Origin: Albidovulum litorale
GTDB taxonomy: Bacteria; Pseudomonadota; Alphaproteobacteria; Rhodobacterales; Rhodobacteraceae
Direction of reading: 5' to 3'
Assembly (NCBI RefSeq): GCF_025751495.1
Contig: NZ_JAOWKZ010000002.1
Location: 372,001-436,000 of the forward strand
Length of the DNA: 64,000 nucleotides
Shown: positions 1 through 64,000 of the stretch, in pieces
Layout of the letters: every line of letters begins with the position of its first letter
Numbering within the stretch: the stretch's first letter is position 1
The notes under the pieces: model-generated
Told to the model about the DNA's origin: nothing
Databases searched by the model: none
What the model saw: the letters and a program-made list of their open reading frames with translations, nothing else
Position numbers and translations under genes: made by a program

Positions 1-867
1 GTCGATGCGGCGGGGGAACCAGACGCCCTCATGTCCCCTGGCATAGTCGAGGAAGCGTTTCAGCCCGGCGATCTTTCCCGGTCGCCCGATCAGGCGGCAG
101 TGAAGACCCACCGACATCATCTTGGCTGCCCCCGCCGCGCCTTCGGCATAGAGCGTATCGAAGGCGTCCTTCAGGTACTGGAAAAACTGCTCGCCCGTAA
201 TATAGCCCGGCGCGGTGGCGAAGCGCATGTCATTGGCCTCAAGCGTGTAGGGAATGACCAACTGATCGCGCTCGCCAACCTCCAGCCAATAGGGCAGGTC
301 GTCGTCATAGGTGTCGGAAATCCAGTCGAGCCCCTGCTCGGCGGTGAGGCGCACGGTGTTGACCGAACAACGCCCGGTATACCAGCCGGTCGGGCGGCTG
401 CCCGTCACCTCGGTATGCAGCCGGATCGCCTCGGCGATCTGGCGGCGCTCCTCGTCTTCCGCCATGTCCCGGTGTTCGACCCATTTCAAACCGTGGGACG
501 CGATCTCCCACCCCGCCGATTTCATCGCCGCGACCTGTTCCGGCGAACGCGCGAGCGCGGTGGCAACACCATAGATCGTCACCGGAATATCCATCCCGGT
601 GAAAAGCCGATGCAACCGCCAGAACCCGGCCCGCGCGCCGTATTCGTAAATCGATTCCATGTTCCAGTGCCGCTGGCCCTGCCATGGTGCTGCGCCGGGA
701 ATATCCGACAGGAACGCCTCGGACCCCGCATCACCATGCAGGATGCAGTTCTCGCCGCCCTCCTCATAGTTCAGCACGAGCGAGACGGCGATTTTCGCAC
801 CGCCGGGCCATTTGGCGTCAGGAGGGGTCGGCCCGTGGCCGGACATATCGCGAGGGTAGCGGTTCAT
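1..867 (-). CDS. puuE: Allantoinase, PuuE type (partial, C-terminus beyond window)
   Basis: Polysaccharide-deacetylase-fold allantoinase, which opens the hydantoin ring of allantoin to allantoate in cytosolic purine breakdown. The 289 visible codons start at an ATG at 865-867. The N-terminus reads MNRYPRDMSGHGPTPPDAKW, followed by a segment containing NYEEGGENC and later GWEIASHGLKWVEH, typical of the PuuE group rather than the AllB metallo-hydrolases. The reading frame is open to base 1, so the end is missing. It is divergent from hydroxyisourate hydrolase, the preceding kind of step in the same pathway, which supports the call. Confidence 0.9.
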   Translation of the reverse strand, partial: MNRYPRDMSGHGPTPPDAKWPGGAKIAVSLVLNYEEGGENCILHGDAGSEAFLSDIPGAAPWQGQRHWNMESIYEYGARAGFWRLHRLFTGMDIPVTIYGVATALARSPEQVAAMKSAGWEIASHGLKWVEHRDMAEDEERRQIAEAIRLHTEVTGSRPTGWYTGRCSVNTVRLTAEQGLDWISDTYDDDLPYWLEVGERDQLVIPYTLEANDMRFATAPGYITGEQFFQYLKDAFDTLYAEGAAGAAKMMSVGLHCRLIGRPGKIAGLKRFLDYARGHEGVWFPRRID

Positions 868-1013
868 CTGTCGGATTCCCAAAACTGTCCCGACCCTAGT
901 CTCGCAGCGGTCGCAACATTATCAATAAAAAACTGAAAGACTTATTTGGCTCTGGCGATGTCGCCTTCCGCGCCGTTCCGCGCCATGATGCGGGCCGCAA
1001 AAGGGAGGGCACC

Positions 1014-1373
1014 ATGGCCGAAGGCTATCTGACCACGCATGTTCTGGACACCGCGCGGGGCGTGCCGGCAAAGGGCATTGCCATCACGCTCTTCCGTCTG
1101 TCTGGCGAGGGGCGCGAGAAGATCGCCGAGGCGGTCACCAACGATGACGGGCGCACCGATAGCCCGATCCTGCCGAAGGACCGCTTTGCCACCGGTCAGT
1201 ACGAGCTGATCTTCCACACCGGTAGCTATCTCGACGCGACCGGCGTGCCCCCCGAATCCCCGCGCTTTCTGACCGATATCCCGATCCGCTTCGGCATTTC
1301 GGACCCCGCGGCGCATTATCATGTGCCGCTTCTGCTCTCGCCCTTCGGCTATTCCACCTACCGGGGAAGCTGA
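1014..1373 (+). CDS. uraH: 5-hydroxyisourate hydrolase (transthyretin-like)
   Basis: A 119-residue transthyretin-related protein that hydrolyses 5-hydroxyisourate to OHCU in urate degradation. It carries the N-terminal [11 protein letters not shown] signature, the [19 protein letters not shown] tail and the diagnostic C-terminal YRGS tetrapeptide that separates these enzymes from vertebrate transthyretin. Length is normal for the family. A GGGAGGG ribosome site lies 5 nt before the ATG. It is divergent from the allantoinase gene, so the pair probably shares control through the 146-bp gap, which holds an AT-rich stretch at about 918-945. Confidence 0.95.
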
Positions 1374-1379
1374 ACTGGC

Positions 1380-1718
1380 TCAGAGATCGCGGAAATAGGG
1401 ATCGATATTCCAGTAATCGACCATATCGGCGGCCCTGTCGCGCGGCAGTCCCGCCGCATCCATCGCGTAGAAATCGACGCCGAGCAGCGCCGCCAGCCGC
1501 CAGGCTTTTGTGGCGGCTTCGCGGGCCGGACTGCCATCGGCGAAGGTGGCCTCGATCTCGGTCGCGGCGCTCACAAGAACGTAGACCAGTTCAGCGGCAG
1601 GCGCATCGGGCCAGCGCGCGACGAGATTGCGGACAAGCGGTCGCCAGCCTTCCGGCGTATCGAGCAACTGCTCGATCGCGAAATGCACCTTCTCCAAATC
1701 GGCCACCCCGTTTGACAT
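1380..1718 (-). CDS. Conserved hypothetical protein in ureide/deoC region
   Basis: A 112-residue protein of unrecognised family starting MSNGVADLEKVHFAIEQLL and ending DYWNIDPYFRDL. It is predicted soluble and helical, with no signal peptide or membrane segment. The frame is open farther upstream to 1877, but that extension is basic and low in plausible structure, so the internal ATG at 1716-1718 is preferred; no strong ribosome site decides it. It converges on uraH with only 6 nt between the stops and faces a RutR-like operator at 1834-1849, so a link to purine or pyrimidine use is possible. Function unknown. Confidence 0.55.
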   Translation of the reverse strand: MSNGVADLEKVHFAIEQLLDTPEGWRPLVRNLVARWPDAPAAELVYVLVSAATEIEATFADGSPAREAATKAWRLAALLGVDFYAMDAAGLPRDRAADMVDYWNIDPYFRDL

Positions 1719-1833
1719 GCGCCGGTCGTACTGTATTCCCCTGCCGGCTTGAAATCCCTCAACCCAATTCCGGGCCACTTGGGCCTTGCTTTCGTCCCGC
1801 GAGTCAACAGATTTGGCATGGCGCGCTCGATGT

Positions 1834-1849
1834 TTGACCTTTTGGTCAA
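1834..1849. promoter_or_regulatory. RutR-like operator
   Basis: The sequence TTGACCTTTTGGTCAA has perfect TTGACC/GGTCAA arms around a 4-bp centre. The published E. coli RutR consensus is TTGACCAnnTGGTCAA; this site differs at one defined position (T for A). It lies between a leftward hypothetical gene and rightward deoC, just upstream of a possible deoC promoter (TTGCAG at 1859-1864, CTAGCG at 1881-1886). RutR is a TetR-family regulator that responds to uracil or thymine. Binding here is inferred; no rutR gene is in the window. Confidence 0.6.
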
Positions 1850-1927
1850 GTTTTCGCGTTGCAGTTAACCGGGACAAACGCTAGCGTGATGTGTCAGGAT
1901 CAATGCACAGTGACCGCAGGTTGAACC

Positions 1928-2902
1928 ATGTCGCAAAGCGCGGCCCCCGCCCTTTCCAATACCGACCGCAATCCGGGCATGCCGCTCAGGACCGACTGGT
2001 TCGACCAGATCGCGGTGAACACGCAGGCGGCCGAGCGCCGTGCGGCGACACTGACCACGCGTCGGACTGTGAAAAAGGAATGGCAGGCGGCGTGGCTCGT
2101 CAATGCCATCCGCTGCATCGATCTGACGACGCTCGCCGGTGACGATACTGAGGATCGGGTGCGCAGGCTTTGCGCCAAGGCGGTGCGGCCGCTCGCCGAC
2201 CACATCATGGCGGGGCTGGGGCTGGAGCATCTGACGACCGGTGCGGTCTGCGTCTATCCGACGATGGTCGCTGCCGCCGTCAAGGCCGTGGCGGGCACCG
2301 GCATTCCGGTCGCCTCTGTCGCCACCGGGTTTCCCGCTGGCCTGATGCCCCTCGACCTGCGGCTGGCCGAGATCCGCTATGCCGTTGATCAGGGCGCGGA
2401 AGAGATCGACATCGTCATCACCCGCGCCCATGTGCTGGATGGCAACTGGGCGGCCCTTTACGACGAGGTCGCGGCGATGCGCGAGGCCTGCGGGGCCGCG
2501 CATATGAAGGCGATCCTTGCGACCGGCGATCTTCAGACCCTGCGCAATGTCTACAAGGCCTCGATGGTGGCGATGCAGGCGGGGTCGGATTTCATCAAGA
2601 CCTCGACTGGCAAGGAGGGCGTGAACGCCACCCTGCCCGTCTCGCTGATCATGGTGCGGGCGCTCCGCGATTACACGGACCGCACCGGCGACCGTGTGGG
2701 CTTCAAGCCCGCTGGGGGTATGAAGACCGCCAAGGACGCCATCGCCTGGCAGATCCTGATGAAGGAGGAAATGGGCAACGACTGGCTGCGCTCCGACCTG
2801 TTCCGGCTCGGGGCTTCCTCGATGCTCGGCGATATCGAACGCCAGCTGGAACGCCACATCACCGGACGCTATGCCGCGTCCTCGCGCCACGCGATTGCCT
2901 GA
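1928..2902 (+). CDS. deoC: Deoxyribose-phosphate aldolase
   Basis: Cleaves 2-deoxyribose-5-phosphate to acetaldehyde and glyceraldehyde-3-phosphate in deoxynucleoside catabolism. The 324-residue protein is of the longer, eukaryote-like DeoC form (E. coli DeoC is about 260). The Schiff-base lysine is K224 in DFIKTSTGKEG, and the second active-site lysine is K260 in GFKPAGGMKT. The Asp of the IRCIDLTTL segment matches the family's proton-relay region. It is followed after 7 nt by an aldehyde dehydrogenase that could oxidise the acetaldehyde released. A RutR-like operator stands about 80 nt before the ATG. Confidence 0.95.
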   Translation: MSQSAAPALSNTDRNPGMPLRTDWFDQIAVNTQAAERRAATLTTRRTVKKEWQAAWLVNAIRCIDLTTLAGDDTEDRVRRLCAKAVRPLADHIMAGLGLEHLTTGAVCVYPTMVAAAVKAVAGTGIPVASVATGFPAGLMPLDLRLAEIRYAVDQGAEEIDIVITRAHVLDGNWAALYDEVAAMREACGAAHMKAILATGDLQTLRNVYKASMVAMQAGSDFIKTSTGKEGVNATLPVSLIMVRALRDYTDRTGDRVGFKPAGGMKTAKDAIAWQILMKEEMGNDWLRSDLFRLGASSMLGDIERQLERHITGRYAASSRHAIA

Positions 2903-2909
2903 GGGACCG

Positions 2910-5267
2910 ATGCCGACAGTGACCGAGATACTGGAAACGATGGAGTACGGACCGGCCCCCGAAGCTTCGGGCGAGGTGACGGCCTGGCTGAAAGCGCGGG
3001 GGCAGTTCGGCCATTTCATCGACGGGGCGTTCACAAAGCCCGGAAAGGGTTTCCCCACCGCGAACCCCGCAAATGGCGAGGTTCTGGCCAAGGTCTCGCA
3101 AGGAACGCAGAAGGACGTGGACGCGGCGGTGAAGGCCGCCCGCGCCGCCCTGCCCGGCTGGTCGAAACTGGCGGGCCATGAACGCGCCAAATGGCTCTAT
3201 GCCATCGCCCGCCATATCCAGAAGCGGGAGCGCTTCCTTGCGGTCTTGGAGGTCATGGACAACGGCAAGCCGATCCGCGAGGCGCGCGATATCGACGTGC
3301 CGCTGGTCGCGCGGCACTTCTACCACCATGCCGGCTGGGCCGAGATGCTGGAGGACGAATTCCCCGGCGCGAAACCTGTCGGCGTTTGTGGCCAGATCAT
3401 CCCGTGGAACTTCCCGCTTCTGATGCTCGCGTGGAAGATCGCGCCCGCACTGGCGGCGGGCAATACGGTCGTTCTGAAACCCGCTGAATACACGCCCCTG
3501 ACCGCGCTCGCCTTCGCCGAGATCTGCGCCGAGATCGGCCTGCCGAAAGGTGTCGTGAACATCGTCACCGGCGACGGTGAAACCGGGGCGGCGCTGGTGG
3601 CCTCAGAGGTCGACAAGATCGCCTTCACCGGCTCGACCGAGGTTGGCCGCGCGATCCGCAAGGCGACCGCCGGAACGGGCAAGAAGCTGACGCTGGAGCT
3701 TGGCGGCAAATCGCCCTTCATCGTCTTCGCCGATGCAGATATTGATGCCGCCGTCGAGGGCGTGGTCGATGCGATCTGGTTCAATCAGGGGCAAGTCTGC
3801 TGCGCGGGCTCGCGCATTCTGGTGCAGGAGAACGTCGCCCAGACCTTCCAGACCCGCCTCAAGGCGCGGCTTTCCAAGCTCCGCGTCGGCGACCCCCTCG
3901 ACAAGTCCACCGATGTCGGCGCCATCGTCGATCCGGTCCAGCTCACCCGCATCCGTGAACTCGTGGCGAAAGGCGAGGCCGAGGGCGCGGTGCTGCATCA
4001 GGCCGAGGCGCAATTGCCCGCCAAAGGATGCTTCTTTGCCCCTGGCTTCATGACCAATGTGCAACCCGCCAATATCGTCTCCGAGGTCGAGATCTTCGGC
4101 CCCGTCGCGACGCTGACCACCTTCCGCACCCCTGCCGAGGCGGTGGAACTGGCCAATAACAGCCGCTACGGGCTCGCTGCTTCGATCTGGTCGGAAAACG
4201 TGAACCTCACGCTCGACATCGCCGCGAAGGTAAAGGCGGGCGTCGTATGGGTCAATTCCACCAACATCTTCGACGCCGGTGCGGGCTTCGGGGGTTACCG
4301 CGAAAGCGGATTTGGCCGCGAGGGCGGGCGAGAGGGGATGCGGGAATACCTCTCAACGCCGGTGGTGAAGACGAAACCGGAGGCCGACGCGCCCGACCTC
4401 TCGGCAGCCCCCGTTCCCGGCGCACCATCGAACGGCCCCGCCCCCATCGACCGCACCGCGAAGATGTATATCGGCGGGGCACAAAAGCGGCCCGACAGCG
4501 GATATTCCTACACGGTCATGGCCAAGGGGCACGAGATCGGTTTGGCAGGTCTTGGCAACCGCAAGGATATCCGCAATGCGGTCGAGGCGGCGCATAAAGC
4601 CTCCGGCTGGGGCAAGGCCACCGGGCATAACCGGGCGCAGGTGCTGTACTACATTGCCGAAAACCTCTCGGCCCGTGAAGCCGAGTTCGCCGCCCGCCTG
4701 AAAGCGGCGGGCGTGGCGAAACCCGGTGATGAGGTCGCAACCTCAATCCGCCGGGCTTTCTACTATGCCGCACAGGCCGACAAGTTCGACGGCGCGGTGC
4801 ATTCGACCAAATCGGCGCATGTGACGCTGGCCATGCCCGAGCCCTTCGGCGTGATGGGCGTAGCCTGCCCCGATGATGCGCCGCTTCTGGGGTTCCTGAG
4901 CCTGATCCTGCCCGCCATCGCCATGGGCAACCGGGTCGTAGCCGTACCGTCCGCGTCGATGCCGTTGGCCGCGACCGATCTTTATCAGGTCTTCGACACG
5001 TCCGACCTGCCGGGCGGTGTGGTCAATATCGTGACGGGTGCGAAGGACGAATTGGCGAAAACGCTGGCGGGCCACGATGACGTCGCGGCGATATGGTATT
5101 GTGGCGGGCCGGACGGCGCGAAGATGACCGAGGCGGAAAGCGCGGGCAATCTTAAGGTCACATGGACCTTCGCGAACCGCGACTGGCACGGTTCCGATGG
5201 TCAGGGCCGCGACTTCCTGCTACGGGCAACACAGGTTAAAAACATCTGGGTGCCCTACGGCGAATAG
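2910..5267 (+). CDS. Tandem-domain aldehyde dehydrogenase
   Basis: A 785-residue protein made of a complete ALDH domain (residues about 30-500) and a second, ALDH-like but incomplete domain (about 515-785). The first has the catalytic Glu263 in LELGGKSP and nucleophile Cys297 in FNQGQVCCAGS. The second keeps recognisable ALDH N-terminal fold segments (NRKDIRNAVEAAHKASGW, LPGGVVNIVTG) but ends before a catalytic cysteine would occur. The architecture matches the long aldehyde-dehydrogenase-related family of alphaproteobacteria. The ATG at 2910 is preferred over an in-frame start inside deoC. Probable role: oxidation of acetaldehyde from DeoC to acetate. Confidence 0.85.
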   Translation: MPTVTEILETMEYGPAPEASGEVTAWLKARGQFGHFIDGAFTKPGKGFPTANPANGEVLAKVSQGTQKDVDAAVKAARAALPGWSKLAGHERAKWLYAIARHIQKRERFLAVLEVMDNGKPIREARDIDVPLVARHFYHHAGWAEMLEDEFPGAKPVGVCGQIIPWNFPLLMLAWKIAPALAAGNTVVLKPAEYTPLTALAFAEICAEIGLPKGVVNIVTGDGETGAALVASEVDKIAFTGSTEVGRAIRKATAGTGKKLTLELGGKSPFIVFADADIDAAVEGVVDAIWFNQGQVCCAGSRILVQENVAQTFQTRLKARLSKLRVGDPLDKSTDVGAIVDPVQLTRIRELVAKGEAEGAVLHQAEAQLPAKGCFFAPGFMTNVQPANIVSEVEIFGPVATLTTFRTPAEAVELANNSRYGLAASIWSENVNLTLDIAAKVKAGVVWVNSTNIFDAGAGFGGYRESGFGREGGREGMREYLSTPVVKTKPEADAPDLSAAPVPGAPSNGPAPIDRTAKMYIGGAQKRPDSGYSYTVMAKGHEIGLAGLGNRKDIRNAVEAAHKASGWGKATGHNRAQVLYYIAENLSAREAEFAARLKAAGVAKPGDEVATSIRRAFYYAAQADKFDGAVHSTKSAHVTLAMPEPFGVMGVACPDDAPLLGFLSLILPAIAMGNRVVAVPSASMPLAATDLYQVFDTSDLPGGVVNIVTGAKDELAKTLAGHDDVAAIWYCGGPDGAKMTEAESAGNLKVTWTFANRDWHGSDGQGRDFLLRATQVKNIWVPYGE

Positions 5268-5425
5268 CGCTTCGGCAACTCAACCACAGAGCGATCAATG
5301 GATGTGGAACGCGTATCGTCGCCGCAACAGCTATTTTGTTATTCGATCCAGGAACAAGCACGCAGTAGCGCTGCGCCTTCGTCCGTCGTAACAGCGTCAA
5401 AGGATTGGGGCGAAGGGAAAATGAC

Positions 5426-6061
5426 GTGAAAAACGGAAAAACATTGCGGATGATGACCGCAACCATGCTGGCAGTGATGACCGCAACCGGCGTACAGGCT
5501 GAAGAAGGACTTTATGGCGGGATCGGCCTGTCCTATGGCTCGGTGGAGTCGTTTGACAATCTCTTTGGTATCACGTCCGAGGACGAAGGCGCAGCATTTG
5601 GCATGACGCTGGGATACCGCTCTGAAAAGGCGCAGTTCTTTTTCGGACCGGAACTCGATGCCGACATCTTTCTCGATGACGAGCTTGAATTCATCGGTAC
5701 GCCCTGCGCATCGGTGGCATTCGGCCCGTATTATTGCACAAGAAGCGCCGTCTTCCGGTTACGTGGCGTTGTCGGGCATACGTTCGCAAACGGCTATGAG
5801 CTGTTCGGGACGGCCGGCTACGGTGTCGTGATCGGTCAGGGCGCGACCAGTTCGTTCACAACGGATCGCGGGATTTCCGGGGGCCTGACAGCGAGCCTCG
5901 GCGTACAGCGCGACTTGGCGAGCGGCTCGGCATTGCGGGTCGAAGCGATCTACGACGATTTCAGCGATACGCTTGTAAGGCCTGACGACGGTTTCGGGTT
6001 CAGCTACGAACCGCAGTATGAGGCGAAGAGCGTCAAGGTTACGTATCTGAAGGCATTCTGA
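5426..6061 (+). CDS. Outer-membrane beta-barrel protein
   Basis: A 211-residue exported protein. A GTG start at 5426 follows an AAGGGA ribosome site and gives a clean signal peptide ending near GVQA-EEG. The mature part alternates short beta-strand-like stretches rich in Gly, Tyr and Phe (GLYGGIGLSYGS, GMTLGYRSE, LFGTAGYGVVIG) and ends in the aromatic LKAF, as expected for OmpA-like or OmpW-like eight-strand barrels. Two cysteines (TPCAS, YYCTR) might form an external disulfide. No ligand can be assigned. It stands alone between two intergenic gaps of about 160 and 100 bp. Confidence 0.7.
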   Translation: MKNGKTLRMMTATMLAVMTATGVQAEEGLYGGIGLSYGSVESFDNLFGITSEDEGAAFGMTLGYRSEKAQFFFGPELDADIFLDDELEFIGTPCASVAFGPYYCTRSAVFRLRGVVGHTFANGYELFGTAGYGVVIGQGATSSFTTDRGISGGLTASLGVQRDLASGSALRVEAIYDDFSDTLVRPDDGFGFSYEPQYEAKSVKVTYLKAF

Positions 6062-6165
6062 TCATCCCGGAACGCCGGTGACTTAGCGTGCGCTCCACCA
6101 CCGGTGGAGCGCGGCCGGTGCTGGAATGGCGGTGGTGGCGGGACACAATTGGTGGATTACGGCGA

Positions 6166-6864
6166 ATGACAAAGCTTCTTTTCCCCGCCTCCGAACCGGT
6201 TACCGTCCCGCTGCGGGACGAGGATGCCGCCTTTCCCGTTACCCGCATCTTCTGCGTCGGGCGCAACTATGCCGACCACGCCAAGGAAATGGGGCACGAG
6301 GTCGACCGCGAAGCCCCCTTCTATTTCACCAAATCGCCTGCCCATCTGATCGGATCAGGTTCGACCATCCCCTACCCGCCCGGCACCGCCGATTTTCACC
6401 ACGAGATGGAGTTCGTCGTCGCCATCGGCGCGCCCGGTTTCCGCGTGGCGGAGGCCGACGCCATGGGGCTGGTCCTCGGCTATGCGGCTGGCCTCGACAT
6501 GACCCGCCGTGATCTGCAAGGCGCGGCGAAGGACAAGCGCCGCCCCTGGGATACCGGCAAGGATTTCGAAAATGCCGCCGTGATCGGGCCGATCACCCGC
6601 GCCGGGGAGTTCGGCGCGCCGGGGCCGCAGGCGATCTCTCTGCACCTGAACGGCAAACCGGTACAGCAGGCGCAACTGTCCGACATGGTCTGGTCGGTGA
6701 CCGAACTGATCGCCCATCTCTCGACACTCTATCACCTGCAACCGGGCGACCTGATCTTCACCGGAACGCCTGCGGGCGTTGGCCCCGTCAGTCCGGGTGA
6801 CGTGCTGCACGGTGAGGTGGAGGGGCTTGCGCCCGTCACCCTGACGATCACCGCCCCCGGATAG
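6166..6864 (+). CDS. Fumarylacetoacetate hydrolase family protein (fumarylpyruvate-hydrolase-like)
   Basis: A 232-residue FAH-fold enzyme that cleaves C-C bonds in 2,4-diketo acids with a divalent metal. Family marks: IFCVGRNYADHAKEMG near the N-terminus, the metal/active-site segment FHHEMEFVVAIG, GLDMTRRDLQ, the KDFENAAVIGP region and the C-terminal FTGTPAGVGPVSPGD. Length fits the small FAHD1/NagK-like group. The start is the ATG at 6166; an upstream in-frame extension lacks family similarity. The natural substrate cannot be read from the sequence; fumarylpyruvate, acylpyruvates or oxaloacetate decarboxylation are all known in the group. Confidence 0.85.
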   Translation: MTKLLFPASEPVTVPLRDEDAAFPVTRIFCVGRNYADHAKEMGHEVDREAPFYFTKSPAHLIGSGSTIPYPPGTADFHHEMEFVVAIGAPGFRVAEADAMGLVLGYAAGLDMTRRDLQGAAKDKRRPWDTGKDFENAAVIGPITRAGEFGAPGPQAISLHLNGKPVQQAQLSDMVWSVTELIAHLSTLYHLQPGDLIFTGTPAGVGPVSPGDVLHGEVEGLAPVTLTITAPG

Positions 6865-6917
6865 GCTTCGCTGACCCGCGCAAAACACAACTCGTCCCGC
6901 TCACGGTTGCCATACGT

Positions 6918-6950
6918 TTTGCCGACACTTTGCCGACGCTTTGCAGATCG
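6918..6950. repeat. Three tandem 11-bp units upstream of the ABC operon
   Basis: TTTGCCGACAC (6918-6928) and TTTGCCGACGC (6929-6939) are followed by a half-conserved TTTGCAGATCG (6940-6950). The period is one helical turn, so a protein could meet the units on the same DNA face. They directly precede an AT-rich stretch (6951-6980) with a possible -35 TTGCAG (6941-6946) and -10 TTATAA (6965-6970, spacer 18). A perfect 14-bp palindrome CTGCCTGCAGGCAG follows at 6992-7005. Probably the control region for the operon starting at 7105; function inferred. Confidence 0.45.
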
Positions 6951-7104
6951 TTGTTTTTATTTTATTATAAATACTTAACTCTTCATCACACCTGCCTGCA
7001 GGCAGATCGTTAACCTCTCTGAAATATCGAGGCAGCCGAACGACGGCATTGCCATGCGGATCGGGTTGCGGCAGGGTCGGCCCAATTCAGAAGGAGCCGA
7101 TCCC

Positions 7105-7686
7105 GTGGCCGATTTCCGACTTCGCAAACTCTGTCTTGCCCTTGACGAAACCCATCACGATGGCGGGCCCGAGGCGACCAATCCACGCCAGCGGGCGGCT
7201 GTTCTTGCAGTTGTTTCGAACCCATTTGCCGGCCGCTACGAACCCGATCTGCAACCGGCAATGGAGGATCTGAAGCCGCTCGCTTTGACCATGGGCAAAC
7301 GCCTGATCGAAGCGCTTGGCGGTCCCGATGGCATTGATTCCTATGGCAAAGGCGCGCTTGTCGGGCTGAACGGCGAACTGGAACATGGCGCGCTATGGCA
7401 TGCGCCGGGCGGCTACGGGATGCGGGCGCTATTGGGGGAGAGCAAGGCGATCGTGCCCTCGGCGAAGAAGGTCGGCGCGGCGGGCACCACGCTCGACCTG
7501 CCGCTCGCCCATATCAACGCGGCCTATGTGCGCAGCCATTTCGACACGATGACGGTGATGGTGCCGGACGGGCCGAAACCGGATGAGATCGTCTTTGCGC
7601 TTTGCATGGCAAAGGGCCCCCGCGTGCATTCGCGGATGGGCGGGCTGGAGGCGCATCAGATCAAGGGCGAGGACGGCCTGCGCTGA
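7105..7686 (+). CDS. Amino acid synthesis (DUF1185, AA_synth) family protein
   Basis: A 193-residue protein starting VADFRLRKLCLALDETHHDG. The GTG at 7105 is chosen because AAGGAG lies 8 nt upstream (7091-7096). The conserved blocks AVVSNPFAGRY, YGKGALVGLNGELEHGALWHAPGG and HINAAYVRSHFDTMTVMVPDGP fit the AA_synth family (formerly DUF1185), whose biochemical role is not established. It begins an apparent seven-gene run; its stop overlaps the next start (TGATG). The constant company of a Liv-type transporter suggests it acts on the imported compound. Confidence 0.75.
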   Translation: MADFRLRKLCLALDETHHDGGPEATNPRQRAAVLAVVSNPFAGRYEPDLQPAMEDLKPLALTMGKRLIEALGGPDGIDSYGKGALVGLNGELEHGALWHAPGGYGMRALLGESKAIVPSAKKVGAAGTTLDLPLAHINAAYVRSHFDTMTVMVPDGPKPDEIVFALCMAKGPRVHSRMGGLEAHQIKGEDGLR

Positions 7687-9044
7687 TGCGGCGACTTGCC
7701 GTCTGCCTGGCGCTGATTCCCGGTGCCGCTTTGGCCCATGCCTCGGAACGCATGGTGATCCTGACCCTTCCCACCGGCTGGTACATGATCGGCGCTGGCA
7801 TCGCCGTGGCGCTGACGGCCGGTGCCGGACTGATGGCCGGGCGTCTGCCGCGCTTCGGTGCGCGGCTTCTGTTCGAACGGAGGGTCGTGCTTTCCCGGAC
7901 AGCGGCAAGCTGGATTGCCGCGCTCGCCTTCTGGGCACTGATCGCGACCGGCATCTGGGGCACGCGCGATCCCCTGACCAACCTTCTGCCGCTGACCGTC
8001 TGGACGGTGCTGTGGGTCGGGCTCACGCTGGCCTGCGTCCTTTTCGGCAATCTCTGGCGCGACATCGAGCCCTGGAGCGGCCCCGTCCGCACCCTAAGAC
8101 GGATGATCGGACGCACCGGCGGCATCGGACTAACCCGCCTCGGCCACTGGCCCGCCGTTATCGGCTACCTGGGTTTTGCCTGGTTCGAGATCGTCTCGCT
8201 CGCCCCCGCCGATCCCTATGTGCTCGCCCGTGCCGCTGCGGGCTATTACCTCCTGATCCTTGCACTGGCGGTGCTTGAGGGCGAGGGCTGGCTGGAACAG
8301 GGTGAGTTCCTGACCGTCTATTTCGCGATAATCGGCCGCATCGCCCCCTTCTGGGCCGAACATGAAGGCGCGCGGCTGAAGGTCATGGCGGGGCTGCCCG
8401 GGGTGCAGGTCCTTCGACTCGCGCCGCTTTCACCATCCACCATAGCCTTCGTCACGTTGGTTCTTGCTTCAGTCAGCTTCGACGGGCTTTCCGAGACGTT
8501 CCGCTGGCTGGCATTGCTAGGCATCAACCCCCTGGAATTCCCCGGTCGCTCGGCGGTCTGGGGCATCAACTCCGTCGCATTGATCGGCTTCTGGGGCGTC
8601 AGCATCGCGCTGATTCTAGGGGCAATCCGGGCCGGTCTGCCAAAGGGTGCGTTCAGCCAGGCCACAGGACCGGTGATGCTTTCCTTCCTGCCGATAGCCG
8701 CAGGCTACCACGTTGCGCATTACCTCATCGCGCTTCTGACCAACGGGCAATATGCGATTGCCGCACTTAACGATCCCTTCGGGCGCAACTGGCAACTGCT
8801 TGGCCTGCCAGATCATTGGGTTTCGTTCGGGTTCCTGGCGACACATTCCGGTGTATTGACGATCTGGACGGCGCAGTTTTCCACGATCCTCGGAGCACAT
8901 CTTCTGGCCGTAATGCTTAACCTGAAACTGACCGACCGCATTCCCGGCGCGAGTGGGTTCCGGGCGCATCTTCCGATGACACTCCTGATGGTCGGCTATA
9001 CGGTGTTCGGCCTCTGGCTGCTTTCTGCCCCGACCGCCGGATAA
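7686..9044 (+). CDS. Polytopic membrane protein of unknown function in ABC operon
   Basis: A 452-residue protein with an apparent cleavable signal peptide (MRRLAVCLALIPGAALAHAS) and about 10-11 hydrophobic segments. Landmarks include WRDIEPWSGP, VLEGEGWLEQGEF, a YHVAHYLIAL helix with paired histidines and a second loop with LPDHWVSFGFLATHSGV. The buried His, Glu and Trp residues hint at a membrane enzyme or cofactor site rather than a simple channel. I have a weak memory of relatives being annotated fenitrothion hydrolase, which I would not adopt as a function. It overlaps the AA_synth gene by 1 nt and precedes the binding protein by 106 bp. Confidence 0.6.
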   Translation: MRRLAVCLALIPGAALAHASERMVILTLPTGWYMIGAGIAVALTAGAGLMAGRLPRFGARLLFERRVVLSRTAASWIAALAFWALIATGIWGTRDPLTNLLPLTVWTVLWVGLTLACVLFGNLWRDIEPWSGPVRTLRRMIGRTGGIGLTRLGHWPAVIGYLGFAWFEIVSLAPADPYVLARAAAGYYLLILALAVLEGEGWLEQGEFLTVYFAIIGRIAPFWAEHEGARLKVMAGLPGVQVLRLAPLSPSTIAFVTLVLASVSFDGLSETFRWLALLGINPLEFPGRSAVWGINSVALIGFWGVSIALILGAIRAGLPKGAFSQATGPVMLSFLPIAAGYHVAHYLIALLTNGQYAIAALNDPFGRNWQLLGLPDHWVSFGFLATHSGVLTIWTAQFSTILGAHLLAVMLNLKLTDRIPGASGFRAHLPMTLLMVGYTVFGLWLLSAPTAG

Positions 9045-9150
9045 GAAAGAGTTGCATTATGGCGCGACTCCGTGTTCCGTTACGACAGAAACACGAAAGC
9101 CGTGGCAAAAATCGGCGCAAACCACTTATTTACAACAGCGGAGATGTTTG

Positions 9151-10443
9151 ATGTCAAACAAATCAACCCCCCTGAACCCGACCCGTCGCTCGGTTCTGAC
9201 GGGCATGGCCGCTGGCGGCGCCCTCTTGACCACGGGCCTCGGCGCGCGCTTCGCGCAAGCCCAGTCGTCCGAGCCGATCCGCATCGGCTTTCAGCTTCAC
9301 CGCACCGGCATCGGCGCCTCCTATGGCCGCTGGTACGAACGCACCGCAACCGCCGCGCTGAATGTGCTTAACGAAGGCGGCGGCATCAATGGCCGCCCCG
9401 TTGAACTGGTCTTTGAGGACGACGGCACCGATCCCAAGCGCGGTTCGGAAGTGGTCGAGAAACTCACCACCCAGTCGAACTGCGATCTGGTGATGGGTAC
9501 GCTGTTCAGCCACGTCGTGATCGGCTCTGCCCCCCGCGCGGGCGAGCTGAAAGTGCCCTATCTCGTCTGTTCGGAAGGTCACCACGTCGCTTCGGGCATG
9601 TTAAACCGCTGGACCATGCAGCCCGGCATCACCGATGTGAAAAGCCAGGTGCAGGGCATGGCGCCCTTCGTGACCTCCAACCTCGGCAAGAAGATCACGA
9701 TGATCTTCCCCGACTTCGCCTTCGGCCACGATCACCGTGACTATTTCACCGCCGCCGTCGCCGCGCAGGGTGGCGAGGTAATCAAGCATATTGCGATCCC
9801 GCCGACCGAAACCTCATTCACCCGCTACTTCCCGCAGATTCCGTCGGACACCGAGGTGCTCTACCACGTTATGGTCGGCCCCGCCGTCCTGACCTTCGTG
9901 AAGGAACTGGGCGAGTTCTACGGCTCAGGCGCGCGGCCGCAGCTTTTCGGCTTCATCGACTCGCTTGAGGCGGTGGATATCAACTCGCCCGGCCTCGAAT
10001 TCCTAGATGGCTCGCATTTCTGGGAGGGCCATCCGCGCTACAAGCAAGCGGACGCGTCCGAGCACGAGACCTTCTACCGCAATGCCGTCGGCGTGGACGA
10101 CAACGGCGCATCGGTCGCGGACCCCGCCGATATCGCCACCTACGCCCATATGTTCTCGACCTGGGAGACGCTCTTCGTCGTTAAGCATGCGATGGAGGCG
10201 GCGGGCTATCAGGGTCCGGCCGACCGGCAGAAGGTGGTCGAGGCGATCGAGGCAATGACCGACTTCGCCGAAGGTCAGGCCCATCCGCAGGGGCCGAAAG
10301 TCTTCAATGGCAAGACACATCAGGCTTTTGGGCTGCAGTCGATCACCAAAGTCGAGGGCGGCAAGCTTATCCGCGTCCATCAGACTTCGATGGAAGACGG
10401 GTTCTACCCCGACGAGGTTGACTACACCACGATGAGCTTCTGA
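9151..10443 (+). CDS. ABC transporter substrate-binding protein, LivK/urea-amide type, Tat-exported
   Basis: A 430-residue type I periplasmic-binding protein. The N-terminus has a twin-arginine motif (TRRSVLTG) before a hydrophobic stretch ending ARFAQAQSS, so export in folded form is likely. IRIGFQLHRTGIGASYGRW and NGRPVELVFEDDGTDPKRG are typical of the Peripla_BP_6 family that serves branched-chain amino acids, amides and short-chain ureas. The ATG at 9151 follows GGAG by 7 nt. The livHMGF-like genes come next. Substrate unknown; the unusual leading genes argue against simple leucine transport. Confidence 0.85.
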   Translation: MSNKSTPLNPTRRSVLTGMAAGGALLTTGLGARFAQAQSSEPIRIGFQLHRTGIGASYGRWYERTATAALNVLNEGGGINGRPVELVFEDDGTDPKRGSEVVEKLTTQSNCDLVMGTLFSHVVIGSAPRAGELKVPYLVCSEGHHVASGMLNRWTMQPGITDVKSQVQGMAPFVTSNLGKKITMIFPDFAFGHDHRDYFTAAVAAQGGEVIKHIAIPPTETSFTRYFPQIPSDTEVLYHVMVGPAVLTFVKELGEFYGSGARPQLFGFIDSLEAVDINSPGLEFLDGSHFWEGHPRYKQADASEHETFYRNAVGVDDNGASVADPADIATYAHMFSTWETLFVVKHAMEAAGYQGPADRQKVVEAIEAMTDFAEGQAHPQGPKVFNGKTHQAFGLQSITKVEGGKLIRVHQTSMEDGFYPDEVDYTTMSF

Positions 10444-10451
10444 TACCGGGA

Positions 10452-10475
10452 CGGGCGGGGCTGAGCCCCCGCCCG
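10452..10475 (+). promoter_or_regulatory. GC-rich hairpin between binding-protein and permease genes
   Basis: CGGGCGGGGC pairs with GCCCCCGCCCG with a single bulged C and a tiny loop. There is no T-tract, and the next gene starts at 10478, so the hairpin is more likely to stabilise or partly block readthrough, giving more binding protein than permease, than to be a full terminator. Confidence 0.5.
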
Positions 10476-10477
10476 AA

Positions 10478-11365
10478 TTGCGATTGGATTTCGGACCTTT
10501 CCTGCTTCTCGCCCTGATGGAGGGGCTTGTGACCGCCGCGGTGCTTGCACTGACGGCGTCCGGGTTGTCATTGGTCTTCGGCATCATGCGAGTGGTGAAC
10601 GTGGCGCATGGCGCGTTCTTCATGCTGGGCGCGGTGCTGGCGTGGTTTGTCTCGCAATGGGTGCCGGGTCCTGCGGGCCTGTCCTTTGCCGTGGCGCTCA
10701 TCCTCTGCCCGCTGATCGTCGGCGCCATCGCGGCCGTGGCCGATACGGTCGTGCTGAAACGGCTGAACTATGAACCCGAGGCGACCATCGTCGCGACGAT
10801 CGGCCTTCTCTACATCTTCGAACAGGCGGCACTGAGTTTCTTCGGCCCCGATGCGCGGCCCGTGCCCGCGCCCTTGAGTTTCCGCATCCAGCTGCCGTGG
10901 TTCGGCTATTCCGGCTACAAGCTGGCGGTCGTCGTCGGGGCCGCTCTGGTGCTGCTAATGGTCTGGCTGATCCTGAAGCACAGCCGCGCGGGGCTGATCA
11001 TGCGGGCGACCCAGATCGACCGCGACACGGCCCGCGCCTTCGGGATCAACGTAGACCGGGTCTATGCCGGCGTCTTCGCGATGGGCGCGGGGCTTGCCGC
11101 CATCGCCGCCGTGCTGATCGTGCCGATCCAGCAGGCACATTACCTGATGGGGGGCGATCCGCTGCTTCTGTCCTTCATCGTGGTGATCATCGGGGGCCTT
11201 GGCAGTTTGCGCGGCACGCTGGTCGCGGCGCTGATCATCGGGCTGGGGGACGGCGTCATCTCCACCTTCTTCGCGCCGACGCTGGCCAAGATCGTCGCCA
11301 CGCTCGCGGTCGGGCTGATACTTGTCCTCAGACCCCAGGGGCTGTTCGGGAAACGCGCGGCATGA
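10478..11365 (+). CDS. livH: Branched-chain-type ABC permease, LivH-like
   Basis: A 295-residue inner-membrane permease with about eight helices. The SGLSLVFGIMRVVNVAHGAFFMLGA segment is the LivH-family N-terminal signature, and the C-terminal third holds the GGLGSLRGTLVAALIIGLGDG loop that couples to the ATPase. The start is taken at a TTG at 10478 because the first in-frame ATG (10517) would cut the first helix short; a TTG at 10484 is also possible. The stop overlaps the next start by ATGA, so it is translationally coupled. Confidence 0.85.
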   Translation: MRLDFGPFLLLALMEGLVTAAVLALTASGLSLVFGIMRVVNVAHGAFFMLGAVLAWFVSQWVPGPAGLSFAVALILCPLIVGAIAAVADTVVLKRLNYEPEATIVATIGLLYIFEQAALSFFGPDARPVPAPLSFRIQLPWFGYSGYKLAVVVGAALVLLMVWLILKHSRAGLIMRATQIDRDTARAFGINVDRVYAGVFAMGAGLAAIAAVLIVPIQQAHYLMGGDPLLLSFIVVIIGGLGSLRGTLVAALIIGLGDGVISTFFAPTLAKIVATLAVGLILVLRPQGLFGKRAA

Positions 11366-12303
11366 CGGCGGACCGGGCGCTTATCCTGCATCTGGGCCTG
11401 ATCGCCGCGCTTCTGGCGTTCCACTTCGTGGCGCCTGCCTATCACCACACCAATATCGCCCGGATCATGGTGCTGGCGATCTACGCGATGGGTTACAATA
11501 TCGCTTTCGGCTACACGGGGCTCCTCAGCCTCGGTCATGCGCTGTTCTTCGGCGCGGGGCTCTATGCCGCCGGGCTTCTGGCCTATCACGCGGACGGAAC
11601 CGCCGGTACCGGCCTGATCGCGGGGCTTCTTGCCGGTGGCGTGGTGGCCTTTGCGCTGGGGCTTTTCGCGCTCAGAACCGCCGGTGTCGCCTTCATGATC
11701 GTGACCTTGATGTTCGCACAGGCGGGCTATCTGACCGTTCTCTATTTCGGCAGCTATACGAGGGGTGACGAAGGCATCGTCATCCCCAAAGCCGGACGCG
11801 TTCTGGCTTCGCTCGACCTTTCGGACGACAACACCCGCTATCTCGTTGCGCTTGCGCTCTTCGCTATAGCGCTCATGGTCAACCTCTGGCTCGCCCGCTC
11901 GCCGCGCGGCCGCATCATGGTGGCCATGCGCGAAAATGAGGAACGGAGCCGCATGCTCGGCTACAACCCCTACACGGTGAAACTGACAGCACTGACAATC
12001 TCGGGCCTTTACGCGGGGCTTTCCGGCGCTGCCTATGCGCTGATGTTCGGCTATGCGGGCGCCAGCCTCGCCTCAGTGCAGTATTCGATCCTGCCGCTGC
12101 TCTACGTCCTTCTTGGCGGCGCTGGCACGGTCATCGGCCCGTTCCTCGGCGCGCTTTTGATGTTCTACCTGATTGACTATGCGTCCTCAGTCACCGACGC
12201 CCATCAATTCGTCACCGGCGCAGCATTGGTCCTTCTGATCCTCTTCGCGCCGAAAGGCATCCTAGGCACCATTCGCGAACGGGGGCTCAAATGGCTGCCG
12301 TGA
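11362..12303 (+). CDS. livM: Branched-chain-type ABC permease, LivM-like
   Basis: A 313-residue partner permease with about nine hydrophobic helices. It has the GYNIAFGYTGLLSLGHALFFGAG block and the coupling-loop region NPYTVKLTALTISGLYAGLSGA, with the C-terminal LLGGAGTVIGPFLGALL typical of LivM. The ATG at 11362 overlaps the livH stop by four bases. The last 13 bases overlap the following ATPase gene. Together with LivH it forms the heterodimeric membrane channel. Confidence 0.88.
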   Translation: MTADRALILHLGLIAALLAFHFVAPAYHHTNIARIMVLAIYAMGYNIAFGYTGLLSLGHALFFGAGLYAAGLLAYHADGTAGTGLIAGLLAGGVVAFALGLFALRTAGVAFMIVTLMFAQAGYLTVLYFGSYTRGDEGIVIPKAGRVLASLDLSDDNTRYLVALALFAIALMVNLWLARSPRGRIMVAMRENEERSRMLGYNPYTVKLTALTISGLYAGLSGAAYALMFGYAGASLASVQYSILPLLYVLLGGAGTVIGPFLGALLMFYLIDYASSVTDAHQFVTGAALVLLILFAPKGILGTIRERGLKWLP

Positions 12304-13001
12304 CACTTCTGGAGGCACGCGAGCTCACCCGCCATTTCGACGGGCTGAAGGCCGTCGACGGGGTGGATTTCGACCTGCATCAGGGCGAGATCCACGCCTT
12401 GATCGGCCCAAACGGCGCAGGCAAGACGACATTTGTCAGCCTTCTTTCAGGCCGCATCCCGGTGCAGTCCGGTACAATCCGCTTTGACGGGCGAGACATC
12501 ACGAAGCTGCCCGCCCATGCCCGCGTCCGCCTTGGCATCGCCTATACGTTCCAGATCACCCAAGTCTATGGCGCGCTGACGGTCTTCGACAACGTGGCGC
12601 TGGCCGTGCAAAGCCGACATTCGCACCGCCTGCACGACGATGCGATTGAGGCCCTGACCCGTGTCGGCCTTCAGGACCGCGCCGATCAGACGGCAGGGAC
12701 ACTGAGCTACGGCCACCAGCGGCTGCTGGAAGTAGCCATGGGGCTGGGACTGAAGCCAAAACTGCTGATCCTCGACGAGCCGACGCAAGGGCTGGCACAA
12801 GGCGAGATCGAGAGTTTCAAGGACATCGTGCGCGGCGTTGTGCCCGAGGCGACTGTCCTGCTGATCGAACACAATATGGATGTGGTCATGGACCTCGCCC
12901 AGCGCATCACGGTCCTGAATTTCGGCGAGGTTCTGGCGACCGGCACGCCAGAGGCAATCCGGGCCGACAAGGCGGTACAGACCGCCTATCTGGGGGGCTG
13001 A
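12291..13001 (+). CDS. livG: ABC transporter ATP-binding protein, LivG-like
   Basis: A 236-residue cytoplasmic ATPase. It has Walker A GPNGAGKTT, the Q-loop region TFQITQVYGALTVFDNV, the signature LSYGHQRLLEVAMGL (a GHQ variant of the LSGGQ motif that is common in LivG relatives) and Walker B LLILDEPTQGL followed by the switch histidine in LIEHNMDVV. It overlaps livM by 13 nt and ends directly against livF, so the four transporter genes are one transcript. Confidence 0.9.
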   Translation: MAAVTLLEARELTRHFDGLKAVDGVDFDLHQGEIHALIGPNGAGKTTFVSLLSGRIPVQSGTIRFDGRDITKLPAHARVRLGIAYTFQITQVYGALTVFDNVALAVQSRHSHRLHDDAIEALTRVGLQDRADQTAGTLSYGHQRLLEVAMGLGLKPKLLILDEPTQGLAQGEIESFKDIVRGVVPEATVLLIEHNMDVVMDLAQRITVLNFGEVLATGTPEAIRADKAVQTAYLGG

Positions 13002-13697
13002 ATGCTTAAGCTCGACGGCATCGAGGCAGGCTACGGCGCGGTGCGGGTGCTGCGCGGGCTGACGCTGTCGGTCGCGGCGGGGGAGGTTCTGTGCCTAATG
13101 GGCCGCAATGGCGCGGGCAAGTCCACAGCGCTGAAGACGATCATGGGGCAGGTCCGGGCGAGCGCCGGGGCGATCGAGCTTGACGGAACCCAGATCGAGG
13201 GCTTGCCCGCCCATGAAGTGCCGCGCCACGGGATTGGCTATGTGCCCCAAGGGCGGCGGCTTTTCGGTGATCTGACCGTGGCCGAGAATATCGAGGTCGG
13301 GCTGATGACACGGGGGAGGGGCGCGCGGGTGCGCGACCATGTGCTCGACCTCTTCCCGCGCCTGCGTGAACGCATGGGGCAGATGTCCCGCACTTTGTCG
13401 GGGGGCGAGCAGCAGATGCTGGCCATTGCCCGCGCGCTGTGTCTGGAACCCAAGGTCCTGCTGCTGGACGAGCCGACCGAGGGCCTACAACCCTCGATGA
13501 TCGCGCTGATCCGCGACACGGTCGTGGCGCTGAAGGAAACCGGGGTGGCGACGGTGCTGGTCGAACAACGCGTGGATGCGGCCCTGTCGGTCGCTGACAG
13601 GATCGCCTTTACCGTTGGGGGCAGTATCGCCGAGACGGTACAGGCGGGCGACCTTACGCCCAGCGCGTCACAATTCGCGACCTATGTCGGCGTCTGA
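13002..13697 (+). CDS. livF: ABC transporter ATP-binding protein, LivF-like
   Basis: The second ATPase of the system, 231 residues. Walker A is GRNGAGKSTALK, the Q-loop is IGYVPQGRRLFGDLTVAEN, the signature is LSGGEQQMLAIARAL, and Walker B is LLLDEPTEGLQPS, all as in LivF. It starts at the base after the livG stop codon. Downstream there is a small hairpin (13693-13710) before the next operon. Confidence 0.9.
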   Translation: MLKLDGIEAGYGAVRVLRGLTLSVAAGEVLCLMGRNGAGKSTALKTIMGQVRASAGAIELDGTQIEGLPAHEVPRHGIGYVPQGRRLFGDLTVAENIEVGLMTRGRGARVRDHVLDLFPRLRERMGQMSRTLSGGEQQMLAIARALCLEPKVLLLDEPTEGLQPSMIALIRDTVVALKETGVATVLVEQRVDAALSVADRIAFTVGGSIAETVQAGDLTPSASQFATYVGV

Positions 13698-13710
13698 AAT
13701 CGCATTCAGA
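13693..13710 (+). terminator. Weak terminator-like hairpin after livF
   Basis: TCTGAA and TTCAGA form a 6-bp stem around ATCGCA and are followed by ATTTTCTT. The stem overlaps the livF stop codon. It may end part of the transcription before the nucleoside-transport operon. Confidence 0.4.
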
Positions 13711-13736
13711 ATTTTCTTGCGCGAATCCTAAAAAAC

Positions 13737-13752
13737 TTTACCAATTGATAAA
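13737..13752. promoter_or_regulatory. RutR-like degenerate operator before BMP operon
   Basis: TTTACCAATTGATAAA is a near-palindrome around CAATTG. It matches 11 of the 14 defined positions of the RutR consensus TTGACCAnnTGGTCAA. It lies about 45 nt before the BMP-family gene, in an AT-rich gap of 96 bp that must hold the promoter. It could instead serve another TetR- or GntR-type regulator. Confidence 0.4.
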
Positions 13753-13793
13753 ATTTAGGACCGAGGACTGCAACAACCGACAGGGGGCTGACT

Positions 13794-14819
13794 ATGACTG
13801 CAAGGATCAAACCGGCCGGGCTGAACCGGCGGCATCTTATGGCGACGGCTGCTGGGGCCGCTGCAACGGGGCTCGTCGGGCTGCCGAAGCGGGCCTTCGC
13901 CGCCGACCCGATCAAGGTCGCAGGCATCTACACTGTGCCCGTAGAACAGCAATGGGTGAGCCGCATCCATGTCGCGGCCGAGGCCGCAGTGGCGGCGGGT
14001 GCAGCCGAATATACCTACACCGAGAACACCGCTAATACCGACTATCCTCGCGTCATGCGGGAATATGCCGAACAGGGTTACAAGCTTATCATCGGCGAGA
14101 TTTTCGGGGTGGAGCAGGAAGCGCGCGAAGTCGTGGCCGACTATCCCGAAACCGCGTTCCTATTGGGCTCAAGCTTCCTGCATGACCCGGCTTTGCCGAA
14201 CCTTTCCGTTTTCGACAACTACATCCAGGATGCGAGCTATCTTTCCGGGATTATCGCGGGTGCGATGACCCAGTCCGGCAATATCGGCATTGTCGGCGGC
14301 TTCCCCATCCCGGAGGTCAACCGGCTGATCCATGCCTTCATGGCCGGTGTGCGCGAGATGCGCGCGGACGCGACCTTCCAGGTGTCGTTCATCGGGTCGT
14401 GGTTCGATCCGCCCAAGGCCAAGGAGACTGCCTTCGCGATGATCGATGGCGGCGCGGACCTGCTCTACGCTGAACGCTTCGGCGTCTCCGACGCCGCGCA
14501 GGAACGCGGAATTCTCGCCGTCGGTAATGTGATCGACACGCAAGCGGATTATCCCGAAACCGTCGTCGCCTCGGCGCTCTGGCATTTCGAGCCGACGCTG
14601 AACGCGGCTTTGGCCAAGGTCGCCGACGGCAGCTTCACGGCCGACAATTACGGCACCTATTCCTTCTTGAAGGAAGGCGGCTGCTCGCTCGCCCCCCTTG
14701 GCACGTTCGAGGGCAAGGTGCCTGAGGCAGCAATGGCGCTGGTGGCCGAACGTGAGGCCGCGATCCGGGATGGCAGCTTCACCGTCGAGATCAACGACGA
14801 AGAACCGACGTCGTCCTGA
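13794..14819 (+). CDS. BMP-family (PnrA-like) nucleoside-binding protein, Tat-exported
   Basis: A 341-residue substrate-binding protein of the basic-membrane-protein family, whose members bind purine nucleosides. A twin-arginine signal (NRRHLMAT) precedes PKRAFA-ADP. The mature start IKVAGIYTVPVEQQWVSRIH, the GEIFGVEQEA block and GNIGIVGGFPIPEVNRLIHAF match the family. There is no lipobox, so it is probably free in the periplasm. It heads a tightly overlapping operon of an ATPase, two permeases and cytosine deaminase, which points to a nucleobase or nucleoside as cargo. Confidence 0.88.
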   Translation: MTARIKPAGLNRRHLMATAAGAAATGLVGLPKRAFAADPIKVAGIYTVPVEQQWVSRIHVAAEAAVAAGAAEYTYTENTANTDYPRVMREYAEQGYKLIIGEIFGVEQEAREVVADYPETAFLLGSSFLHDPALPNLSVFDNYIQDASYLSGIIAGAMTQSGNIGIVGGFPIPEVNRLIHAFMAGVREMRADATFQVSFIGSWFDPPKAKETAFAMIDGGADLLYAERFGVSDAAQERGILAVGNVIDTQADYPETVVASALWHFEPTLNAALAKVADGSFTADNYGTYSFLKEGGCSLAPLGTFEGKVPEAAMALVAEREAAIRDGSFTVEINDEEPTSS

Positions 14820-16363
14820 TGGTGGGGCGCGAGGGGGCGGAGGTTGTCCTCCGCCTCGACGGCATCACCAAGCGGTTCGGACCGCTGGTGGCCAACAACG
14901 CAATCAGTTTCGACCTGAAGAAGGGCGAGGTCATCGCCCTTCTCGGTGAAAACGGCGCGGGCAAGACGACGCTGATGAACATCCTTTTCGGCCATTACAC
15001 CGCCGATGAGGGAGCCGTGGAGGTCTTTGGCCAGCCCCTGCCCCCCGGCCATCCGCGCGCGGCATTGGCAGCCGGGGTTGGGATGGTGCATCAGCATTTC
15101 ACGCTCGCCGACAACATGACGGTGCTGGAAAACATCCTTCTGGGCACCGGATCGCTTCTGTCCAACCGCCTGAACGCCCGCGCTGCGAAGGCGAAGGTAC
15201 AGAAGCTCTCTGCTGATTTCGGCTTATCGGTCCATCCCGATGCCAAGGTCGGGACGCTGTCGGTCGGCGAACGACAGCGCGTGGAGATCCTGAAGGCGCT
15301 CTACCGCGATGCCCGCATCCTGATTCTCGACGAACCGACCGCCGTCCTGACGCCGCAGGAAACCACGGCGCTTTTCGACACACTTAGAAAGGCCGTGGCG
15401 CTCGGCCTGTCGATCATCTTCATATCGCACAAGCTGAACGAGGTGATGGCAATCTCCTCGCGCGTGCTTGTACTGAGGCACGGAAAGCTGGTTGGCGAGG
15501 TTGCGACCTCTGACACGGATCGCCACAAACTGGCGGAGATGATGGTGGGCGCCGAGATCACCGCGCCGAAACTGGCCGAGCGCGCGCCGGGGGCGGCGCT
15601 GATGACGCTGAGCGGGATTCGCACCGCGCCGCGGGGCAATGCGCCGGGTCTTGCAGGTGTGGACCTGACCCTGCGCGCAGGACAGATCATTGGCCTAGCC
15701 GGCGTCTCGGGCAACGGCCAGTCGGCACTCGCCGACCTGATTGGCGGACTTGAGGTGCCGACCAGCGGTCAGATGGAGCTTCATCCTGCCCGTTCCGGCG
15801 ACTGGTCGCCCCGCGCAGCCCTCGCCGCCGGAATCGCCCGTATCCCCGAGGATCGTCACAAAACCGGCACGGTCGCCGATTTCTCGCTGACCGAAAACGC
15901 GGTTCTGGAGAGCTATGAAAACGCCCCCTACAGCCGGAAGGGCTGGATGGACTGGTCCGCTGCCGAAGGGTTCGCGAGAAAGATCATCGAAACCTACGAT
16001 GTCCGCTGCCCGGGCCCCGGGGCCGCGATCCGGCTACTATCGGGCGGCAATATGCAGAAGCTGATCCTTGGCCGCGCGCTGGAGGCGGGCCCGAAGATCA
16101 TCCTTGCCAATCAGCCGGTGCGCGGCCTCGACATCGGTGCGGTCACCTTCGTCCACAACCGCCTGATCGCGGCGCGCGACGCGGGCGCAGCGGTCCTGCT
16201 GATCTCGGAGGATCTGGACGAGGTCATGGCGCTTTCTGACGTGATCCACGTCATCTACGAAGGCCACCTGTCACCCGCCTTCCCGCGCGGCTCAAAGACG
16301 CCTGCCGAACTTGGCGTCTGGATGGCCGGGCAGGGTTTTGAAGGGGGGGCCGATGCGGCTTGA
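14819..16363 (+). CDS. Nucleoside-type ABC ATPase with two nucleotide-binding domains
   Basis: A 514-residue double ATPase of the sugar/nucleoside-import class. Domain 1 has Walker A GENGAGKTTLMN, signature LSVGERQRVEILKAL and Walker B ILDEPTAVLTPQE. Domain 2 has a degenerate Walker A (GVSGNGQSALADL, lysine replaced), signature LSGGNMQKLILGRAL and a Walker B of the ANQPVRGLDIGA form. Such asymmetry is usual in the RbsA/NupA-type proteins. The start overlaps the previous stop (TGATG) and the end overlaps the permease gene by 11 nt. Confidence 0.92.
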   Translation: MVGREGAEVVLRLDGITKRFGPLVANNAISFDLKKGEVIALLGENGAGKTTLMNILFGHYTADEGAVEVFGQPLPPGHPRAALAAGVGMVHQHFTLADNMTVLENILLGTGSLLSNRLNARAAKAKVQKLSADFGLSVHPDAKVGTLSVGERQRVEILKALYRDARILILDEPTAVLTPQETTALFDTLRKAVALGLSIIFISHKLNEVMAISSRVLVLRHGKLVGEVATSDTDRHKLAEMMVGAEITAPKLAERAPGAALMTLSGIRTAPRGNAPGLAGVDLTLRAGQIIGLAGVSGNGQSALADLIGGLEVPTSGQMELHPARSGDWSPRAALAAGIARIPEDRHKTGTVADFSLTENAVLESYENAPYSRKGWMDWSAAEGFARKIIETYDVRCPGPGAAIRLLSGGNMQKLILGRALEAGPKIILANQPVRGLDIGAVTFVHNRLIAARDAGAAVLLISEDLDEVMALSDVIHVIYEGHLSPAFPRGSKTPAELGVWMAGQGFEGGADAA

Positions 16364-17402
16364 ACCGATTCCCAATCCCACGGCCCTGCGCCGCTTTGGC
16401 CTGCCCGCCGGGGCGCTGGCGCTGACGGTGCTCATCGCCTCGGCCCTCGCGCTTCTGGCGGGTGCCAACCCTTTCGCCACGCTCGGCCTGATCCTGAAAG
16501 GCGCGGCGGGGTCGAAATTCGCGCTTCTGGAGACGCTGAACCGCGCCACGCCCCTGATCTTCACCGGCCTTGCCGTCGCGGTCGCTTTCCGGGCCAAGTT
16601 GTGGAATATCGGCGCCGAGGCGCAGCTTTACGGCGGGGCGATCGTCACCGTCCTGCTCGGAACCGGCGCGCTGCCCCTGCCCTCCGCGTTGCTGATCCCG
16701 GTCATTGCCGTTGCAGCAATGCTGACCGGGGCGCTGATCCTTCTTGGGCCGGTGTTGATGAAAACACGTCTGGGCGTCGATGAGGTCGTCACCACGCTGC
16801 TTTTCAACTTCATCATGCTGCTCTTCGTCTCCTACCTGCTGGAAGGGCCGATGAAGGACCCGATGGGGATGGGCTGGCCCAAATCCCCCGCGCTCGACAA
16901 GGCCGCGCGCCTGCCGCGCATTGTCGAGGGGCTGCGGCTGCACTGGGGCTTTGCTTTGGCGATCCTCTCGGCCCTCGCGGTCTGGGTGATCCAGACCCGC
17001 ACGACACTGGGCTATGAAATCCGCGCCGTGGGCCTCAATGCCGAGGCCGCGCGGTTCGCTGGCATTCCGGTCGGCAAGGTCATGGTCAAGACCGCACTTC
17101 TCTCGGGTGGGCTCGCCGCCCTTGCCGGGTTTTCCGAGGTTGCAGGGCTGAAGGGCAACCTGACCTTGGACCTCTCGCCTGGCTTTGGCTACACCGGCAT
17201 CATCGTCGCGATGCTGGCGCTTCTGAACCCCCTTGGCGTCGTTATCTCGGCCATCTTCGTCGCGGGCGTCTTTGTTGGTGCCGACAGCATGAGCCGCGCG
17301 GCGGGGGTGCCGACTTACATTGCCGATATCCTCATGGCGACGGCGCTTCTGACCATGGTTCTGGCGCTGAAACTCACGACAACCCGGATCAGGTGGCGCT
17401 GA
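16353..17402 (+). CDS. Nucleoside-type ABC permease 1
   Basis: A 349-residue inner-membrane permease of the BPD_transp_2 family. It has about nine hydrophobic helices, the ATPLIFTGLAVAVAFRAKLWNIGAEAQL block characteristic of nucleoside permeases, and the coupling region GLNAEAARFAGIPVGKVMVKTALLSGGLAALAG. The ATG at 16353 follows an A-G9-type ribosome site. It overlaps the ATPase gene by 11 nt and the next permease by one base, so all are translated from one message. Confidence 0.9.
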   Translation: MRLEPIPNPTALRRFGLPAGALALTVLIASALALLAGANPFATLGLILKGAAGSKFALLETLNRATPLIFTGLAVAVAFRAKLWNIGAEAQLYGGAIVTVLLGTGALPLPSALLIPVIAVAAMLTGALILLGPVLMKTRLGVDEVVTTLLFNFIMLLFVSYLLEGPMKDPMGMGWPKSPALDKAARLPRIVEGLRLHWGFALAILSALAVWVIQTRTTLGYEIRAVGLNAEAARFAGIPVGKVMVKTALLSGGLAALAGFSEVAGLKGNLTLDLSPGFGYTGIIVAMLALLNPLGVVISAIFVAGVFVGADSMSRAAGVPTYIADILMATALLTMVLALKLTTTRIRWR

Positions 17403-18346
17403 TGGACCTTCTCGACATCCTCCTCTCCGCCACCTTCTGGGCCGCCGTGATCCGCATCGCTTCGCCCCTGATCTTCGCGACTTTGGGGGAACTCATCTGC
17501 GAACGCGCGGGCGTGCTGAACCTTGGGATCGAGGGGATCATGGTGATCGGCGCCTTCGCGGGCTGGATGGCGGTCTATCTGGGAACCGGGCTCTGGGTCG
17601 GGGTCGGGGTTGCCATGCTGGCGGGGATGCTCTTCGGCCTTCTGCACGCGACGCTGACGGTGCCCTTCGGGCTCTCGCAGCATGTCGTGGGCCTTGGCGT
17701 CACATTGCTGGCCACGGCTACGGCTAGTTTTGCCTACCGCCTGTCGCTGCCCGAGGTCACCTCGCCGCCAAAGATCACGCCCTTCCAGCCATGGGAAATC
17801 CCGGTTCTATCGGACATCCCCCTGCTTGGGCCCGCGCTCTTTTCCCAGACCGCACTGACCTATCTGGCCTTCATCCTCGTCATCGTAGTCTCGCTCATCC
17901 TCTACCGCACACCACTTGGCCTTGCCCTGCGGGCCGCAGGCGAAAACCCCGCCTCGGTCGAGGCGCAGGGGCTTTCCGTCACCGCGATCCGCATGGGGGC
18001 GGTGATCGTCGGATCGGGCCTGATGGCAATCGGCGGGGCCTTCCTGACCATGTCGGCCTTCTCGAGCTTCTTCTTCGAAATGGTCAACGGGCGCGGCTGG
18101 ATCTGCATCGCGCTCGTCGTCTTCGGCGCATGGCGGCCGGGCAAGGCGCTTCTCGGTGCACTCCTCTTTGCAGGCTTCGACGCGCTTCAGGTTCGGCTGC
18201 AACAGACGCCGATGGGGGCGGTGGTGCCCTATCAGGTCTTCCTGATGGTGCCCTATGTGCTATCCATCCTTGCCCTCATCCTCATGTCGCGCCGCGCCGA
18301 GGTGCCTGCCGCGCTGATGGTTCCGTTCAACAAGGGGGAGCGGTGA
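17402..18346 (+). CDS. Nucleoside-type ABC permease 2
   Basis: A 314-residue second permease with the N-terminal IASPLIFATLGELICERAGVLNLGIEGIMVIGAF signature of the NupC/YufQ-like subunits and the coupling loop ENPASVEAQGLSVTAIRMGAVIVGSGLMAIGG. The ATG at 17402 overlaps the previous TGA; a GTG three codons earlier is also possible. It forms the channel with the 16353 gene product. Confidence 0.9.
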   Translation: MDLLDILLSATFWAAVIRIASPLIFATLGELICERAGVLNLGIEGIMVIGAFAGWMAVYLGTGLWVGVGVAMLAGMLFGLLHATLTVPFGLSQHVVGLGVTLLATATASFAYRLSLPEVTSPPKITPFQPWEIPVLSDIPLLGPALFSQTALTYLAFILVIVVSLILYRTPLGLALRAAGENPASVEAQGLSVTAIRMGAVIVGSGLMAIGGAFLTMSAFSSFFFEMVNGRGWICIALVVFGAWRPGKALLGALLFAGFDALQVRLQQTPMGAVVPYQVFLMVPYVLSILALILMSRRAEVPAALMVPFNKGER

Positions 18347-19626
18347 TGTTCGACCTTCTGATCAAAGGCGGCACGCTGCCGGATGGCACGGTGTCCGATA
18401 TCGCCATTGCGGGCGACCGGATCGCCGCGACCGGACGCGTCGAAGGCGACGCAAGCGAGGTGATCGACGCGACCGGCGACCTCGTCTCGCCCCCCTTCGT
18501 CGACCCGCATTTCCACATGGACGCGACGCTCAGCTACGGCCTGCCGCGCGTGAACGCGTCGGGCACGCTTTTGGAGGGCATCTCGCTTTGGGGCGAGCTG
18601 CGCGAGATCGCAACGGTGGATGAGATGATCGCCCGCGCGCTGACCTATTGCGACTGGGCGGCCTCGATGGGGCTTCTGGCGATCCGCACCCATGTTGATA
18701 CGACGCCGGACCACCTTCGCGGAGTCGAGGCGATGCTGGAGGTGAAACGCCGCGTCGCAGGCTACATCGACCTGCAACTCGTGGCCTTCCCGCAGGACGG
18801 GCTCTACCGCACGAAGACCGGGCGCGAGAACGTGATCCGCGCGCTTGACATGGGCGTGGATGTCGTCGGCGGCATCCCGCATTTCGAACGCACGATGGAA
18901 GAAGGCGCGGAATCCATGCGCGACCTATGCCGCATCTCTGCCGAACGCGGACTAATGATCGACGTTCATTGCGACGAAACCGACGACCCGATGAGCCGCC
19001 ATGTGGAGACGCTCGCACGTGAGGTCACGCGTCATGGGTTGGGTGGCAGGGCCGCAGGCAGCCATCTGACCTCAATGCATTCGATGGACAATTACTATGT
19101 GTCCAAACTCCTGCCTCTGATCGCCGAAAGCGGCATGACCGCCATCCCCAATCCCCTGATCAACATCACCCTTCAAGGCCGCCACGACACCTACCCGAAG
19201 CGGCGCGGCCTGACACGGGTGAAAGAGATGCAGGCCCATGGCATCACCGTCGGCTGGGGGCAGGACTGCGTTCTGGACCCTTGGTATTCGCTCGGCACCG
19301 CCGACATGCTGGACGTGGCCTTCATGGGCCTGCACGTGGCCCAGATGACCCATCCCGAGGAGATGGCCCGCTGCTTCCGCATGGTGACGGAGGACAATGC
19401 CCGGATCATGGGGCTGGAGGGCTATGGCCTGAATAAGGGCGATGTCGCTTCGCTGGTGATCCTTGACGCGGGCAACCCGACCGAGGCGCTGAGGCTCCGT
19501 GCCGAGAGGCTGGCGGTGGTTTCAAAGGGCAAGGTCATCTCGCGCCGCAGCCGCAATGACGCCCGACTTGCGCTCGCAGACCGGCCCGGGACGGTGCGGC
19601 GGCGCTACGGGGTGCCGAAGCCTTAG
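18346..19626 (+). CDS. codA: Cytosine deaminase
   Basis: A 426-residue amidohydrolase that deaminates cytosine to uracil, close in length to E. coli CodA (427). Metal ligands are visible: H55 and H57 in DPHFHMDA, H208 in VHCDETDD (with E211 as the likely proton shuttle) and D307 in GWGQDCVLDPW. The segment SHLTSMHSMDNYYVSKLLPLI is also conserved in CodA. The start overlaps the permease stop. Deaminase and importer in one operon imply uptake of cytosine or cytosine-like bases and feeding into uracil metabolism. Confidence 0.92.
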   Translation: MFDLLIKGGTLPDGTVSDIAIAGDRIAATGRVEGDASEVIDATGDLVSPPFVDPHFHMDATLSYGLPRVNASGTLLEGISLWGELREIATVDEMIARALTYCDWAASMGLLAIRTHVDTTPDHLRGVEAMLEVKRRVAGYIDLQLVAFPQDGLYRTKTGRENVIRALDMGVDVVGGIPHFERTMEEGAESMRDLCRISAERGLMIDVHCDETDDPMSRHVETLAREVTRHGLGGRAAGSHLTSMHSMDNYYVSKLLPLIAESGMTAIPNPLINITLQGRHDTYPKRRGLTRVKEMQAHGITVGWGQDCVLDPWYSLGTADMLDVAFMGLHVAQMTHPEEMARCFRMVTEDNARIMGLEGYGLNKGDVASLVILDAGNPTEALRLRAERLAVVSKGKVISRRSRNDARLALADRPGTVRRRYGVPKP

Positions 19627-19641
19627 ATTGCGCTGGGGCAG

Positions 19642-19980
19642 TTATTCCTCGCCCGCTTCTTGGCACATCAGCTTCGTGAAGACCCCGGTACAGACGGTGC
19701 GCTTCCCGAAACCTTCGGCACGGATACGGGTGTAAAGCACTCGGTCCTCGACCGACACGTCCAACCCGTCGCGAACCATCGAAAAGCAATCGGACGGGCT
19801 GAGCTTGCAGGCAACAAGGGCGATGGCTGCGATCGGGTCACCCTGCTGACCGATATCCTCGGTCGCGATCCGGTGCTGAAGCTCTGCCCGCAGCATGTCG
19901 TCAAAGGCGGCTTCACCGGGTTTCATCAGCCACGCCGCACCCGCCGCGAGGACAATCAGCAGAACCACCCATTTGAACAT
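19642..19980 (-). CDS. Small exported or membrane-anchored hypothetical protein
   Basis: A 112-residue protein with one N-terminal hydrophobic helix (MFKWVVLLIVLAAGAAWLM), followed by a soluble part with three cysteines in the middle and end (VACKLSPSDC, RTVCTGVF, LMCQE). The start is fixed by GGAGGT 5 nt before the ATG. It loosely resembles DUF4359-type small proteins, but I am not certain. It converges on codA and lies downstream of cpdB on the same strand, with 83 bp between. Confidence 0.6.
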   Translation of the reverse strand: MFKWVVLLIVLAAGAAWLMKPGEAAFDDMLRAELQHRIATEDIGQQGDPIAAIALVACKLSPSDCFSMVRDGLDVSVEDRVLYTRIRAEGFGKRTVCTGVFTKLMCQEAGEE

Positions 19981-20063
19981 ACGCACCTCCACCGGCAGAT
20001 TGCCGATGGTTATGCCTGCGGGACCTGTTGCTGTCGAGCCCCGCTATTGATCCATCGCCAGGG

Positions 20064-22043
20064 TCAAAGCGATATCCGGAACCGAGCAAAGCCGTCCGGC
20101 CCGTCACCCGCCGGTTCGATCTTCACGGCCTTGACGTCACCGATATGATCGGCCGCCTTCGGTGCGGTGTCGAACAATACGCTCGTCCCCGGCAGGGCCT
20201 TGAAATGCCAGTTTGAATCGGCCGCCGGATTGATCGTGCCCTGTTCAACGATATAGCGCACGATGATGTCGCGGTTGGTGTCTGGCCCCTCGAAGATGGT
20301 CGTGTCGCCTTTTGCCCCCGGGAAATCTCCACCGCCCGAGGCGCGGTAGTTGTTCGTCGCGATGATGAACTCGGCCGCCGGGTCGACCGGTTTGCCGTCA
20401 TACATCAGGTTGACGATGCGGCTGGCATCGGGGTTCAGATCCTCACCCTTCGGCCCGTATTTCGAGGGCTGTGAGATATCGATCTCATAGCTCACGCCAT
20501 CGATCACATCGAAATTGTAGGACGGGAAGTCGGGGTTCAGCAGGACCTGATCGGCCTCGCCCGGTGTGACCTGGTTGAAGATACCTGCGGATCGTTCCAG
20601 CCAGTCCTTGAGCTGCGCGCCGGTAACCCGCACTGCCCGGATCGTGTTCGGGTAAAGGTAAAGGTCGGCGACGTTCTTGATCGCCACATCGCCGGGTGCG
20701 ACATCGGTGTAATAGTCCGGTCCGCCCCGGCCACCGGCTTTAAAAGGTGCCGCCGCCGAGAGGATCGGCAGGCCCTCATGCGCGGTGCCCTTCATCATCT
20801 CCTCAATATACCATTTCTGGGCGATGGAGACGATCTGCACCGAAGGGTCATCGGCCACGAGTGCAAAGTAGGAATGGAGGGGCGCCGATGTCTTGCCCAC
20901 CGCGCGGCGGATATAGCCGAGCGTCTCGTCATGCTCTTTCTGAACCGAGGCCAGCACGCCCGGCACACTTTCGACCAGCGCCGTCACCGACCGATCCTCG
21001 TTCCGCTTGGAAATCGGCCGCGCCTCGGTCGTGAAGCTGAGCACCCGCCATTCATTGCCGTCACGTTCCAGCAGCAGGTCAATGAGCCCCATATGCGAGC
21101 CCCAGAACCCCGCCATCACGGCGGGCTTACCAGACAGTGTGCCGTTAGAAATGTCGACTTCGGCCATTCCCTCGAAAGCGGGCGAGGGAAAAACGAGGTG
21201 ATTGTGCCCAGTGAGAAGCGCGTCTATTCCCGCCACGCGTGCAAGGGGCACAGAGGCGTTCTCCATTCCGTCAGTGTGTTCTGCGGAACCGATGCCGGAA
21301 TGGCTGAGCGCAATGATGATATCGCAGCCCTCCTCTCGCATCTGCGGCACCCAAGCCTCGGCAGCACTGACGATGTCGCGCGTTTCCACCTTTCCTTCAA
21401 GGTGGCGGCGATCCCAGGTAATGATCTGTGGTGGCACGAAACCGATCAGGCCCACGCGGATCGGATGCGCGTTCCCGGCCCCGTCAGTGACCTCCCGGTC
21501 GAGGATGATGTATGGCTTCAGCAGTGTTTCGTCATCGCGCGGGCTGGCGCCGAGCGTCTTTGCGACATTGGCCGAGACAACCGGGAAGTTGGCACCCGCG
21601 AGAGTCTTCGCCAGAAAGTCCAGGCCATAGTTGAACTCGTGGTTGCCCAGCGTGGAGGCGTCGAAATTCAGCGTGTTCATCGCGGCGATGACGGGGTGCA
21701 GATCGCCCTCCTTCATCCCCCGCTCATAAGCGATATAGTCGCCCATCGGATTGCCCTGCAGGAAATCGCCGTTGTCGACGAGCATGGAGTTTGTCGCCTC
21801 GGCCCGGATCCCTTCGATGATCGCAGCGGTTCGGGCAAGGCCCACGGTGTCGATCGCCTTGTCGGAGTAATAGTCGTAGGGGAAAACATGAACGTGGATG
21901 TCGGTCGTCTCCATGATCCGCAGATGTGCCTGGTTGGCGGCGGCAAAGGCGGAATAGGGATGCAACGCGATCAAGGAAACTCCGGCAGTCGTCCCGGCGA
22001 GGAAGCCCCGACGGGAAAGGGTCGATGGGTTGATGGTTGTCAC
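20064..22043 (-). CDS. cpdB: Periplasmic 2',3'-cyclic-nucleotide 2'-phosphodiesterase/3'-nucleotidase
   Basis: A 659-residue metallophosphoesterase plus 5'-nucleotidase C-terminal domain that turns cyclic nucleotides and 3'-nucleotides outside the cell into nucleosides. A twin-arginine signal peptide is present (SRRGFLAG). Metal-site motifs are visible: [43 protein letters not shown] and LTGHNH. The C-terminal domain includes the [12 protein letters not shown] substrate segment. A GTG start follows GGGAGG by 5 nt. It would feed the nucleoside importer encoded nearby. Confidence 0.92.
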
Positions 22044-22258
22044 GGGAACCTCCCTTGGTGTGATGGTCAGGGATCACGCCAAGGTACCATTACTTTGCGG
22101 AGATTCTAACCGGAGATATTTCATCGGGTCACCAAATAAGAGATAAATATGTAACATTTTCTACTCTTGATTGTTCAATAGGGGCGATAGAGACGCATTG
22201 ATCCGTTTGCACCCGCCTTTCCGCCGTGCCACATCTGAGCCGACCTGAGGAGAGAAGC

Positions 22259-23218
22259 ATGCGCAAGGCGGAAACGGTAACTTTCGGCGGATCGGGTCTG
22301 GACCGCGCCGCCTGGTTGCGGGGCAAAGCCGAGGACCTGTCTGCGCACATGACGGATGGATCCGCATGCATCCTGCCGATCTGGCGCGGCAAACCTTTGT
22401 TCGCGAGCCATGCGGCCGCTTGGGTTGCGCGGGGTCACCCGGTTCTCGAAACGGCTGCGGAAACGCCGGTCTTTCTTGGTCTTGACGAAGGGCAGGCGCG
22501 GTTCGCCGCCGACATCTCGGCATGGGAGCCCGAGACCGGTGACACGCCGCCTGCGGGCGTCTTCTTCGACCCGACCGAACAACGCCATCCTGCCCTGCCA
22601 GATGATTACCGGTTCGCTGAACTGCGCGGTGTGATGGCGGACCTTACGCCGCGCGATGCCGAACTGGTGGCCACCGCAAAGGCGATCCTTGGCTGGCACC
22701 GCAGCCACCGCTTCTGCTCGGCCTGCGGACAGCCCAGCGCTGTTGCGGATGGTGGCTGGCAACGCCGTTGCGCGACCTGCGGCACGTTCCATTTTCCGCG
22801 CACCGATCCGGTGGTGATCATGCTGATCACGCGGGGAAACAAGACATTGCTTGGCCGCTCGCCGGGTTGGCCTGAGGGCATGTATTCCTGCCTCGCCGGG
22901 TTCGTCGAGCCGGGCGAGTCTTTGGAGGCAGCCGTACGTCGTGAAGTGGCCGAGGAAACCGGTGTCAGGGTCGGTCCCGTCCGCTATCTTGCCAGCCAGC
23001 CATGGCCCTATCCGTCGTCGCTGATGATCGGCTGCACGGGCGAAGCGGTGACGGACGAGATCACCGTCGACCCACATGAGATCGAGGATGCGATCTGGGT
23101 CAGCAGAGAAGATGTGGCGCTGGCTCTGTCCGGGGAGCACCCGACAATCCGGCGGCCGCGCAACGGCGCGATCGCGGGTTTTCTGCTTGCCAACTGGGTT
23201 GCGGACCGGCTCGATTGA
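22259..23218 (+). CDS. nudC: NAD+ diphosphatase / NADH pyrophosphatase
   Basis: A 319-residue Nudix enzyme that hydrolyses NADH to NMNH and AMP and can remove NAD caps from RNA. It has a zinc ribbon (C153, C156, C171, C174), the Nudix box GFVEPGESLEAAVRREVAEETGV, and the NudC-specific SQPWPYPSSLM that follows it. The ATG at 22259 has TGAGGAGAG upstream. It is divergent from cpdB across a 215-bp AT-rich gap; no clear operator was found there apart from TTGATTGTTCAA at 22167-22178, which I cannot assign. Confidence 0.95.
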   Translation: MRKAETVTFGGSGLDRAAWLRGKAEDLSAHMTDGSACILPIWRGKPLFASHAAAWVARGHPVLETAAETPVFLGLDEGQARFAADISAWEPETGDTPPAGVFFDPTEQRHPALPDDYRFAELRGVMADLTPRDAELVATAKAILGWHRSHRFCSACGQPSAVADGGWQRRCATCGTFHFPRTDPVVIMLITRGNKTLLGRSPGWPEGMYSCLAGFVEPGESLEAAVRREVAEETGVRVGPVRYLASQPWPYPSSLMIGCTGEAVTDEITVDPHEIEDAIWVSREDVALALSGEHPTIRRPRNGAIAGFLLANWVADRLD

Positions 23219-23257
23219 CGCCAATAGTCGGCGCGGGAGAATGGGGAGAATAGAAGC

Positions 23258-23731
23258 GTGAAGTTTTCCACGAAGGAAGACGTCGAAGTGCCCGCTGGAG
23301 AAGTCTTTGATTTCTTGTCCGATTTCGGCTCATTCGAAAGGGCGGCGGTACGGCGCGGGGCAGAAGTCACACGGGTGGACCGAATTGCCGAAGTCGGGCC
23401 GGGCCTGACCTGGAGCGTCCGCTTTCCCATGCGCGGAAAGATGCGGCGGGTGCTATGCGAGCTTGCCCGGTTTGACCGACCCGAGGCCCTGAACGTCAAC
23501 GCCGAAAGCACGGGTTTTCATATCGCGCTTGCCGTCGCACTGGTCGAGCTTTCGCCGAAGCGGACCCGTATGACCGTCGACGCCGAAATAAAACCGCGTA
23601 CCCTGGCGGCGCGGCTGATGCTGCAGTCTGTCCGGATCAACAAGGCTGGTTTTGTCCGCCGGTTCGAGGCGCGGGTGCAGAAATATGCGGCGGACCTGGA
23701 GCTCAGGCATCTTGGGCACGGGGTATCCTGA
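23258..23731 (+). CDS. SRPBCC-fold protein
   Basis: A 157-residue protein starting MKFSTKEDVEVPAGEVFDFLSDFGSFERAAVRRG, the typical beginning of START/Bet v1-like (SRPBCC) ligand-binding proteins. No signal peptide or catalytic motif can be read. GTG start with GGGGAGAAT upstream. It follows nudC by 39 bp in the same direction and may be cotranscribed. Ligand unknown. Confidence 0.75.
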   Translation: MKFSTKEDVEVPAGEVFDFLSDFGSFERAAVRRGAEVTRVDRIAEVGPGLTWSVRFPMRGKMRRVLCELARFDRPEALNVNAESTGFHIALAVALVELSPKRTRMTVDAEIKPRTLAARLMLQSVRINKAGFVRRFEARVQKYAADLELRHLGHGVS

Positions 23732-23883
23732 AAAGCGCGCCCTGTGACAAAACGCATTATCGGCAAGACTGCCAAAGCGCGCCCTATCAAGGCCACATTC
23801 ATAGGCAAAATCGCAGCAATCCGTTTTGGATTTACGGTATTGTAAGAAAACCCCGCACAATAAAGGCGGGACAGAAGGAGAGA

Positions 23884-24483
23884 ATGAGGGATCGTCGTTC
23901 GCTCATGGCCGGGGCCTTCGCGGCCGCAGCGTTCGGTGGTAGGGCCGCGCCGGTCGCGGCACTGACCAAGACCGATATCGTCCTGCCACCTGCACCAATC
24001 GCCGGATTGACCATCTCGCCCGAGCTTTATCCGACCGTCGTGCGCGTGAAACGCAGCTTCGAACCCGGCTCGATCCATGTGATCTCGTCCCAGCATTTCC
24101 TCTACTACATCGTCCGGCCACAAACCGCGATCCGCTACGGCGTAGCGGTCGGCAAGTCAGAACTTGTCTATCGCGGTGAGGCGGTGGTCGGGCGCAAGGT
24201 CGAATGGCCCAGCTGGAAACCCACGCCTGAGATGATCGAACGCAATCCGGCGGCCTATGAGAAATATGCCGACGGCATGCCGGGCGGGCCGAAAAACCCC
24301 TTGGGCGCGCGGGCGCTATACCTTTACCACGACGGCATCGACACGGCGATCCGCATCCATGGCACAACCGAACCGAACTCCATCGGGCATTCGGTGTCGA
24401 ACGGCTGCCTGAGGATGGTCAATGATCACGTGATCGACCTATACAACCGCGTGGAACTTGGCGCGCCGGTCACGGTCTACTGA
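23884..24483 (+). CDS. L,D-transpeptidase (YkuD domain)
   Basis: A 199-residue exported enzyme that makes 3-3 peptidoglycan cross-links or attaches proteins to peptidoglycan. The N-terminal MRDRRSLMAGAFAAAAFGG resembles a Tat or Sec signal. The catalytic motif is present: H159 (RIHGTTEP), H169 (IGHSVSNG) and nucleophile C175 in SNGCLRM. The ATG follows GAAGGAGAG. The upstream gap holds a duplicated 12-mer AAAGCGCGCCCT at 23732-23743 and 23774-23785. Confidence 0.9.
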   Translation: MRDRRSLMAGAFAAAAFGGRAAPVAALTKTDIVLPPAPIAGLTISPELYPTVVRVKRSFEPGSIHVISSQHFLYYIVRPQTAIRYGVAVGKSELVYRGEAVVGRKVEWPSWKPTPEMIERNPAAYEKYADGMPGGPKNPLGARALYLYHDGIDTAIRIHGTTEPNSIGHSVSNGCLRMVNDHVIDLYNRVELGAPVTVY

Positions 24484-24520
24484 CCCTTTCGGAGCATCGC
24501 GCGGGACGTTATGAGGGGCC

Positions 24521-25585
24521 ATGGCCCTGACCCTCACCTCCCTTCAGCAGATCGCCGCGCTTAGCTTCGACGCGGTGATCGACGTGCGCGCACCGCAGGA
24601 ATTCGCCGAAGATCATCTGCCGGGCGCGATCAACCTGCCGGTGCTGGACGACGCGGAACGGGCCCATGTGGGAACGGTCTATAAGCAGCAATCGCCCTTC
24701 CTCGCCCGCAAGATCGGCGCGGCGCTGGTGGCGCGCAATGCCGCCAAGCATCTGGAAGGACCGCTGGCCGATCTGCCGGGGGGGTGGCGGCCGCTGGTCT
24801 ATTGCTGGCGCGGCGGGCAAAGATCGGGGTCCTTCGCATCGATCCTGTCGCAGGTCGGCTGGCGGGTGGAACTGGTCGAAGGGGGCTACAAAAGCTGGCG
24901 GCGGCTCGTTGTGGCGGAACTGCAGGATCAGCCGGTCCGGTCTCCGCTCGTGGTGCTGGATGGCAATACCGGCTCGGCCAAGACGGAACTGCTCGGGCTT
25001 CTTGGCGATCATGGGGTTCAGACCATCGACCTTGAAGCGCTCGCCAATCATCGCGGCTCACTCTTCGGCGACATGCCGGGTGGACAGCCGACGCAGAAGG
25101 GGTTTGAGGGGCGGCTTGCCGTGGCGCTTGCGACCCTCGATCCGGCGCGGCCGGTGGTGGTGGAAGCGGAAAGCTCTCGGGTTGGCAATATCGCCTTGCC
25201 GAAACAGCTCTGGGCTGCAATGTGTGCAGCGCCCCGGATCCGCGTTGCCGCCCCGTTGGAGGCGCGCGCCGACTACCTCGCCCGCGCCTATGCCGATGTG
25301 ACCGGGGACCGGGACCGGTTGAAGGCGGTCGTTGCGCGGCTGAAGCCGCTGCATCCGGCCGAGCGGATCGAGGCATGGCTCGCCCTCGCCGAGAGGGATG
25401 ATTTTGTCGGGCTGGCGCGGGACCTGATGGCGGCCCATTACGACCCCCGCTACGAAAAGCACCGCGCCCGGTTCGCGCCGGAGCGCGAGGCAGTGATCGA
25501 GACCGCCGACCTCGCGGCAGCAACGCTCGACCCGGTTGCCTCCCGTATCGCAGACGCGGTGCGCGCGCTCACCACGACGCGCTGA
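24521..25585 (+). CDS. mnmH: tRNA 2-selenouridine synthase
   Basis: A 354-residue protein (also called SelU/YbbB) that exchanges sulfur for selenium at the wobble 2-thiouridine of some tRNAs. Rhodanese domain: VIDVRAPQEFAEDHLPGAINL and active cysteine C95 in PLVYCWRGGQRSGS. P-loop domain: GNTGSAKTELL, where Ala stands at the position usually Gly in Walker A. It converges with selD, the enzyme that makes its selenophosphate donor. A shared terminator-like repeat lies between them. Confidence 0.95.
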   Translation: MALTLTSLQQIAALSFDAVIDVRAPQEFAEDHLPGAINLPVLDDAERAHVGTVYKQQSPFLARKIGAALVARNAAKHLEGPLADLPGGWRPLVYCWRGGQRSGSFASILSQVGWRVELVEGGYKSWRRLVVAELQDQPVRSPLVVLDGNTGSAKTELLGLLGDHGVQTIDLEALANHRGSLFGDMPGGQPTQKGFEGRLAVALATLDPARPVVVEAESSRVGNIALPKQLWAAMCAAPRIRVAAPLEARADYLARAYADVTGDRDRLKAVVARLKPLHPAERIEAWLALAERDDFVGLARDLMAAHYDPRYEKHRARFAPEREAVIETADLAAATLDPVASRIADAVRALTTTR

Positions 25586-25590
25586 CAAAT

Positions 25591-25683
25591 GCCGTCTCGG
25601 GGGGCATCGAGCCCCCCTCACCGGGCGTCGCGTTCCGCGCCGCAGCCCGCCGGGCCAGAGTGTTTTCTGAACCGAAGAAGCAG
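25591..25683. repeat. Dispersed intergenic element copy 1, with bidirectional hairpin
   Basis: The core GGGGGGCATCGAGCCCCCC (25599-25617) forms a 7-bp stem with a 5-nt loop. It is followed by a GC-rich arm and an AT-richer end (gagtgttttctgaaccgaag, 25663-25682). The reverse complement of 39572-39660 aligns with it along nearly its whole length: the 19-bp core is identical and the tail similar. Both copies lie between convergent genes, so it probably ends transcription from mnmH and selD. Confidence 0.7.
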
Positions 25684-25693
25684 ATGGATGGGA

Positions 25694-27874
25694 TCAGTCC
25701 TCGACCGTGAGGAAGGGCGGGCCTTCCAGCACCTCGCCGATGATCACCGCTGTCTCGCCCACCGCATGGAGCCGCCGGACAAGGTCCATCGCGCTGTCCG
25801 CCGGGACCGCAGCCAGGAGCCCGCCTGCGGTCTGGGGGTCAAAGAGCAGATCAGCGCGCGGACTTTCCGTCAGGAACATCCGCGCCATGACTGCACGGTT
25901 CGCGGGAAGGAGCGTGGAGCCATGGCCCGCTGCCGCAAGTGCCTCGGCACCCGGCAGGACGGGCACATGCGAGAGCGATATGCGTGCCGCAGTGCCAGAC
26001 GCCTCCATCATGGTCATCAGGTGTCCGGCAAGGCCGAACCCTGTGATGTCGGTCATCGCACCCGCCGCAGGCGCGAGGATACGCGCCGCCGCGCCCTGCG
26101 GGCGGGTCATGGAGTCGAGCGCTCCGGCAACAACATCGCCCGGCGCGGCGCGGGCCATCTCGGCGGCGAGGATCACGCCGGTACCAATCGGCTTGGTGAG
26201 GATCAGCCAGTCGCCCGGCCGCGCCTCGGCCTGAGTTACGGCGCCGCCAGCGGTGAGCCCGGTGACCGTGAACCCCACGGTGAGTTCGGCCCCGAGACTG
26301 GTATGCCCGCCCACAACGTCGGCATCTTCGGCCCCGAAGGTCTCGGCGGCGGCCGTCATGATCTCGCGCAGGGTATCCGCCTGCATCCGGGACGACATAC
26401 GGGGCAGGATCACCTGCGCCAGCGCCGCCTGCGGACACGCGCCCATCGACCAGACGTCGCCCATGGCATGGATCGCGGTGATTTTCGCCAGAAGGTAAGG
26501 GTCTTCAGTGAAGGCGCGGACATGATCGGTCGTCAGGACCTGTTGGTCCTTGCCATGCGCCAGCACAGCCGCGTCGTCCCCCGGACCCGACAGCACATCG
26601 GGCCGAACCGGCCTCGGCAGGCCCGCGAGAGCCGCGCGCAGATCGGCCTGCCCGACCTTGGCGCCGCAGCCGCCGCAAAGGGGCTTGCCCTTGCCAAGCT
26701 CGTCCCGCACCCCGGCAGCAACGCGTTCGGGCAAGGGCGGCGCGTCCATGAAGGGCAATTCGTGGAACTTCTCCATGAATTTCCGGTCGATCCGATCCTT
26801 CCAGCGCCAGAGCCAGGCGCCGTCGAGCGGCAGGCCCCATTTGTCGGCGACCGCGCCCTTGAACCCGGTGGAAATGAGCTTGAGATAGTCGCGCTGTGGC
26901 CGGTAGGCCTGCATATTCCCGCGCCCGGTCAGGGCAACTTCGAGGTTGTGCGCAAGCACCGGCGCCTGCCGCACGGCGAAAACCCCGGCTTTGGGGCGTG
27001 GTGCGAACCCCATCTGGGCGATGTCGCCGCAGGCGAAGATCGCCGGATCGGTCAGGCTTTGCAGGGTCGGGCCGACCTGCACGAACCCGTTTTCCAGCGA
27101 GAGCCCGGTATCAGCAAGCCAGCCCCCGGCGCGCGCCACAGCCGTGCCGATCACGAAATCCGCGCGCACCAGATGGCCATCGGCCAGCCGCACGCCGCCC
27201 CGCTCAAAACTTGTCGCTTCCATCCCCTCGATCAGCGAAATGCGGGCCCGCGTCATGTGGGCCCGGAGCGCGCGACTTGCCCCCGCCCCGATCACAGACA
27301 ATGCCTGCGACCGCTCAATCACGCTGATCGTGGCCGACTCTCCCAGACGGTGGCGGGCGGCAAGCGCCAGTTCCACACCAGCGACGCCGCCGCCGATCAC
27401 CGCAACCGATGGTGCCGCATCGCGCTTTGTGTGACCGGCGACGAACTTCTCCCACCGGTCAGCGAAGGCATCGAGCGGCTTGGCCGGAACCGCATGATCG
27501 GCAAAGCCGGGAAGGCCGGGCATCTCTGACGTGATACCAACATCGATCGAGGCGATGTCATAGGCAATGTCAGGCCGACCCGGCACGGTGATGCGGCGGG
27601 CCGCAAGGTCGATACCCGTCGCCCGGCCGAGGATCAGCCGCGCCCCCGCGTGGCGGGCAAGTTTAACAAGGTCGATCTGCAATTCGTCGCGCGCGTAATG
27701 CCCGGCGATATGGCCGGGCAGCATGCCGGAATAGGCCGCCGTCGGGAGGGGATTGATCAGTGTCAGCCGCACCCCCGGCACAGGCCGCATCCCCCACATG
27801 CGCAAGACGAGCGCATGTGTGTGACCGCCGCCAATCAGGACGAGGTCGCGGGTGAACGGGATCTGCACCTGCAT
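25694..27874 (-). CDS. selD: Selenide, water dikinase fused to an FAD/NAD(P) oxidoreductase domain
   Basis: A 726-residue fusion. Residues about 1-380 are a pyridine-nucleotide-disulfide (NDH-2-like) flavoprotein: LVLIGGGHTHALVLRMWG, SVAVIGGGVAGVELALAA and ACGDIAQM. Residues about 395-726 are SelD, which makes selenophosphate from selenide and ATP: C403 in CGGCGAK (with K406), GPGDDAAVL, TTDHVRAFTEDPY, VVGGHTSLGAEL and a C-terminal FDPQTAGGLL. The active-site residue is Cys, not selenocysteine, and the second cysteine of the usual CGCK is Ala. AAGGAGG precedes the ATG. The oxidoreductase may supply reduced selenium. Confidence 0.92.
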   Translation of the reverse strand: MQVQIPFTRDLVLIGGGHTHALVLRMWGMRPVPGVRLTLINPLPTAAYSGMLPGHIAGHYARDELQIDLVKLARHAGARLILGRATGIDLAARRITVPGRPDIAYDIASIDVGITSEMPGLPGFADHAVPAKPLDAFADRWEKFVAGHTKRDAAPSVAVIGGGVAGVELALAARHRLGESATISVIERSQALSVIGAGASRALRAHMTRARISLIEGMEATSFERGGVRLADGHLVRADFVIGTAVARAGGWLADTGLSLENGFVQVGPTLQSLTDPAIFACGDIAQMGFAPRPKAGVFAVRQAPVLAHNLEVALTGRGNMQAYRPQRDYLKLISTGFKGAVADKWGLPLDGAWLWRWKDRIDRKFMEKFHELPFMDAPPLPERVAAGVRDELGKGKPLCGGCGAKVGQADLRAALAGLPRPVRPDVLSGPGDDAAVLAHGKDQQVLTTDHVRAFTEDPYLLAKITAIHAMGDVWSMGACPQAALAQVILPRMSSRMQADTLREIMTAAAETFGAEDADVVGGHTSLGAELTVGFTVTGLTAGGAVTQAEARPGDWLILTKPIGTGVILAAEMARAAPGDVVAGALDSMTRPQGAAARILAPAAGAMTDITGFGLAGHLMTMMEASGTAARISLSHVPVLPGAEALAAAGHGSTLLPANRAVMARMFLTESPRADLLFDPQTAGGLLAAVPADSAMDLVRRLHAVGETAVIIGEVLEGPPFLTVED

Positions 27875-27990
27875 CGGGCCTCCTTCGGCCTATCCCTAGC
27901 GCGGGCGCGCGCATTTGGCGATGCCCGGACTTTCGCATCGGCGGGGATGCGGCTATTCATCGCCCCGATGGTCCGGAAAGGGAGCTGAGG

Positions 27991-29001
27991 ATGCGCGTCT
28001 ATATCACCGGGGTCGCCGGCTTTATCGGCTTCCACCTTGCGGACCTTCTCCTTGACGAAGGCATCCGGGTCCATGGCATGGACGGGATGACGGATTATTA
28101 CGACGTCAATCTGAAACGGGGTCGCCTTGCGGTTCTGAACCAGAAACCGGGCTTTGGATTCACCGAATGCATGCTGGAGGACAGCGCCACACTTGCTGCC
28201 GACATGGCCGCCTTCAAACCGGATATCGTCGTCCATCTCGCGGCGCAGGCAGGCGTCCGTTACAGCCTGGAAGCGCCGCGCAGTTATCTGTCCTCGAATA
28301 TCGAGGGCACGTTCAACGTGATGGAGGCGTCGCGCGATCTGGGGGTCAAGCACCTGCTGCTTGCCTCCACCTCATCGGTTTTCGGCGCCAATACCGAGAT
28401 GCCGTACCGCGAGACCGACAAGGTCGACACTCAGGTCTCGCTCTATGCCGCAACCAAGAAGGCGACCGAGGCACTTAGCCATTCCTGGGCGCATCTTTAC
28501 AACCTGCCCACGACCTGTTTCCGTTTCTTCACGGTCTATGGCCCGTGGGGGCGCCCGGACATGGCGCCTTTCAAGTTCACCAAGGCGATCCTCGCCGGCG
28601 AACCCATCGACGTCTACGGCCATGGCGAGATGTTCCGAGATTTCACCTATGTGACGGACCTTGTGCGAGGGGTCCGGCTGTTGATGGACGCCGTGCCGGA
28701 GCGGCCTTCAACAGTCGAGTCTATAGAGACAGGCGACAGCCTGTCACCGGTCGCTCCCTGGCGGGTCGTCAATATCGGCAATGGCGAGAAGGTGGCGCTT
28801 GGCGATTTCATCGCGGCGATCGAAGCGGCAACGGGCAAGGTCGCGAAGCGCAATCTGATGGAAATGCAGAAGGGCGATGTGCGCGCCACCTGGGCCGACA
28901 ACACCCTCCTGCGCCGCCTCACCGGCTACCGACCCCAGACCGATATCCGAACCGGCATGCAAAGCTTCGTCGATTGGTACCGCGACTATTATCGTCTTTG
29001 A
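27991..29001 (+). CDS. NAD-dependent nucleotide-sugar epimerase (UDP-glucuronate 4-epimerase-like)
   Basis: A 336-residue short-chain dehydrogenase-fold enzyme. It has the NAD motif TGVAGFIGFHLADLLL, VVHLAAQAGVRYSLEAP, the Ser/Thr region LLASTSSVFG, catalytic YAATKKATE and FRFFTVYGPWGRPDMA, the last typical of UDP-glucuronate/UDP-galacturonate epimerases in envelope polysaccharide synthesis. It stands alone, divergent from selD and just upstream of tRNA-Met. The exact sugar cannot be decided from sequence alone. Confidence 0.88.
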   Translation: MRVYITGVAGFIGFHLADLLLDEGIRVHGMDGMTDYYDVNLKRGRLAVLNQKPGFGFTECMLEDSATLAADMAAFKPDIVVHLAAQAGVRYSLEAPRSYLSSNIEGTFNVMEASRDLGVKHLLLASTSSVFGANTEMPYRETDKVDTQVSLYAATKKATEALSHSWAHLYNLPTTCFRFFTVYGPWGRPDMAPFKFTKAILAGEPIDVYGHGEMFRDFTYVTDLVRGVRLLMDAVPERPSTVESIETGDSLSPVAPWRVVNIGNGEKVALGDFIAAIEAATGKVAKRNLMEMQKGDVRATWADNTLLRRLTGYRPQTDIRTGMQSFVDWYRDYYRL

Positions 29002-29022
29002 TCCTTTGGGGGAGATTCTCCC

Positions 29023-29051
29023 TTGACGGGCGGCGGGGGCTGGCATAGCTA
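29023..29051 (+). promoter_or_regulatory. Probable tRNA-Met promoter
   Basis: TTGACG (29023-29028) and TAGCTA (29046-29051) are separated by 17 bp, ending 12 nt before the mature tRNA 5' end. This is a good sigma-70-type arrangement for a stable RNA gene in this group. Confidence 0.6.
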
Positions 29052-29063
29052 CACCGCCGGTGT

Positions 29064-29140
29064 GGCGAGGTAGCTCAGCTGGTTAGAGCACACGACTCAT
29101 AATCGTGGGGTCGGGAGTTCAAGTCTCCCCCTCGCCACCA
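29064..29140 (+). tRNA. tRNA-Met (anticodon CAT), elongator type
   Basis: A complete 77-nt cloverleaf with encoded CCA. Acceptor GGCGAGG pairs with CCTCGCC, the D arm is GCTC/GAGC, the anticodon stem CACGA/TCGTG encloses the loop CTCATAA (anticodon CAT), and the T stem GGGAG/CTCCC encloses TTCAAGT. The GAGCACA...CTCATAA...GGGGTC context resembles elongator tRNA-Met, not the initiator, which would have a different acceptor end and GGG/CCC anticodon stem. A tRNA-Ile2 with lysidine-modified CAT is less likely. Confidence 0.95.
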
Positions 29141-29192
29141 CATTTCATTCACTCTGAATCGCGGCACAAAGGGCGAGCAACCTTGCCGGACA

Positions 29193-29211
29193 AGGTGGGT
29201 TAAACCCACCT
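29193..29211. terminator. Bidirectional hairpin between tRNA-Met and the CMD gene
   Basis: AGGTGGGT and ACCCACCT form an 8-bp perfect stem with a TAA loop. It lies between a rightward tRNA and a leftward gene whose stop is 6 nt away, so it can serve both. Confidence 0.6.
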
Positions 29212-29216
29212 AAAGA

Positions 29217-29609
29217 TCAGGTCGGGCTATTGCCGTCTTCCAGCACCTTCCGTGCCACGCGGAAGCATTCCAGCGCCTGCGGTACGCCACAATAGATGCC
29301 GACGACATGGATGATCGCGCGAATCTCGTCCTTGGTGACACCGTTGTTGATTGCGCCCCGGCAATGGATCTCCCATTCATGCATCTTGCCGAGCGCGCCA
29401 ATCATCGCGAGGTTCATCATTGACCGCGTCTTTGCGGGGATGACATCGTCGCCCCAGCCGAAGCCCCAGCACCAGGCGGTCATCGCCTCCTGAAACGGGC
29501 GCGTGAAATCGTCAGCAGCGGCCAGATTTCTTTCGACATAATCCGCGCCGAGTGTCGCCTTGCGTTGTGCAAGTCCTTTCAGGAAAAGGTCTTCGTCGAA
29601 TGCGCTCAT
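29217..29609 (-). CDS. Carboxymuconolactone decarboxylase family protein
   Basis: A 130-residue protein of the CMD/AhpD-like fold. The segment MMNLAMIGALGKMHEWEIHCRGAINNGVTKDEI is the conserved helical core shared with PcaC (4-carboxymuconolactone decarboxylase). The CxxC pair of peroxidase-type relatives is absent, which favours a decarboxylase or unknown function. The start at 29609 has GGAGGGAA upstream. No other beta-ketoadipate genes are nearby, so the pathway is not supported by context. Confidence 0.8.
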   Translation of the reverse strand: MSAFDEDLFLKGLAQRKATLGADYVERNLAAADDFTRPFQEAMTAWCWGFGWGDDVIPAKTRSMMNLAMIGALGKMHEWEIHCRGAINNGVTKDEIRAIIHVVGIYCGVPQALECFRVARKVLEDGNSPT

Positions 29610-29730
29610 CGTTCCCTCCGATCCTGTCGCAGGCGACCTTAGCCTGATTTGTCGGGATTGACAGGGGCGATCACCCCGAAAAGCGCCGATCCACACCTCT
29701 TGACCGGCAGCACATCATGCAATGCGTTTC

Positions 29731-31938
29731 TTACGTCGCCGGACGCGCGTCGAGAGGGCGGAACTCACCGATCTTTCCTGCAATCGCGACTTTCTTCAGC
29801 GGTTTCGTCAGATAGTGGTCGATGCCAGCTGCGAGAATCGAGTCACTGTCGCCTTCCATCGCATGGGCAGTGAGTGCAACGATCGGTGTCCGGGTCAGCC
29901 CGCGCTCTTCCTCGATAGACCGGATGGCGCGGGCAGCCTCACGACCATCCATTTCGGGCATGGAGATATCCATGAAGATCAAATCGGGACGGAAACTGCG
30001 CCACTGATCCACCGCCTCGCGCCCATTGGCGGCGAACTGCAGGTCGATGTCGAAATCCGTCACCATCTTGCGAAAGACAAGCTGGTTGGTGCGATTGTCC
30101 TCTGCCGCCAGCACGCGCATCTGCCGTTTCTCGCCGACAGGGGATTCCGGTTCCGCCGGATCGAGCGGCAAGAACCCCTCGTTTTTAGTGCCGGGATAGG
30201 AGAGGTGCTGCAAGGTCCGGAACAGCTCGGAGCGGAGGATTGGCTTTTGCAGAACCGCTGCCATGTCACGAGTCGCACCTTCTGCGGCGTCAGGATGCGA
30301 CGAGAGGAGCAGGATCGGCGCCGTTACCCCCACCGCGCGCAACTGGGCCGCAAGTTCCGGTCCCTCGACTTCCGGCATGTCGTGATCGGTGAGCACAACA
30401 TCGAAAAAGCCGCCAGCGGCGACCGCCTGCAAGGCCTCACCGGCACTGCGGCACATCGTGACCTCTAGCCCGTAGGTCTGAAGCTGACGTTCCAGGATGA
30501 CCCGGTTGATCTGCACATCGTCGACGATGAGCGCTCGTCTCAGAAGGATCGGGCGGTCAGGTTTGTCGATGATCTGTATTGGCTCAGCCGGGGCAAAGGT
30601 CACGCGAAAGCCAAAGCACGATCCCTGCCCCGCCTCGCTGTCGACCCAGATCGTTCCGCCCATCAGTTCCACCAGCTGACGGGTGATCGCGAGACCGAGC
30701 CCGGTCCCCTCGAACTTGCGGTTCGATTGCTCTTCGACCTGATTGAATTCACCGAAGATGTGATCGATGTAGTCGGGCGATATGCCGATTCCGGTATCCT
30801 CGACCGTGACATGCAGGTCGAACCGGCTATCCGGTAGTTCCAAGCCGACCACGCGCGCCAGCACATGCCCTTCGGACGTGAACTTGACCGCATTACCCAG
30901 AAGATTAGTAAGAATCTGCCGCATCCGCCCGGGATCGCCGACATAGCGGGTCGGCAGGAAGAGATCGAAATCGACCAGAAGCTTGATGCCCTTGTCGCGG
31001 GCCGAGGGTTGCAGCAGCAGCACCACCTCGTGCAGGCAGCGTTCCAGATCGAAGGGTTCGGGATAGAGCTTCAACTTCTCCGCCTCGATCTTGGAATAGT
31101 CGAGCACGTCGTTGATGATCGTTAAAAGCGCCTCGCCCGATGACTTGATCGTCTCGGCAAAGAGCCTCTGCTCCTCGCCCAGATCGGTGTCGATCAAGAG
31201 TTCGGCCATGCCCACGACCCCGTTCATTGGGGTGCGGATCTCATGGCTCATATTCGCGAGGAAGGCCGATTTCGCGCGGTTCGCGGACTCAGCCCTAGCC
31301 CTCGCTTCCTCCAGTTCTGCCTCGCGCTCCATCGCCTCGGTGATGTCGAGCGCCATCGAAACCATATCGCCTTCGCTTCCGCGTCGGTCAATAAAGCGGA
31401 TATGACGGCCGTCTGTCAGCCGCACCGTCTTTTGTGGAATATCGGCGCGAGCGATCCGTTCGGTCATCTCATGGCGCCAGTCGTGAACGTCTCTGCCATC
31501 CAGATCGACAATTCCGGCCTCGGCCAGTGTTACGATCATCATGTCGTAGTGGATACCGGTCTGGATATCGGTCCTGTCATTGAAAAGCGAGAACCACGCC
31601 CCGTTCGCAGCAACAAGCCGCATCCCGGTGTCAAAAACCGCGAATCCGTCCTGAATGGTCTCAATCGCCTCCCACAGACGCCGTTCTGCAATTTCCGCCG
31701 CATCGGTCGCGCGACGAAGGTCGGACATGATGTGATTGTTCTGCCCTTTGAGCGATTCGGCTTCGCAAAGCGCTTGTTCAAGTCCGTGACGCTGTTCGAC
31801 AATCTGGTCAGAGAGGCTGCGCGCATGTTGCGATAACTGCGAATTGGCCGCGAACAGCTCGCGCTTCTTCTGTTCCAGCAGGCGTTCGGCGGCTAGGCGC
31901 GCGCGCCGTTCTTTGGCGAGTTTCTCGGCTATGCTCAC
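29731..31938 (-). CDS. Hybrid sensor histidine kinase with two receiver domains
   Basis: A 735-residue cytoplasmic kinase. A coiled coil (about 1-85, rich in ARLAAERLLEQKKRE) leads into a PAS-like domain (about 90-190, ETIQDGFAVFDTGMRL), HisKA with H232 in NMSHEIRTPMNG, an ATPase domain (N box, VEDTGIGIS, GTGLGLAI), receiver 1 (phospho-Asp D518) and receiver 2 (D657 in FMDISMPEMDG). No membrane helix or Hpt domain is seen. The GTG at 31938 is chosen because GGAG lies 7 nt upstream; a longer ATG start at 32001 lacks a ribosome site. It is divergent from the macroglobulin gene. Confidence 0.88.
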   Translation of the reverse strand: MSIAEKLAKERRARLAAERLLEQKKRELFAANSQLSQHARSLSDQIVEQRHGLEQALCEAESLKGQNNHIMSDLRRATDAAEIAERRLWEAIETIQDGFAVFDTGMRLVAANGAWFSLFNDRTDIQTGIHYDMMIVTLAEAGIVDLDGRDVHDWRHEMTERIARADIPQKTVRLTDGRHIRFIDRRGSEGDMVSMALDITEAMEREAELEEARARAESANRAKSAFLANMSHEIRTPMNGVVGMAELLIDTDLGEEQRLFAETIKSSGEALLTIINDVLDYSKIEAEKLKLYPEPFDLERCLHEVVLLLQPSARDKGIKLLVDFDLFLPTRYVGDPGRMRQILTNLLGNAVKFTSEGHVLARVVGLELPDSRFDLHVTVEDTGIGISPDYIDHIFGEFNQVEEQSNRKFEGTGLGLAITRQLVELMGGTIWVDSEAGQGSCFGFRVTFAPAEPIQIIDKPDRPILLRRALIVDDVQINRVILERQLQTYGLEVTMCRSAGEALQAVAAGGFFDVVLTDHDMPEVEGPELAAQLRAVGVTAPILLLSSHPDAAEGATRDMAAVLQKPILRSELFRTLQHLSYPGTKNEGFLPLDPAEPESPVGEKRQMRVLAAEDNRTNQLVFRKMVTDFDIDLQFAANGREAVDQWRSFRPDLIFMDISMPEMDGREAARAIRSIEEERGLTRTPIVALTAHAMEGDSDSILAAGIDHYLTKPLKKVAIAGKIGEFRPLDARPAT

Positions 31939-32102
31939 ATCCCTTCTCCGGCCCGACCGTGCGGAATACCGCCCGCGCGACTCCGACCATCGCGCAACCA
32001 TGTGAAGGAACGCTTAAACGCCGCCCCAGTCGCGGTCGTCACGGTTGCGAATCCCGCCCGGGCCTGCGAGCATCAGGGCATTGACCGGAAATGGGGATTT
32101 CG

Positions 32103-35100
32103 ATGCGCGCCCTTGCAATCGCGGCCCTCGCGGCAAGTCTTTTCGTGGCGGGCCAAGCGCCAGCCCGGGACCTGATCCCCGAACGCCGCGCGGTTCTGGT
32201 CGAGAATATGGACTTTCCGGGCGGCGACCTGCGCGCGCTTTATGACATCGGTTTTGACGCCTGCCGCGCGGCCTGCCTTTCCGAGAACGCCTGCACGGCC
32301 TTCACCTATAACCGCCGCGCCTCCTCCTGCTTCCCAAAGTCCGGTGCCGGTGAACCTGCGCCCTATATCGGCGCGATTTCGGGCCGTATGCTGGAAGCCG
32401 CGCCGGGGTCCTCAGAGCGCGCCCAGCTCCGGGCGGATGAACTGGGCTTCCTTAGGCCCGAAGATTTGATCGCGGCCTATGATCAGGCGCAGGGCCTGAC
32501 GGCACTTCATATCGCGGGTGAAATGCCCGCAGACGAACTGGCGGGTCTGGCACAGAGCGCACGTTCGAATGCAAACTGGCCGAGAGCCGCCGAACTTGCG
32601 GGAATGCTGACCGGTATAACCGATCTGGCGGGCGACTGGGCAGATTACGCCGATGCGCTGTTGCACCTCAAAAGCGACAGTAGCGGTCGGATGCGGGAAT
32701 ATGCCGAGCGTGCCGCGCGCGCCGCGACCAACGCATATCTCAGGGCTGATGCCGCACCCCTGCGTGCAAACACTTTGGTCACACTGGCGAACGCTTTCGA
32801 CCGGATCGGCCGCGGGCGCGACATGATCCCGCTCCTAAGGCTCGCACAAAGCATCCAACCACGTGACGATACGGCGGCGATGCTGGACGATGCGATCGGA
32901 AAATACGGGTTCCGCATTTCCGAAACGCAGGTCGAGGCGGATAGTGCCAGCCCCCGTATCTGCGCGTTCTTCAACGAGGATCTGGTTCGCTCAGGCACTG
33001 ACTACGCACCCTTCGTGAAACTGCCCGAGGCGGGTCTTTCAGTCGAAGCCTCTGGCCGCCAGATCTGCGTTGCCGGTTTTGTCCACGGCGCGAGGGCAAC
33101 GCTGACCTTCCGCGAAGGCCTACCTGCCGCCTCAGGCGAGGTTCTGGCCAAGGATACCCAGATCACCCAATATATCCGCGACCGGTCCGCCGCCGTGCGC
33201 TTCCCCGGCCGCGCCTATGTTCTACCGCGTGTGGGGACGAAGGGTATCCCGGTCGAGACGGTGAATGCCGAAACGCTCGACTTGACGCTGCTGCGTCTCT
33301 CCGATCGCAACCTGATCCGCGCGATTCAGGGCGGCATGTTCGGCCGCCCACTGGATTACTGGTCGGCGGAAAACCTGAAATCCGAGGTCGCCGAAGAGGT
33401 CTGGACCGGCACCGGCGAGGTCGGGATGCAAGTCAACCGCGATATGACCACGCTTCTGCCGCTCGACGGCGTCATGTCCGACCTCGGCCCCGGCATCTAC
33501 GCGCTGCAGGCCGCCATTCCGGGCAAGGACCCCTATGACGATCCTGCCGCGACGCAGTGGTTCGTGATCTCGGACCTCGGACTGACGGCGATGGAGGGCG
33601 TGGACGGCCTGCATGTCTTCGTCCGCGCGCTGTCTGACGCGTCGGCCAGCGAAGGCGTGACCGCAACGCTGCTGTCCCGCGCCAATGCGGTGATCGGGGC
33701 CGTGACCACGGATGCCGAAGGATACGCCCGCTTCGATGCCGGGCTGGCCGCCGGAATCGGCGGCGCGGCACCCGCGCTGGTGATGGTCGAGAAGGGCGAG
33801 GATATGGCCTTTCTGCCGCTGACCGAGGCGGAGTTCGACCTTTCCGACCGGGGCGTCGCTGGGCGTGAGGCCGCCCCGCCCATCGACGTGTTCCTTTCGA
33901 CCGACCGGGGCGCCTACCGGGCGGGCGAAACCGTAAACGCCACCATCCTTGCCCGCGATCAGAAGGTCGACGGCCTGGCCGGGCTGCCGATGACCGCGCG
34001 TCTGATCCGGCCCGACGGGGTCGAATATTCCCGCGCGCTTCTCGACCATGCGGGCGCAGGCGGTTTCGTCGCCAGAATGCCGCTTGCCGGAAGCGCGCCA
34101 CATGGAACCTGGCGGATCGAAAGCTTTGTCGAAGAGGGCAAGCTGCTCGCCTCACAGAGCTTCCTTGTCGAGGATTTCCTGCCCGAACGCATCGACTTTG
34201 ACCTGACCCTGCCCGAGGGTGCCCTGCGCCTGACCGACCGGCCGCCGCTGACGGTCGCGGCGCGTTACCTCTTTGGCGCGCCGGGGGCGGAACTGGATGT
34301 CGAGGGCGATCTGAGGATCAGCGCGCTGACGCAGCTTGATGCCTTCCCCGGCTATGCTTTCGGGCGCTATGATGAGCCGTTCTCGCCCTATCGCGACGCG
34401 CTCGAGGACGCACCGAAGACCGGTGCCGATGGAAGCGCGGTCCTGTCGGTCAGCTTCCCCGATCTCGGTGAGGCCGCGAACCGGCCTTTGGAGGCGAGCG
34501 TTGCCGTGCGGGTCAAGGAAGGGTCCGGCCGGCCGGTCGAACGCAGCATCGCCCGGCGCATCCTGCCCGATGACCCGGTCATCGGGATCAAACCCTTGTT
34601 TGAGGAAGGCACGGTGCCGCAGGGGTCGGAGGCCGGGTTCAACCTGATCGCGGTCGGGCCGGATGAAGAACCGGCCACGCGCGCCGTCCACTGGACGATC
34701 AACCGGATCGAACGGAACTATCAGTGGTATTCGCTCCACGGCAACTGGGACTGGGAGGTAACCACAACCCGGTCCCGCGTGGTGAGCGGCGAGGCACTGC
34801 TGACGCCCGAAGGGCCGGTGGGCATTTCTGCCCCGGTCGACTGGGGCAATTACGAACTGGTGGTGGAGGCGACGGAGGGTGCCCATACCTCATCCTCCGT
34901 CGAATTCTATGCGGGCTGGTATGTTCCCGCCGATGCTGCGGAAACGCCTGATACGCTGACCGTCGCGCTCGACAAGGACGCCTATCGGCCGGGCGACACG
35001 GCGCGGCTGCGGATCGAACCCCGCGCGGATGGCGTGGCTTTGGTCACGGTCCTCTCGAACCGGCTGATTGACATGAAGGCCGTGCCGGTGAAGGCGGGTG

Positions 35101-37541
35101 AGAATGTGATCGACCTGCCCGTGACCGACGATTGGGGCGCGGGGGCCTATGTCACCGCTTCGGTCATCCGCCCGTTGAACGCGGAGGCGGGCCGCGCGCC
35201 GACGCGGGCGCTGGGCCTTTCCTATGCGCCGGTCGATCCCGGTGCGCGCAGGCTTTCCGCCATATTCGAGGTCGCGCCCGAGGCCGATCCGCGCGGGCCG
35301 CTGCCTGTTGCGCTGAAGGTCGATGCGGCGGAAGGGGCAGAGGTCTTCGCCACCATCGCCGCTGTCGATCTGGGCATCCTCAACCTGACCGCTTTTGAGT
35401 CACCGGACCCGGAGGGCCACTATTTCGGCCAGCAGAAACTCGGCATCGGCATCCGCGACCTTTACGGGCGGCTCATCGACGGCCAGACCGGCACAAAGGG
35501 CGCTGTGCGGTCGGGTGGCGACGCGGCGGCGGGCATGAAACTGCAATCGCCACCGCCGACCGAGGAACTGGTCGCCTATTTCTCCGGACCCCTGACAGTT
35601 GACGCCGACGGCTATGCCCGTACCGAGTTTCAGTTGCCGAGCTTCAACGGCACTGTGCGGCTGATGGCAGTCGTCTGGTCCGACAAGGCGGTGGGACAGG
35701 CCGAAACCGACGTGCTGGTCCGCAATCCGGTCGTCGTCACAGCCTCCGTCCCCCGGTTCCTTGCACCGGGGGATCAGGCGCGGATGCTTCTGGAGATCGT
35801 CCATGCCGCTGGGCCTGCGGGGCTTATGGGGCTGGATGTCTCGGGAACCGGTCTGATCCTTGGCGATGCGCCCTCCGGTCTCGATCTGGCGGAGAAGGCG
35901 AAGACCGCGATCACCGTCCCTGTCACGGCGGCGAATGCGGAGGGGCTGGGCACGATCCGCGTCGCGCTGACGACGCCCGACGGCAAACAACTGGTCAAGG
36001 ATCTGACCATCCCGGTTCAGGTCAACGATCCTGAAACCGCGCGCCAGACCCGCTTCGACCTGGCCGCCGGTCAAAGTTTCACGCTGGATCAGAACGTCTT
36101 CGCTGACCTCCTGCCCGGCTCCGGTCGCGCCACTCTGGCCGCCGGTCCGATCGCCCGCTTCGACGCGCCGGGGCTTCTGGCATCGCTTGACCGCTATCCC
36201 TATGGCTGCACAGAGCAACTGACGTCCAAGGCGCTGCCGCTTCTTTATTTCGAACAGGTCGCCTCGGCGATAGGCGGCACACCTGCGTCAGATATTCGGA
36301 AGAGGGTTGAGGAGAGTGTTTCGGAGATCCTGATCAACCAATCCTCCAACGGCTCTTTCGGTCTCTGGTATCCCGATACGGGCGACCTCTGGCTTGATGC
36401 CTATGTCACCGACTTCCTCAGCCGGGCGAAAGCGCAGGGCTACACCGTGCCCGACACCGCCTTTCGCAACGCTTTGGACAACTTGCGCAACCAGTTGAAC
36501 TACGCCCCCGATTTCGACGAGGGCGGCGGAGCCTATGCCTATGCGCTGATGGTGCTGGCGCGCGAAGGGGCGGCGGCGATGGGAGACCTGCGCTACTATG
36601 CCGACGTGAAATCCGGGGCTTTCGACACACCTATCGCCTCGGCCCAGCTTGGCGCGGCGCTTGCCTCCTATGGCGATCAGCGACGGGCGGACGCTATGTT
36701 CCGGCAGGCCGCTGAACAGCTCAGCCGTTGGGGTTTCAACGAACAGCGTATCTGGCGGGCCGATTACGGCACCAACCTGCGCGATGCGACGGCGCTTCTG
36801 ACACTGGCTACCGAAGCCGGATCACAAGCGGTCGATGCAGATATGCTCGGCAACGATGTCGCGGCCGTGATGGCGGGGCAACGACTGTCAACGCAGGAAG
36901 CGACCTGGGCGCTGCTGGCTACGAATGCGCTCATTGACCGGGCCGGGGCCGAGGGCTTCACCGTCAATGGTGCCGCGGTTGACGGCCCGATGGTCCGGGT
37001 GCTGGACGCCGATGCCGCGATCCCGCAGGTGATCGCCAACACAACGGGGCGCGATGCGACGGTCACGCTGACCAGCTTCGGAGTGCCGACCGAACCCGAG
37101 CCAGCGGGCGGCAAGGGCTATGCGATTGCCCGCAGCTACTACACGCTCGATGGCACGCCCGCCGACATCGCCACAGTCAAACAGGGCACTCGCCTTGTCG
37201 CGGTGATCGTGGTCACACCGCATGACGGCAGCGAGGCGCGGCTGATGGTCAATGACCCGTTGCCCGCCGGGTTCGAAATCGACAACCCCTCGCTTCTGCG
37301 CGCGGGCGATATTGCCGCGCTCGACTGGCTGGAGACGGCGGAGACACGGATGACCGAGTTTCGCCAGGAACGCTTCCTTGCCGCCGTCGACTGGGGATCG
37401 GACCGGCCCTTCCGGCTGGCCTATATTCTGCGTGCCATCACCCCCGGCACGTTCCGCCACCCGGCGGCCAGCGTGGAGGATATGTACCGACCCGACTACC
37501 GGGCGCGCACGGCGGTCGGGCAGGTCACGGTGACGGAGTGA
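32103..37541 (+). CDS. Alpha-2-macroglobulin family protein with N-terminal PAN domain
   Basis: A 1812-residue exported protein that probably traps foreign proteases in the periplasm. Signal peptide MRALAIAALAASLFVAGQAPA, then a PAN/apple-like domain with cysteines (FDACRAACLSENACTAF) at about residues 35-100, then macroglobulin domains. The thioester motif is intact: C1369 in YGCTEQL with Q1372. The C-terminal part has the terpenoid-cyclase-like helices and receptor-like domain. It overlaps pbpC by four bases, the classic pairing of bacterial macroglobulin with PBP1C, which suggests defence and repair of the wall. Confidence 0.92.
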   Translation: MRALAIAALAASLFVAGQAPARDLIPERRAVLVENMDFPGGDLRALYDIGFDACRAACLSENACTAFTYNRRASSCFPKSGAGEPAPYIGAISGRMLEAAPGSSERAQLRADELGFLRPEDLIAAYDQAQGLTALHIAGEMPADELAGLAQSARSNANWPRAAELAGMLTGITDLAGDWADYADALLHLKSDSSGRMREYAERAARAATNAYLRADAAPLRANTLVTLANAFDRIGRGRDMIPLLRLAQSIQPRDDTAAMLDDAIGKYGFRISETQVEADSASPRICAFFNEDLVRSGTDYAPFVKLPEAGLSVEASGRQICVAGFVHGARATLTFREGLPAASGEVLAKDTQITQYIRDRSAAVRFPGRAYVLPRVGTKGIPVETVNAETLDLTLLRLSDRNLIRAIQGGMFGRPLDYWSAENLKSEVAEEVWTGTGEVGMQVNRDMTTLLPLDGVMSDLGPGIYALQAAIPGKDPYDDPAATQWFVISDLGLTAMEGVDGLHVFVRALSDASASEGVTATLLSRANAVIGAVTTDAEGYARFDAGLAAGIGGAAPALVMVEKGEDMAFLPLTEAEFDLSDRGVAGREAAPPIDVFLSTDRGAYRAGETVNATILARDQKVDGLAGLPMTARLIRPDGVEYSRALLDHAGAGGFVARMPLAGSAPHGTWRIESFVEEGKLLASQSFLVEDFLPERIDFDLTLPEGALRLTDRPPLTVAARYLFGAPGAELDVEGDLRISALTQLDAFPGYAFGRYDEPFSPYRDALEDAPKTGADGSAVLSVSFPDLGEAANRPLEASVAVRVKEGSGRPVERSIARRILPDDPVIGIKPLFEEGTVPQGSEAGFNLIAVGPDEEPATRAVHWTINRIERNYQWYSLHGNWDWEVTTTRSRVVSGEALLTPEGPVGISAPVDWGNYELVVEATEGAHTSSSVEFYAGWYVPADAAETPDTLTVALDKDAYRPGDTARLRIEPRADGVALVTVLSNRLIDMKAVPVKAGENVIDLPVTDDWGAGAYVTASVIRPLNAEAGRAPTRALGLSYAPVDPGARRLSAIFEVAPEADPRGPLPVALKVDAAEGAEVFATIAAVDLGILNLTAFESPDPEGHYFGQQKLGIGIRDLYGRLIDGQTGTKGAVRSGGDAAAGMKLQSPPPTEELVAYFSGPLTVDADGYARTEFQLPSFNGTVRLMAVVWSDKAVGQAETDVLVRNPVVVTASVPRFLAPGDQARMLLEIVHAAGPAGLMGLDVSGTGLILGDAPSGLDLAEKAKTAITVPVTAANAEGLGTIRVALTTPDGKQLVKDLTIPVQVNDPETARQTRFDLAAGQSFTLDQNVFADLLPGSGRATLAAGPIARFDAPGLLASLDRYPYGCTEQLTSKALPLLYFEQVASAIGGTPASDIRKRVEESVSEILINQSSNGSFGLWYPDTGDLWLDAYVTDFLSRAKAQGYTVPDTAFRNALDNLRNQLNYAPDFDEGGGAYAYALMVLAREGAAAMGDLRYYADVKSGAFDTPIASAQLGAALASYGDQRRADAMFRQAAEQLSRWGFNEQRIWRADYGTNLRDATALLTLATEAGSQAVDADMLGNDVAAVMAGQRLSTQEATWALLATNALIDRAGAEGFTVNGAAVDGPMVRVLDADAAIPQVIANTTGRDATVTLTSFGVPTEPEPAGGKGYAIARSYYTLDGTPADIATVKQGTRLVAVIVVTPHDGSEARLMVNDPLPAGFEIDNPSLLRAGDIAALDWLETAETRMTEFRQERFLAAVDWGSDRPFRLAYILRAITPGTFRHPAASVEDMYRPDYRARTAVGQVTVTE

Positions 37542-39571
37542 GACGTCACGCGTCCTTCCTGCTCGCCGGTCTTCTCTTCGCGACCGGGCTGGCGCGGGAC
37601 GAAGTCGATCAATGGATCGACCGCACGGACCTGCCTGCGCTGATGGTGGAAACCGGGACCGAGGTCGTCGCCCGCGACGGCACACTCCTGCGCGCCTTCA
37701 CCGTGGCCGACGGGCGCTGGCGGCTCGATCCCGGCCCGGTCGATCCGGGCTTTGTCGCGATGCTGATCGCCTATGAGGACAATAGGTTTCACACCCATAA
37801 TGGTGTCGACCCCCTGGCGATGCTGCGTGCGGGTTTGCAGGCCGCGTGGAATGGCCGCGTGGTATCGGGCGGCTCGACCCTGACCATGCAGGTCGCGCGG
37901 TTGCTGGAGGAAAGCGGGACCGGCAGGCTGGAGGGCAAGCTGCGTCAGATCCGTGTTGCACTGGCGCTGGAACGGCGGCTGACCAAGGAGGAAATCCTTG
38001 GGCTCTATCTGCGCCTCGCCCCCTATGGCGGCAACCTCGAAGGCATCCGCGCGGCGACCCTATCCTATTTCGGCAAGGAACCCCGCCGCATGACGCCCGC
38101 AGAGGCGGCCTTGCTGGTGGCCCTGCCGCAATCGCCCGAAACCCGCCGCCCCGACCGCTTCCCCGAAGCGGCTGCCAAGGCCCGGACCCGCGTCCTCGAC
38201 CGGATGGTCGCCGACGGAGCGATGGAGGATGAGCGCCGGTCCGCCGCGCTGACGGAGACCGTGCCAGAGGCACGCCACCCCTTCCCAGTGCTCGCTCCCC
38301 ATCTCGCCGAACGCCTCGCCAGCGGAAAGCCGGGTACACACCGGATCGAAACCACCATCGACGCCCGCCTGCAAGCCAGACTCGAAACCCTCGCAGCCCG
38401 CGCCATGCGGGCCAGCGGGGCGCGGACCTCGCTTGCCGTCCTCGTCGCCGACCACCGCAGCGGCGACATCCTCGCCACCGTCGGCTCGCCGGACTGGACC
38501 AATAACAGCCGCGCGGGGTTCGTCGACATGACGCGTGCGCTACGGTCCCCCGGCTCGACGCTGAAACCCTTCGTCTATGCGCTGGCCTTCGACGAAGGCC
38601 TCGCCCATCCCGAAACCCTGATCGAGGACCGGCCCACCGCCTTCGGCACCTACGCACCGCAAAACTTCGACCGGCAGTACCGGGGCACCATTACCGCGCG
38701 CGAGGCGCTGCAACTTTCGCTCAACATTCCCGTGGTCAGCCTGACCGAAGCGCTCGGCCCCGCCCGGCTTCTGGCCGCCCTGCGCAAGTCCGGCGGGCAT
38801 CCGGACCTGCCGCGTGGCCAGCCGGGCCTTGCCGTAGCGCTCGGCGGCGTTGGGATCACGCTCGAAGACCTCGTTCAGGCCTATGCCGCGCTGGCAAGGC
38901 TCGGCCAGCCGATCCGGCTTCACACAACACCCGGCGCGCCCGAGGCGACAGGCCAGCGCCTCTTTGGGCCCGAGGCTGCATGGCTCACAGCCGATATCCT
39001 CGCGGGACTTCCCCCGCCCGCAGGCGCGCCCGCCCAACGGATCGCCTACAAGACCGGCACCAGCTATGGCCACCGCGATGCCTGGGCGATCGGCTTCGAC
39101 GGGGCGCATGTCGCAGGCGTCTGGATGGGGCGGGCGGACGGTGCCTCCGTCCCCGGCGCCTTTGGCGGCGATCTTGCGGCACCGATCCTTTTCGACATTT
39201 TCGCACGGCTCAAATCCGTGCCCGACCCCCTTCCCGCGCCACCACCGGCAACGCTGATCCTGCCCACTGCCCGCCTGCCGCACCCCCTGCAACAGTTCCG
39301 CCCGCGCAGCGCGGCCTTCGCAACCGCCCCCAACGCCCCCGAAATCGCCTTTCCGCCCGACGGGGCCGAGGTGGAAGCCGGTCCGACGCTCGCGCTCAAG
39401 GTCCGGGGCGGCACGCCGCCCTTCACATGGCTCGCCAACGGCGCGCCGCTGATCCTCGCCGACCGCGCCCGTGAAACCGCGATCTACAACCCCGGCCAAG
39501 GCTATCTCACTCTTTCGGTCATCGACGCAAACGGACAGAGCGCCACCGCCAATGTGACGCTCCATCCCTGA
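37538..39571 (+). CDS. pbpC: Penicillin-binding protein 1C
   Basis: A 677-residue bifunctional peptidoglycan glycosyltransferase/transpeptidase. The glycosyltransferase glutamate is E80 in YEDNRFHTHNGVD, with GGSTLTMQVARLL following. The transpeptidase has S340xxK343 (SPGSTLKP), the SLN triad and K505TGT. The C-terminal BiPBP_C domain (PDGAEVEAGPTLALKVRGG) is diagnostic for the 1C class. A short hydrophobic start (SFLLAGLLFATGLA) anchors or exports it. GTG start overlapping the upstream stop, so coupled to the macroglobulin gene. Confidence 0.94.
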   Translation: MRRHASFLLAGLLFATGLARDEVDQWIDRTDLPALMVETGTEVVARDGTLLRAFTVADGRWRLDPGPVDPGFVAMLIAYEDNRFHTHNGVDPLAMLRAGLQAAWNGRVVSGGSTLTMQVARLLEESGTGRLEGKLRQIRVALALERRLTKEEILGLYLRLAPYGGNLEGIRAATLSYFGKEPRRMTPAEAALLVALPQSPETRRPDRFPEAAAKARTRVLDRMVADGAMEDERRSAALTETVPEARHPFPVLAPHLAERLASGKPGTHRIETTIDARLQARLETLAARAMRASGARTSLAVLVADHRSGDILATVGSPDWTNNSRAGFVDMTRALRSPGSTLKPFVYALAFDEGLAHPETLIEDRPTAFGTYAPQNFDRQYRGTITAREALQLSLNIPVVSLTEALGPARLLAALRKSGGHPDLPRGQPGLAVALGGVGITLEDLVQAYAALARLGQPIRLHTTPGAPEATGQRLFGPEAAWLTADILAGLPPPAGAPAQRIAYKTGTSYGHRDAWAIGFDGAHVAGVWMGRADGASVPGAFGGDLAAPILFDIFARLKSVPDPLPAPPPATLILPTARLPHPLQQFRPRSAAFATAPNAPEIAFPPDGAEVEAGPTLALKVRGGTPPFTWLANGAPLILADRARETAIYNPGQGYLTLSVIDANGQSATANVTLHP

Positions 39572-39660
39572 TCTTCTTCTGTTCTGAAATACTCCCGCGG
39601 GAGGCAGGCCGCGCAACCGCGCGGCCCCGGCGAGGGGGGCTCGATGCCCCCCTAAAAGAC
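39572..39660. repeat. Dispersed intergenic element copy 2, with bidirectional hairpin
   Basis: It begins tcttcttctgttctgaaata, passes ACTCCCGCGGGAG and a second hairpin region GGCCGCGCAACCGCGCGGCC (39607-39626), and ends with GGGGGGCTCGATGCCCCCC (39634-39652). The last is the exact reverse complement of the core of copy 1 at 25599-25617. It lies between convergent pbpC and the thiolase gene. The several palindromes suggest a structured terminator family. Confidence 0.7.
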
Positions 39661-39665
39661 GCCCG

Positions 39666-40844
39666 TCAGACCCGTTCGATCGCCAGTGCGATGCCCTGAC
39701 CGCCCCCGATACACATGGTGATCAGCGCCTTCTTGCCGCCGATGCGCTCCAGTTCGTACATCGCCTTGATGGTGATAATCGCGCCTGTCGCACCGATCGG
39801 ATGGCCAAGCGCCACCGCGCCGCCGTTGGGGTTCACCTTGGCTGGATCGAATCCGAGCCCCTTCGTCACCGCCAGAGCCTGCGCCGCGAAGGCCTCGTTC
39901 GATTCGATCACGTCGAAATCGCCGACCGACAGGCCGGTGCGCTTCAGAAGGGCCTCGACTGCCGGAACCGGGCCGATCCCCATGACTTCCGGCCGCACCC
40001 CGGCATGGGCATAACCCAGAACCCGGGCGCGGGGTTTCAAACCGGCCTTTGCCGCCGCATCGGCACGGGCCAGCACAACCGCACCTGCACCATCATTGAT
40101 GCCGCTCGCATTGCCTGCCGTCACCGTGCCGTCCTTCTTGAACACGGTTTTCAACCCGCCAAGCGCTTCGAGGCTTGTGGCCTTCGGATGCTCGTCGGTA
40201 TCAAAGACCACAGTCCCCTTGCGCGACGTGATCTCGACCGGCGCGATCTGGTCCTTGAACCGGCCTTCGGCGATCGCCTTCGCCGCGCGTTCCTGGCTTT
40301 CCATCGCGAATGCATCTTGTGCCTCGCGGGTGATGCCGTGTTCAGCCGCCACGTTTTCGGCTGTCACACCCATATGGCCAGTGCCGAACGGACAGGTCAG
40401 CGCCCCGGTCATCATGTCGAGCGCCTTGGTGTCGCCCATCTTCTGGCCCCAGCGGGCGGCCTGCAGCGCATAAGGCGAACGGCTCATATTCTCCGCCCCG
40501 CCGGCAAGGGCGAAATCGGCGTCACCCAGGGCCAGCGATTGCACGCACGAGACGATAGCCTGCACACCCGACCCGCAAAGCCGGTTCACGTTCATCGCAG
40601 GCGTACCGTTCGGCACACCGGCCTGCATCGCGGCGACGCGGCTCAGATACATGTCGCGCGGCTCGGTATTGATGACATGGCCAAAGGCGACATGGCCGAT
40701 CTTTTCACCCTCGACCCCTGCCCGCTCCAAGGCCGCCTTCGCGGCCACGGTGGCGATGTCGATGGGGGCCATACCCGCGAGGCTTCCCCCAAAGGTCCCG
40801 ATCGCGGTGCGCGCGCCGGAAAGAATCACGATGTCGTCGTTCAT
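39666..40844 (-). CDS. Acetyl-CoA acetyltransferase / beta-ketothiolase
   Basis: A 392-residue thiolase that condenses two acyl-CoA molecules or cleaves 3-ketoacyl-CoA. The acylated cysteine is in NRLCGSGVQAIV; the GHPIGATGA histidine and the second cysteine in MCIGGGQGIA are present. Length and ends match biosynthetic thiolases (PhaA/AtoB/BktB). GGAGGGCTGAC precedes the ATG. It follows a metallophosphoesterase gene by 29 bp. The exact chain-length preference cannot be told, so no symbol is given. Confidence 0.9.
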   Translation of the reverse strand: MNDDIVILSGARTAIGTFGGSLAGMAPIDIATVAAKAALERAGVEGEKIGHVAFGHVINTEPRDMYLSRVAAMQAGVPNGTPAMNVNRLCGSGVQAIVSCVQSLALGDADFALAGGAENMSRSPYALQAARWGQKMGDTKALDMMTGALTCPFGTGHMGVTAENVAAEHGITREAQDAFAMESQERAAKAIAEGRFKDQIAPVEITSRKGTVVFDTDEHPKATSLEALGGLKTVFKKDGTVTAGNASGINDGAGAVVLARADAAAKAGLKPRARVLGYAHAGVRPEVMGIGPVPAVEALLKRTGLSVGDFDVIESNEAFAAQALAVTKGLGFDPAKVNPNGGAVALGHPIGATGAIITIKAMYELERIGGKKALITMCIGGGQGIALAIERV

Positions 40845-40873
40845 GTCAGCCCTCCATGGATGTTGGGCGAATG

Positions 40874-41710
40874 TTAGATGCCGCGGCGCAGCATGACTAG
40901 TGTGATTTCGGGCGGCTGCAAAATTCGTAACGGAAGACCGGAATACCCGATCCCGCCCGACACGATCAGATGACGGCCTCCCTCTTCGATATGGCCATAG
41001 GCATACCGTCCGCCGTAGCGCGACGGTGTCATTGGCCGCCAGCCGAAGATGTTTGCCTGCCCGCCATGGGTGTGACCGGACACCTGAAGAAAGGCCCGCC
41101 CATCACCTTCGGCGAAATAGTCGGGTTCATGCGCCATCAGGATCGTGGCTGCGCCCTCGGGCACATCTGCGAAGGCGGCTTCTGGATCGTGAAAGCCGGG
41201 CAGGTGCAGATGTTTTCGGGCGCCCTGGCTGTCCATCCCAGCCAGCCAGAAGCTGCCGCCGCCATGGACGATTTCGCTGGAACGATTGGCCAGATGGCGG
41301 ATAGGGCTGATCTCAAGCGCCTCGGCCACCGAGTTGCGGGCGAAACGGCTTTGCCGCGCTAGCCTGCAATCCCACCAGTCGTGGTTTCCCAGAACCGCGA
41401 AGACCCCAAGCGGGGCGGAAAGCGCCGCAAGCTCTGCGATGATCCGCTCAGCCTCGATGAAACGTGCGGGCAGCTTTCGGTCGACAATGAAATCGCCTGG
41501 CAGCAGAATAAGGTCTGCGCCAAGCCCGTTTACCTGACCGATCATGCGCCGGAGCGCGGCAAGTGACGTCCATGGATCGCAGACATGCAGATCGGCGAAG
41601 ATCGCCATGGTCAGATCCGGCAACGTCCAACGCGGATCGGTGATGACATGGCGGACGATACGCGGATGGCTGGAGGCCGTGACTGGCGCGAAGAATTTTC
41701 GTGTCTTCAC
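40874..41710 (-). CDS. Metallophosphoesterase
   Basis: A 278-residue calcineurin-like phosphoesterase. Metal-ligand motifs in order: FADLHVCD, LLPGDFIVD, VLGNHDWWD, MAHEPDYF and SGHTHGGQ. Similar proteins (YaeI-like) act on membrane phospholipids or UDP-lipid A precursors, but no membrane helix is seen here. GTG start. It probably shares a transcript with the downstream thiolase gene, although the functions look unrelated. Confidence 0.85.
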   Translation of the reverse strand: MKTRKFFAPVTASSHPRIVRHVITDPRWTLPDLTMAIFADLHVCDPWTSLAALRRMIGQVNGLGADLILLPGDFIVDRKLPARFIEAERIIAELAALSAPLGVFAVLGNHDWWDCRLARQSRFARNSVAEALEISPIRHLANRSSEIVHGGGSFWLAGMDSQGARKHLHLPGFHDPEAAFADVPEGAATILMAHEPDYFAEGDGRAFLQVSGHTHGGQANIFGWRPMTPSRYGGRYAYGHIEEGGRHLIVSGGIGYSGLPLRILQPPEITLVMLRRGI

Positions 41711-41756
41711 CTTACGTCACCCAAGGCGGTCATGGCTGGATCTGAATGCAGTCCGA

Positions 41757-42500
41757 TCATGACAGGGTGGGTCGGATCGCTTCCCGGCCCAACCCGTCAA
41801 GCAGCCAGACTTTGTCATCCTCGATCACCACCGTTGACAGGGCATGGCCATAGCCTGCTCCGCTGTCAATGTTCAGACGGTTGCCATAGTGGGTGACGGC
41901 ATCGACCGGCGTATGGCCGTGAACGACCAGACAGCCAAAATCACCGCGATAGTCGTGAAAATCGCGCCGGATCCACAGAAGATCGTCCTCGCTCTGCGCA
42001 GCAAGCGGAACACCCGGCCGGATACCGGCATGAACGAAAAGCACTCCCCCCCGGGCAAAGGACGTGGGCAGGCCGCGCAGAAAGGTCATATGCGCGCCGG
42101 GCACTTTCGAAGAAGCCTCTTCGTGCAGGTCGTGCAGCAGACGTTCACCCGCCCGCTCGACCCCATAGGAGGCCAGCGTCGTTTCGCCGCCAAGGCGGGG
42201 GTGAATCCAGTGCAGCTCTGCCCTGAGACCCGCGTCGTGACTGTCGGGATCGGCCATGAAGCCGGTGAACATGCGGTCGTGATTGCCCTTGAGTGTCACC
42301 CAGGGTTTTCCGGCTTCGTGCCCCCTTATCAGATAGTCGATAACCCCCCGGCTGTCGGGACCGCGGTCGACCTGATCGCCGATATGCACCACGGGCGCGT
42401 CCGTGTCACCGACCCGCACCCGGTCCTCGGCAATCCGCCGATGCGCCTCTTCCAGCTTGTCGAGATGGCCATGAATGTCGCCGATCGCGTAGGTGCGCAT
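41757..42500 (-). CDS. Serine/threonine protein phosphatase family (PrpE/ApaH-like)
   Basis: A 247-residue PPP-family phosphatase. AIGDIHGHLDKLEE, VHIGDQVDRGPDSRG and TLKGNHDRMFTG are the three signature motifs. The protein could dephosphorylate phosphoserine/threonine or dinucleoside polyphosphates; sequence alone does not separate these. It sits 46 bp upstream of another phosphoesterase on the same strand. Confidence 0.88.
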   Translation of the reverse strand: MRTYAIGDIHGHLDKLEEAHRRIAEDRVRVGDTDAPVVHIGDQVDRGPDSRGVIDYLIRGHEAGKPWVTLKGNHDRMFTGFMADPDSHDAGLRAELHWIHPRLGGETTLASYGVERAGERLLHDLHEEASSKVPGAHMTFLRGLPTSFARGGVLFVHAGIRPGVPLAAQSEDDLLWIRRDFHDYRGDFGCLVVHGHTPVDAVTHYGNRLNIDSGAGYGHALSTVVIEDDKVWLLDGLGREAIRPTLS

Positions 42501-42566
42501 GTCTGTCCGTCCGGGTAATGCGGGCGGACCCTATCGCGGCATAGGGTTGGGGGCAATCCGCCCCGG

Positions 42567-43175
42567 TCAGGCGACCTGTGCCTCGGGGTCGGGCAGGAAC
42601 GCGTAGGAATGGGTGTTCACATCGCCCGACCAGCGCCAGAGCGCCAGAACGCCTTCGGGGCCGGTGCGGAAGGCATGGGGCATCAGGCTCGGGTGATGGA
42701 TCATGTCGCCCGGGCGGCGGGTGCGGCGATCCTCTCCGGCGGTCCAGAACGCTTCACCGGCGAGGATCACATAGGTCTCGTCCGCGTCGTGATTGTGAAG
42801 GGCATAGTAGCTGTTCGGACGCTGGTAGAAGAGGCCGAGACGCAGGTCCGGCGCGGGGATCGGCCCGTCAGGACCCATCAGCGTCGTGACGGCGCAGATG
42901 GCAGCGGCATCGTCGCTCATCCGATCGGCCACGGGATTGGTGCCCCAGGGGATGAGGTCTTGCGCGGCAAGGATGGCCTGTGCCGCCGGGTGATCCGAGG
43001 TCGCGAGCAGATCACGCATCAGCGCGTCGAGCGCACAGGGCGTCTGACGCTCGAAGGCCTCGGGCGCGGGTGTCGTCGTCAGGGCATGCGCTGTCCGCTC
43101 TGCCGCGTCCCGCCCCTCGGCGCGGTAGATATCGGCAAGCGCGGTCAGAAGAGCGTCGAAAACCGGCGGATGCAT
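42567..43175 (-). CDS. Cupin resembling dimethylsulfoniopropionate (DMSP) lyases
   Basis: A 202-residue protein with a C-terminal cupin. The metal/active-site pattern H127-N-H129-xxx-E133-x-Y135, then H167 in IHHPSLMPHAF, matches the H-x-H-x3-E-x-Y...H arrangement known for cupin DMSP lyases (DddK, DddQ, DddW). The end LALWRWSGDVNTHSY also resembles DddL/DddQ, and the N-terminal helical part fits the larger family members. If correct it would split DMSP to dimethyl sulfide and acrylate. Other cupin functions are possible. The ATG at 43175 is preferred over an upstream frame extension. Confidence 0.6.
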   Translation of the reverse strand: MHPPVFDALLTALADIYRAEGRDAAERTAHALTTTPAPEAFERQTPCALDALMRDLLATSDHPAAQAILAAQDLIPWGTNPVADRMSDDAAAICAVTTLMGPDGPIPAPDLRLGLFYQRPNSYYALHNHDADETYVILAGEAFWTAGEDRRTRRPGDMIHHPSLMPHAFRTGPEGVLALWRWSGDVNTHSYAFLPDPEAQVA

Positions 43176-43374
43176 ATCGCGGGCCTCACAGTCAAATCGG
43201 TTGGGCCAGTCTTGGGCTGTTTTTTCGACGGTGACTGATCCAATCGCGACGGAAACTCGGTCGCTAATGCGTGATCTAGGGAAACCGCGTTCCAACCGGT
43301 TCGCGGCAGCCTTCGGGTGGACGGCGGCGGCGCGCCCGCCTAGTCTTCACCCGATACGAATCCCGGGAAGACCG

Positions 43375-45120
43375 ATGAGTGAAGAGACAGGGACCCGCTA
43401 CCAGGTCCTCGCCCGTAAATACCGCCCTGAAACCTTCGCCGACCTTGTCGGTCAGGAGGCGATGGTGCGCACGCTGAAGAACGCCTTTGCCGCCGACCGG
43501 ATCGCGCAGGCCTTCATCATGACCGGTATCCGGGGGACAGGGAAAACCACGACCGCGCGGATCATCGCCAAGGGCATGAACTGCGTCGGCCCTGACGGTC
43601 AGGGTGGCCCCACGACCGACCCTTGCGGCAAGTGCGAGCACTGCGTGGCGATCATGGAAGGCCGCCATGTCGACGTGATGGAGATGGACGCGGCCAGCCG
43701 CACCGGCGTCGGCGATATCCGCGAGATCATCGAAAGCGTCCATTACCGGGCCGCTTCAGCCCGCTACAAGATCTACATCATCGACGAGGTCCACATGCTG
43801 TCGACAAGCGCGTTCAACGCGCTTCTGAAGACGCTGGAGGAACCCCCCGCCCATGTGAAGTTCATCTTCGCCACGACCGAGATCCGCAAGGTCCCGGTCA
43901 CGGTCCTGTCCCGCTGCCAGCGCTTCGACCTGCGCCGGATCGAGCCCGAAGTGATGATCGCACTTCTGAAAAAGATCGCGACGGCTGAGAAGGCTGAGAT
44001 TACTGACGATGCCTTGGCGCTCATCACCCGCGCCGCCGAAGGCTCCGCCCGCGACGCAACCTCGCTTCTCGATCAGGCAATCAGCCATGGCGCAGGGGAA
44101 ACCACCGCCGATCAGGTCCGCGCCATGCTGGGACTCGCTGATCGTGGCCGGGTGCTCGACCTCTTCGACCTTATACTGAAGGGCGATGCGGCCGGGGCTC
44201 TGAACGAGATCGGCGGGCAGTACAGCGACGGGGCCGACCCGATGGCCGTCCTGCGCGATCTGGCCGAGATCACCCATTGGGTCAGCGTCATCAAGATCAC
44301 GCCCGAGGCCGCCGACGACCCGACCGTCCCGCCCGAGGAACGTGCCCGTGGCCTCGCAATGGCGGACGCGCTGCCGATGCGGGTTCTGACCCGGATGTGG
44401 CAGATGCTTCTGAAGGCGTTGGAAGAGGTCGCCGCCGCCCCGAACGCCATGATGGCGGCCGAAATGGCGGTCATCCGCATGACCCATGTGGCTGACCTGC
44501 CCGATCCCGAACAGCTCATGCGCCGCATGGCAGAAGGCCCCGGCCCCTCGGCCCCCGCGCCAACCGGGCGCGGCCCTGCCCCCGGCGGCGGTGTCACCCA
44601 TGCCGCGCCGCGTGCAAGCGTATCCTCCGCGCCCACGGGCAACGGCACAGCCACCGCGCTCGCCCGCGAGCCGGAAGTGGCGCTTGCTCGCTATGCGAGC
44701 TTTCCGGCGGTCGTCGAATTGATCCGCGCCAACCGCGATGTGAAGTTGCTTCTGGAGGTGGAAAGCCACATCCGCCTCGTCCACTACGCCCCGGGCCGGA
44801 TCGAGTTCGAACCAACCGCCGATGCGCCGCGCGATCTGGCGGCGACCCTCGCCCAGCGCCTTCAAAGCTGGACCGGCGTGCGCTGGGGTGTTTCGGTGGT
44901 GTCCGAAGGCGGTGCCAAGACCATCGCCGAAGCGCGGAACGCCCGCGAGGACGCGGCCCGCGAGAAGGCAAAGGAAAATCCCTTGGTGCAGGCGGTTTTC
45001 GCGGCCTTCCCCAAGGCCCATATCACCGCTATCAGAACTCCGGACGAGGTTCAGGCCGAAGCGCAGGCAGAGGCCCTGCCCGAGGTCGAGGACGAATGGG
45101 ACCCGTTCGAGGAAGGTTAA
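43375..45120 (+). CDS. dnaX: DNA polymerase III subunit gamma/tau
   Basis: A 581-residue clamp-loader ATPase. Walker A is GIRGTGKTTTAR, a zinc module lies in C...CGKCEHC, Walker B is IIDEVHMLS, the SRC motif is LSRCQRFDLRR, and a C-terminal tau-like domain follows an Ala/Pro-rich linker (about residues 385-440). No A-rich frameshift site like that of E. coli dnaX is seen at the linker. The ATG at 43375 follows GGGAAG. It leads the dnaX-ybaB-recR operon. Confidence 0.93.
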   Translation: MSEETGTRYQVLARKYRPETFADLVGQEAMVRTLKNAFAADRIAQAFIMTGIRGTGKTTTARIIAKGMNCVGPDGQGGPTTDPCGKCEHCVAIMEGRHVDVMEMDAASRTGVGDIREIIESVHYRAASARYKIYIIDEVHMLSTSAFNALLKTLEEPPAHVKFIFATTEIRKVPVTVLSRCQRFDLRRIEPEVMIALLKKIATAEKAEITDDALALITRAAEGSARDATSLLDQAISHGAGETTADQVRAMLGLADRGRVLDLFDLILKGDAAGALNEIGGQYSDGADPMAVLRDLAEITHWVSVIKITPEAADDPTVPPEERARGLAMADALPMRVLTRMWQMLLKALEEVAAAPNAMMAAEMAVIRMTHVADLPDPEQLMRRMAEGPGPSAPAPTGRGPAPGGGVTHAAPRASVSSAPTGNGTATALAREPEVALARYASFPAVVELIRANRDVKLLLEVESHIRLVHYAPGRIEFEPTADAPRDLAATLAQRLQSWTGVRWGVSVVSEGGAKTIAEARNAREDAAREKAKENPLVQAVFAAFPKAHITAIRTPDEVQAEAQAEALPEVEDEWDPFEEG

Positions 45121-45130
45121 GGAGAGAAAG

Positions 45131-45484
45131 ATGCTTAAAGGTTTGGGCGGGCTTGGTGGCCTTGGCGACATGACCAAGATGATGAAAGCCGCGCAGGAAA
45201 TGCAGGGCAAAATGGCGGAGCTTCAGGAAAGCTTCGAGCGGATCAATGTCGTCGGCGAAAGCGGCGCGGGCCTTGTGACGGCCACCTGTTCTGCCAAGGG
45301 CGATCTCAGGGCGCTCGACATCGACCCCTCGATTTTCGATCCGAGCCAGAAGGAAGTTGTCGAGGATCTGATCGTCGCTGCGATCAAGGATGCGCAGAAG
45401 AAGGCTGCGGACCGGTCGCAGACCGAGATGAAGCGGCTGTATGAAAGCCTCGGCCTGCCCGCCGACATGAAACTGCCGTTCTGA
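45131..45484 (+). CDS. ybaB: Nucleoid-associated protein YbaB/EbfC
   Basis: A 117-residue DNA-binding protein of the YbaB/EbfC family. The Gly-rich start [19 protein letters not shown] is followed by the helical [13 protein letters not shown] and a C-terminal [14 protein letters not shown], as in alphaproteobacterial members. GGAGAG precedes the ATG. It lies 10 bp after dnaX and 7 bp before recR, an order that is widely conserved. Confidence 0.95.
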
Positions 45485-45491
45485 GGCGGAT

Positions 45492-46091
45492 TTGAGCGAG
45501 GCGACCCGCGACATCGAAGCCCTGATCGAGCTGATGGCCCGGCTGCCGGGCCTTGGGCCGCGTTCGGCGCGCCGGGCGGTGCTGCATCTGATCAAGAAGC
45601 GCGGCAAGGTGATGGCACCGCTGGCGCAGGCCATGGCCGAAGTGGCCGCCACCGCGAGGGAATGCGCGACCTGCGGCAATATCGGCACCGCCGATATCTG
45701 CGACATCTGCCGCGACGACCGCCGCGCGACGGGTGAGATCTGCGTGGTGGAGGATGTGGCCGACCTCTGGGCGATGGAGCGGGGGCAAGCCTTCAAGGGG
45801 CGCTATCATGTGCTCGGCGGCACGCTTTCAGCCCTGGATGCCGTGGGGCCCGAAGAACTCGGCATCCCGAAACTCCTGACCCGCATCCGCGACAATGACA
45901 TCACCGAGGTGATCCTCGCGCTGAATGCTACGGTCGATGGTCAGACCACCGCCCACTACATCGCCGAGACGCTGGAAGGCAGCGGTGTCGCGGTCACTTC
46001 TCTCGCTCAAGGCGTGCCGATTGGCGGTGAGCTTGATTATCTCGACGATGGCACGATTCAAGCCGCGCTGCGGGCACGAAAGAAGATCTGA
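45492..46091 (+). CDS. recR: Recombination mediator RecR
   Basis: A 199-residue protein of the RecFOR pathway that helps load RecA at gaps. Helix-hairpin-helix [16 protein letters not shown], zinc finger [16 protein letters not shown], and a Toprim domain ([20 protein letters not shown]). It begins at TTG with TGAGGCG just upstream; the nearest ATG would delete the conserved start of the HhH region. Confidence 0.95.
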
Positions 46092-46158
46092 CGGCGAGGA
46101 ATGTCGGAACAGGGCCTGTACCCCAGGAGGGTTGAAGCCGCCCGCATCTGACACTCAT

Positions 46159-48204
46159 TCAGCCTTCCGTGGTGAGGATATCGATAAAGGCAGCGCCGAA
46201 CCGTGTAGCCTTCTGTTCACCCATGCCCTGAATACGCTCCAGTTCCGCAAGTGTCCTCGGCCGGATTTCCGCGATCTTTCGCAGCGTCGAATTCGTGCAG
46301 ATTAGATATTTGTCGATACCTTCGGAGCCCCGCGACAGTTCAGCCTGAGCCTGCATCAGCCGATCGAACAGTTCACCCGCTGCGCGGCCGGCAAGCTTGC
46401 GGCGGGCTGGGTGCATCTCTTCGCCCGCGCCGGTGATGACCTCGAGAAACGCTGTCCCATAGCTTTCGAGCTTTTTCGCGCCAACCCCGCTGACCCGCGC
46501 CATCTGGTCCAGAGTTGCGGGCCGGGTTTCGGCCATCTCGATCAGCGTCCGGTCGGAGAAGATCATGTAAGCGGGCATCCGCGCGGCCTCGGACAGCGCG
46601 CGCCGCTTAGCCTTCAGCGCGGATAGCAGCGGTGCGTCCTCTTCCGAAACCAGTGTCTTTACAACCGGTTTTCCGACCGCCTTGCGGATCGTATCGCGGC
46701 GCAGCGTGATCGACGCCTCGCCCTTCAGGATCGGCCGCGCTGCATCGGTCATCCGGAAGGCGCCGTGGCGTTCGGGGTCAGGGCGGATCAGATCATGGCC
46801 CATCATCTGCCGGAAGATCGCCTGCCACTGCACCTTGGGCAGGTCGCGGCCCACGCCGAAGGTCGGCAGATCATCGTGCCGACGCTGGCGGACCTTGTCG
46901 GTTTCATTGCCCGTCAGGATGTCAATGAGATGCCCGGCGCCGAAGCTTTCCCCCGTCCGCAGGATCGCTGACAGCGCCTTTCTGACCGCCTCGGTCCCGT
47001 CGAACAAATCCGGCGCGGTATCGCAGAGGTCGCAATTGCCGCAGGGCTCGGCGGTTTCGCCAAAATAGGACAGCAGGCGACGACGACGGCATGAGGTTGC
47101 CTCTGCCAGTCCCAGCAAAGCGTTCAGACGGGCATGATCGGCGGATTTGCGGTCGGCGGGCGCCAGCCCCTCATCGATCTGGGTGCGGCGAAAGCGGATG
47201 TCGTCCGGACCGTAAAGCGTCAGCGTCTCGGCCGGCGCGCCGTCGCGGCCAGCACGGCCAATTTCCTGATAATAGGCCTCGATCGACTTCGGCAGGTCGG
47301 CATGGGCGACCCAGCGAATATCGGGCTTGTCGACCCCCATGCCGAAGGCGACGGTGGCAACAACGATCAACCCGTCCTCGCGCTGGAACCGGCTTTCCAC
47401 CTCGCGCCGTGCATCGGGATCAAGCCCGGCGTGATAGGCGCAGGCGACGTGCCCGGCCTCGCTTAAAGCCTGCGCCAAAGTCTCGGTCTTGGCGCGCGTC
47501 CCGCAATAGACGATACCTGACTGTCCCTTTCGGGCAGCGGCAAAGGTCAGAATCTGGCGGCGAGGCTGGTCCTTGACCTCAAAGGCAAGATGGATGTTCG
47601 GGCGGTCGAAGCCGCGCAGGAAGGTTTCGGGCGCGGCCCCGTCGAACAGCCGGGTAACGATCTCGGCCCGCGTTTCCTCATCCGCCGTGGCGGTGAAGGC
47701 GGCCAGGGGCACGTTCAGCGCCCGGCGCAACTCGCCGATGCGAAGATAATCGGGGCGGAAATCATGGCCCCACTGGCTGACGCAATGTGCCTCGTCCACC
47801 GCGATAAGGCTGGTTCTGATCCGTCTCAGCAGCGTCAGGGTGCCGCCCGAGGCGAGCCGTTCCGGTGCCATGTAAAGCAGCCTGAGCCGCCCCTCATCCA
47901 GCGACTGAAAGACCTCTTCGGTCTCATCCTCGGTATTGCCCGAAGTCAGCGCCCCGGCCTCCACCCCCGCTTCGCGCAGCGCGCGGACCTGATCGCGCAT
48001 CAGTGCGATCAGGGGGGAAATAACCACTGTCACGCCATCGCGCATCAGGGCCGGAAGCTGAAAGCACAAAGACTTGCCGCCGCCCGTGGGCATGATCGCA
48101 AGTGTATTTCGCCCGCCCGCAACGGCGGCGACGATCTCGGCCTGTCCGGGTCGGAAGGCCGAGAATCCAAAAACGGAGGAGAGAAGTTCCTCTGCGCGGG
48201 TCAT
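46159..48204 (-). CDS. recQ: ATP-dependent DNA helicase RecQ
   Basis: A 681-residue helicase. Motif I is MPTGGGKSLCFQLP, motif II is VDEAHC, QWGHDFRPDY and GRAGRDG are present, the zinc site is CRRRRLLSYFGE...CGNCDLC, a winged-helix (RQC) follows, and two HRDC domains end the protein (about residues 515-595 and 605-680). Many RecQ proteins have a single HRDC; the second copy is a notable feature. It converges on recR. A longer open frame upstream of 48204 is not supported. Confidence 0.94.
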   Translation of the reverse strand: MTRAEELLSSVFGFSAFRPGQAEIVAAVAGGRNTLAIMPTGGGKSLCFQLPALMRDGVTVVISPLIALMRDQVRALREAGVEAGALTSGNTEDETEEVFQSLDEGRLRLLYMAPERLASGGTLTLLRRIRTSLIAVDEAHCVSQWGHDFRPDYLRIGELRRALNVPLAAFTATADEETRAEIVTRLFDGAAPETFLRGFDRPNIHLAFEVKDQPRRQILTFAAARKGQSGIVYCGTRAKTETLAQALSEAGHVACAYHAGLDPDARREVESRFQREDGLIVVATVAFGMGVDKPDIRWVAHADLPKSIEAYYQEIGRAGRDGAPAETLTLYGPDDIRFRRTQIDEGLAPADRKSADHARLNALLGLAEATSCRRRRLLSYFGETAEPCGNCDLCDTAPDLFDGTEAVRKALSAILRTGESFGAGHLIDILTGNETDKVRQRRHDDLPTFGVGRDLPKVQWQAIFRQMMGHDLIRPDPERHGAFRMTDAARPILKGEASITLRRDTIRKAVGKPVVKTLVSEEDAPLLSALKAKRRALSEAARMPAYMIFSDRTLIEMAETRPATLDQMARVSGVGAKKLESYGTAFLEVITGAGEEMHPARRKLAGRAAGELFDRLMQAQAELSRGSEGIDKYLICTNSTLRKIAEIRPRTLAELERIQGMGEQKATRFGAAFIDILTTEG

Positions 48205-48266
48205 TGGCTCGCGTTCTTGTTGGCTCGATGGCCGGACTTTTTCACATGGCCCCGCCGGGGGCAAGG

Positions 48267-48560
48267 TCAGTAGCCGTAGAAGAAGCCCGCATTGTTGGTC
48301 AGAACGATGCGGATCGCGATCAGGGCGATGAAGGCGACAAGCGGCGCGAGGTCGAGGCCCGGCGTGTGGGGCAGAAACCGGCGGATCGGGGCATAGATCG
48401 GCTCCAGAAGCCGGTTCAGCCCGTACCAGATCTGCGACACCAATGGCTGGCGCAGGTTGAGCACCTGAAAGCTGATCAGCCACGACATGACGATATGCGC
48501 GATCATCAGGACCCAGGCGATCTGAAGGATCAACATCAGGATTTGGTACAAGGACTGCAT
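48267..48560 (-). CDS. YggT family membrane protein
   Basis: A 97-residue protein with two hydrophobic helices flanking the conserved NRLLEPIYAPIRRFLPHTPGLDLAPLVAF block. YggT relatives have been linked to osmotic or membrane stress and to cell division genes, without a settled function. The ATG at 48560 has GGAG 7 nt upstream; an ATG five codons earlier (48575) is an alternative. It lies 62 bp upstream of recQ on the same strand. Confidence 0.85.
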   Translation of the reverse strand: MQSLYQILMLILQIAWVLMIAHIVMSWLISFQVLNLRQPLVSQIWYGLNRLLEPIYAPIRRFLPHTPGLDLAPLVAFIALIAIRIVLTNNAGFFYGY

Positions 48561-48698
48561 CAGGTGCTCCGGCATGTCTCGGTCCGGCCAGAAGTAATGG
48601 CCGGGACGCCCCGGCGCAACATCTTACGCAACGTGACTGATTGACGGGGCGGCCCGCATGCGGCAGGCCAGCGGCGCGCCATTTCCCGTGAGAGCCCG

Positions 48699-49229
48699 AT
48701 GTATCCTTTCCTGCGCATGACCAAGGAAATCTGGACCTCAAGCCGGGCTGAACCGCTTGGGATCACGGACACCCATGTCTCGCATCACATCTGCTGGCCC
48801 TGGGACCTCGACCTCTGGGCCGAGTTGAACAATGGCAGGACACTGACGCTCTTCGATCTGGGGCGTATACCGCTTGCCATGCGCATCGGTCTGGGGGGCG
48901 TTTTGCGGCGGAAACGCTGGGCCATCACGGTTGCGGGTAATACGGTACGTTATCGCCGCCGAGTGCGGATGTTCGACCGTGTGGAAATCCTCAGCCGCTG
49001 CATCGGCTGGGATGCGCGCTTCATCTACATGGAGCAGAGCATGTGGCGGAAAGGCGAATGTACAAGCCATATGCTGCTGCGTTCAGCGGTGACGTCGCCG
49101 AAAGGGATTGTGCCCCCGTCCGAGGTTCTGGCGGCGCTGGGTCTCGTGACGACGAGCCCGGATCTGCCCAGTTGGGCCCGCGCCTGGATCGCTGCCGATG
49201 CGGAACGGCCCTGGCCACCGGAACGCTGA
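48699..49229 (+). CDS. Acyl-CoA thioesterase-like hotdog protein
   Basis: A 176-residue protein with the single-hotdog 4HBT-like arrangement: HICWPWDLDLWAELNNGRTLTLFDLGRI near the N-terminus (where DxxxxxNNGRY is the usual family mark), then VRYRRRVRMFDRVEILSRCIGWDARFIYMEQ. It probably hydrolyses an acyl-CoA; substrate unknown. It starts a rightward run that continues with the transporter at 49289 after 59 bp. Confidence 0.82.
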   Translation: MYPFLRMTKEIWTSSRAEPLGITDTHVSHHICWPWDLDLWAELNNGRTLTLFDLGRIPLAMRIGLGGVLRRKRWAITVAGNTVRYRRRVRMFDRVEILSRCIGWDARFIYMEQSMWRKGECTSHMLLRSAVTSPKGIVPPSEVLAALGLVTTSPDLPSWARAWIAADAERPWPPER

Positions 49230-49288
49230 GTGCTTGCGCGCGCGCGCCTTTTGGGGCTTGATCGCGGCCAACAGGCGAGGGCAGGAAC

Positions 49289-50662
49289 ATGACCTTATCG
49301 GCACGCAAGCGCATCTGGGGCTGGTGGTTCTTCGATTGGGCGAGCCAGCCGTACAACACCCTGCTACTCACCTTCATCTTCGGACCCTACTTCGCCAAGG
49401 TCGCCACGACAGAGTTCATGGCCTCGGGCATGACCGAATCCGTCGCCAAGGCCGAAGCGCAGGCCTATTGGGGCTTTGGACTGACGATCTGCGGTGTCGT
49501 TATCGCGATCCTGTCGCCAATCCTTGGCGCCATTGCCGACGGGTCCGGAAGGCGGATGATCTGGATCTGGTTCTTCTCTGTTCTCTACGTCGTCGGCGCG
49601 CTCGGGATCTGGCAGCTCACGCCCGAAGCGCCGATGCTGGCGCAGGCCGTGTTCTTCTTCGGCATCGGCTTCGTCGCGATGGAGTTCGCTACGACCTTCA
49701 CCAATGCCCTGATGCCGTCCCTCGTAGAAGACGAAAAGCTCGGCTCGGTTTCGGGTAGCGGCTTTGCCTTTGGCTATCTCGGCGGGTTGATCGCGCTGAT
49801 CATCATGCTGCTGTTCTTCGCCGAGAATGGCGAGACCGGGCGGACATTGATTGGCATGGCACCGGCACTCGGACTTGATCCTTCAACGCTGGAAGGCACG
49901 CGCTTTGTCGGACCGTTCTCGGCGATCTGGTTCATCGTCTTCATGATCCCGTTCTTCCTCTGGGTGCGCGAACCAAAACGCCCTGCGGGAATGGTTCAGC
50001 GGGCGGGCGCGGCACTTGCCGGGCTCTGGCAGTCGGTTCTCGGGTTGGCAGACCGCAGAAGCCTTGCCGCCTATCTCGGCTCTTCCATGTTCTATCGCGA
50101 CGCGCTGAACGGCCTCTTCGGTTTCGGCGGGGTCTATGCCTCGGGCGTGCTTAACTGGTCGATCACCCAGATCGGCATCTTCGGCATCCTCGGCGGCGTA
50201 ACAGCGGCGCTGGCGAGCTGGCTGGGCGGTTATGCGGACCAGAGGTTCGGGCCGAAGCCTGTGATCAAAGCCTCGATCCTCGTCCTTATCGCGGTCTGCA
50301 GCATCGTTGCGGGAATGAATCGGGAAAGCATCTTTGGCATCGCGATTGCGGCCAATTCGGCCCTGCCGGACATGATCTTCTATATCTGCGGCGGCCTTAT
50401 TGGCGCGGCCGGGGGTACGATTCAGGCGGCGAGCCGGACCTTGATGGTGCGCCACACTTCGCCCGAGCGCGCGGCCGAAGCCTTTGGCCTTTTCGCGCTA
50501 TCGGGCAAGGCGACGTCATTCCTTGCGCCGGCACTCATCGCGGTGGTGTCGACGCTGACCGGCAGCCAGCAACTCGGCATCACTCCGCTCATCGGGCTTT
50601 TTCTCATCGGTCTTATCTTGTTAGTCTGGGTCAAACCCGATGGCGACAGGGGAATGGCGTGA
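49289..50662 (+). CDS. Major facilitator transporter, UMF1/Atg22-like
   Basis: A 457-residue inner-membrane protein with about 12 helices. The start RKRIWGWWFFDWASQPYNTLLLTFIFGPYF is the hallmark of the UMF1/Atg22-like MFS family, whose yeast member exports amino acids from the vacuole. GPYFAKVA and LGGYADQRFGPKP are MFS loop segments. Substrate in bacteria is not established. It overlaps mepA by four bases. Confidence 0.85.
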   Translation: MTLSARKRIWGWWFFDWASQPYNTLLLTFIFGPYFAKVATTEFMASGMTESVAKAEAQAYWGFGLTICGVVIAILSPILGAIADGSGRRMIWIWFFSVLYVVGALGIWQLTPEAPMLAQAVFFFGIGFVAMEFATTFTNALMPSLVEDEKLGSVSGSGFAFGYLGGLIALIIMLLFFAENGETGRTLIGMAPALGLDPSTLEGTRFVGPFSAIWFIVFMIPFFLWVREPKRPAGMVQRAGAALAGLWQSVLGLADRRSLAAYLGSSMFYRDALNGLFGFGGVYASGVLNWSITQIGIFGILGGVTAALASWLGGYADQRFGPKPVIKASILVLIAVCSIVAGMNRESIFGIAIAANSALPDMIFYICGGLIGAAGGTIQAASRTLMVRHTSPERAAEAFGLFALSGKATSFLAPALIAVVSTLTGSQQLGITPLIGLFLIGLILLVWVKPDGDRGMA

Positions 50663-51555
50663 GGCAGATATTCGCAACAATTCTTGCTTTCTCATTGGCA
50701 GGGACCGGCCCCGCCGTGGCGGAGCCGCTGGCGAACCAGCTCTTTGGCGCGAAGCGGGCCGCCTCGGCGCATAAGGCACATGCGATCGGCACCTACGCCA
50801 AGGGCTGCGGCGCGGGATTCGTCCAACTGCCGGAAACCGGACCGACCTGGCAAGCGATGCGGCTTTCCCGGAACCGCAACTGGGGTCATCCTGAACTGGT
50901 GCAATATGTCATGGACCTGTCGGTTGCCGCGCGGCAACTTGGCTGGGCCGGGCTCTACGTCGGCGATATGAGCCAACCGCGCGGCGGGCCGATGACATCA
51001 GGCCATTCCAGCCACCAGATCGGGCTGGATGCAGATATCTGGATGCTGCCGCCGAAACGGCTGAACCTAAGCCGGGGCGAGCGGGAGAGTATCAGTTCCG
51101 TTTCCGTGCGGACCGACGATCAGACCCGGATCAACGGCAACTGGACCCCTACCCATCACGCGCTATTGAAGGCAGCGGCATCCGATCCGCGCGTCGACCG
51201 CATCTTTGTCGCCGCCGCAGTGAAGATCGAGATGTGCCGAACCGCCAAGCGGTCGGACAAATCCTGGCTCCAGAAGATCCGTCCGCTTTACGGTCACAAC
51301 ACCCATTTCCATGTGCGCCTGAAATGCCCGACGGGGTCGGGCCTTTGCCAGACCCAGACACCGACCGTTTCCGAACTGTCCAAGGGCGGAAATGGTTGCG
51401 ACGAGACCCTGACCTGGTGGGTGACGGAGTATCTGGAGCAGCTCCGGAATCCGCCTAAGCCATCGAAGAAAAAAGGACCGCGCAAGAAAGGCGCGCGTGA
51501 GTTCACGATGGCCGACCTGCCAAAACAATGCTCCGTCGTTCTCGCCTCGCAGTGA
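50659..51555 (+). CDS. mepA: Penicillin-insensitive murein endopeptidase
   Basis: A 298-residue periplasmic LAS-family metallopeptidase that cuts D-Ala-mDAP cross-links. Signal peptide MRQIFATILAFSLAGTGPAVA. The active-site segments are GPMTSGHSSHQIGLDADIW and the later LYGHNTHFHVRLKCP, giving the zinc ligands His, Asp and His. Several cysteines near the end are typical for the family. The C-terminus is basic (KPSKKKGPRKKGAR). GTG start overlaps the transporter stop. Confidence 0.93.
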   Translation: MRQIFATILAFSLAGTGPAVAEPLANQLFGAKRAASAHKAHAIGTYAKGCGAGFVQLPETGPTWQAMRLSRNRNWGHPELVQYVMDLSVAARQLGWAGLYVGDMSQPRGGPMTSGHSSHQIGLDADIWMLPPKRLNLSRGERESISSVSVRTDDQTRINGNWTPTHHALLKAAASDPRVDRIFVAAAVKIEMCRTAKRSDKSWLQKIRPLYGHNTHFHVRLKCPTGSGLCQTQTPTVSELSKGGNGCDETLTWWVTEYLEQLRNPPKPSKKKGPRKKGAREFTMADLPKQCSVVLASQ

Positions 51556-52421
51556 TCGCGGCCGCGGCGTTGGCGCTCGCGGGCGGCGCCTCGGCTCCGT
51601 CGCATGCCGATTATGTTGGCACCTTCGTCTGGCAACAGAACGACGATCCGCATTTCGGCGGCTTCTCGGGCTTTGATCTGGCCGAAGATGGGCTGCATTT
51701 CGTCACCGTGTCCGATACCGCAGCAATCTATTCCGGTACACTCAGCCGCGATGCGCGAGGCGTGGTCGCTTCGGTCACTGCCACCACACCAATCATACCG
51801 GCTTCCCGCAGCGGGCAACGCCTCGTCGATCCGATGGACGATGCCGAGGGATTGGCCATCGGTCCTGACGGCACAATATTCTTGTCATATGAAACCGAGG
51901 ACCGGATCGTTGAATACCGTGACCGCGGCGCGACATGGGTGCGGGAGTTTGCCCCCCGCGATTTTCGCCGGTTCAATCTGAACAAAGGGCTTGAGGCGCT
52001 GGCAATTGACGCCAGAGGTGCCCTCTACGCGATCCCTGAATTAGAGGCCGCCACAGGCTCGCCCATTCCGGTCTTCCGGCTGCAAAATGAAACCGCCGAT
52101 ATTCCCTTCTTGCTGAGACGGGAGGGCGACTGGCTGCCGGTTGGGGCGGACTTCGGACCGGACGGGCGGCTGTACCTTCTCGAACGCGATTTCTGGCCGC
52201 TGATCGGTTTCATGAGCCGGGTCAGGCGTATCACACTCGATGGCGACAGAGTCGCCAGCGACGAGGTTCTCCTCCAAACCGGCGCGGGGGTTCATGACAA
52301 CCTTGAAGGGCTCGCCGTCTGGCGCGACGCCGAGGGAGCGATCCGCCTGACGATGATCTCGGATGACAACTTCCTGCCGGTGCAGCGGACCGAGATAGTG
52401 GACTACCGCGTCGCAGAATGA
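51528..52421 (+). CDS. Exported phytase-like esterase-domain protein
   Basis: A 297-residue secreted protein. Signal peptide MLRRSRLAVIAAAALALAGGASAPSHA overlaps the end of mepA in another frame by 28 bp. The body is a beta-propeller-like phytase/esterase domain: FGGFSGFDLAEDGLHFVTVSDTA, DAEGLAIGPDGTIFLSYETEDRI, KGLEALAIDARG and ADFGPDGRLYLLERDF. Family members are often annotated 'esterase-like activity of phytase'. Substrate unknown. Confidence 0.78.
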   Translation: MLRRSRLAVIAAAALALAGGASAPSHADYVGTFVWQQNDDPHFGGFSGFDLAEDGLHFVTVSDTAAIYSGTLSRDARGVVASVTATTPIIPASRSGQRLVDPMDDAEGLAIGPDGTIFLSYETEDRIVEYRDRGATWVREFAPRDFRRFNLNKGLEALAIDARGALYAIPELEAATGSPIPVFRLQNETADIPFLLRREGDWLPVGADFGPDGRLYLLERDFWPLIGFMSRVRRITLDGDRVASDEVLLQTGAGVHDNLEGLAVWRDAEGAIRLTMISDDNFLPVQRTEIVDYRVAE

Positions 52422-52508
52422 CTTGACCGGCAAGGCACGAGGGCTTAAACGCCGCGCGTTCCCGATATGGGACCAAGTCTCCGCGACCTTGTAAAAAACG
52501 GACAGAAC

Positions 52509-53135
52509 ATGACCCGCAAGCTTCTTCCTGGCATCCTTGCCATGGCCGCTATCGTCGTGGCCGCGAACATCCTCGTTCAATATGTGATCGAGGACTGGTT
52601 CCTCACCTGGGGCGCCTTCACCTACCCCTTCACCTTCCTCGTCACCGATATCACCAACCGCATCCACGGACCTGCCGCCGCACGCCGCGTGGTCTATGCC
52701 GGTTTCGTCGTGGGCGTGATCTGTTCGCTGATCGGCACGCAGATCATTGGTGAGTTCGGCCCGCTCGTGACCCTGCGCATCGCGATCGGTTCCGGCCTTG
52801 CCTTCCTTGTCGCACAGCTTCTGGATGTCGCGATCTTCGACCGGATGCGCGAGGGCGCCTGGTGGCGCGCACCGCTGGTTTCGACCCTCGTCGGGTCGGC
52901 TGTCGACACCGCGATCTTCTTCACGATCGCCTTTGCCGCTTCGCTCAGCTTCCTTGAACCGGCCAATGACGTCTCTTGGGCTGGTGAGATGATCCCGCTT
53001 CTGGGCGTGGGCGCAGTGGTGCCGCTCTGGGTGTCGCTGGCCACTGCGGACTGGATTGTGAAACTATCGCTCGCCCTGGTGGCGCTTGTGCCGTTTCGGG
53101 CAATTGTTACAAGATTGACGGCAAACGTTGCGTAA
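52509..53135 (+). CDS. yhhQ: Queuosine precursor transporter (VUT family)
   Basis: A 208-residue inner-membrane protein with about six helices, which takes up queuosine precursors such as preQ0/preQ1. The segments LTWGAFTYPFTFLVTDITNRIHG, AARRVVYAGF and a buried FDRMR are the family's characteristic features. The ATG at 52509 is preferred to an ATG 14 codons earlier. The 87-bp leader shows no convincing preQ1 riboswitch fold. Confidence 0.88.
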   Translation: MTRKLLPGILAMAAIVVAANILVQYVIEDWFLTWGAFTYPFTFLVTDITNRIHGPAAARRVVYAGFVVGVICSLIGTQIIGEFGPLVTLRIAIGSGLAFLVAQLLDVAIFDRMREGAWWRAPLVSTLVGSAVDTAIFFTIAFAASLSFLEPANDVSWAGEMIPLLGVGAVVPLWVSLATADWIVKLSLALVALVPFRAIVTRLTANVA

Positions 53136-53168
53136 AAACAATTGACAGACACAAAATCTGTGGCAGCC

Positions 53169-53177
53169 TGTGGATAA
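53169..53177 (-). promoter_or_regulatory. Consensus DnaA box
   Basis: TGTGGATAA on the top strand is TTATCCACA on the other, the strict E. coli DnaA-box consensus. It is single, placed 12 bp before the 16S-complementary segment. It might tie this transcript to the replication state; a lone box may also occur by chance. Confidence 0.4.
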
Positions 53178-53205
53178 CGGCAACGCAGAGAAAGGAGGTG
53201 ATCCA

Positions 53206-53268
53206 GTGTCTAGAGTGATATTGGAGAGAGGTGTCGGGACAGTCAGGGGGGCGTTGACCCAAGGGTAA
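53206..53268 (+). CDS. Candidate 20-residue leader/small protein
   Basis: GTG start, peptide MSRVILERGVGTVRGALTQG, stop TAA. The ribosome site AGGAGG is 7 nt upstream and lies inside an 18-nt perfect complement to the 16S 3' end. The ORF lies largely in the 5' arms of the long stems, so its translation should prevent them forming. A +1 frame is open from 53214 to 53333 (ending ...WALNPDWALSSFDTLTGPSP), so a frameshifted longer product is a possibility without direct support. No hydrophobic segment; not recognised. Confidence 0.45.
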   Translation: MSRVILERGVGTVRGALTQG

Positions 53269-53344
53269 CAGCTTGGGCTTTGAACCCTGACTGGGCCTTG
53301 TCGAGCTTCGACACCCTAACTGGCCCATCTCCGTAGATCTCGGA

Positions 53345-53379
53345 GGGCCGCTCCAACCCGGAGCGGCCCTTTCCGTTTT
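53345..53379 (+). terminator. Intrinsic terminator of the 53142 transcript
   Basis: GGGCCGCTCC (53345-53354) and GGAGCGGCCC (53360-53369) form a perfect 10-bp stem around AACCC, followed by TTTCCGTTTT. The T-tract is on the top strand, so a rightward transcript ends here. The hairpin could also slow leftward readthrough from fnrL. Confidence 0.85.
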
Positions 53380-53414
53380 ACGCTATAAGAAAATTCGGTG
53401 CTGCGAGAGGCTTT

Positions 53415-54161
53415 TCAGCCTGGTATACCGCCATCGGTATCGTCGCCCGCCTCTTCTATAAGCCGGTCGAAATTTGGAATTGTCACGTGGCGCTTGCCTT
53501 CGAGCTCAATCACCCCGTCGCGTTTCAGTGCCGACATCTGTCGGCTAACGGTTTCAAGCGTCAGGCCAAGATAGTCCGCCATCGCCTCTCGCGTCAGCGG
53601 CAGGTCGATGACAAGCTTGCCTGCGGCCGGCAGCATCTTCAAAGACGCATCGCGCCGCGCGACGATGGCCAGAAGGCTCGCGATTTTCTCTCTCGCAGTT
53701 TTACGGCCAAGGAGCAGAAGCCATTCACGCGCCGCATCAAGCTCATCCAGCGTCATCTCCAGAAGTCGCTGGGCGATGTGGGGTGTCTTCGCCATCAGGT
53801 CCTCGAACGGCTTCTTGCGGAAGCAGCACATCAGAAGATCGGTCGTCGCCACAACATTGTAGGGGGCAGTATCGCGCCCCGGGCGGCCGACAAAATCAGA
53901 CGGGAAAAGAAGCCCGACGGTCTGAGTCCGACCGTCTTCCATTACCTGGCTTAGCGTCGCAACGCCGGTCACGACCGAGGCCACAAATTCCATACGGTCG
54001 CCGGACCAGATCAGGGTCTGACCCGCCTCGAAGCTGCGATAGTACTTGATCGCATCGAGGGACATGAGTTCATCGGCCTCGCAGCGCGCGCAAACGGCCC
54101 TGTGACGGATCGGGCAAGAGCCGCACTGCGGGTGGGCGAGGGGGATTTCTTGAAGGGCCAT
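53415..54161 (-). CDS. fnrL: FNR-type anaerobic regulator FnrL
   Basis: A 248-residue Crp/Fnr regulator that senses oxygen through a [4Fe-4S] cluster. N-terminal cysteines are C13, C16, C24 and C27, and C112/C113 lie in LLMCCFRKK, matching the ligand layout of Rhodobacter FnrL. The helix-turn-helix is MADYLGLTLETVSRQMSALKRDG with the E..SR recognition residues that read TTGAT sites. The start at 54161 matches the known FnrL N-terminus; an ATG two codons earlier is possible. It is divergent from hemN across an FNR box 8 nt before its ATG. Confidence 0.93.
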   Translation of the reverse strand: MALQEIPLAHPQCGSCPIRHRAVCARCEADELMSLDAIKYYRSFEAGQTLIWSGDRMEFVASVVTGVATLSQVMEDGRTQTVGLLFPSDFVGRPGRDTAPYNVVATTDLLMCCFRKKPFEDLMAKTPHIAQRLLEMTLDELDAAREWLLLLGRKTAREKIASLLAIVARRDASLKMLPAAGKLVIDLPLTREAMADYLGLTLETVSRQMSALKRDGVIELEGKRHVTIPNFDRLIEEAGDDTDGGIPG

Positions 54162-54168
54162 CTGCATT

Positions 54169-54182
54169 TTGATCTGTGTCAA
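54169..54182. promoter_or_regulatory. FNR box between fnrL and hemN
   Basis: TTGATctgtGTCAA differs at one base from the FNR consensus TTGAT-N4-ATCAA. Its centre is about 41 nt before the hemN ATG and 14 nt before the fnrL ATG. This fits activation of hemN at the class II position if transcription starts near the hemN ATG, and autorepression of fnrL. Confidence 0.8.
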
Positions 54183-54216
54183 GGTGGGGAACCGACCCCG
54201 GTCTAAAGCTAGGCGC

Positions 54217-55572
54217 ATGACAGCTGAATCGCAACTCTCGCGGTTCGGACTCTTTGACGCGCGCGTGCCGCGCTATACAAGTTATCCGACCGCCCCGCAT
54301 TTCAATTCGTGCATCGGTCCCGAAGATTTTCGGGACTGGATCGGCGCTATCCCGGAAGGGGCGCGGATATCACTCTATCTGCATGTGCCTTTCTGCCGCC
54401 GTCTTTGCTGGTTCTGTGCCTGCCGGACACAAGGAACAACTTCCGATGACCCGGTCCGGGCATATGTCGAGGTTCTGAAGGCCGAATTGCAGTTGCTGAA
54501 GGCTCAGCTTCCCGCCGGTGTGACCCTGTCTCGGCTGCATTGGGGCGGCGGCACGCCGACCTTGATGCCTGCGCAGATCATGGAGGATCTTGCCCGCGCC
54601 GTGTTCGATGTCGTTCCGCTGGGCGACGGTGCGGAGTTCTCGGTAGAGATCGACCCCAATGAGATCGACGACGACCGACTCGATGCACTGGCCTCGGCGG
54701 GAATGAACCGGGCCTCGATCGGGGTACAGGACTTCGATCCGGCAATTCAGAAGATGATCGGTCGGGATCAATCGTTCGAGATCACCAAGAAGGCCGCGGA
54801 CATGATTCGTGATCGGGGTGTAGCATCACTCAATGCCGACATACTTTTCGGCCTGCCGCGCCAGAACCGTGACAGGATCGCGGCATCGGTGCAGAAGTTG
54901 CTCTCACTCAGCCCCGACCGTGTCGCGCTTTATGGCTATGCACACGTCCCCTGGATGGCGCGGCGGCAGGTGATGATCCCGTCGGATACCCTGCCCCGGC
55001 CGGAAGAACGGCTGGAACTGTTTGAGACGGCGCGCCAGCTCTTTGTCGCTGACGGATATGACGAGATCGGCATCGATCATTTCGCGCTGCCGACCGATGG
55101 TCTGGCCCGGGCAGCACGCGAGGGGTGTCTGAGGCGGAACTTCCAAGGCTATACCGATGACACGGCCGAGGTGCTGATAGGCCTTGGTGCGTCATCGATT
55201 TCGCGCTTTCCGCAGGGCTATGCGCAGAACGCGTCTGCGACCTCGGCCTATACCAAGGCGGTAAGGGCGGGCGAATTCGCCACCGCAAAGGGCCATGGTT
55301 TCGCAGGGCAGGACCGGATGCGCGCACGGATGATCGAGGCGTTGATGTGCGATTTCCGCATCGACGCAAATGAGATCTGCCGAGACTTCAACATAAGTGC
55401 AGAGCAGCTTCGTACGCTTTTCGACACTGCGGCACGCGACTTTGGCGATATGGTCAATATAGGGCCCGACGCGTTCAGCATCCCGGAACGCGCAAAGCCA
55501 CTGACCCGGATGATTGCCCGGGCGTTTGACGCCTATGATCTGTCAAAAGCGGGGCACAGCCCGGCGGTGTGA
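54217..55572 (+). CDS. hemN: Oxygen-independent coproporphyrinogen III oxidase
   Basis: A 451-residue radical-SAM enzyme that makes protoporphyrinogen IX without oxygen in haem and bacteriochlorophyll synthesis. The cluster motif is C60-x3-C64-x2-C67 in PFCRRLCWFCAC, which is followed by RLHWGGGTPT and the SVEIDPNEID and SIGVQDFDP blocks. HemN-specific YPTAPHFN and the C-terminal domain are complete. There is little ribosome-site sequence before the ATG, and a TAAAGCT -10-like box ends about 8 nt upstream, so the message may be leaderless. The FNR box makes it an anaerobic gene. Confidence 0.95.
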   Translation: MTAESQLSRFGLFDARVPRYTSYPTAPHFNSCIGPEDFRDWIGAIPEGARISLYLHVPFCRRLCWFCACRTQGTTSDDPVRAYVEVLKAELQLLKAQLPAGVTLSRLHWGGGTPTLMPAQIMEDLARAVFDVVPLGDGAEFSVEIDPNEIDDDRLDALASAGMNRASIGVQDFDPAIQKMIGRDQSFEITKKAADMIRDRGVASLNADILFGLPRQNRDRIAASVQKLLSLSPDRVALYGYAHVPWMARRQVMIPSDTLPRPEERLELFETARQLFVADGYDEIGIDHFALPTDGLARAAREGCLRRNFQGYTDDTAEVLIGLGASSISRFPQGYAQNASATSAYTKAVRAGEFATAKGHGFAGQDRMRARMIEALMCDFRIDANEICRDFNISAEQLRTLFDTAARDFGDMVNIGPDAFSIPERAKPLTRMIARAFDAYDLSKAGHSPAV

Positions 55573-55587
55573 CGGGGCAGAAAAGTA

Positions 55588-55625
55588 TTGTTCCAAAACT
55601 TTTCTGCGAAAGGATTTTGGAACAA
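55588..55625. terminator. Long bidirectional hairpin between hemN and glycosyltransferase
   Basis: TTGTTCCAAAA (55588-55598) and TTTTGGAACAA (55615-55625) are perfect 11-bp arms. Inside them TTTTC/GAAAG form a second short stem around TGC. The A/T tracts on both sides make it suitable for ending transcription from either direction of these convergent genes. Confidence 0.7.
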
Positions 55626-55648
55626 AACCCGTCCCACGCCGACCGCGA

Positions 55649-56860
55649 TCACCGACCTGCGTTCTCGACGAATTCCACAAGGCGCGGAAGACTGTGGCGT
55701 TTCAGATCATAGCTGTCGCTGATTGTCGCCCGCGCCGCCGCACGCAGGGGTGCCGCCGCTTCCGGGTCGGCCAGAGCAGCGGTCAAGGCCTCTGCCCAGC
55801 CGTCCACGTCGAAGAAATCGATCAGCCGCCCGTTTTCCCCGTCGCGGATTAATTCCTCGACCGGTTTCGTACGCGAGCCCACGACCAGTGCCCCGGCGCT
55901 CATCGCCTCCAGCATCGACCACGAAAGGACGAAGGGATAGGTCAGGTAGGCGTGGACGCGTGTGACCTGCAAAAGCGACAGGAACTCAGGATAGGGAACG
56001 TTGCCAAGAAAGTGGATGCGGCTGAGGTCGACCCGGTCTTTCACCTCGTCGAGGAATATCTGCTTCCACGTCATGCCCTTGGCTGGCGCGGGCCCATAGC
56101 TCTGTGCGTCGCCACCGACGATCACGATCTTAGCTTCGGGCCGCGCCTTCATCACTTCGGGCAGGGCACGCATGAAGATGTGATAGCCGCGATAGGGTTC
56201 AAGGTTGCGGTTCACGAAACTCAGAACCTCGTCCCCCGGCGTCAGAATCCGTCCGTTCGGCAGAGACAGCCGTGCATCCGGATCGGGCCGGACCCGGTCG
56301 GTGTCGATACCGTCATGAATCACGCTGATCTTGCTGCGCAGTTCCTTAGGGTAAGTTGAGGCCTGCCAGGCCGTCGGCGCGAGTGCCGCATCAGCCTCGA
56401 CCAGCGCCTGCAAAAGATGCGCGCGCCGCGCAACGACCGAGAGGTTCGGGCCATTGACGTTCTGGAATTCGGGGTCGAAACCGGTATCGGCCCCCTTCGC
56501 GCGATAATAGAACTCCGCATAGGTCAGGTGCCGCGCTTCAGGCCAAACCTCGCGCAGGAACAGCGTTTCACCCCAGCCACCATGCCCGAAAACGATGTCG
56601 GGTACGTATCCCTTTTGTCGCGTCAGTTGTAGTGCCGCTCGCGCCACCGACACGCCGCGTTCCGACATCTCGGCATAGGTCTTGGCCGCACCTTCCACCT
56701 TTCTCTCGGCCGGATCGCGATAGCGCAGCACCGGAACGGGAGCGGTGCGCTTGTTGCGCGCAGCCGTCAGTCCCACGACCTGATGACCGCGGCTGACCAG
56801 CGCAGGCGCGAGGTGCAGGAACTGGCCGGGAAAGTTCTGGTGAACGAGGAGGATCTTCAT
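55649..56860 (-). CDS. Glycosyltransferase family 4 protein
   Basis: A 403-residue GT-B-fold glycosyltransferase. The N-terminal [21 protein letters not shown] is typical, and the donor-binding half has VSFVNRNLEPYRGYHIFMRAL, KIVIVGGDAQSYG and PFVLSWSMLEAMSAGALVVGSRTKPVEELI. No membrane helix. Its ATG overlaps the stop of yejF (ATGA), so it is translationally coupled to the peptide transporter operon. Acceptor and donor sugars are unknown. Confidence 0.88.
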   Translation of the reverse strand: MKILLVHQNFPGQFLHLAPALVSRGHQVVGLTAARNKRTAPVPVLRYRDPAERKVEGAAKTYAEMSERGVSVARAALQLTRQKGYVPDIVFGHGGWGETLFLREVWPEARHLTYAEFYYRAKGADTGFDPEFQNVNGPNLSVVARRAHLLQALVEADAALAPTAWQASTYPKELRSKISVIHDGIDTDRVRPDPDARLSLPNGRILTPGDEVLSFVNRNLEPYRGYHIFMRALPEVMKARPEAKIVIVGGDAQSYGPAPAKGMTWKQIFLDEVKDRVDLSRIHFLGNVPYPEFLSLLQVTRVHAYLTYPFVLSWSMLEAMSAGALVVGSRTKPVEELIRDGENGRLIDFFDVDGWAEALTAALADPEAAAPLRAAARATISDSYDLKRHSLPRLVEFVENAGR

Positions 56861-58458
56861 GCGCTGCGGACCGCGTGGCCGAAGGCGGCGGCCATCAGCT
56901 CGCGGGTATAGCCGGTTTGTGGATTGTCGAAGACCGCGTCGCCATCCCCGGCTTCGACCACGTCACCTGCCTTCATTACGATAACCTTGTGCGCCAGAGC
57001 GCGGACAACCCGCAGGTCATGGCTGATGAAGAGATAGGCGAGCCCGTAACGCCGCTGGAGTGACCGCAGCAATTCCACGATCTGCACCTGTACGGTCATG
57101 TCGAGAGCCGAGGTCGGTTCATCCAGCACCACGACTCTTGGCCGGAGGATCATCGCCCGCGCGATTGCGATCCGCTGACGCTGGCCACCGGAAAACTCGT
57201 GCGGGTAGCGTTCCATCATTGCCGGGTCCAGCCCGACCTCGGTCATGATCTCCGCCACCATCTCGCGCCGATCCCGGCCCTTCTCCACGCCGTGCACGGT
57301 CAGGCCCTCGGCGATGATCTGTTCGCAGGTCATACGGGGGCTGAGGCTGCCATAGGGGTCCTGAAAGACGATCTGCATGTCGCGGCGCAGCTTGCGCAGA
57401 TCGCGTGGCCGCCAGTCCGAGATATCTTGCCGGAGATAAACGATCGGCCCCTCCGACGCGATCAGCCGCATGATGGCGAGCGCGAGCGTCGTCTTGCCCG
57501 AACCGCTTTCGCCGACGATGCCCAGAGTCTCGCCAGCCCGGACGGAAATCGACGCGGCATTCACCGCCTTCACATGACCAACCGTGCGGCGCAGAAGCCC
57601 ACGCTGGATCGGGAACCAGATGCGCAGGTTGTCCGTGCGCACGATCTCTTCGGCCCCCTCGGGCACCGGATCAGGGCGTCCCTTTGGTTCGGCGGCGAGC
57701 AGTTTTTGCGTATAGGGGTGCTGCGGGTTCGCAAAAATCTGCTCCACCGGCCCCTGTTCGACGATCTCGCCGCCTTGCATCACGCAGACCCGGTCGGCGA
57801 TGCGGCGGACGATGCCGAGGTCGTGCGAGATGAAAAGAAGGCTCAGCCCTTCGCGTTCTTTCAGTTCGGCCAGAAGGTCAAGGATCTGCGCCTGAATCGT
57901 GACATCCAGCGCAGTCGTCGGTTCGTCGGCGATCAGAAGCTCCGGCCCGTTCGCCAACGCCATCGCGATCATCACCCGCTGGCGCTGGCCGCCCGAAAGC
58001 TGGTGCGGGTAGTCGGCCAGACGGCGTTCGGCATTATCGATGCCGACCTTCTCCATCAATTCGATGATCCGCTTTCGCGCGGCCTCGCCCACCAGTCCCT
58101 GATGCAGCGCCAGGCTTTCGGCCAGCTGCTTCTCCAGCGTGTGAAGGGGATTGAGCGAGGTCATCGGCTCCTGAAAGATGAAGCTGATATCGTTGCCACG
58201 CACGTCGCGCAGCACGGGTTCCGGCGCGCCGATCATCTCGCGGTCGAGATATTTGACCGAGCCCGACACTTCGGCATTGTCGCCGAGCAGCGCCACGGTC
58301 GACAAAGCCGTCACCGATTTGCCCGAGCCGCTTTCCCCGACAATGGCGACGGTTTCGCCCTTGCCGACGGTAAAGCTTACCCCCTTCACCGCATGGATCA
58401 GCTTGCCATCCTGCCGGAAATCGACCTTCAGGTCGCGGATATCGAGGACGGTCTTCAT
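56857..58458 (-). CDS. yejF: Oligopeptide ABC ATPase, YejF-like (two nucleotide-binding domains)
   Basis: A 533-residue fused ATPase of the dipeptide/oligopeptide importer class. Domain 1: Walker [13 protein letters not shown], signature [15 protein letters not shown], Walker [13 protein letters not shown]. Domain 2: [28 protein letters not shown] and [10 protein letters not shown]. YejF combines the DppD/DppF pair in one chain. The ATG at 58458 overlaps the yejE stop. In E. coli this system imports peptides and microcin C. Confidence 0.92.
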
Positions 58459-59558
58459 TTGAAGGTCTTCCGGGGGTCGAACGCATCGCGTACGCCTTCG
58501 AAGATGAAGACGAGAAGCGAGAGCATGATGGCGAAGGTGAAAAAGGCCGAGAAGCCGAGCCAAGGTGCCTGAAGGTTTGACTTGCCCTGCAACGCAAGCT
58601 CACCGAGCGAGGGCAGGGAAGAGGGTAGGCCGTAGCCGAGATAGTCGAGGGCGGCCAAGCCGCCGATGGCACCCGTGACGATGAAGGGCAGGAAGGTCAG
58701 CGTCGCCACCATGGCGTTGGGCAGGATGTGGCGGAACATGATCACCCGGTCACTGACTCCAAGCGCGCGGGCGGCTCGGACATATTCGAAGTTCCGTGCA
58801 CGCAGGAACTCCGCCCGGACCACACCGACTAATGCGGGCCAGCCGAAGAGGATGGTGACGAAGACCAGAAGCCCGAAACTGCGTCCGAGGATCGCGAAGA
58901 GGATGATGATGACGTATAGGCCGGGGGTCGATCCCCAGATTTCCAAGAGCCGCTGGAACACGAGATCAACCCAGCCGCCGAAATAACCTTGTACGGCACC
59001 TGCCGCGATGCCAATGAGGCTGGAAATCGTGGTCACGATCAGCGTGAAGAGAATCGACAGGCGGAAGCCATAGATGATCCGGGCCAGCACATCGCGGGAT
59101 GTGTCGTCGGTGCCCAGCCAGTGATCGCCATCGGGAGCAGAGGGCGCGGTACCGACGTTGTTGATCGTATTGTAGCGGTAGGGGATCGGCGGCCAGAGCA
59201 TCCAGCCTTTCTCGATCTCCTCGCCGTTGACGATGCCGTCAGCGGCATCCTCGATCACCCCTTCCGGGTCGTCGAAACAGTCCTCAAGTCCGCCCGAGAC
59301 GATCAGGCAGCGCACTTCCGGTTCGCGATAAACCGCCTCGGTCCTGAAATCGCCGCCGAAGGCGGTTTCGGGGTAGAATTTGTAGATCGGGAAATGCAAA
59401 CCGCCGCGATAGGAAACGACGATCGGCTTATCGTTCGCCACGACCTCGGCCATCAGCGAAAACACGAACAACACTAGGAAGATGCCGAGCGACCAGACCG
59501 CGCGGCGGTTGGCCTTGAAGTTGCGCCAGCGGCGCTGGTTGAGGGGGGACAACCGCAT
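58455..59558 (-). CDS. yejE: Oligopeptide ABC permease, YejE-like
   Basis: A 367-residue inner-membrane permease. One N-terminal helix is followed by a large periplasmic insertion (about residues 45-140) typical of YejE, then GTDDTSRDVLARIIYGFRLSILF and the coupling loop EYVRAARALGVSDRVIMFRHILPNA. The GLPSSLPSLGELALQGKSN end is conserved. Its start overlaps the yejB stop. Confidence 0.92.
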   Translation of the reverse strand: MRLSPLNQRRWRNFKANRRAVWSLGIFLVLFVFSLMAEVVANDKPIVVSYRGGLHFPIYKFYPETAFGGDFRTEAVYREPEVRCLIVSGGLEDCFDDPEGVIEDAADGIVNGEEIEKGWMLWPPIPYRYNTINNVGTAPSAPDGDHWLGTDDTSRDVLARIIYGFRLSILFTLIVTTISSLIGIAAGAVQGYFGGWVDLVFQRLLEIWGSTPGLYVIIILFAILGRSFGLLVFVTILFGWPALVGVVRAEFLRARNFEYVRAARALGVSDRVIMFRHILPNAMVATLTFLPFIVTGAIGGLAALDYLGYGLPSSLPSLGELALQGKSNLQAPWLGFSAFFTFAIMLSLLVFIFEGVRDAFDPRKTFK

Positions 59559-60643
59559 CAGCCCGCCCGCTTTTCAAAGTCGATGCGTGGATCGACGAAG
59601 ACATACATGAGGTCGGACAGGATGCCGATCAGAAGGCCCAGCAGGCCAAAGACCCAGAGCGTGCCGAAGACAACCGGATAGTCGCGCGCGACCGCCGCCT
59701 CATACCCAAGCCGCCCGAGCCCGTCGAGCGAGAAGATCGTCTCGATCAGAAGGCCGCCGCCGAAGAGGACGGCGAGGAAGAGGCCGGGAAACCCGGCGAT
59801 CACGATCAGCATCGCGTTGCGGAAGACATGACCGTAAAGCACGCGGCCCTCGCTCAGACCCTTGGCCTTGGCGGTCAGGACATATTGCTTGTTGATCTCA
59901 TCCAGAAAGCTGTTCTTGGTCAGCAGCGTCAGCGTAGCGAAACTGGAGATGGTCGAGGCGATAACCGGCAGGGTGATGTGCCAGAAATAGTCGGCCACCT
60001 TGCCGATCATGCTCATCTGCTCCCAGCCGTCCGAGGTCAATCCCCGAAGCGGAAAGATGCGCCAGTAGCTGCCGCCCGCGAAAAGGACGATCAGCAGGAC
60101 CGCGAAGAGGAACCCCGGAATCGCATAGGCGACGATGATCGTGCCCGAGGTCCATGTGTCGAAGGCCGACCCGTCCTTCACCGCCTTGCGGATGCCAAGC
60201 GGGATGGAGATCAGATAGGCCAGAAGCGTCGACCAGAGCCCGAGCGTGATCGAAACCGGCATCTTCTCGATCACCAGATCGACGACGGAGATCTTGCGGA
60301 AATAACTCTCGCCGAAGTCAAAGCGCAGGTAGTCGCCCATCATCTTGAAGAACCGCTCATGCGCTGGCTTATCGAGGCCAAACTGCTTTTCCAGCTCTTC
60401 GATGAATTCAGGCGGCAGACCACGCGCGCCCAGATAACGGTCGTCGCCGCCCGTCTGGCTTTGGGTTTCGACATCGCCGCCGCCCGAGATGTTCTGGAAT
60501 ACGTCGCCCGATCCTTCCAGCCGGGCGATGATCTGCTCCACCGGCCCGCCGGGCACGAACTGCGTGAGCGTGAAATTGATCAGCATGATCCCGAACAAGG
60601 TCGGGATCATCAGCAGCAATCTTCGCAGAATATAGGCGCCCAC
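59558..60643 (-). CDS. yejB: Oligopeptide ABC permease, YejB-like
   Basis: A 361-residue permease. The start [24 protein letters not shown] is standard for DppB/YejB proteins, a hydrophilic insertion lies at about residues 45-85, and the coupling region [24 protein letters not shown] and [17 protein letters not shown] follow. GTG start with CAGGACC upstream. It pairs with YejE in the membrane. Confidence 0.92.
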
Positions 60644-60661
60644 GGTCCTGTGTTCCCGGTC

Positions 60662-62575
60662 TTAGTAGGCGCCAGCGGCCTTCAGCCGTTCGGCGGCTTC
60701 CGCGTCATACCACCAGAAATCCAACTCGCCCACGGAAAGCGGCGGCAGGTTTTCAGGGTGTCGATAGTAGTCGTAGTAGGCAACCCAGGTCTTGGGCAGA
60801 TACCAGAGCGGAATATCAAAGCCCACGGCCCTGAGCGCCCGGTCGAGCGCATGGACCGATGTCCGCAGATCATCCAGTGTCTGAGCTGCCACGACATGGG
60901 TTATCAGCCGGTCGATGGCGGGATTGCGCAACCGCATGAGATTGCGGGAACTATCATCAGCGGTTTTCGACCCGAACCACTGCTCCAACCCGCCGGAAGG
61001 TTCAAATCCAAGATCGAATCCCTGATTGGCAAGGTCGAAATCTCCCTTCCGGCGCCGCTCCACATATTGCGAGATGTCGATGCGGTCGAGTTTTCCCTGC
61101 ACGCCGATCAGTGCGAGGTTTTCGATGAACGGATTGACGAACCGGTCATAGGTCGGGCTGAACTGGATGATTGTCAGATCCAGTGTCTCGCCCTTCTCAT
61201 TTCGGCGGATCCCGTCGTTGCCGGTTGTCCAGCCAGCCTCGTCGAGCAGCTTGCTTGCCTGCCGGATGAGGCTGCGCGACGGGCGGTTCGCGGTTTCGTC
61301 GTGCGTAACCGGAACTTTCGCGTCTTCGGTCAGGATCGCCGGATCAAGAAGTCCCTCATCAACCAGCGGCTTCAGAAGCGCGATTTCACCTTCGGATGGC
61401 GCGCCGCTGGCGGCCAAGTCAGAGCCCGGCCAATAGGAGGTCGGGTTTTGGAAAAAGCCGTACTGCAGCGTCTTGTTGGACCAGGCGAAGTTGTACATCA
61501 TCCCGATCGCTTCGCGCACCTTCGCATCCTGCCAGTGCGGCCGGTCGAGGTTGAAGACCCAGGAAAGCCGTGTACCGACATTTCCGTCGGGGATTTCCTC
61601 TTGCCTCACCCAGCCTTTGTCCATCGCCTGAAAATCGTAACCCGTCGCCCAGTTCTGCGAATTGTTTTCGGTCCGGAAGGTGTAGTCTCCGGCCTTGAAC
61701 CCTTCGAAGGCGGCGTCACTGTCGGCGAAGTACTCCACCCGGATCGTATCGAAGTTGTTGCGCCCCTTGTTGAAGGGGATGTCGTTGCCCCAGTAGTCGG
61801 GGTTGCGTTTGTAGACGATGCGGCTGTTGAACTTGGCACTATCGAGAACATAGGCGCCGGTCGACATGAACGGCTGCTGTGTCGACTTGTCGAGCCGTGT
61901 TCCGGTTTCTTCGAACCAAGCTTTGGAGAAAACGGGCGTCCCACCGGCGAACCCCACCCGGTCCCGCATCGGGGCGGAGTCGGTGAAGTAAAAGGTGATG
62001 CGATAAGGCCCTTCGATTTCCACCCGGTCGATATACCCTTCCACCACACGGCGGTATTCGAGGATTCCCTGCGTCAGGAACAGGTTGAAACTGTACTCGA
62101 CATCATCGGCCGTCATCGGCGTGCCGTCTGCGAACTTAACGTCTTCGCGCAGGTTGAACGTCACGTAGGACAGGTCTTCCGGATATTCGAGTGTCGTGCA
62201 GAGAAAGCAGTATGAGCCATAGGGATCGTCAGCAGTAGAGGTCAGGATCGCCTCGCTGCCGATCGTGTTCAGCGCCGCAGGAACCCCGTCGCTGGCATAC
62301 TGATTGAAACTGTCAAAGCTGCCCTGCGACCAGATCGAAATCTCGCCGCCCTTGGGCGCATCGGGGTTGACGTAGTCGAGATGCTCGAAATCGGCAGGGT
62401 ATTTCAGTTCGCCGAAATTGGAATAGCCGTACGACGTGGTGACGGTTCCCTGCGCGAAACCTGTGGTGGGAAGACCAAACGAGAACGCCGCGATTGCCGA
62501 CAGCACAGCAACGCGCATGTTGTGGAGCCTCTGCGCCATTTTTCCGGCCGGTTTTTGGGGACCCTGCAACCTCAT
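60662..62575 (-). CDS. yejA: Oligopeptide-binding protein, YejA-like
   Basis: A 637-residue periplasmic binding protein of the SBP_bac_5 family. The signal peptide ends near PTTGFAQG; the n-region is unusually long (about 20 residues), but the ATG at 62575 has the strong ribosome site GGAGGAGG. FADGTPMTADDVEYSFNLFL and FNLDRPHWQDAKVREAIGMMYN are family signatures. It heads yejABEF plus the glycosyltransferase gene. A possible promoter lies at 62624-62660 on the minus strand (TTGAAG, CTAGGG). Confidence 0.92.
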   Translation of the reverse strand: MRLQGPQKPAGKMAQRLHNMRVAVLSAIAAFSFGLPTTGFAQGTVTTSYGYSNFGELKYPADFEHLDYVNPDAPKGGEISIWSQGSFDSFNQYASDGVPAALNTIGSEAILTSTADDPYGSYCFLCTTLEYPEDLSYVTFNLREDVKFADGTPMTADDVEYSFNLFLTQGILEYRRVVEGYIDRVEIEGPYRITFYFTDSAPMRDRVGFAGGTPVFSKAWFEETGTRLDKSTQQPFMSTGAYVLDSAKFNSRIVYKRNPDYWGNDIPFNKGRNNFDTIRVEYFADSDAAFEGFKAGDYTFRTENNSQNWATGYDFQAMDKGWVRQEEIPDGNVGTRLSWVFNLDRPHWQDAKVREAIGMMYNFAWSNKTLQYGFFQNPTSYWPGSDLAASGAPSEGEIALLKPLVDEGLLDPAILTEDAKVPVTHDETANRPSRSLIRQASKLLDEAGWTTGNDGIRRNEKGETLDLTIIQFSPTYDRFVNPFIENLALIGVQGKLDRIDISQYVERRRKGDFDLANQGFDLGFEPSGGLEQWFGSKTADDSSRNLMRLRNPAIDRLITHVVAAQTLDDLRTSVHALDRALRAVGFDIPLWYLPKTWVAYYDYYRHPENLPPLSVGELDFWWYDAEAAERLKAAGAY

Positions 62576-62684
62576 CGCCTCCTCCTTGGTACGCCTTAAG
62601 CGACGCCCGGTTTTCTGGTTAAGGACCCTAGAACGCTGTGGGGGCGGGCTTCAAGTTGCGAATTTGTGAGAATGGCCGTGAGCC

Positions 62685-62718
62685 AAAGAAAAAGGGCCGC
62701 TCTGATAAGCGACCCTTT
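62685..62718 (-). terminator. Intrinsic terminator after cycM
   Basis: Read leftward, AAAGGGTCGCT and AGCGGCCCTTT pair over 11 bp (one G-T pair), then a T-rich stretch TTTTTCTTT. It separates cycM from the yejA operon, which must therefore have its own promoter. Confidence 0.85.
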
Positions 62719-62739
62719 CAAACTCTGATTTCTTGAGGA

Positions 62740-63264
62740 TCAGCCGCCGTTCGCCGCCAGATAGGCGATGACGTTGGCGCGGTCCTCGATCTTCTTCAGA
62801 CCGGCGAAAGACATCTTGGTACCGGCGATGAAACCTTTCGGATTCTCGAGGAAGTGGCTCAGCGTCTCCGGGTCCCAGTTGCCGCCGTGGCTGGCCATGC
62901 TGTCGGAATAACCGAACCCGGCGACACCTCCGACCGCCCGGTCGACAACGCCGTCGAGATGCGGGCCGGTACCATTGGAGCCGTCAAGTTTGTGGCACGC
63001 CTTGCACTTGCCAAAGACCTTCTCACCCGCCGCCGCATCGGCCGAGGCATAGATGGTCGCGAAATCCGGGCCCTCGTCGGCAGCGGCCTCACCGCCCTCT
63101 TCGGCGCCGGTGTCGATGACATAGGCTTGCGCCACTTCCTCATCGCCATGCGCCACCGCGCCCGTGTGGTAAAGCGACTCGGCCGCCCATTTGCCCAGAA
63201 GGAAGATCAGGAACGCGCCGCAGAGCGCGCCGCCAGCCTTCGTTAAAGTCATCGTGTCGAACAT
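62740..63264 (-). CDS. cycM: Membrane-anchored c-type cytochrome
   Basis: A 174-residue class I cytochrome c with an uncleaved N-terminal helix ([21 protein letters not shown]), an acidic linker ([17 protein letters not shown]) and the haem domain. Haem site C87-K-A-C90-H91; the axial methionine is M151 in GTKMSF. This layout matches CycM/cytochrome cy, which carries electrons from the bc1 complex to terminal oxidases or, in phototrophs, the reaction centre. The ATG at 63264 has GAGG upstream; an earlier in-frame start lacks one. Confidence 0.9.
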
Positions 63265-63384
63265 GTCGCGCCTCACCATGGCATAGAGTTGCGGCGTATC
63301 TATCCGCTTCCCCTACCGGGTTTCAAGGTATAGTTAGCGCGGCACATCGCCCGACCCCCGGGCTGTCGCCAAGGAGCCACCCGC

Positions 63385-64000
63385 ATGACCGGACGGATTG
63401 CTTTCCAGGGAGAGCCCGGAGCCTATTCGCATCAGGCCTGCCGCGAGGCCTATCCTGACATGGAACCCCTGCCCTGCCGCACCTTCGAAGATGCTATTCA
63501 CGCGGTGCGCAAGGGCGATGCGGAACTGGCCATGCTGCCGGTCGAAAACTCGACTTATGGCCGGGTGGCCGACATCCATCGTCTTCTGCCGGAGAGCGGG
63601 CTGCACATCGTCGATGAGGCGTTCGTGCGCGTACATATCAACGTCCTTGGCGTGAAGGGCGCAAAACTCAGCGATATCAAAGAGGCTTACAGCCACCTGG
63701 TGCTGTTGCCGCAATGCGAGGCGTTTCTGCGCGAACACGGCATTCAGGGCCGCATCAGTTCCGATAATGCCCGCGCGGCGCGGGACGTGGCCGAGCGGGG
63801 GGATCGTTCGGTTGCAGCCCTGGCCTCTGAACTCGCGGGAGAGATTTACGGGCTAGATGTGCTTGCACGTCATATTGAGGATGCCGAACACAACACGACC
63901 CGCTTTCTCGTCATGGCGCGGCAGCCCGACCTCAAACGTCGGGGCGATCATGGCATGATGACCACATTCGTCTTCCGTGTCCGCAACATCCCGGCCGCGC
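63385..64000 (+). CDS. pheA: Prephenate dehydratase (partial, C-terminus beyond window)
   Basis: Converts prephenate to phenylpyruvate in phenylalanine synthesis. The 205 visible residues start MTGRIAFQGEPGAYSHQA and include LPVENSTYGRV and the catalytic EDAEHNTTRFLVM. The chorismate mutase domain of enterobacterial PheA is absent at the N-terminus, as usual in alphaproteobacteria. The regulatory ACT domain begins at the end (MMTTFVFRVRNIPA) and is cut by the window. AAGGAG lies 8 nt upstream of the ATG. Confidence 0.93.
   Translation, partial: MTGRIAFQGEPGAYSHQACREAYPDMEPLPCRTFEDAIHAVRKGDAELAMLPVENSTYGRVADIHRLLPESGLHIVDEAFVRVHINVLGVKGAKLSDIKEAYSHLVLLPQCEAFLREHGIQGRISSDNARAARDVAERGDRSVAALASELAGEIYGLDVLARHIEDAEHNTTRFLVMARQPDLKRRGDHGMMTTFVFRVRNIPAA

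Follow-up and report, generated by a model that had tools for sequence, protein, structure and literature searches.

In the window (the whole stretch of DNA that we analyzed, 64,000 nucleotides (nt) from Albidovulum litorale; the parts of the locus and the yhhQ-like gene described below are on its forward strand), we find a locus that reads as a small messenger RNA (mRNA) with a Shine-Dalgarno (SD) sequence complementary to the tail of the 16S ribosomal RNA (rRNA), and which would exist as a masked, two-state message that is opened by the 30S ribosomal subunit. We put the probability of this combined statement at roughly 55%, judging from sequence and comparison. Its parts do not share that number: the anatomy we regard as secure, and the switch mechanism is a proposal that we think slightly more apt to fail than to hold. 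The locus is real, conserved, and functional-looking, and it is a relative of a known but uncharacterized RNA, which we re-read as a small mRNA. Comparison with its relatives shows a micro-ORF, the tail-complementary SD, a covarying helix, and, in the Rhodobacteraceae, a predicted masking of the SD. The preliminary description of this DNA had called it a self-contained structured transcript whose 16S complement is far longer than a normal SD, and the comparisons below support a small, structured transcription unit of this kind, with a conserved ORF.

The sequence AGAAAGGAGGTGATCCAG at 53189-53206 is an exact complement of the 16S 3’ end over 18 nt, as had been claimed, and we predict that it acts as an SD based on a mismatch scan, an alignment with 16S, and duplex energy. 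It is the sole place in the 64-kb window with three or fewer mismatches, and shuffled sequences average 0.06 such places (n=100). The 16S gene of a genome from the same family (L334), which matches RF00177, terminates in GGCTGGATCACCTCCTTTCT, so the complement is exact across all 18 nt, and it stops where the 16S gene diverges (CCAGCC in the window, CCAGTG in 16S). In 16S, the bases complementary to AGAAAGGAGGTGATCCAG form the tail that follows helix 45, which is free and single-stranded. When duplex energy with the 16S tail was computed, this site was the best of 50,040 sequence windows scored, at -35.4 kcal/mol, with the next best elsewhere at -27.8. The tail pattern was not found in the window's own assembly, so the match to its own 16S is by kinship; two pattern searches were each positive in 2 of 10 genomes, and the rRNA in the negative ones (G000 and seven of the nine others) may be missing, masked, or different. 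The other two copies of GGAGGTGATCCAG in the genome were considered as possible 16S context and rejected, as the 221 flanking bases read are not 16S.

The pattern AAGGAGGTGATCNNRTG, searched in three sets of genomes, was found in 84 of 385 genomes of the class, 119 of 248 of the family, and 78 of 398 of the phylum, and the reversed pattern was found in none of the 385, 248, or 398. Within the phylum set, by row count, 70 of the 135 alphaproteobacteria have the pattern, as do 8 of the 263 genomes from elsewhere in the phylum. At least 120 stretches in named contigs contain GAAAGGAGGTGATCCAGTGTC; among the 80 matches listed, none is named as coming from outside the Alphaproteobacteria, with some labelled just Proteobacteria or Pseudomonadota. 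A covariance model of the first 77 nt of the RNA has matches in 209 of the 248 family genomes. In three genomes (G048, G490, and G784) the SD-start pattern occurs at two places, L132 being one such second copy.

By itself, the 18-mer is identical to the reverse strand of a 16S gene, so it could be a chance occurrence or a stray minus-strand 16S fragment. We reject this reading as wildly improbable, because the block is kept across the class with a continuation that is not that of 16S (CCAGTGTC, not CCAGCCGC), the sequence past CCAG being both non-16S and conserved, and because of the empty reversed-pattern control. Another reading is that the long SD is a sponge for small RNAs, titrating CU-rich regulators that have anti-SD loops. 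Anti-SD motifs are indeed reported in alphaproteobacterial sRNAs, such as BbsR14 of Bartonella (PMC7717549), but such loops need GGAGG alone, whereas the conserved match extends through the remaining 16S tail, and we consider this explanation very improbable.

For comparisons within the family we started from 61 strict-pattern loci (the window's own and 60 others). Five whose peptide does not begin with [VM]xxxx[LV]E were removed (L159, L163, L164, L179, and L213), which left 56. Removal of L165 gave the 55 used for the P4 tests, the letters of the P1 3’ arm, and the enlarged codon counts, and these with 40 further loci make 95. The 40 were hand-picked from listed matches to the 77-nt model that lack the strict pattern, and the 31 rows of that model's alignment were taken from the 56. 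Since the strict pattern fixes AAGGAGGTGATC and RTG, these are invariant by construction in the strict set. Of the 40 outside it, 35 carry AAAGGAGGTGGTCC, in which a G.U pair replaces an A-U pair against the 16S tail, three or four mispair with the tail (changes in L370, L378, L401, and L402), and one (L373) has an altered upstream base. The GTG is at the same position in all 40.

A permissive Rfam scan matched RF01867, the Caulobacter sRNA CC2171, at 53182-53370, over the whole model (1-159 of 159) with 34.4 bits and E-values of 4.9e-06 to 6.9e-06. Because the score is under the gathering cut-off of 75, the window RNA is not filed as a member of RF01867, and a general Rfam scan of the window at the gathering threshold reports one tRNA only. 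The earlier statement that this is no recognized RNA family is thus correct with respect to the gathering score and incorrect in that the match runs from end to end, and from the sequence alignment we conclude that the window RNA is a divergent relative of RF01867. The two share a 22-nt 5’ block, GAAAGGAGGUGAUCCAGUGUCU, that is identical in the window and the model consensus, and the 3’ terminator hairpin of the model aligns with the window hairpin with two non-standard pairs. In contrast, the mid-model helix does not form in the window, where its positions are gaps, and a different fold is supported in the window's group; the masking fold and the 18-codon ORF of the Rhodobacteraceae are absent from the model. 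RF01867 matches 96 of 385 alphaproteobacterial genomes at E <=0.01, and in 13 of these the score exceeds the gathering cut-off. Of 14 control genomes, two match: Caulobacter vibrioides and the distant Deinobacterium chartae.

The original paper on the Caulobacter sRNA is reportedly that of Landt et al. in 2008. A Mesorhizobium huakuii RNA annotated as RF01867, MH_s33, is reported with an RNA-seq product of 215 nt; a relative is transcribed in Mesorhizobium (PMC5596092). RF01867 is listed in Rfam 15 as having gained one covarying pair (PMC11701678). Ribo-seq of Caulobacter is reported to show translation of two formerly predicted ncRNAs (PMC4117421). In the full-text literature that was searched, which includes few subscription papers, we found no description of a 16S complement or an ORF in the RF01867/CC2171 RNA.

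The micro-ORF at 53206-53268 (GTG...TAA), identified by ORF reading and by alignment of relatives, has 20 codons plus a stop and would encode the peptide VSRVILERGVGTVRGALTQG. Most relatives have 18 codons; in the window, the codon-19 stop is gone and the ORF reads on to 20. Codon 19 was unselected for a stop in the 56 relatives, and it is TAG in 26, TGA in 16, and TAA in 11 (53 of 56), and never TGG. With the 40 further loci, which lean slightly to T at codon 19 because the 77-nt model covers it, a stop is found there in 90 of 95 (TGA 36, TAG 34, TAA 20), and the ORF length is 18 codons in 90 of the 95 Rhodobacteraceae relatives. L383 has an in-frame deletion of 3 nt and retains a stop. When codons 2-12 that differ by a single base are compared, the fraction of synonymous differences is 0.54 in frame versus 0.28 and 0.23 out of frame, among sequence pairs that are non-independent. 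At the 30 best RF01867 loci of the class, the SD-to-start spacing is the same as in the window: counting 13 nt from the first base of AGGAGGTG, all 30 (L036 included) have an ATG or GTG, which opens a short ORF of 20-26 codons. The start at these loci is partly selected, since the model consensus contains GUG; the ORF length is not.

The conserved frame and the selected start and stop are, by comparison, those of a small protein-coding mRNA. Rfam types RF01867 as an sRNA, and our comparison indicates a small mRNA instead, for RF01867 itself by ORF length only. Although curated as non-coding, the RNA is probably a very small message that captures ribosomes and encodes a peptide of ~20 residues, and the CC2171 group together with the window RNA probably make up a class-wide alphaproteobacterial family of stand-alone small mRNAs. 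In four loci (L096, L107, L141, and L142), the same long SD is followed not by a micro-ORF but by an ORF of 55-57 codons, the start of which resembles a signal peptide. In eleven others (L113, L114, L117, L119-L121, L127, L128, L134, L138, and L140), the micro-ORFs have, at or near the end, either a stretch of the EQP type or the element GAGCARCC, and this element of other alphaproteobacteria resembles the GGGCARCCC hairpin of the Rhodobacteraceae.

The locus could also be an ordinary small-protein gene, with the peptide of 18-26 residues as its end product and with expression that is simply set by the long SD and the fold. The fixed length, the alternating stops, and the in-frame synonymous bias in the Rhodobacteraceae agree with this, and many annotated sRNAs of S. 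meliloti are reported as translated by Ribo-seq (PMC10117765). However, the type of peptide varies with the lineage (VSRKVLERGVGT-type, VSHCH-type, and MSS...EQP-type) while the SD block is common to all of them, and the changes in the helix P4 described below alter codons 13-15, uncorrected, so we find the small-protein gene an unlikely reading. We also considered whether SEP1 of Sinorhizobium (23 aa, with the highest TE) could be the same gene, and set it apart by its description, its pI of 4.18 being no obvious fit.

The likely transcript is ~195 nt long, from 53178 to 53372, its ends inferred from the RF01867 match and the end of the last hairpin. Upstream is a likely promoter consisting of TTGACA (53142-53147), 16 nt, and CAGCCT (53164-53169). 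By hand count, TTG[AC]C is found 49-53 nt upstream of AAGGAGG in 30 of 56 relatives, which suggests that the RNA has its own promoter. A consensus promoter scan passes over 53142-53169 and picks TTGACG-16-AACAAT at 53115-53142 instead. At the 3’ end (53344-53372), there is a terminator-like hairpin, AGGGCCGCTCC/GGAGCGGCCCT, followed by TTT; its pairing at 53344-53370 is perfect and its tail is TTTCCGTTTT. Of the GTG ORF, the stems, and the intrinsic terminator that had been claimed, we can confirm the ORF, the inverted repeats, and a perfect hairpin, but a strict terminator scan found none at the locus. In many relatives, the end is a run of four or more T.

The conserved upstream neighbor is a yhhQ-like gene (Pfam Vut_1) at 52467-53135, and the RNA is 3’ of this gene in 51 of 54 relatives, at a distance of 58-171 nt. 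Among the other 65 loci, yhhQ adjoins one (L179), which is of the same family, and outside the family a crude ORF comparison found no broadly recurring neighbor. The preliminary description advised looking for homologous regions next to fnrL or yhhQ, which was good advice for yhhQ; fnrL is next to none of the 54 relatives. It had also suggested a leader-peptide switch, and a short ORF with hairpins and a terminator-like end does look like a leader. Yet fnrL is convergent in the window and the genes downstream of the RNA vary between relatives, and no same-strand downstream gene under its control emerges. Synteny is against an attenuator of fnrL or of a downstream gene, and we regard a leader peptide or attenuator of any neighbor as highly improbable.

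The stretch in the window folds more stably than shuffled sequences (z -3.88, with 0 of 200 as low). In P1, the ribosome-binding core GGAGGTG (53194-53200; RNAalifold consensus and window fold) is paired with CATCTCC (53326-53332), a copy of the anti-SD that is predicted to mask the SD. The pattern CNNCTCC is found at the position of this 3’ arm in 83 of 95 relatives, and in 81 of these it is C[AG][CT]CTCC, which pairs with GGAGGTG (with some G.U); the NN letters are AT in 32, AC in 30, GC in 18, and GT, CA, and TT in one each. The remaining 12 do not have the pattern there, and some of them have related letters. P2 is a hairpin whose 5’ arm, CCAGTGTC (53203-53210), contains the start codon, and whose 3’ arm is GATATTGG (53217-53224). 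In the relatives, 94.4% of P2 cells have standard pairs versus 35-42% in slid controls, with little covariation. P3, an inverted repeat seen in the window fold, joins GGTGTCG (53230-53236) to CGACACC (53309-53315). Across the stop codon there is an inner hairpin, CCCAAG...CTTGGG (53258-53277), from the window fold and the relatives' sequences, and many relatives have a GGGCARCCC element.

P4 joins codons 13-15 to a segment beyond the stop, with its 5’ arm CAGTCAGGG (53240-53248) within the ORF and its 3’ arm CCCTGACTG at 53285-53293, and it is an inverted repeat with compensatory changes in relatives. Its mean pairing score is 5.13 versus 3.17 (sd 0.16) when the arms are dealt among the sequences, with 0 of 2000 deals as high, and it scores at least 5 of 7 in 35 of 55 relatives, which have 24 different 5’ arms. 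In the 40 further sequences, the score is 5.36 versus 3.89 for dealt arms (maximum 4.51 in 2000). These dealt-arm controls leave shared descent in. In a search of a wide region, P4 beats the 95th percentile of swapped arms in just 15 of 55, and the RNAalifold consensus of the 56 contains P1, P2, and the terminator, with P4 absent. Homologous regions without the stems and the long complement would have counted against the preliminary description, but the family comparison did not refute it: the complement and the ORF persist throughout, together with one covarying helix.

In the predicted transcript of the window, the SD core and the start codon have an unpaired probability of ~0. Across the 56 Rhodobacteraceae, the median predicted probability that the SD is unpaired is 0.003 versus 0.268 in shuffled sequences, with 46 masked, and in the 40 further relatives it is 0.011 versus 0.286, with 30 masked. 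Among 59 loci from other alphaproteobacteria, the corresponding values are 0.362 and 0.257, and six of the 59 are masked. Masking as a class-wide trait is thus rejected, since at these 59 the SD is predicted to be at least as accessible as in shuffled sequences. We also dropped decoy pairing as judged by duplex energy alone. The SD-decoy duplex has only a slight advantage over shuffled sequences (mean z -1.32 for the 61 family loci and -0.95 for the 59 others; p <=0.05 in 15/61 and 11/59), and the window's own duplex is indistinguishable from them (z -0.25, p 0.39). Within the complement, an A/G change that is wobble-compatible with 16S is seen at 53201 of the window and in relatives L368-L407. 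A G at this position pairs with the C that precedes the decoy in 28 of 28 relatives, and an A pairs with a T by the decoy in just 6 of 52, and we infer that A or G here trades pairing strength between 16S and the cis decoy.

The computed duplex energies in the window are -32.8 kcal/mol for the SD with the 16S tail and -17.1 kcal/mol for the SD with the cis masking strand, and these modeled values fit the earlier suggestion that such a message could hold ribosomes extremely strongly. Very long SDs tend to be poor for initiation, which would favor holding over translating. The RNA might be a 30S sponge that mainly ties up 16S tails, with an ORF that merely lets trapped ribosomes run off. The conserved complement does span the whole 16S tail, more than a normal SD, the SD is predicted to be open outside the Rhodobacteraceae, and the peptide varies between lineages. 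Against this, there is a single locus per genome and nothing points to an abundance like that of ribosomes, the SD is predicted to be masked in the Rhodobacteraceae, and conservation of the frame exceeds what a run-off ORF needs, so we doubt that the RNA is primarily a sponge.

In the masked small mRNA that we prefer, the folded RNA would be silent, with the SD and the start codon buried by the anti-SD copy of P1, by P2, and by P4. Given the energies above, a 30S subunit whose 16S tail is free would outpair the masking strand and open the fold, and the micro-ORF would be translated. The translating ribosome would keep P1, P2, and P4 apart, and the fold would stay open. If the 30S subunit opens the fold and translation holds it open, then the RNA would report or consume free 30S capacity, and the readout could be through the peptide, RNA turnover, or the holding of 30S subunits. 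A bolder version, which we offer as speculative and unlikely, is that the RNA is a sensor of free, correctly finished 30S subunits, in which the anti-SD acts as a lock that only a full-length free 16S tail opens, and translation reports the ribosome supply; the CC2171 group would be the class-wide unlocked form.

Several known systems are similar in part. In the type I toxin mRNAs, a 3’ segment pairs over a long range with the SD and keeps the message silent. This fold-back masking is like the predicted fold of the window RNA, but those mRNAs encode hydrophobic membrane toxins, whereas the window peptide is charged, and neither it nor those of its relatives are of the small hydrophobic type. 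The rnTrpL/peTrpL RNA and other dual-function small mRNAs (PMC10117765) are likewise small stand-alone alphaproteobacterial RNAs with a very short translated ORF. However, rnTrpL is described there as leaderless and derived from the trpE attenuator, while the window RNA probably has a promoter of its own, its SD is maximal, and it lacks a target gene downstream. In Staphylococcus aureus, extended SD motifs pair over more than six bases (PMC13009471), as in the window RNA, but they are described in that work as a general feature of initiation, whereas the window type is one locus per genome.

If our reading is true, a family that is curated as non-coding sRNA would in fact be tiny mRNAs in many alphaproteobacteria, with the strongest pairing to 16S seen in the window. 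The family would provide natural variants for questions about long SDs, with A-U or G.U pairs against the 16S tail, a masked or open SD, and the usual stop or none. Such variants bear on initiation, ribosome holding, and the fate of the RNA, in a class where Caulobacter reportedly uses few SDs (75.4% of its genes are without one; PMC4117421). If true, the masked message would also be a testable candidate for the direct sensing of free ribosomes.
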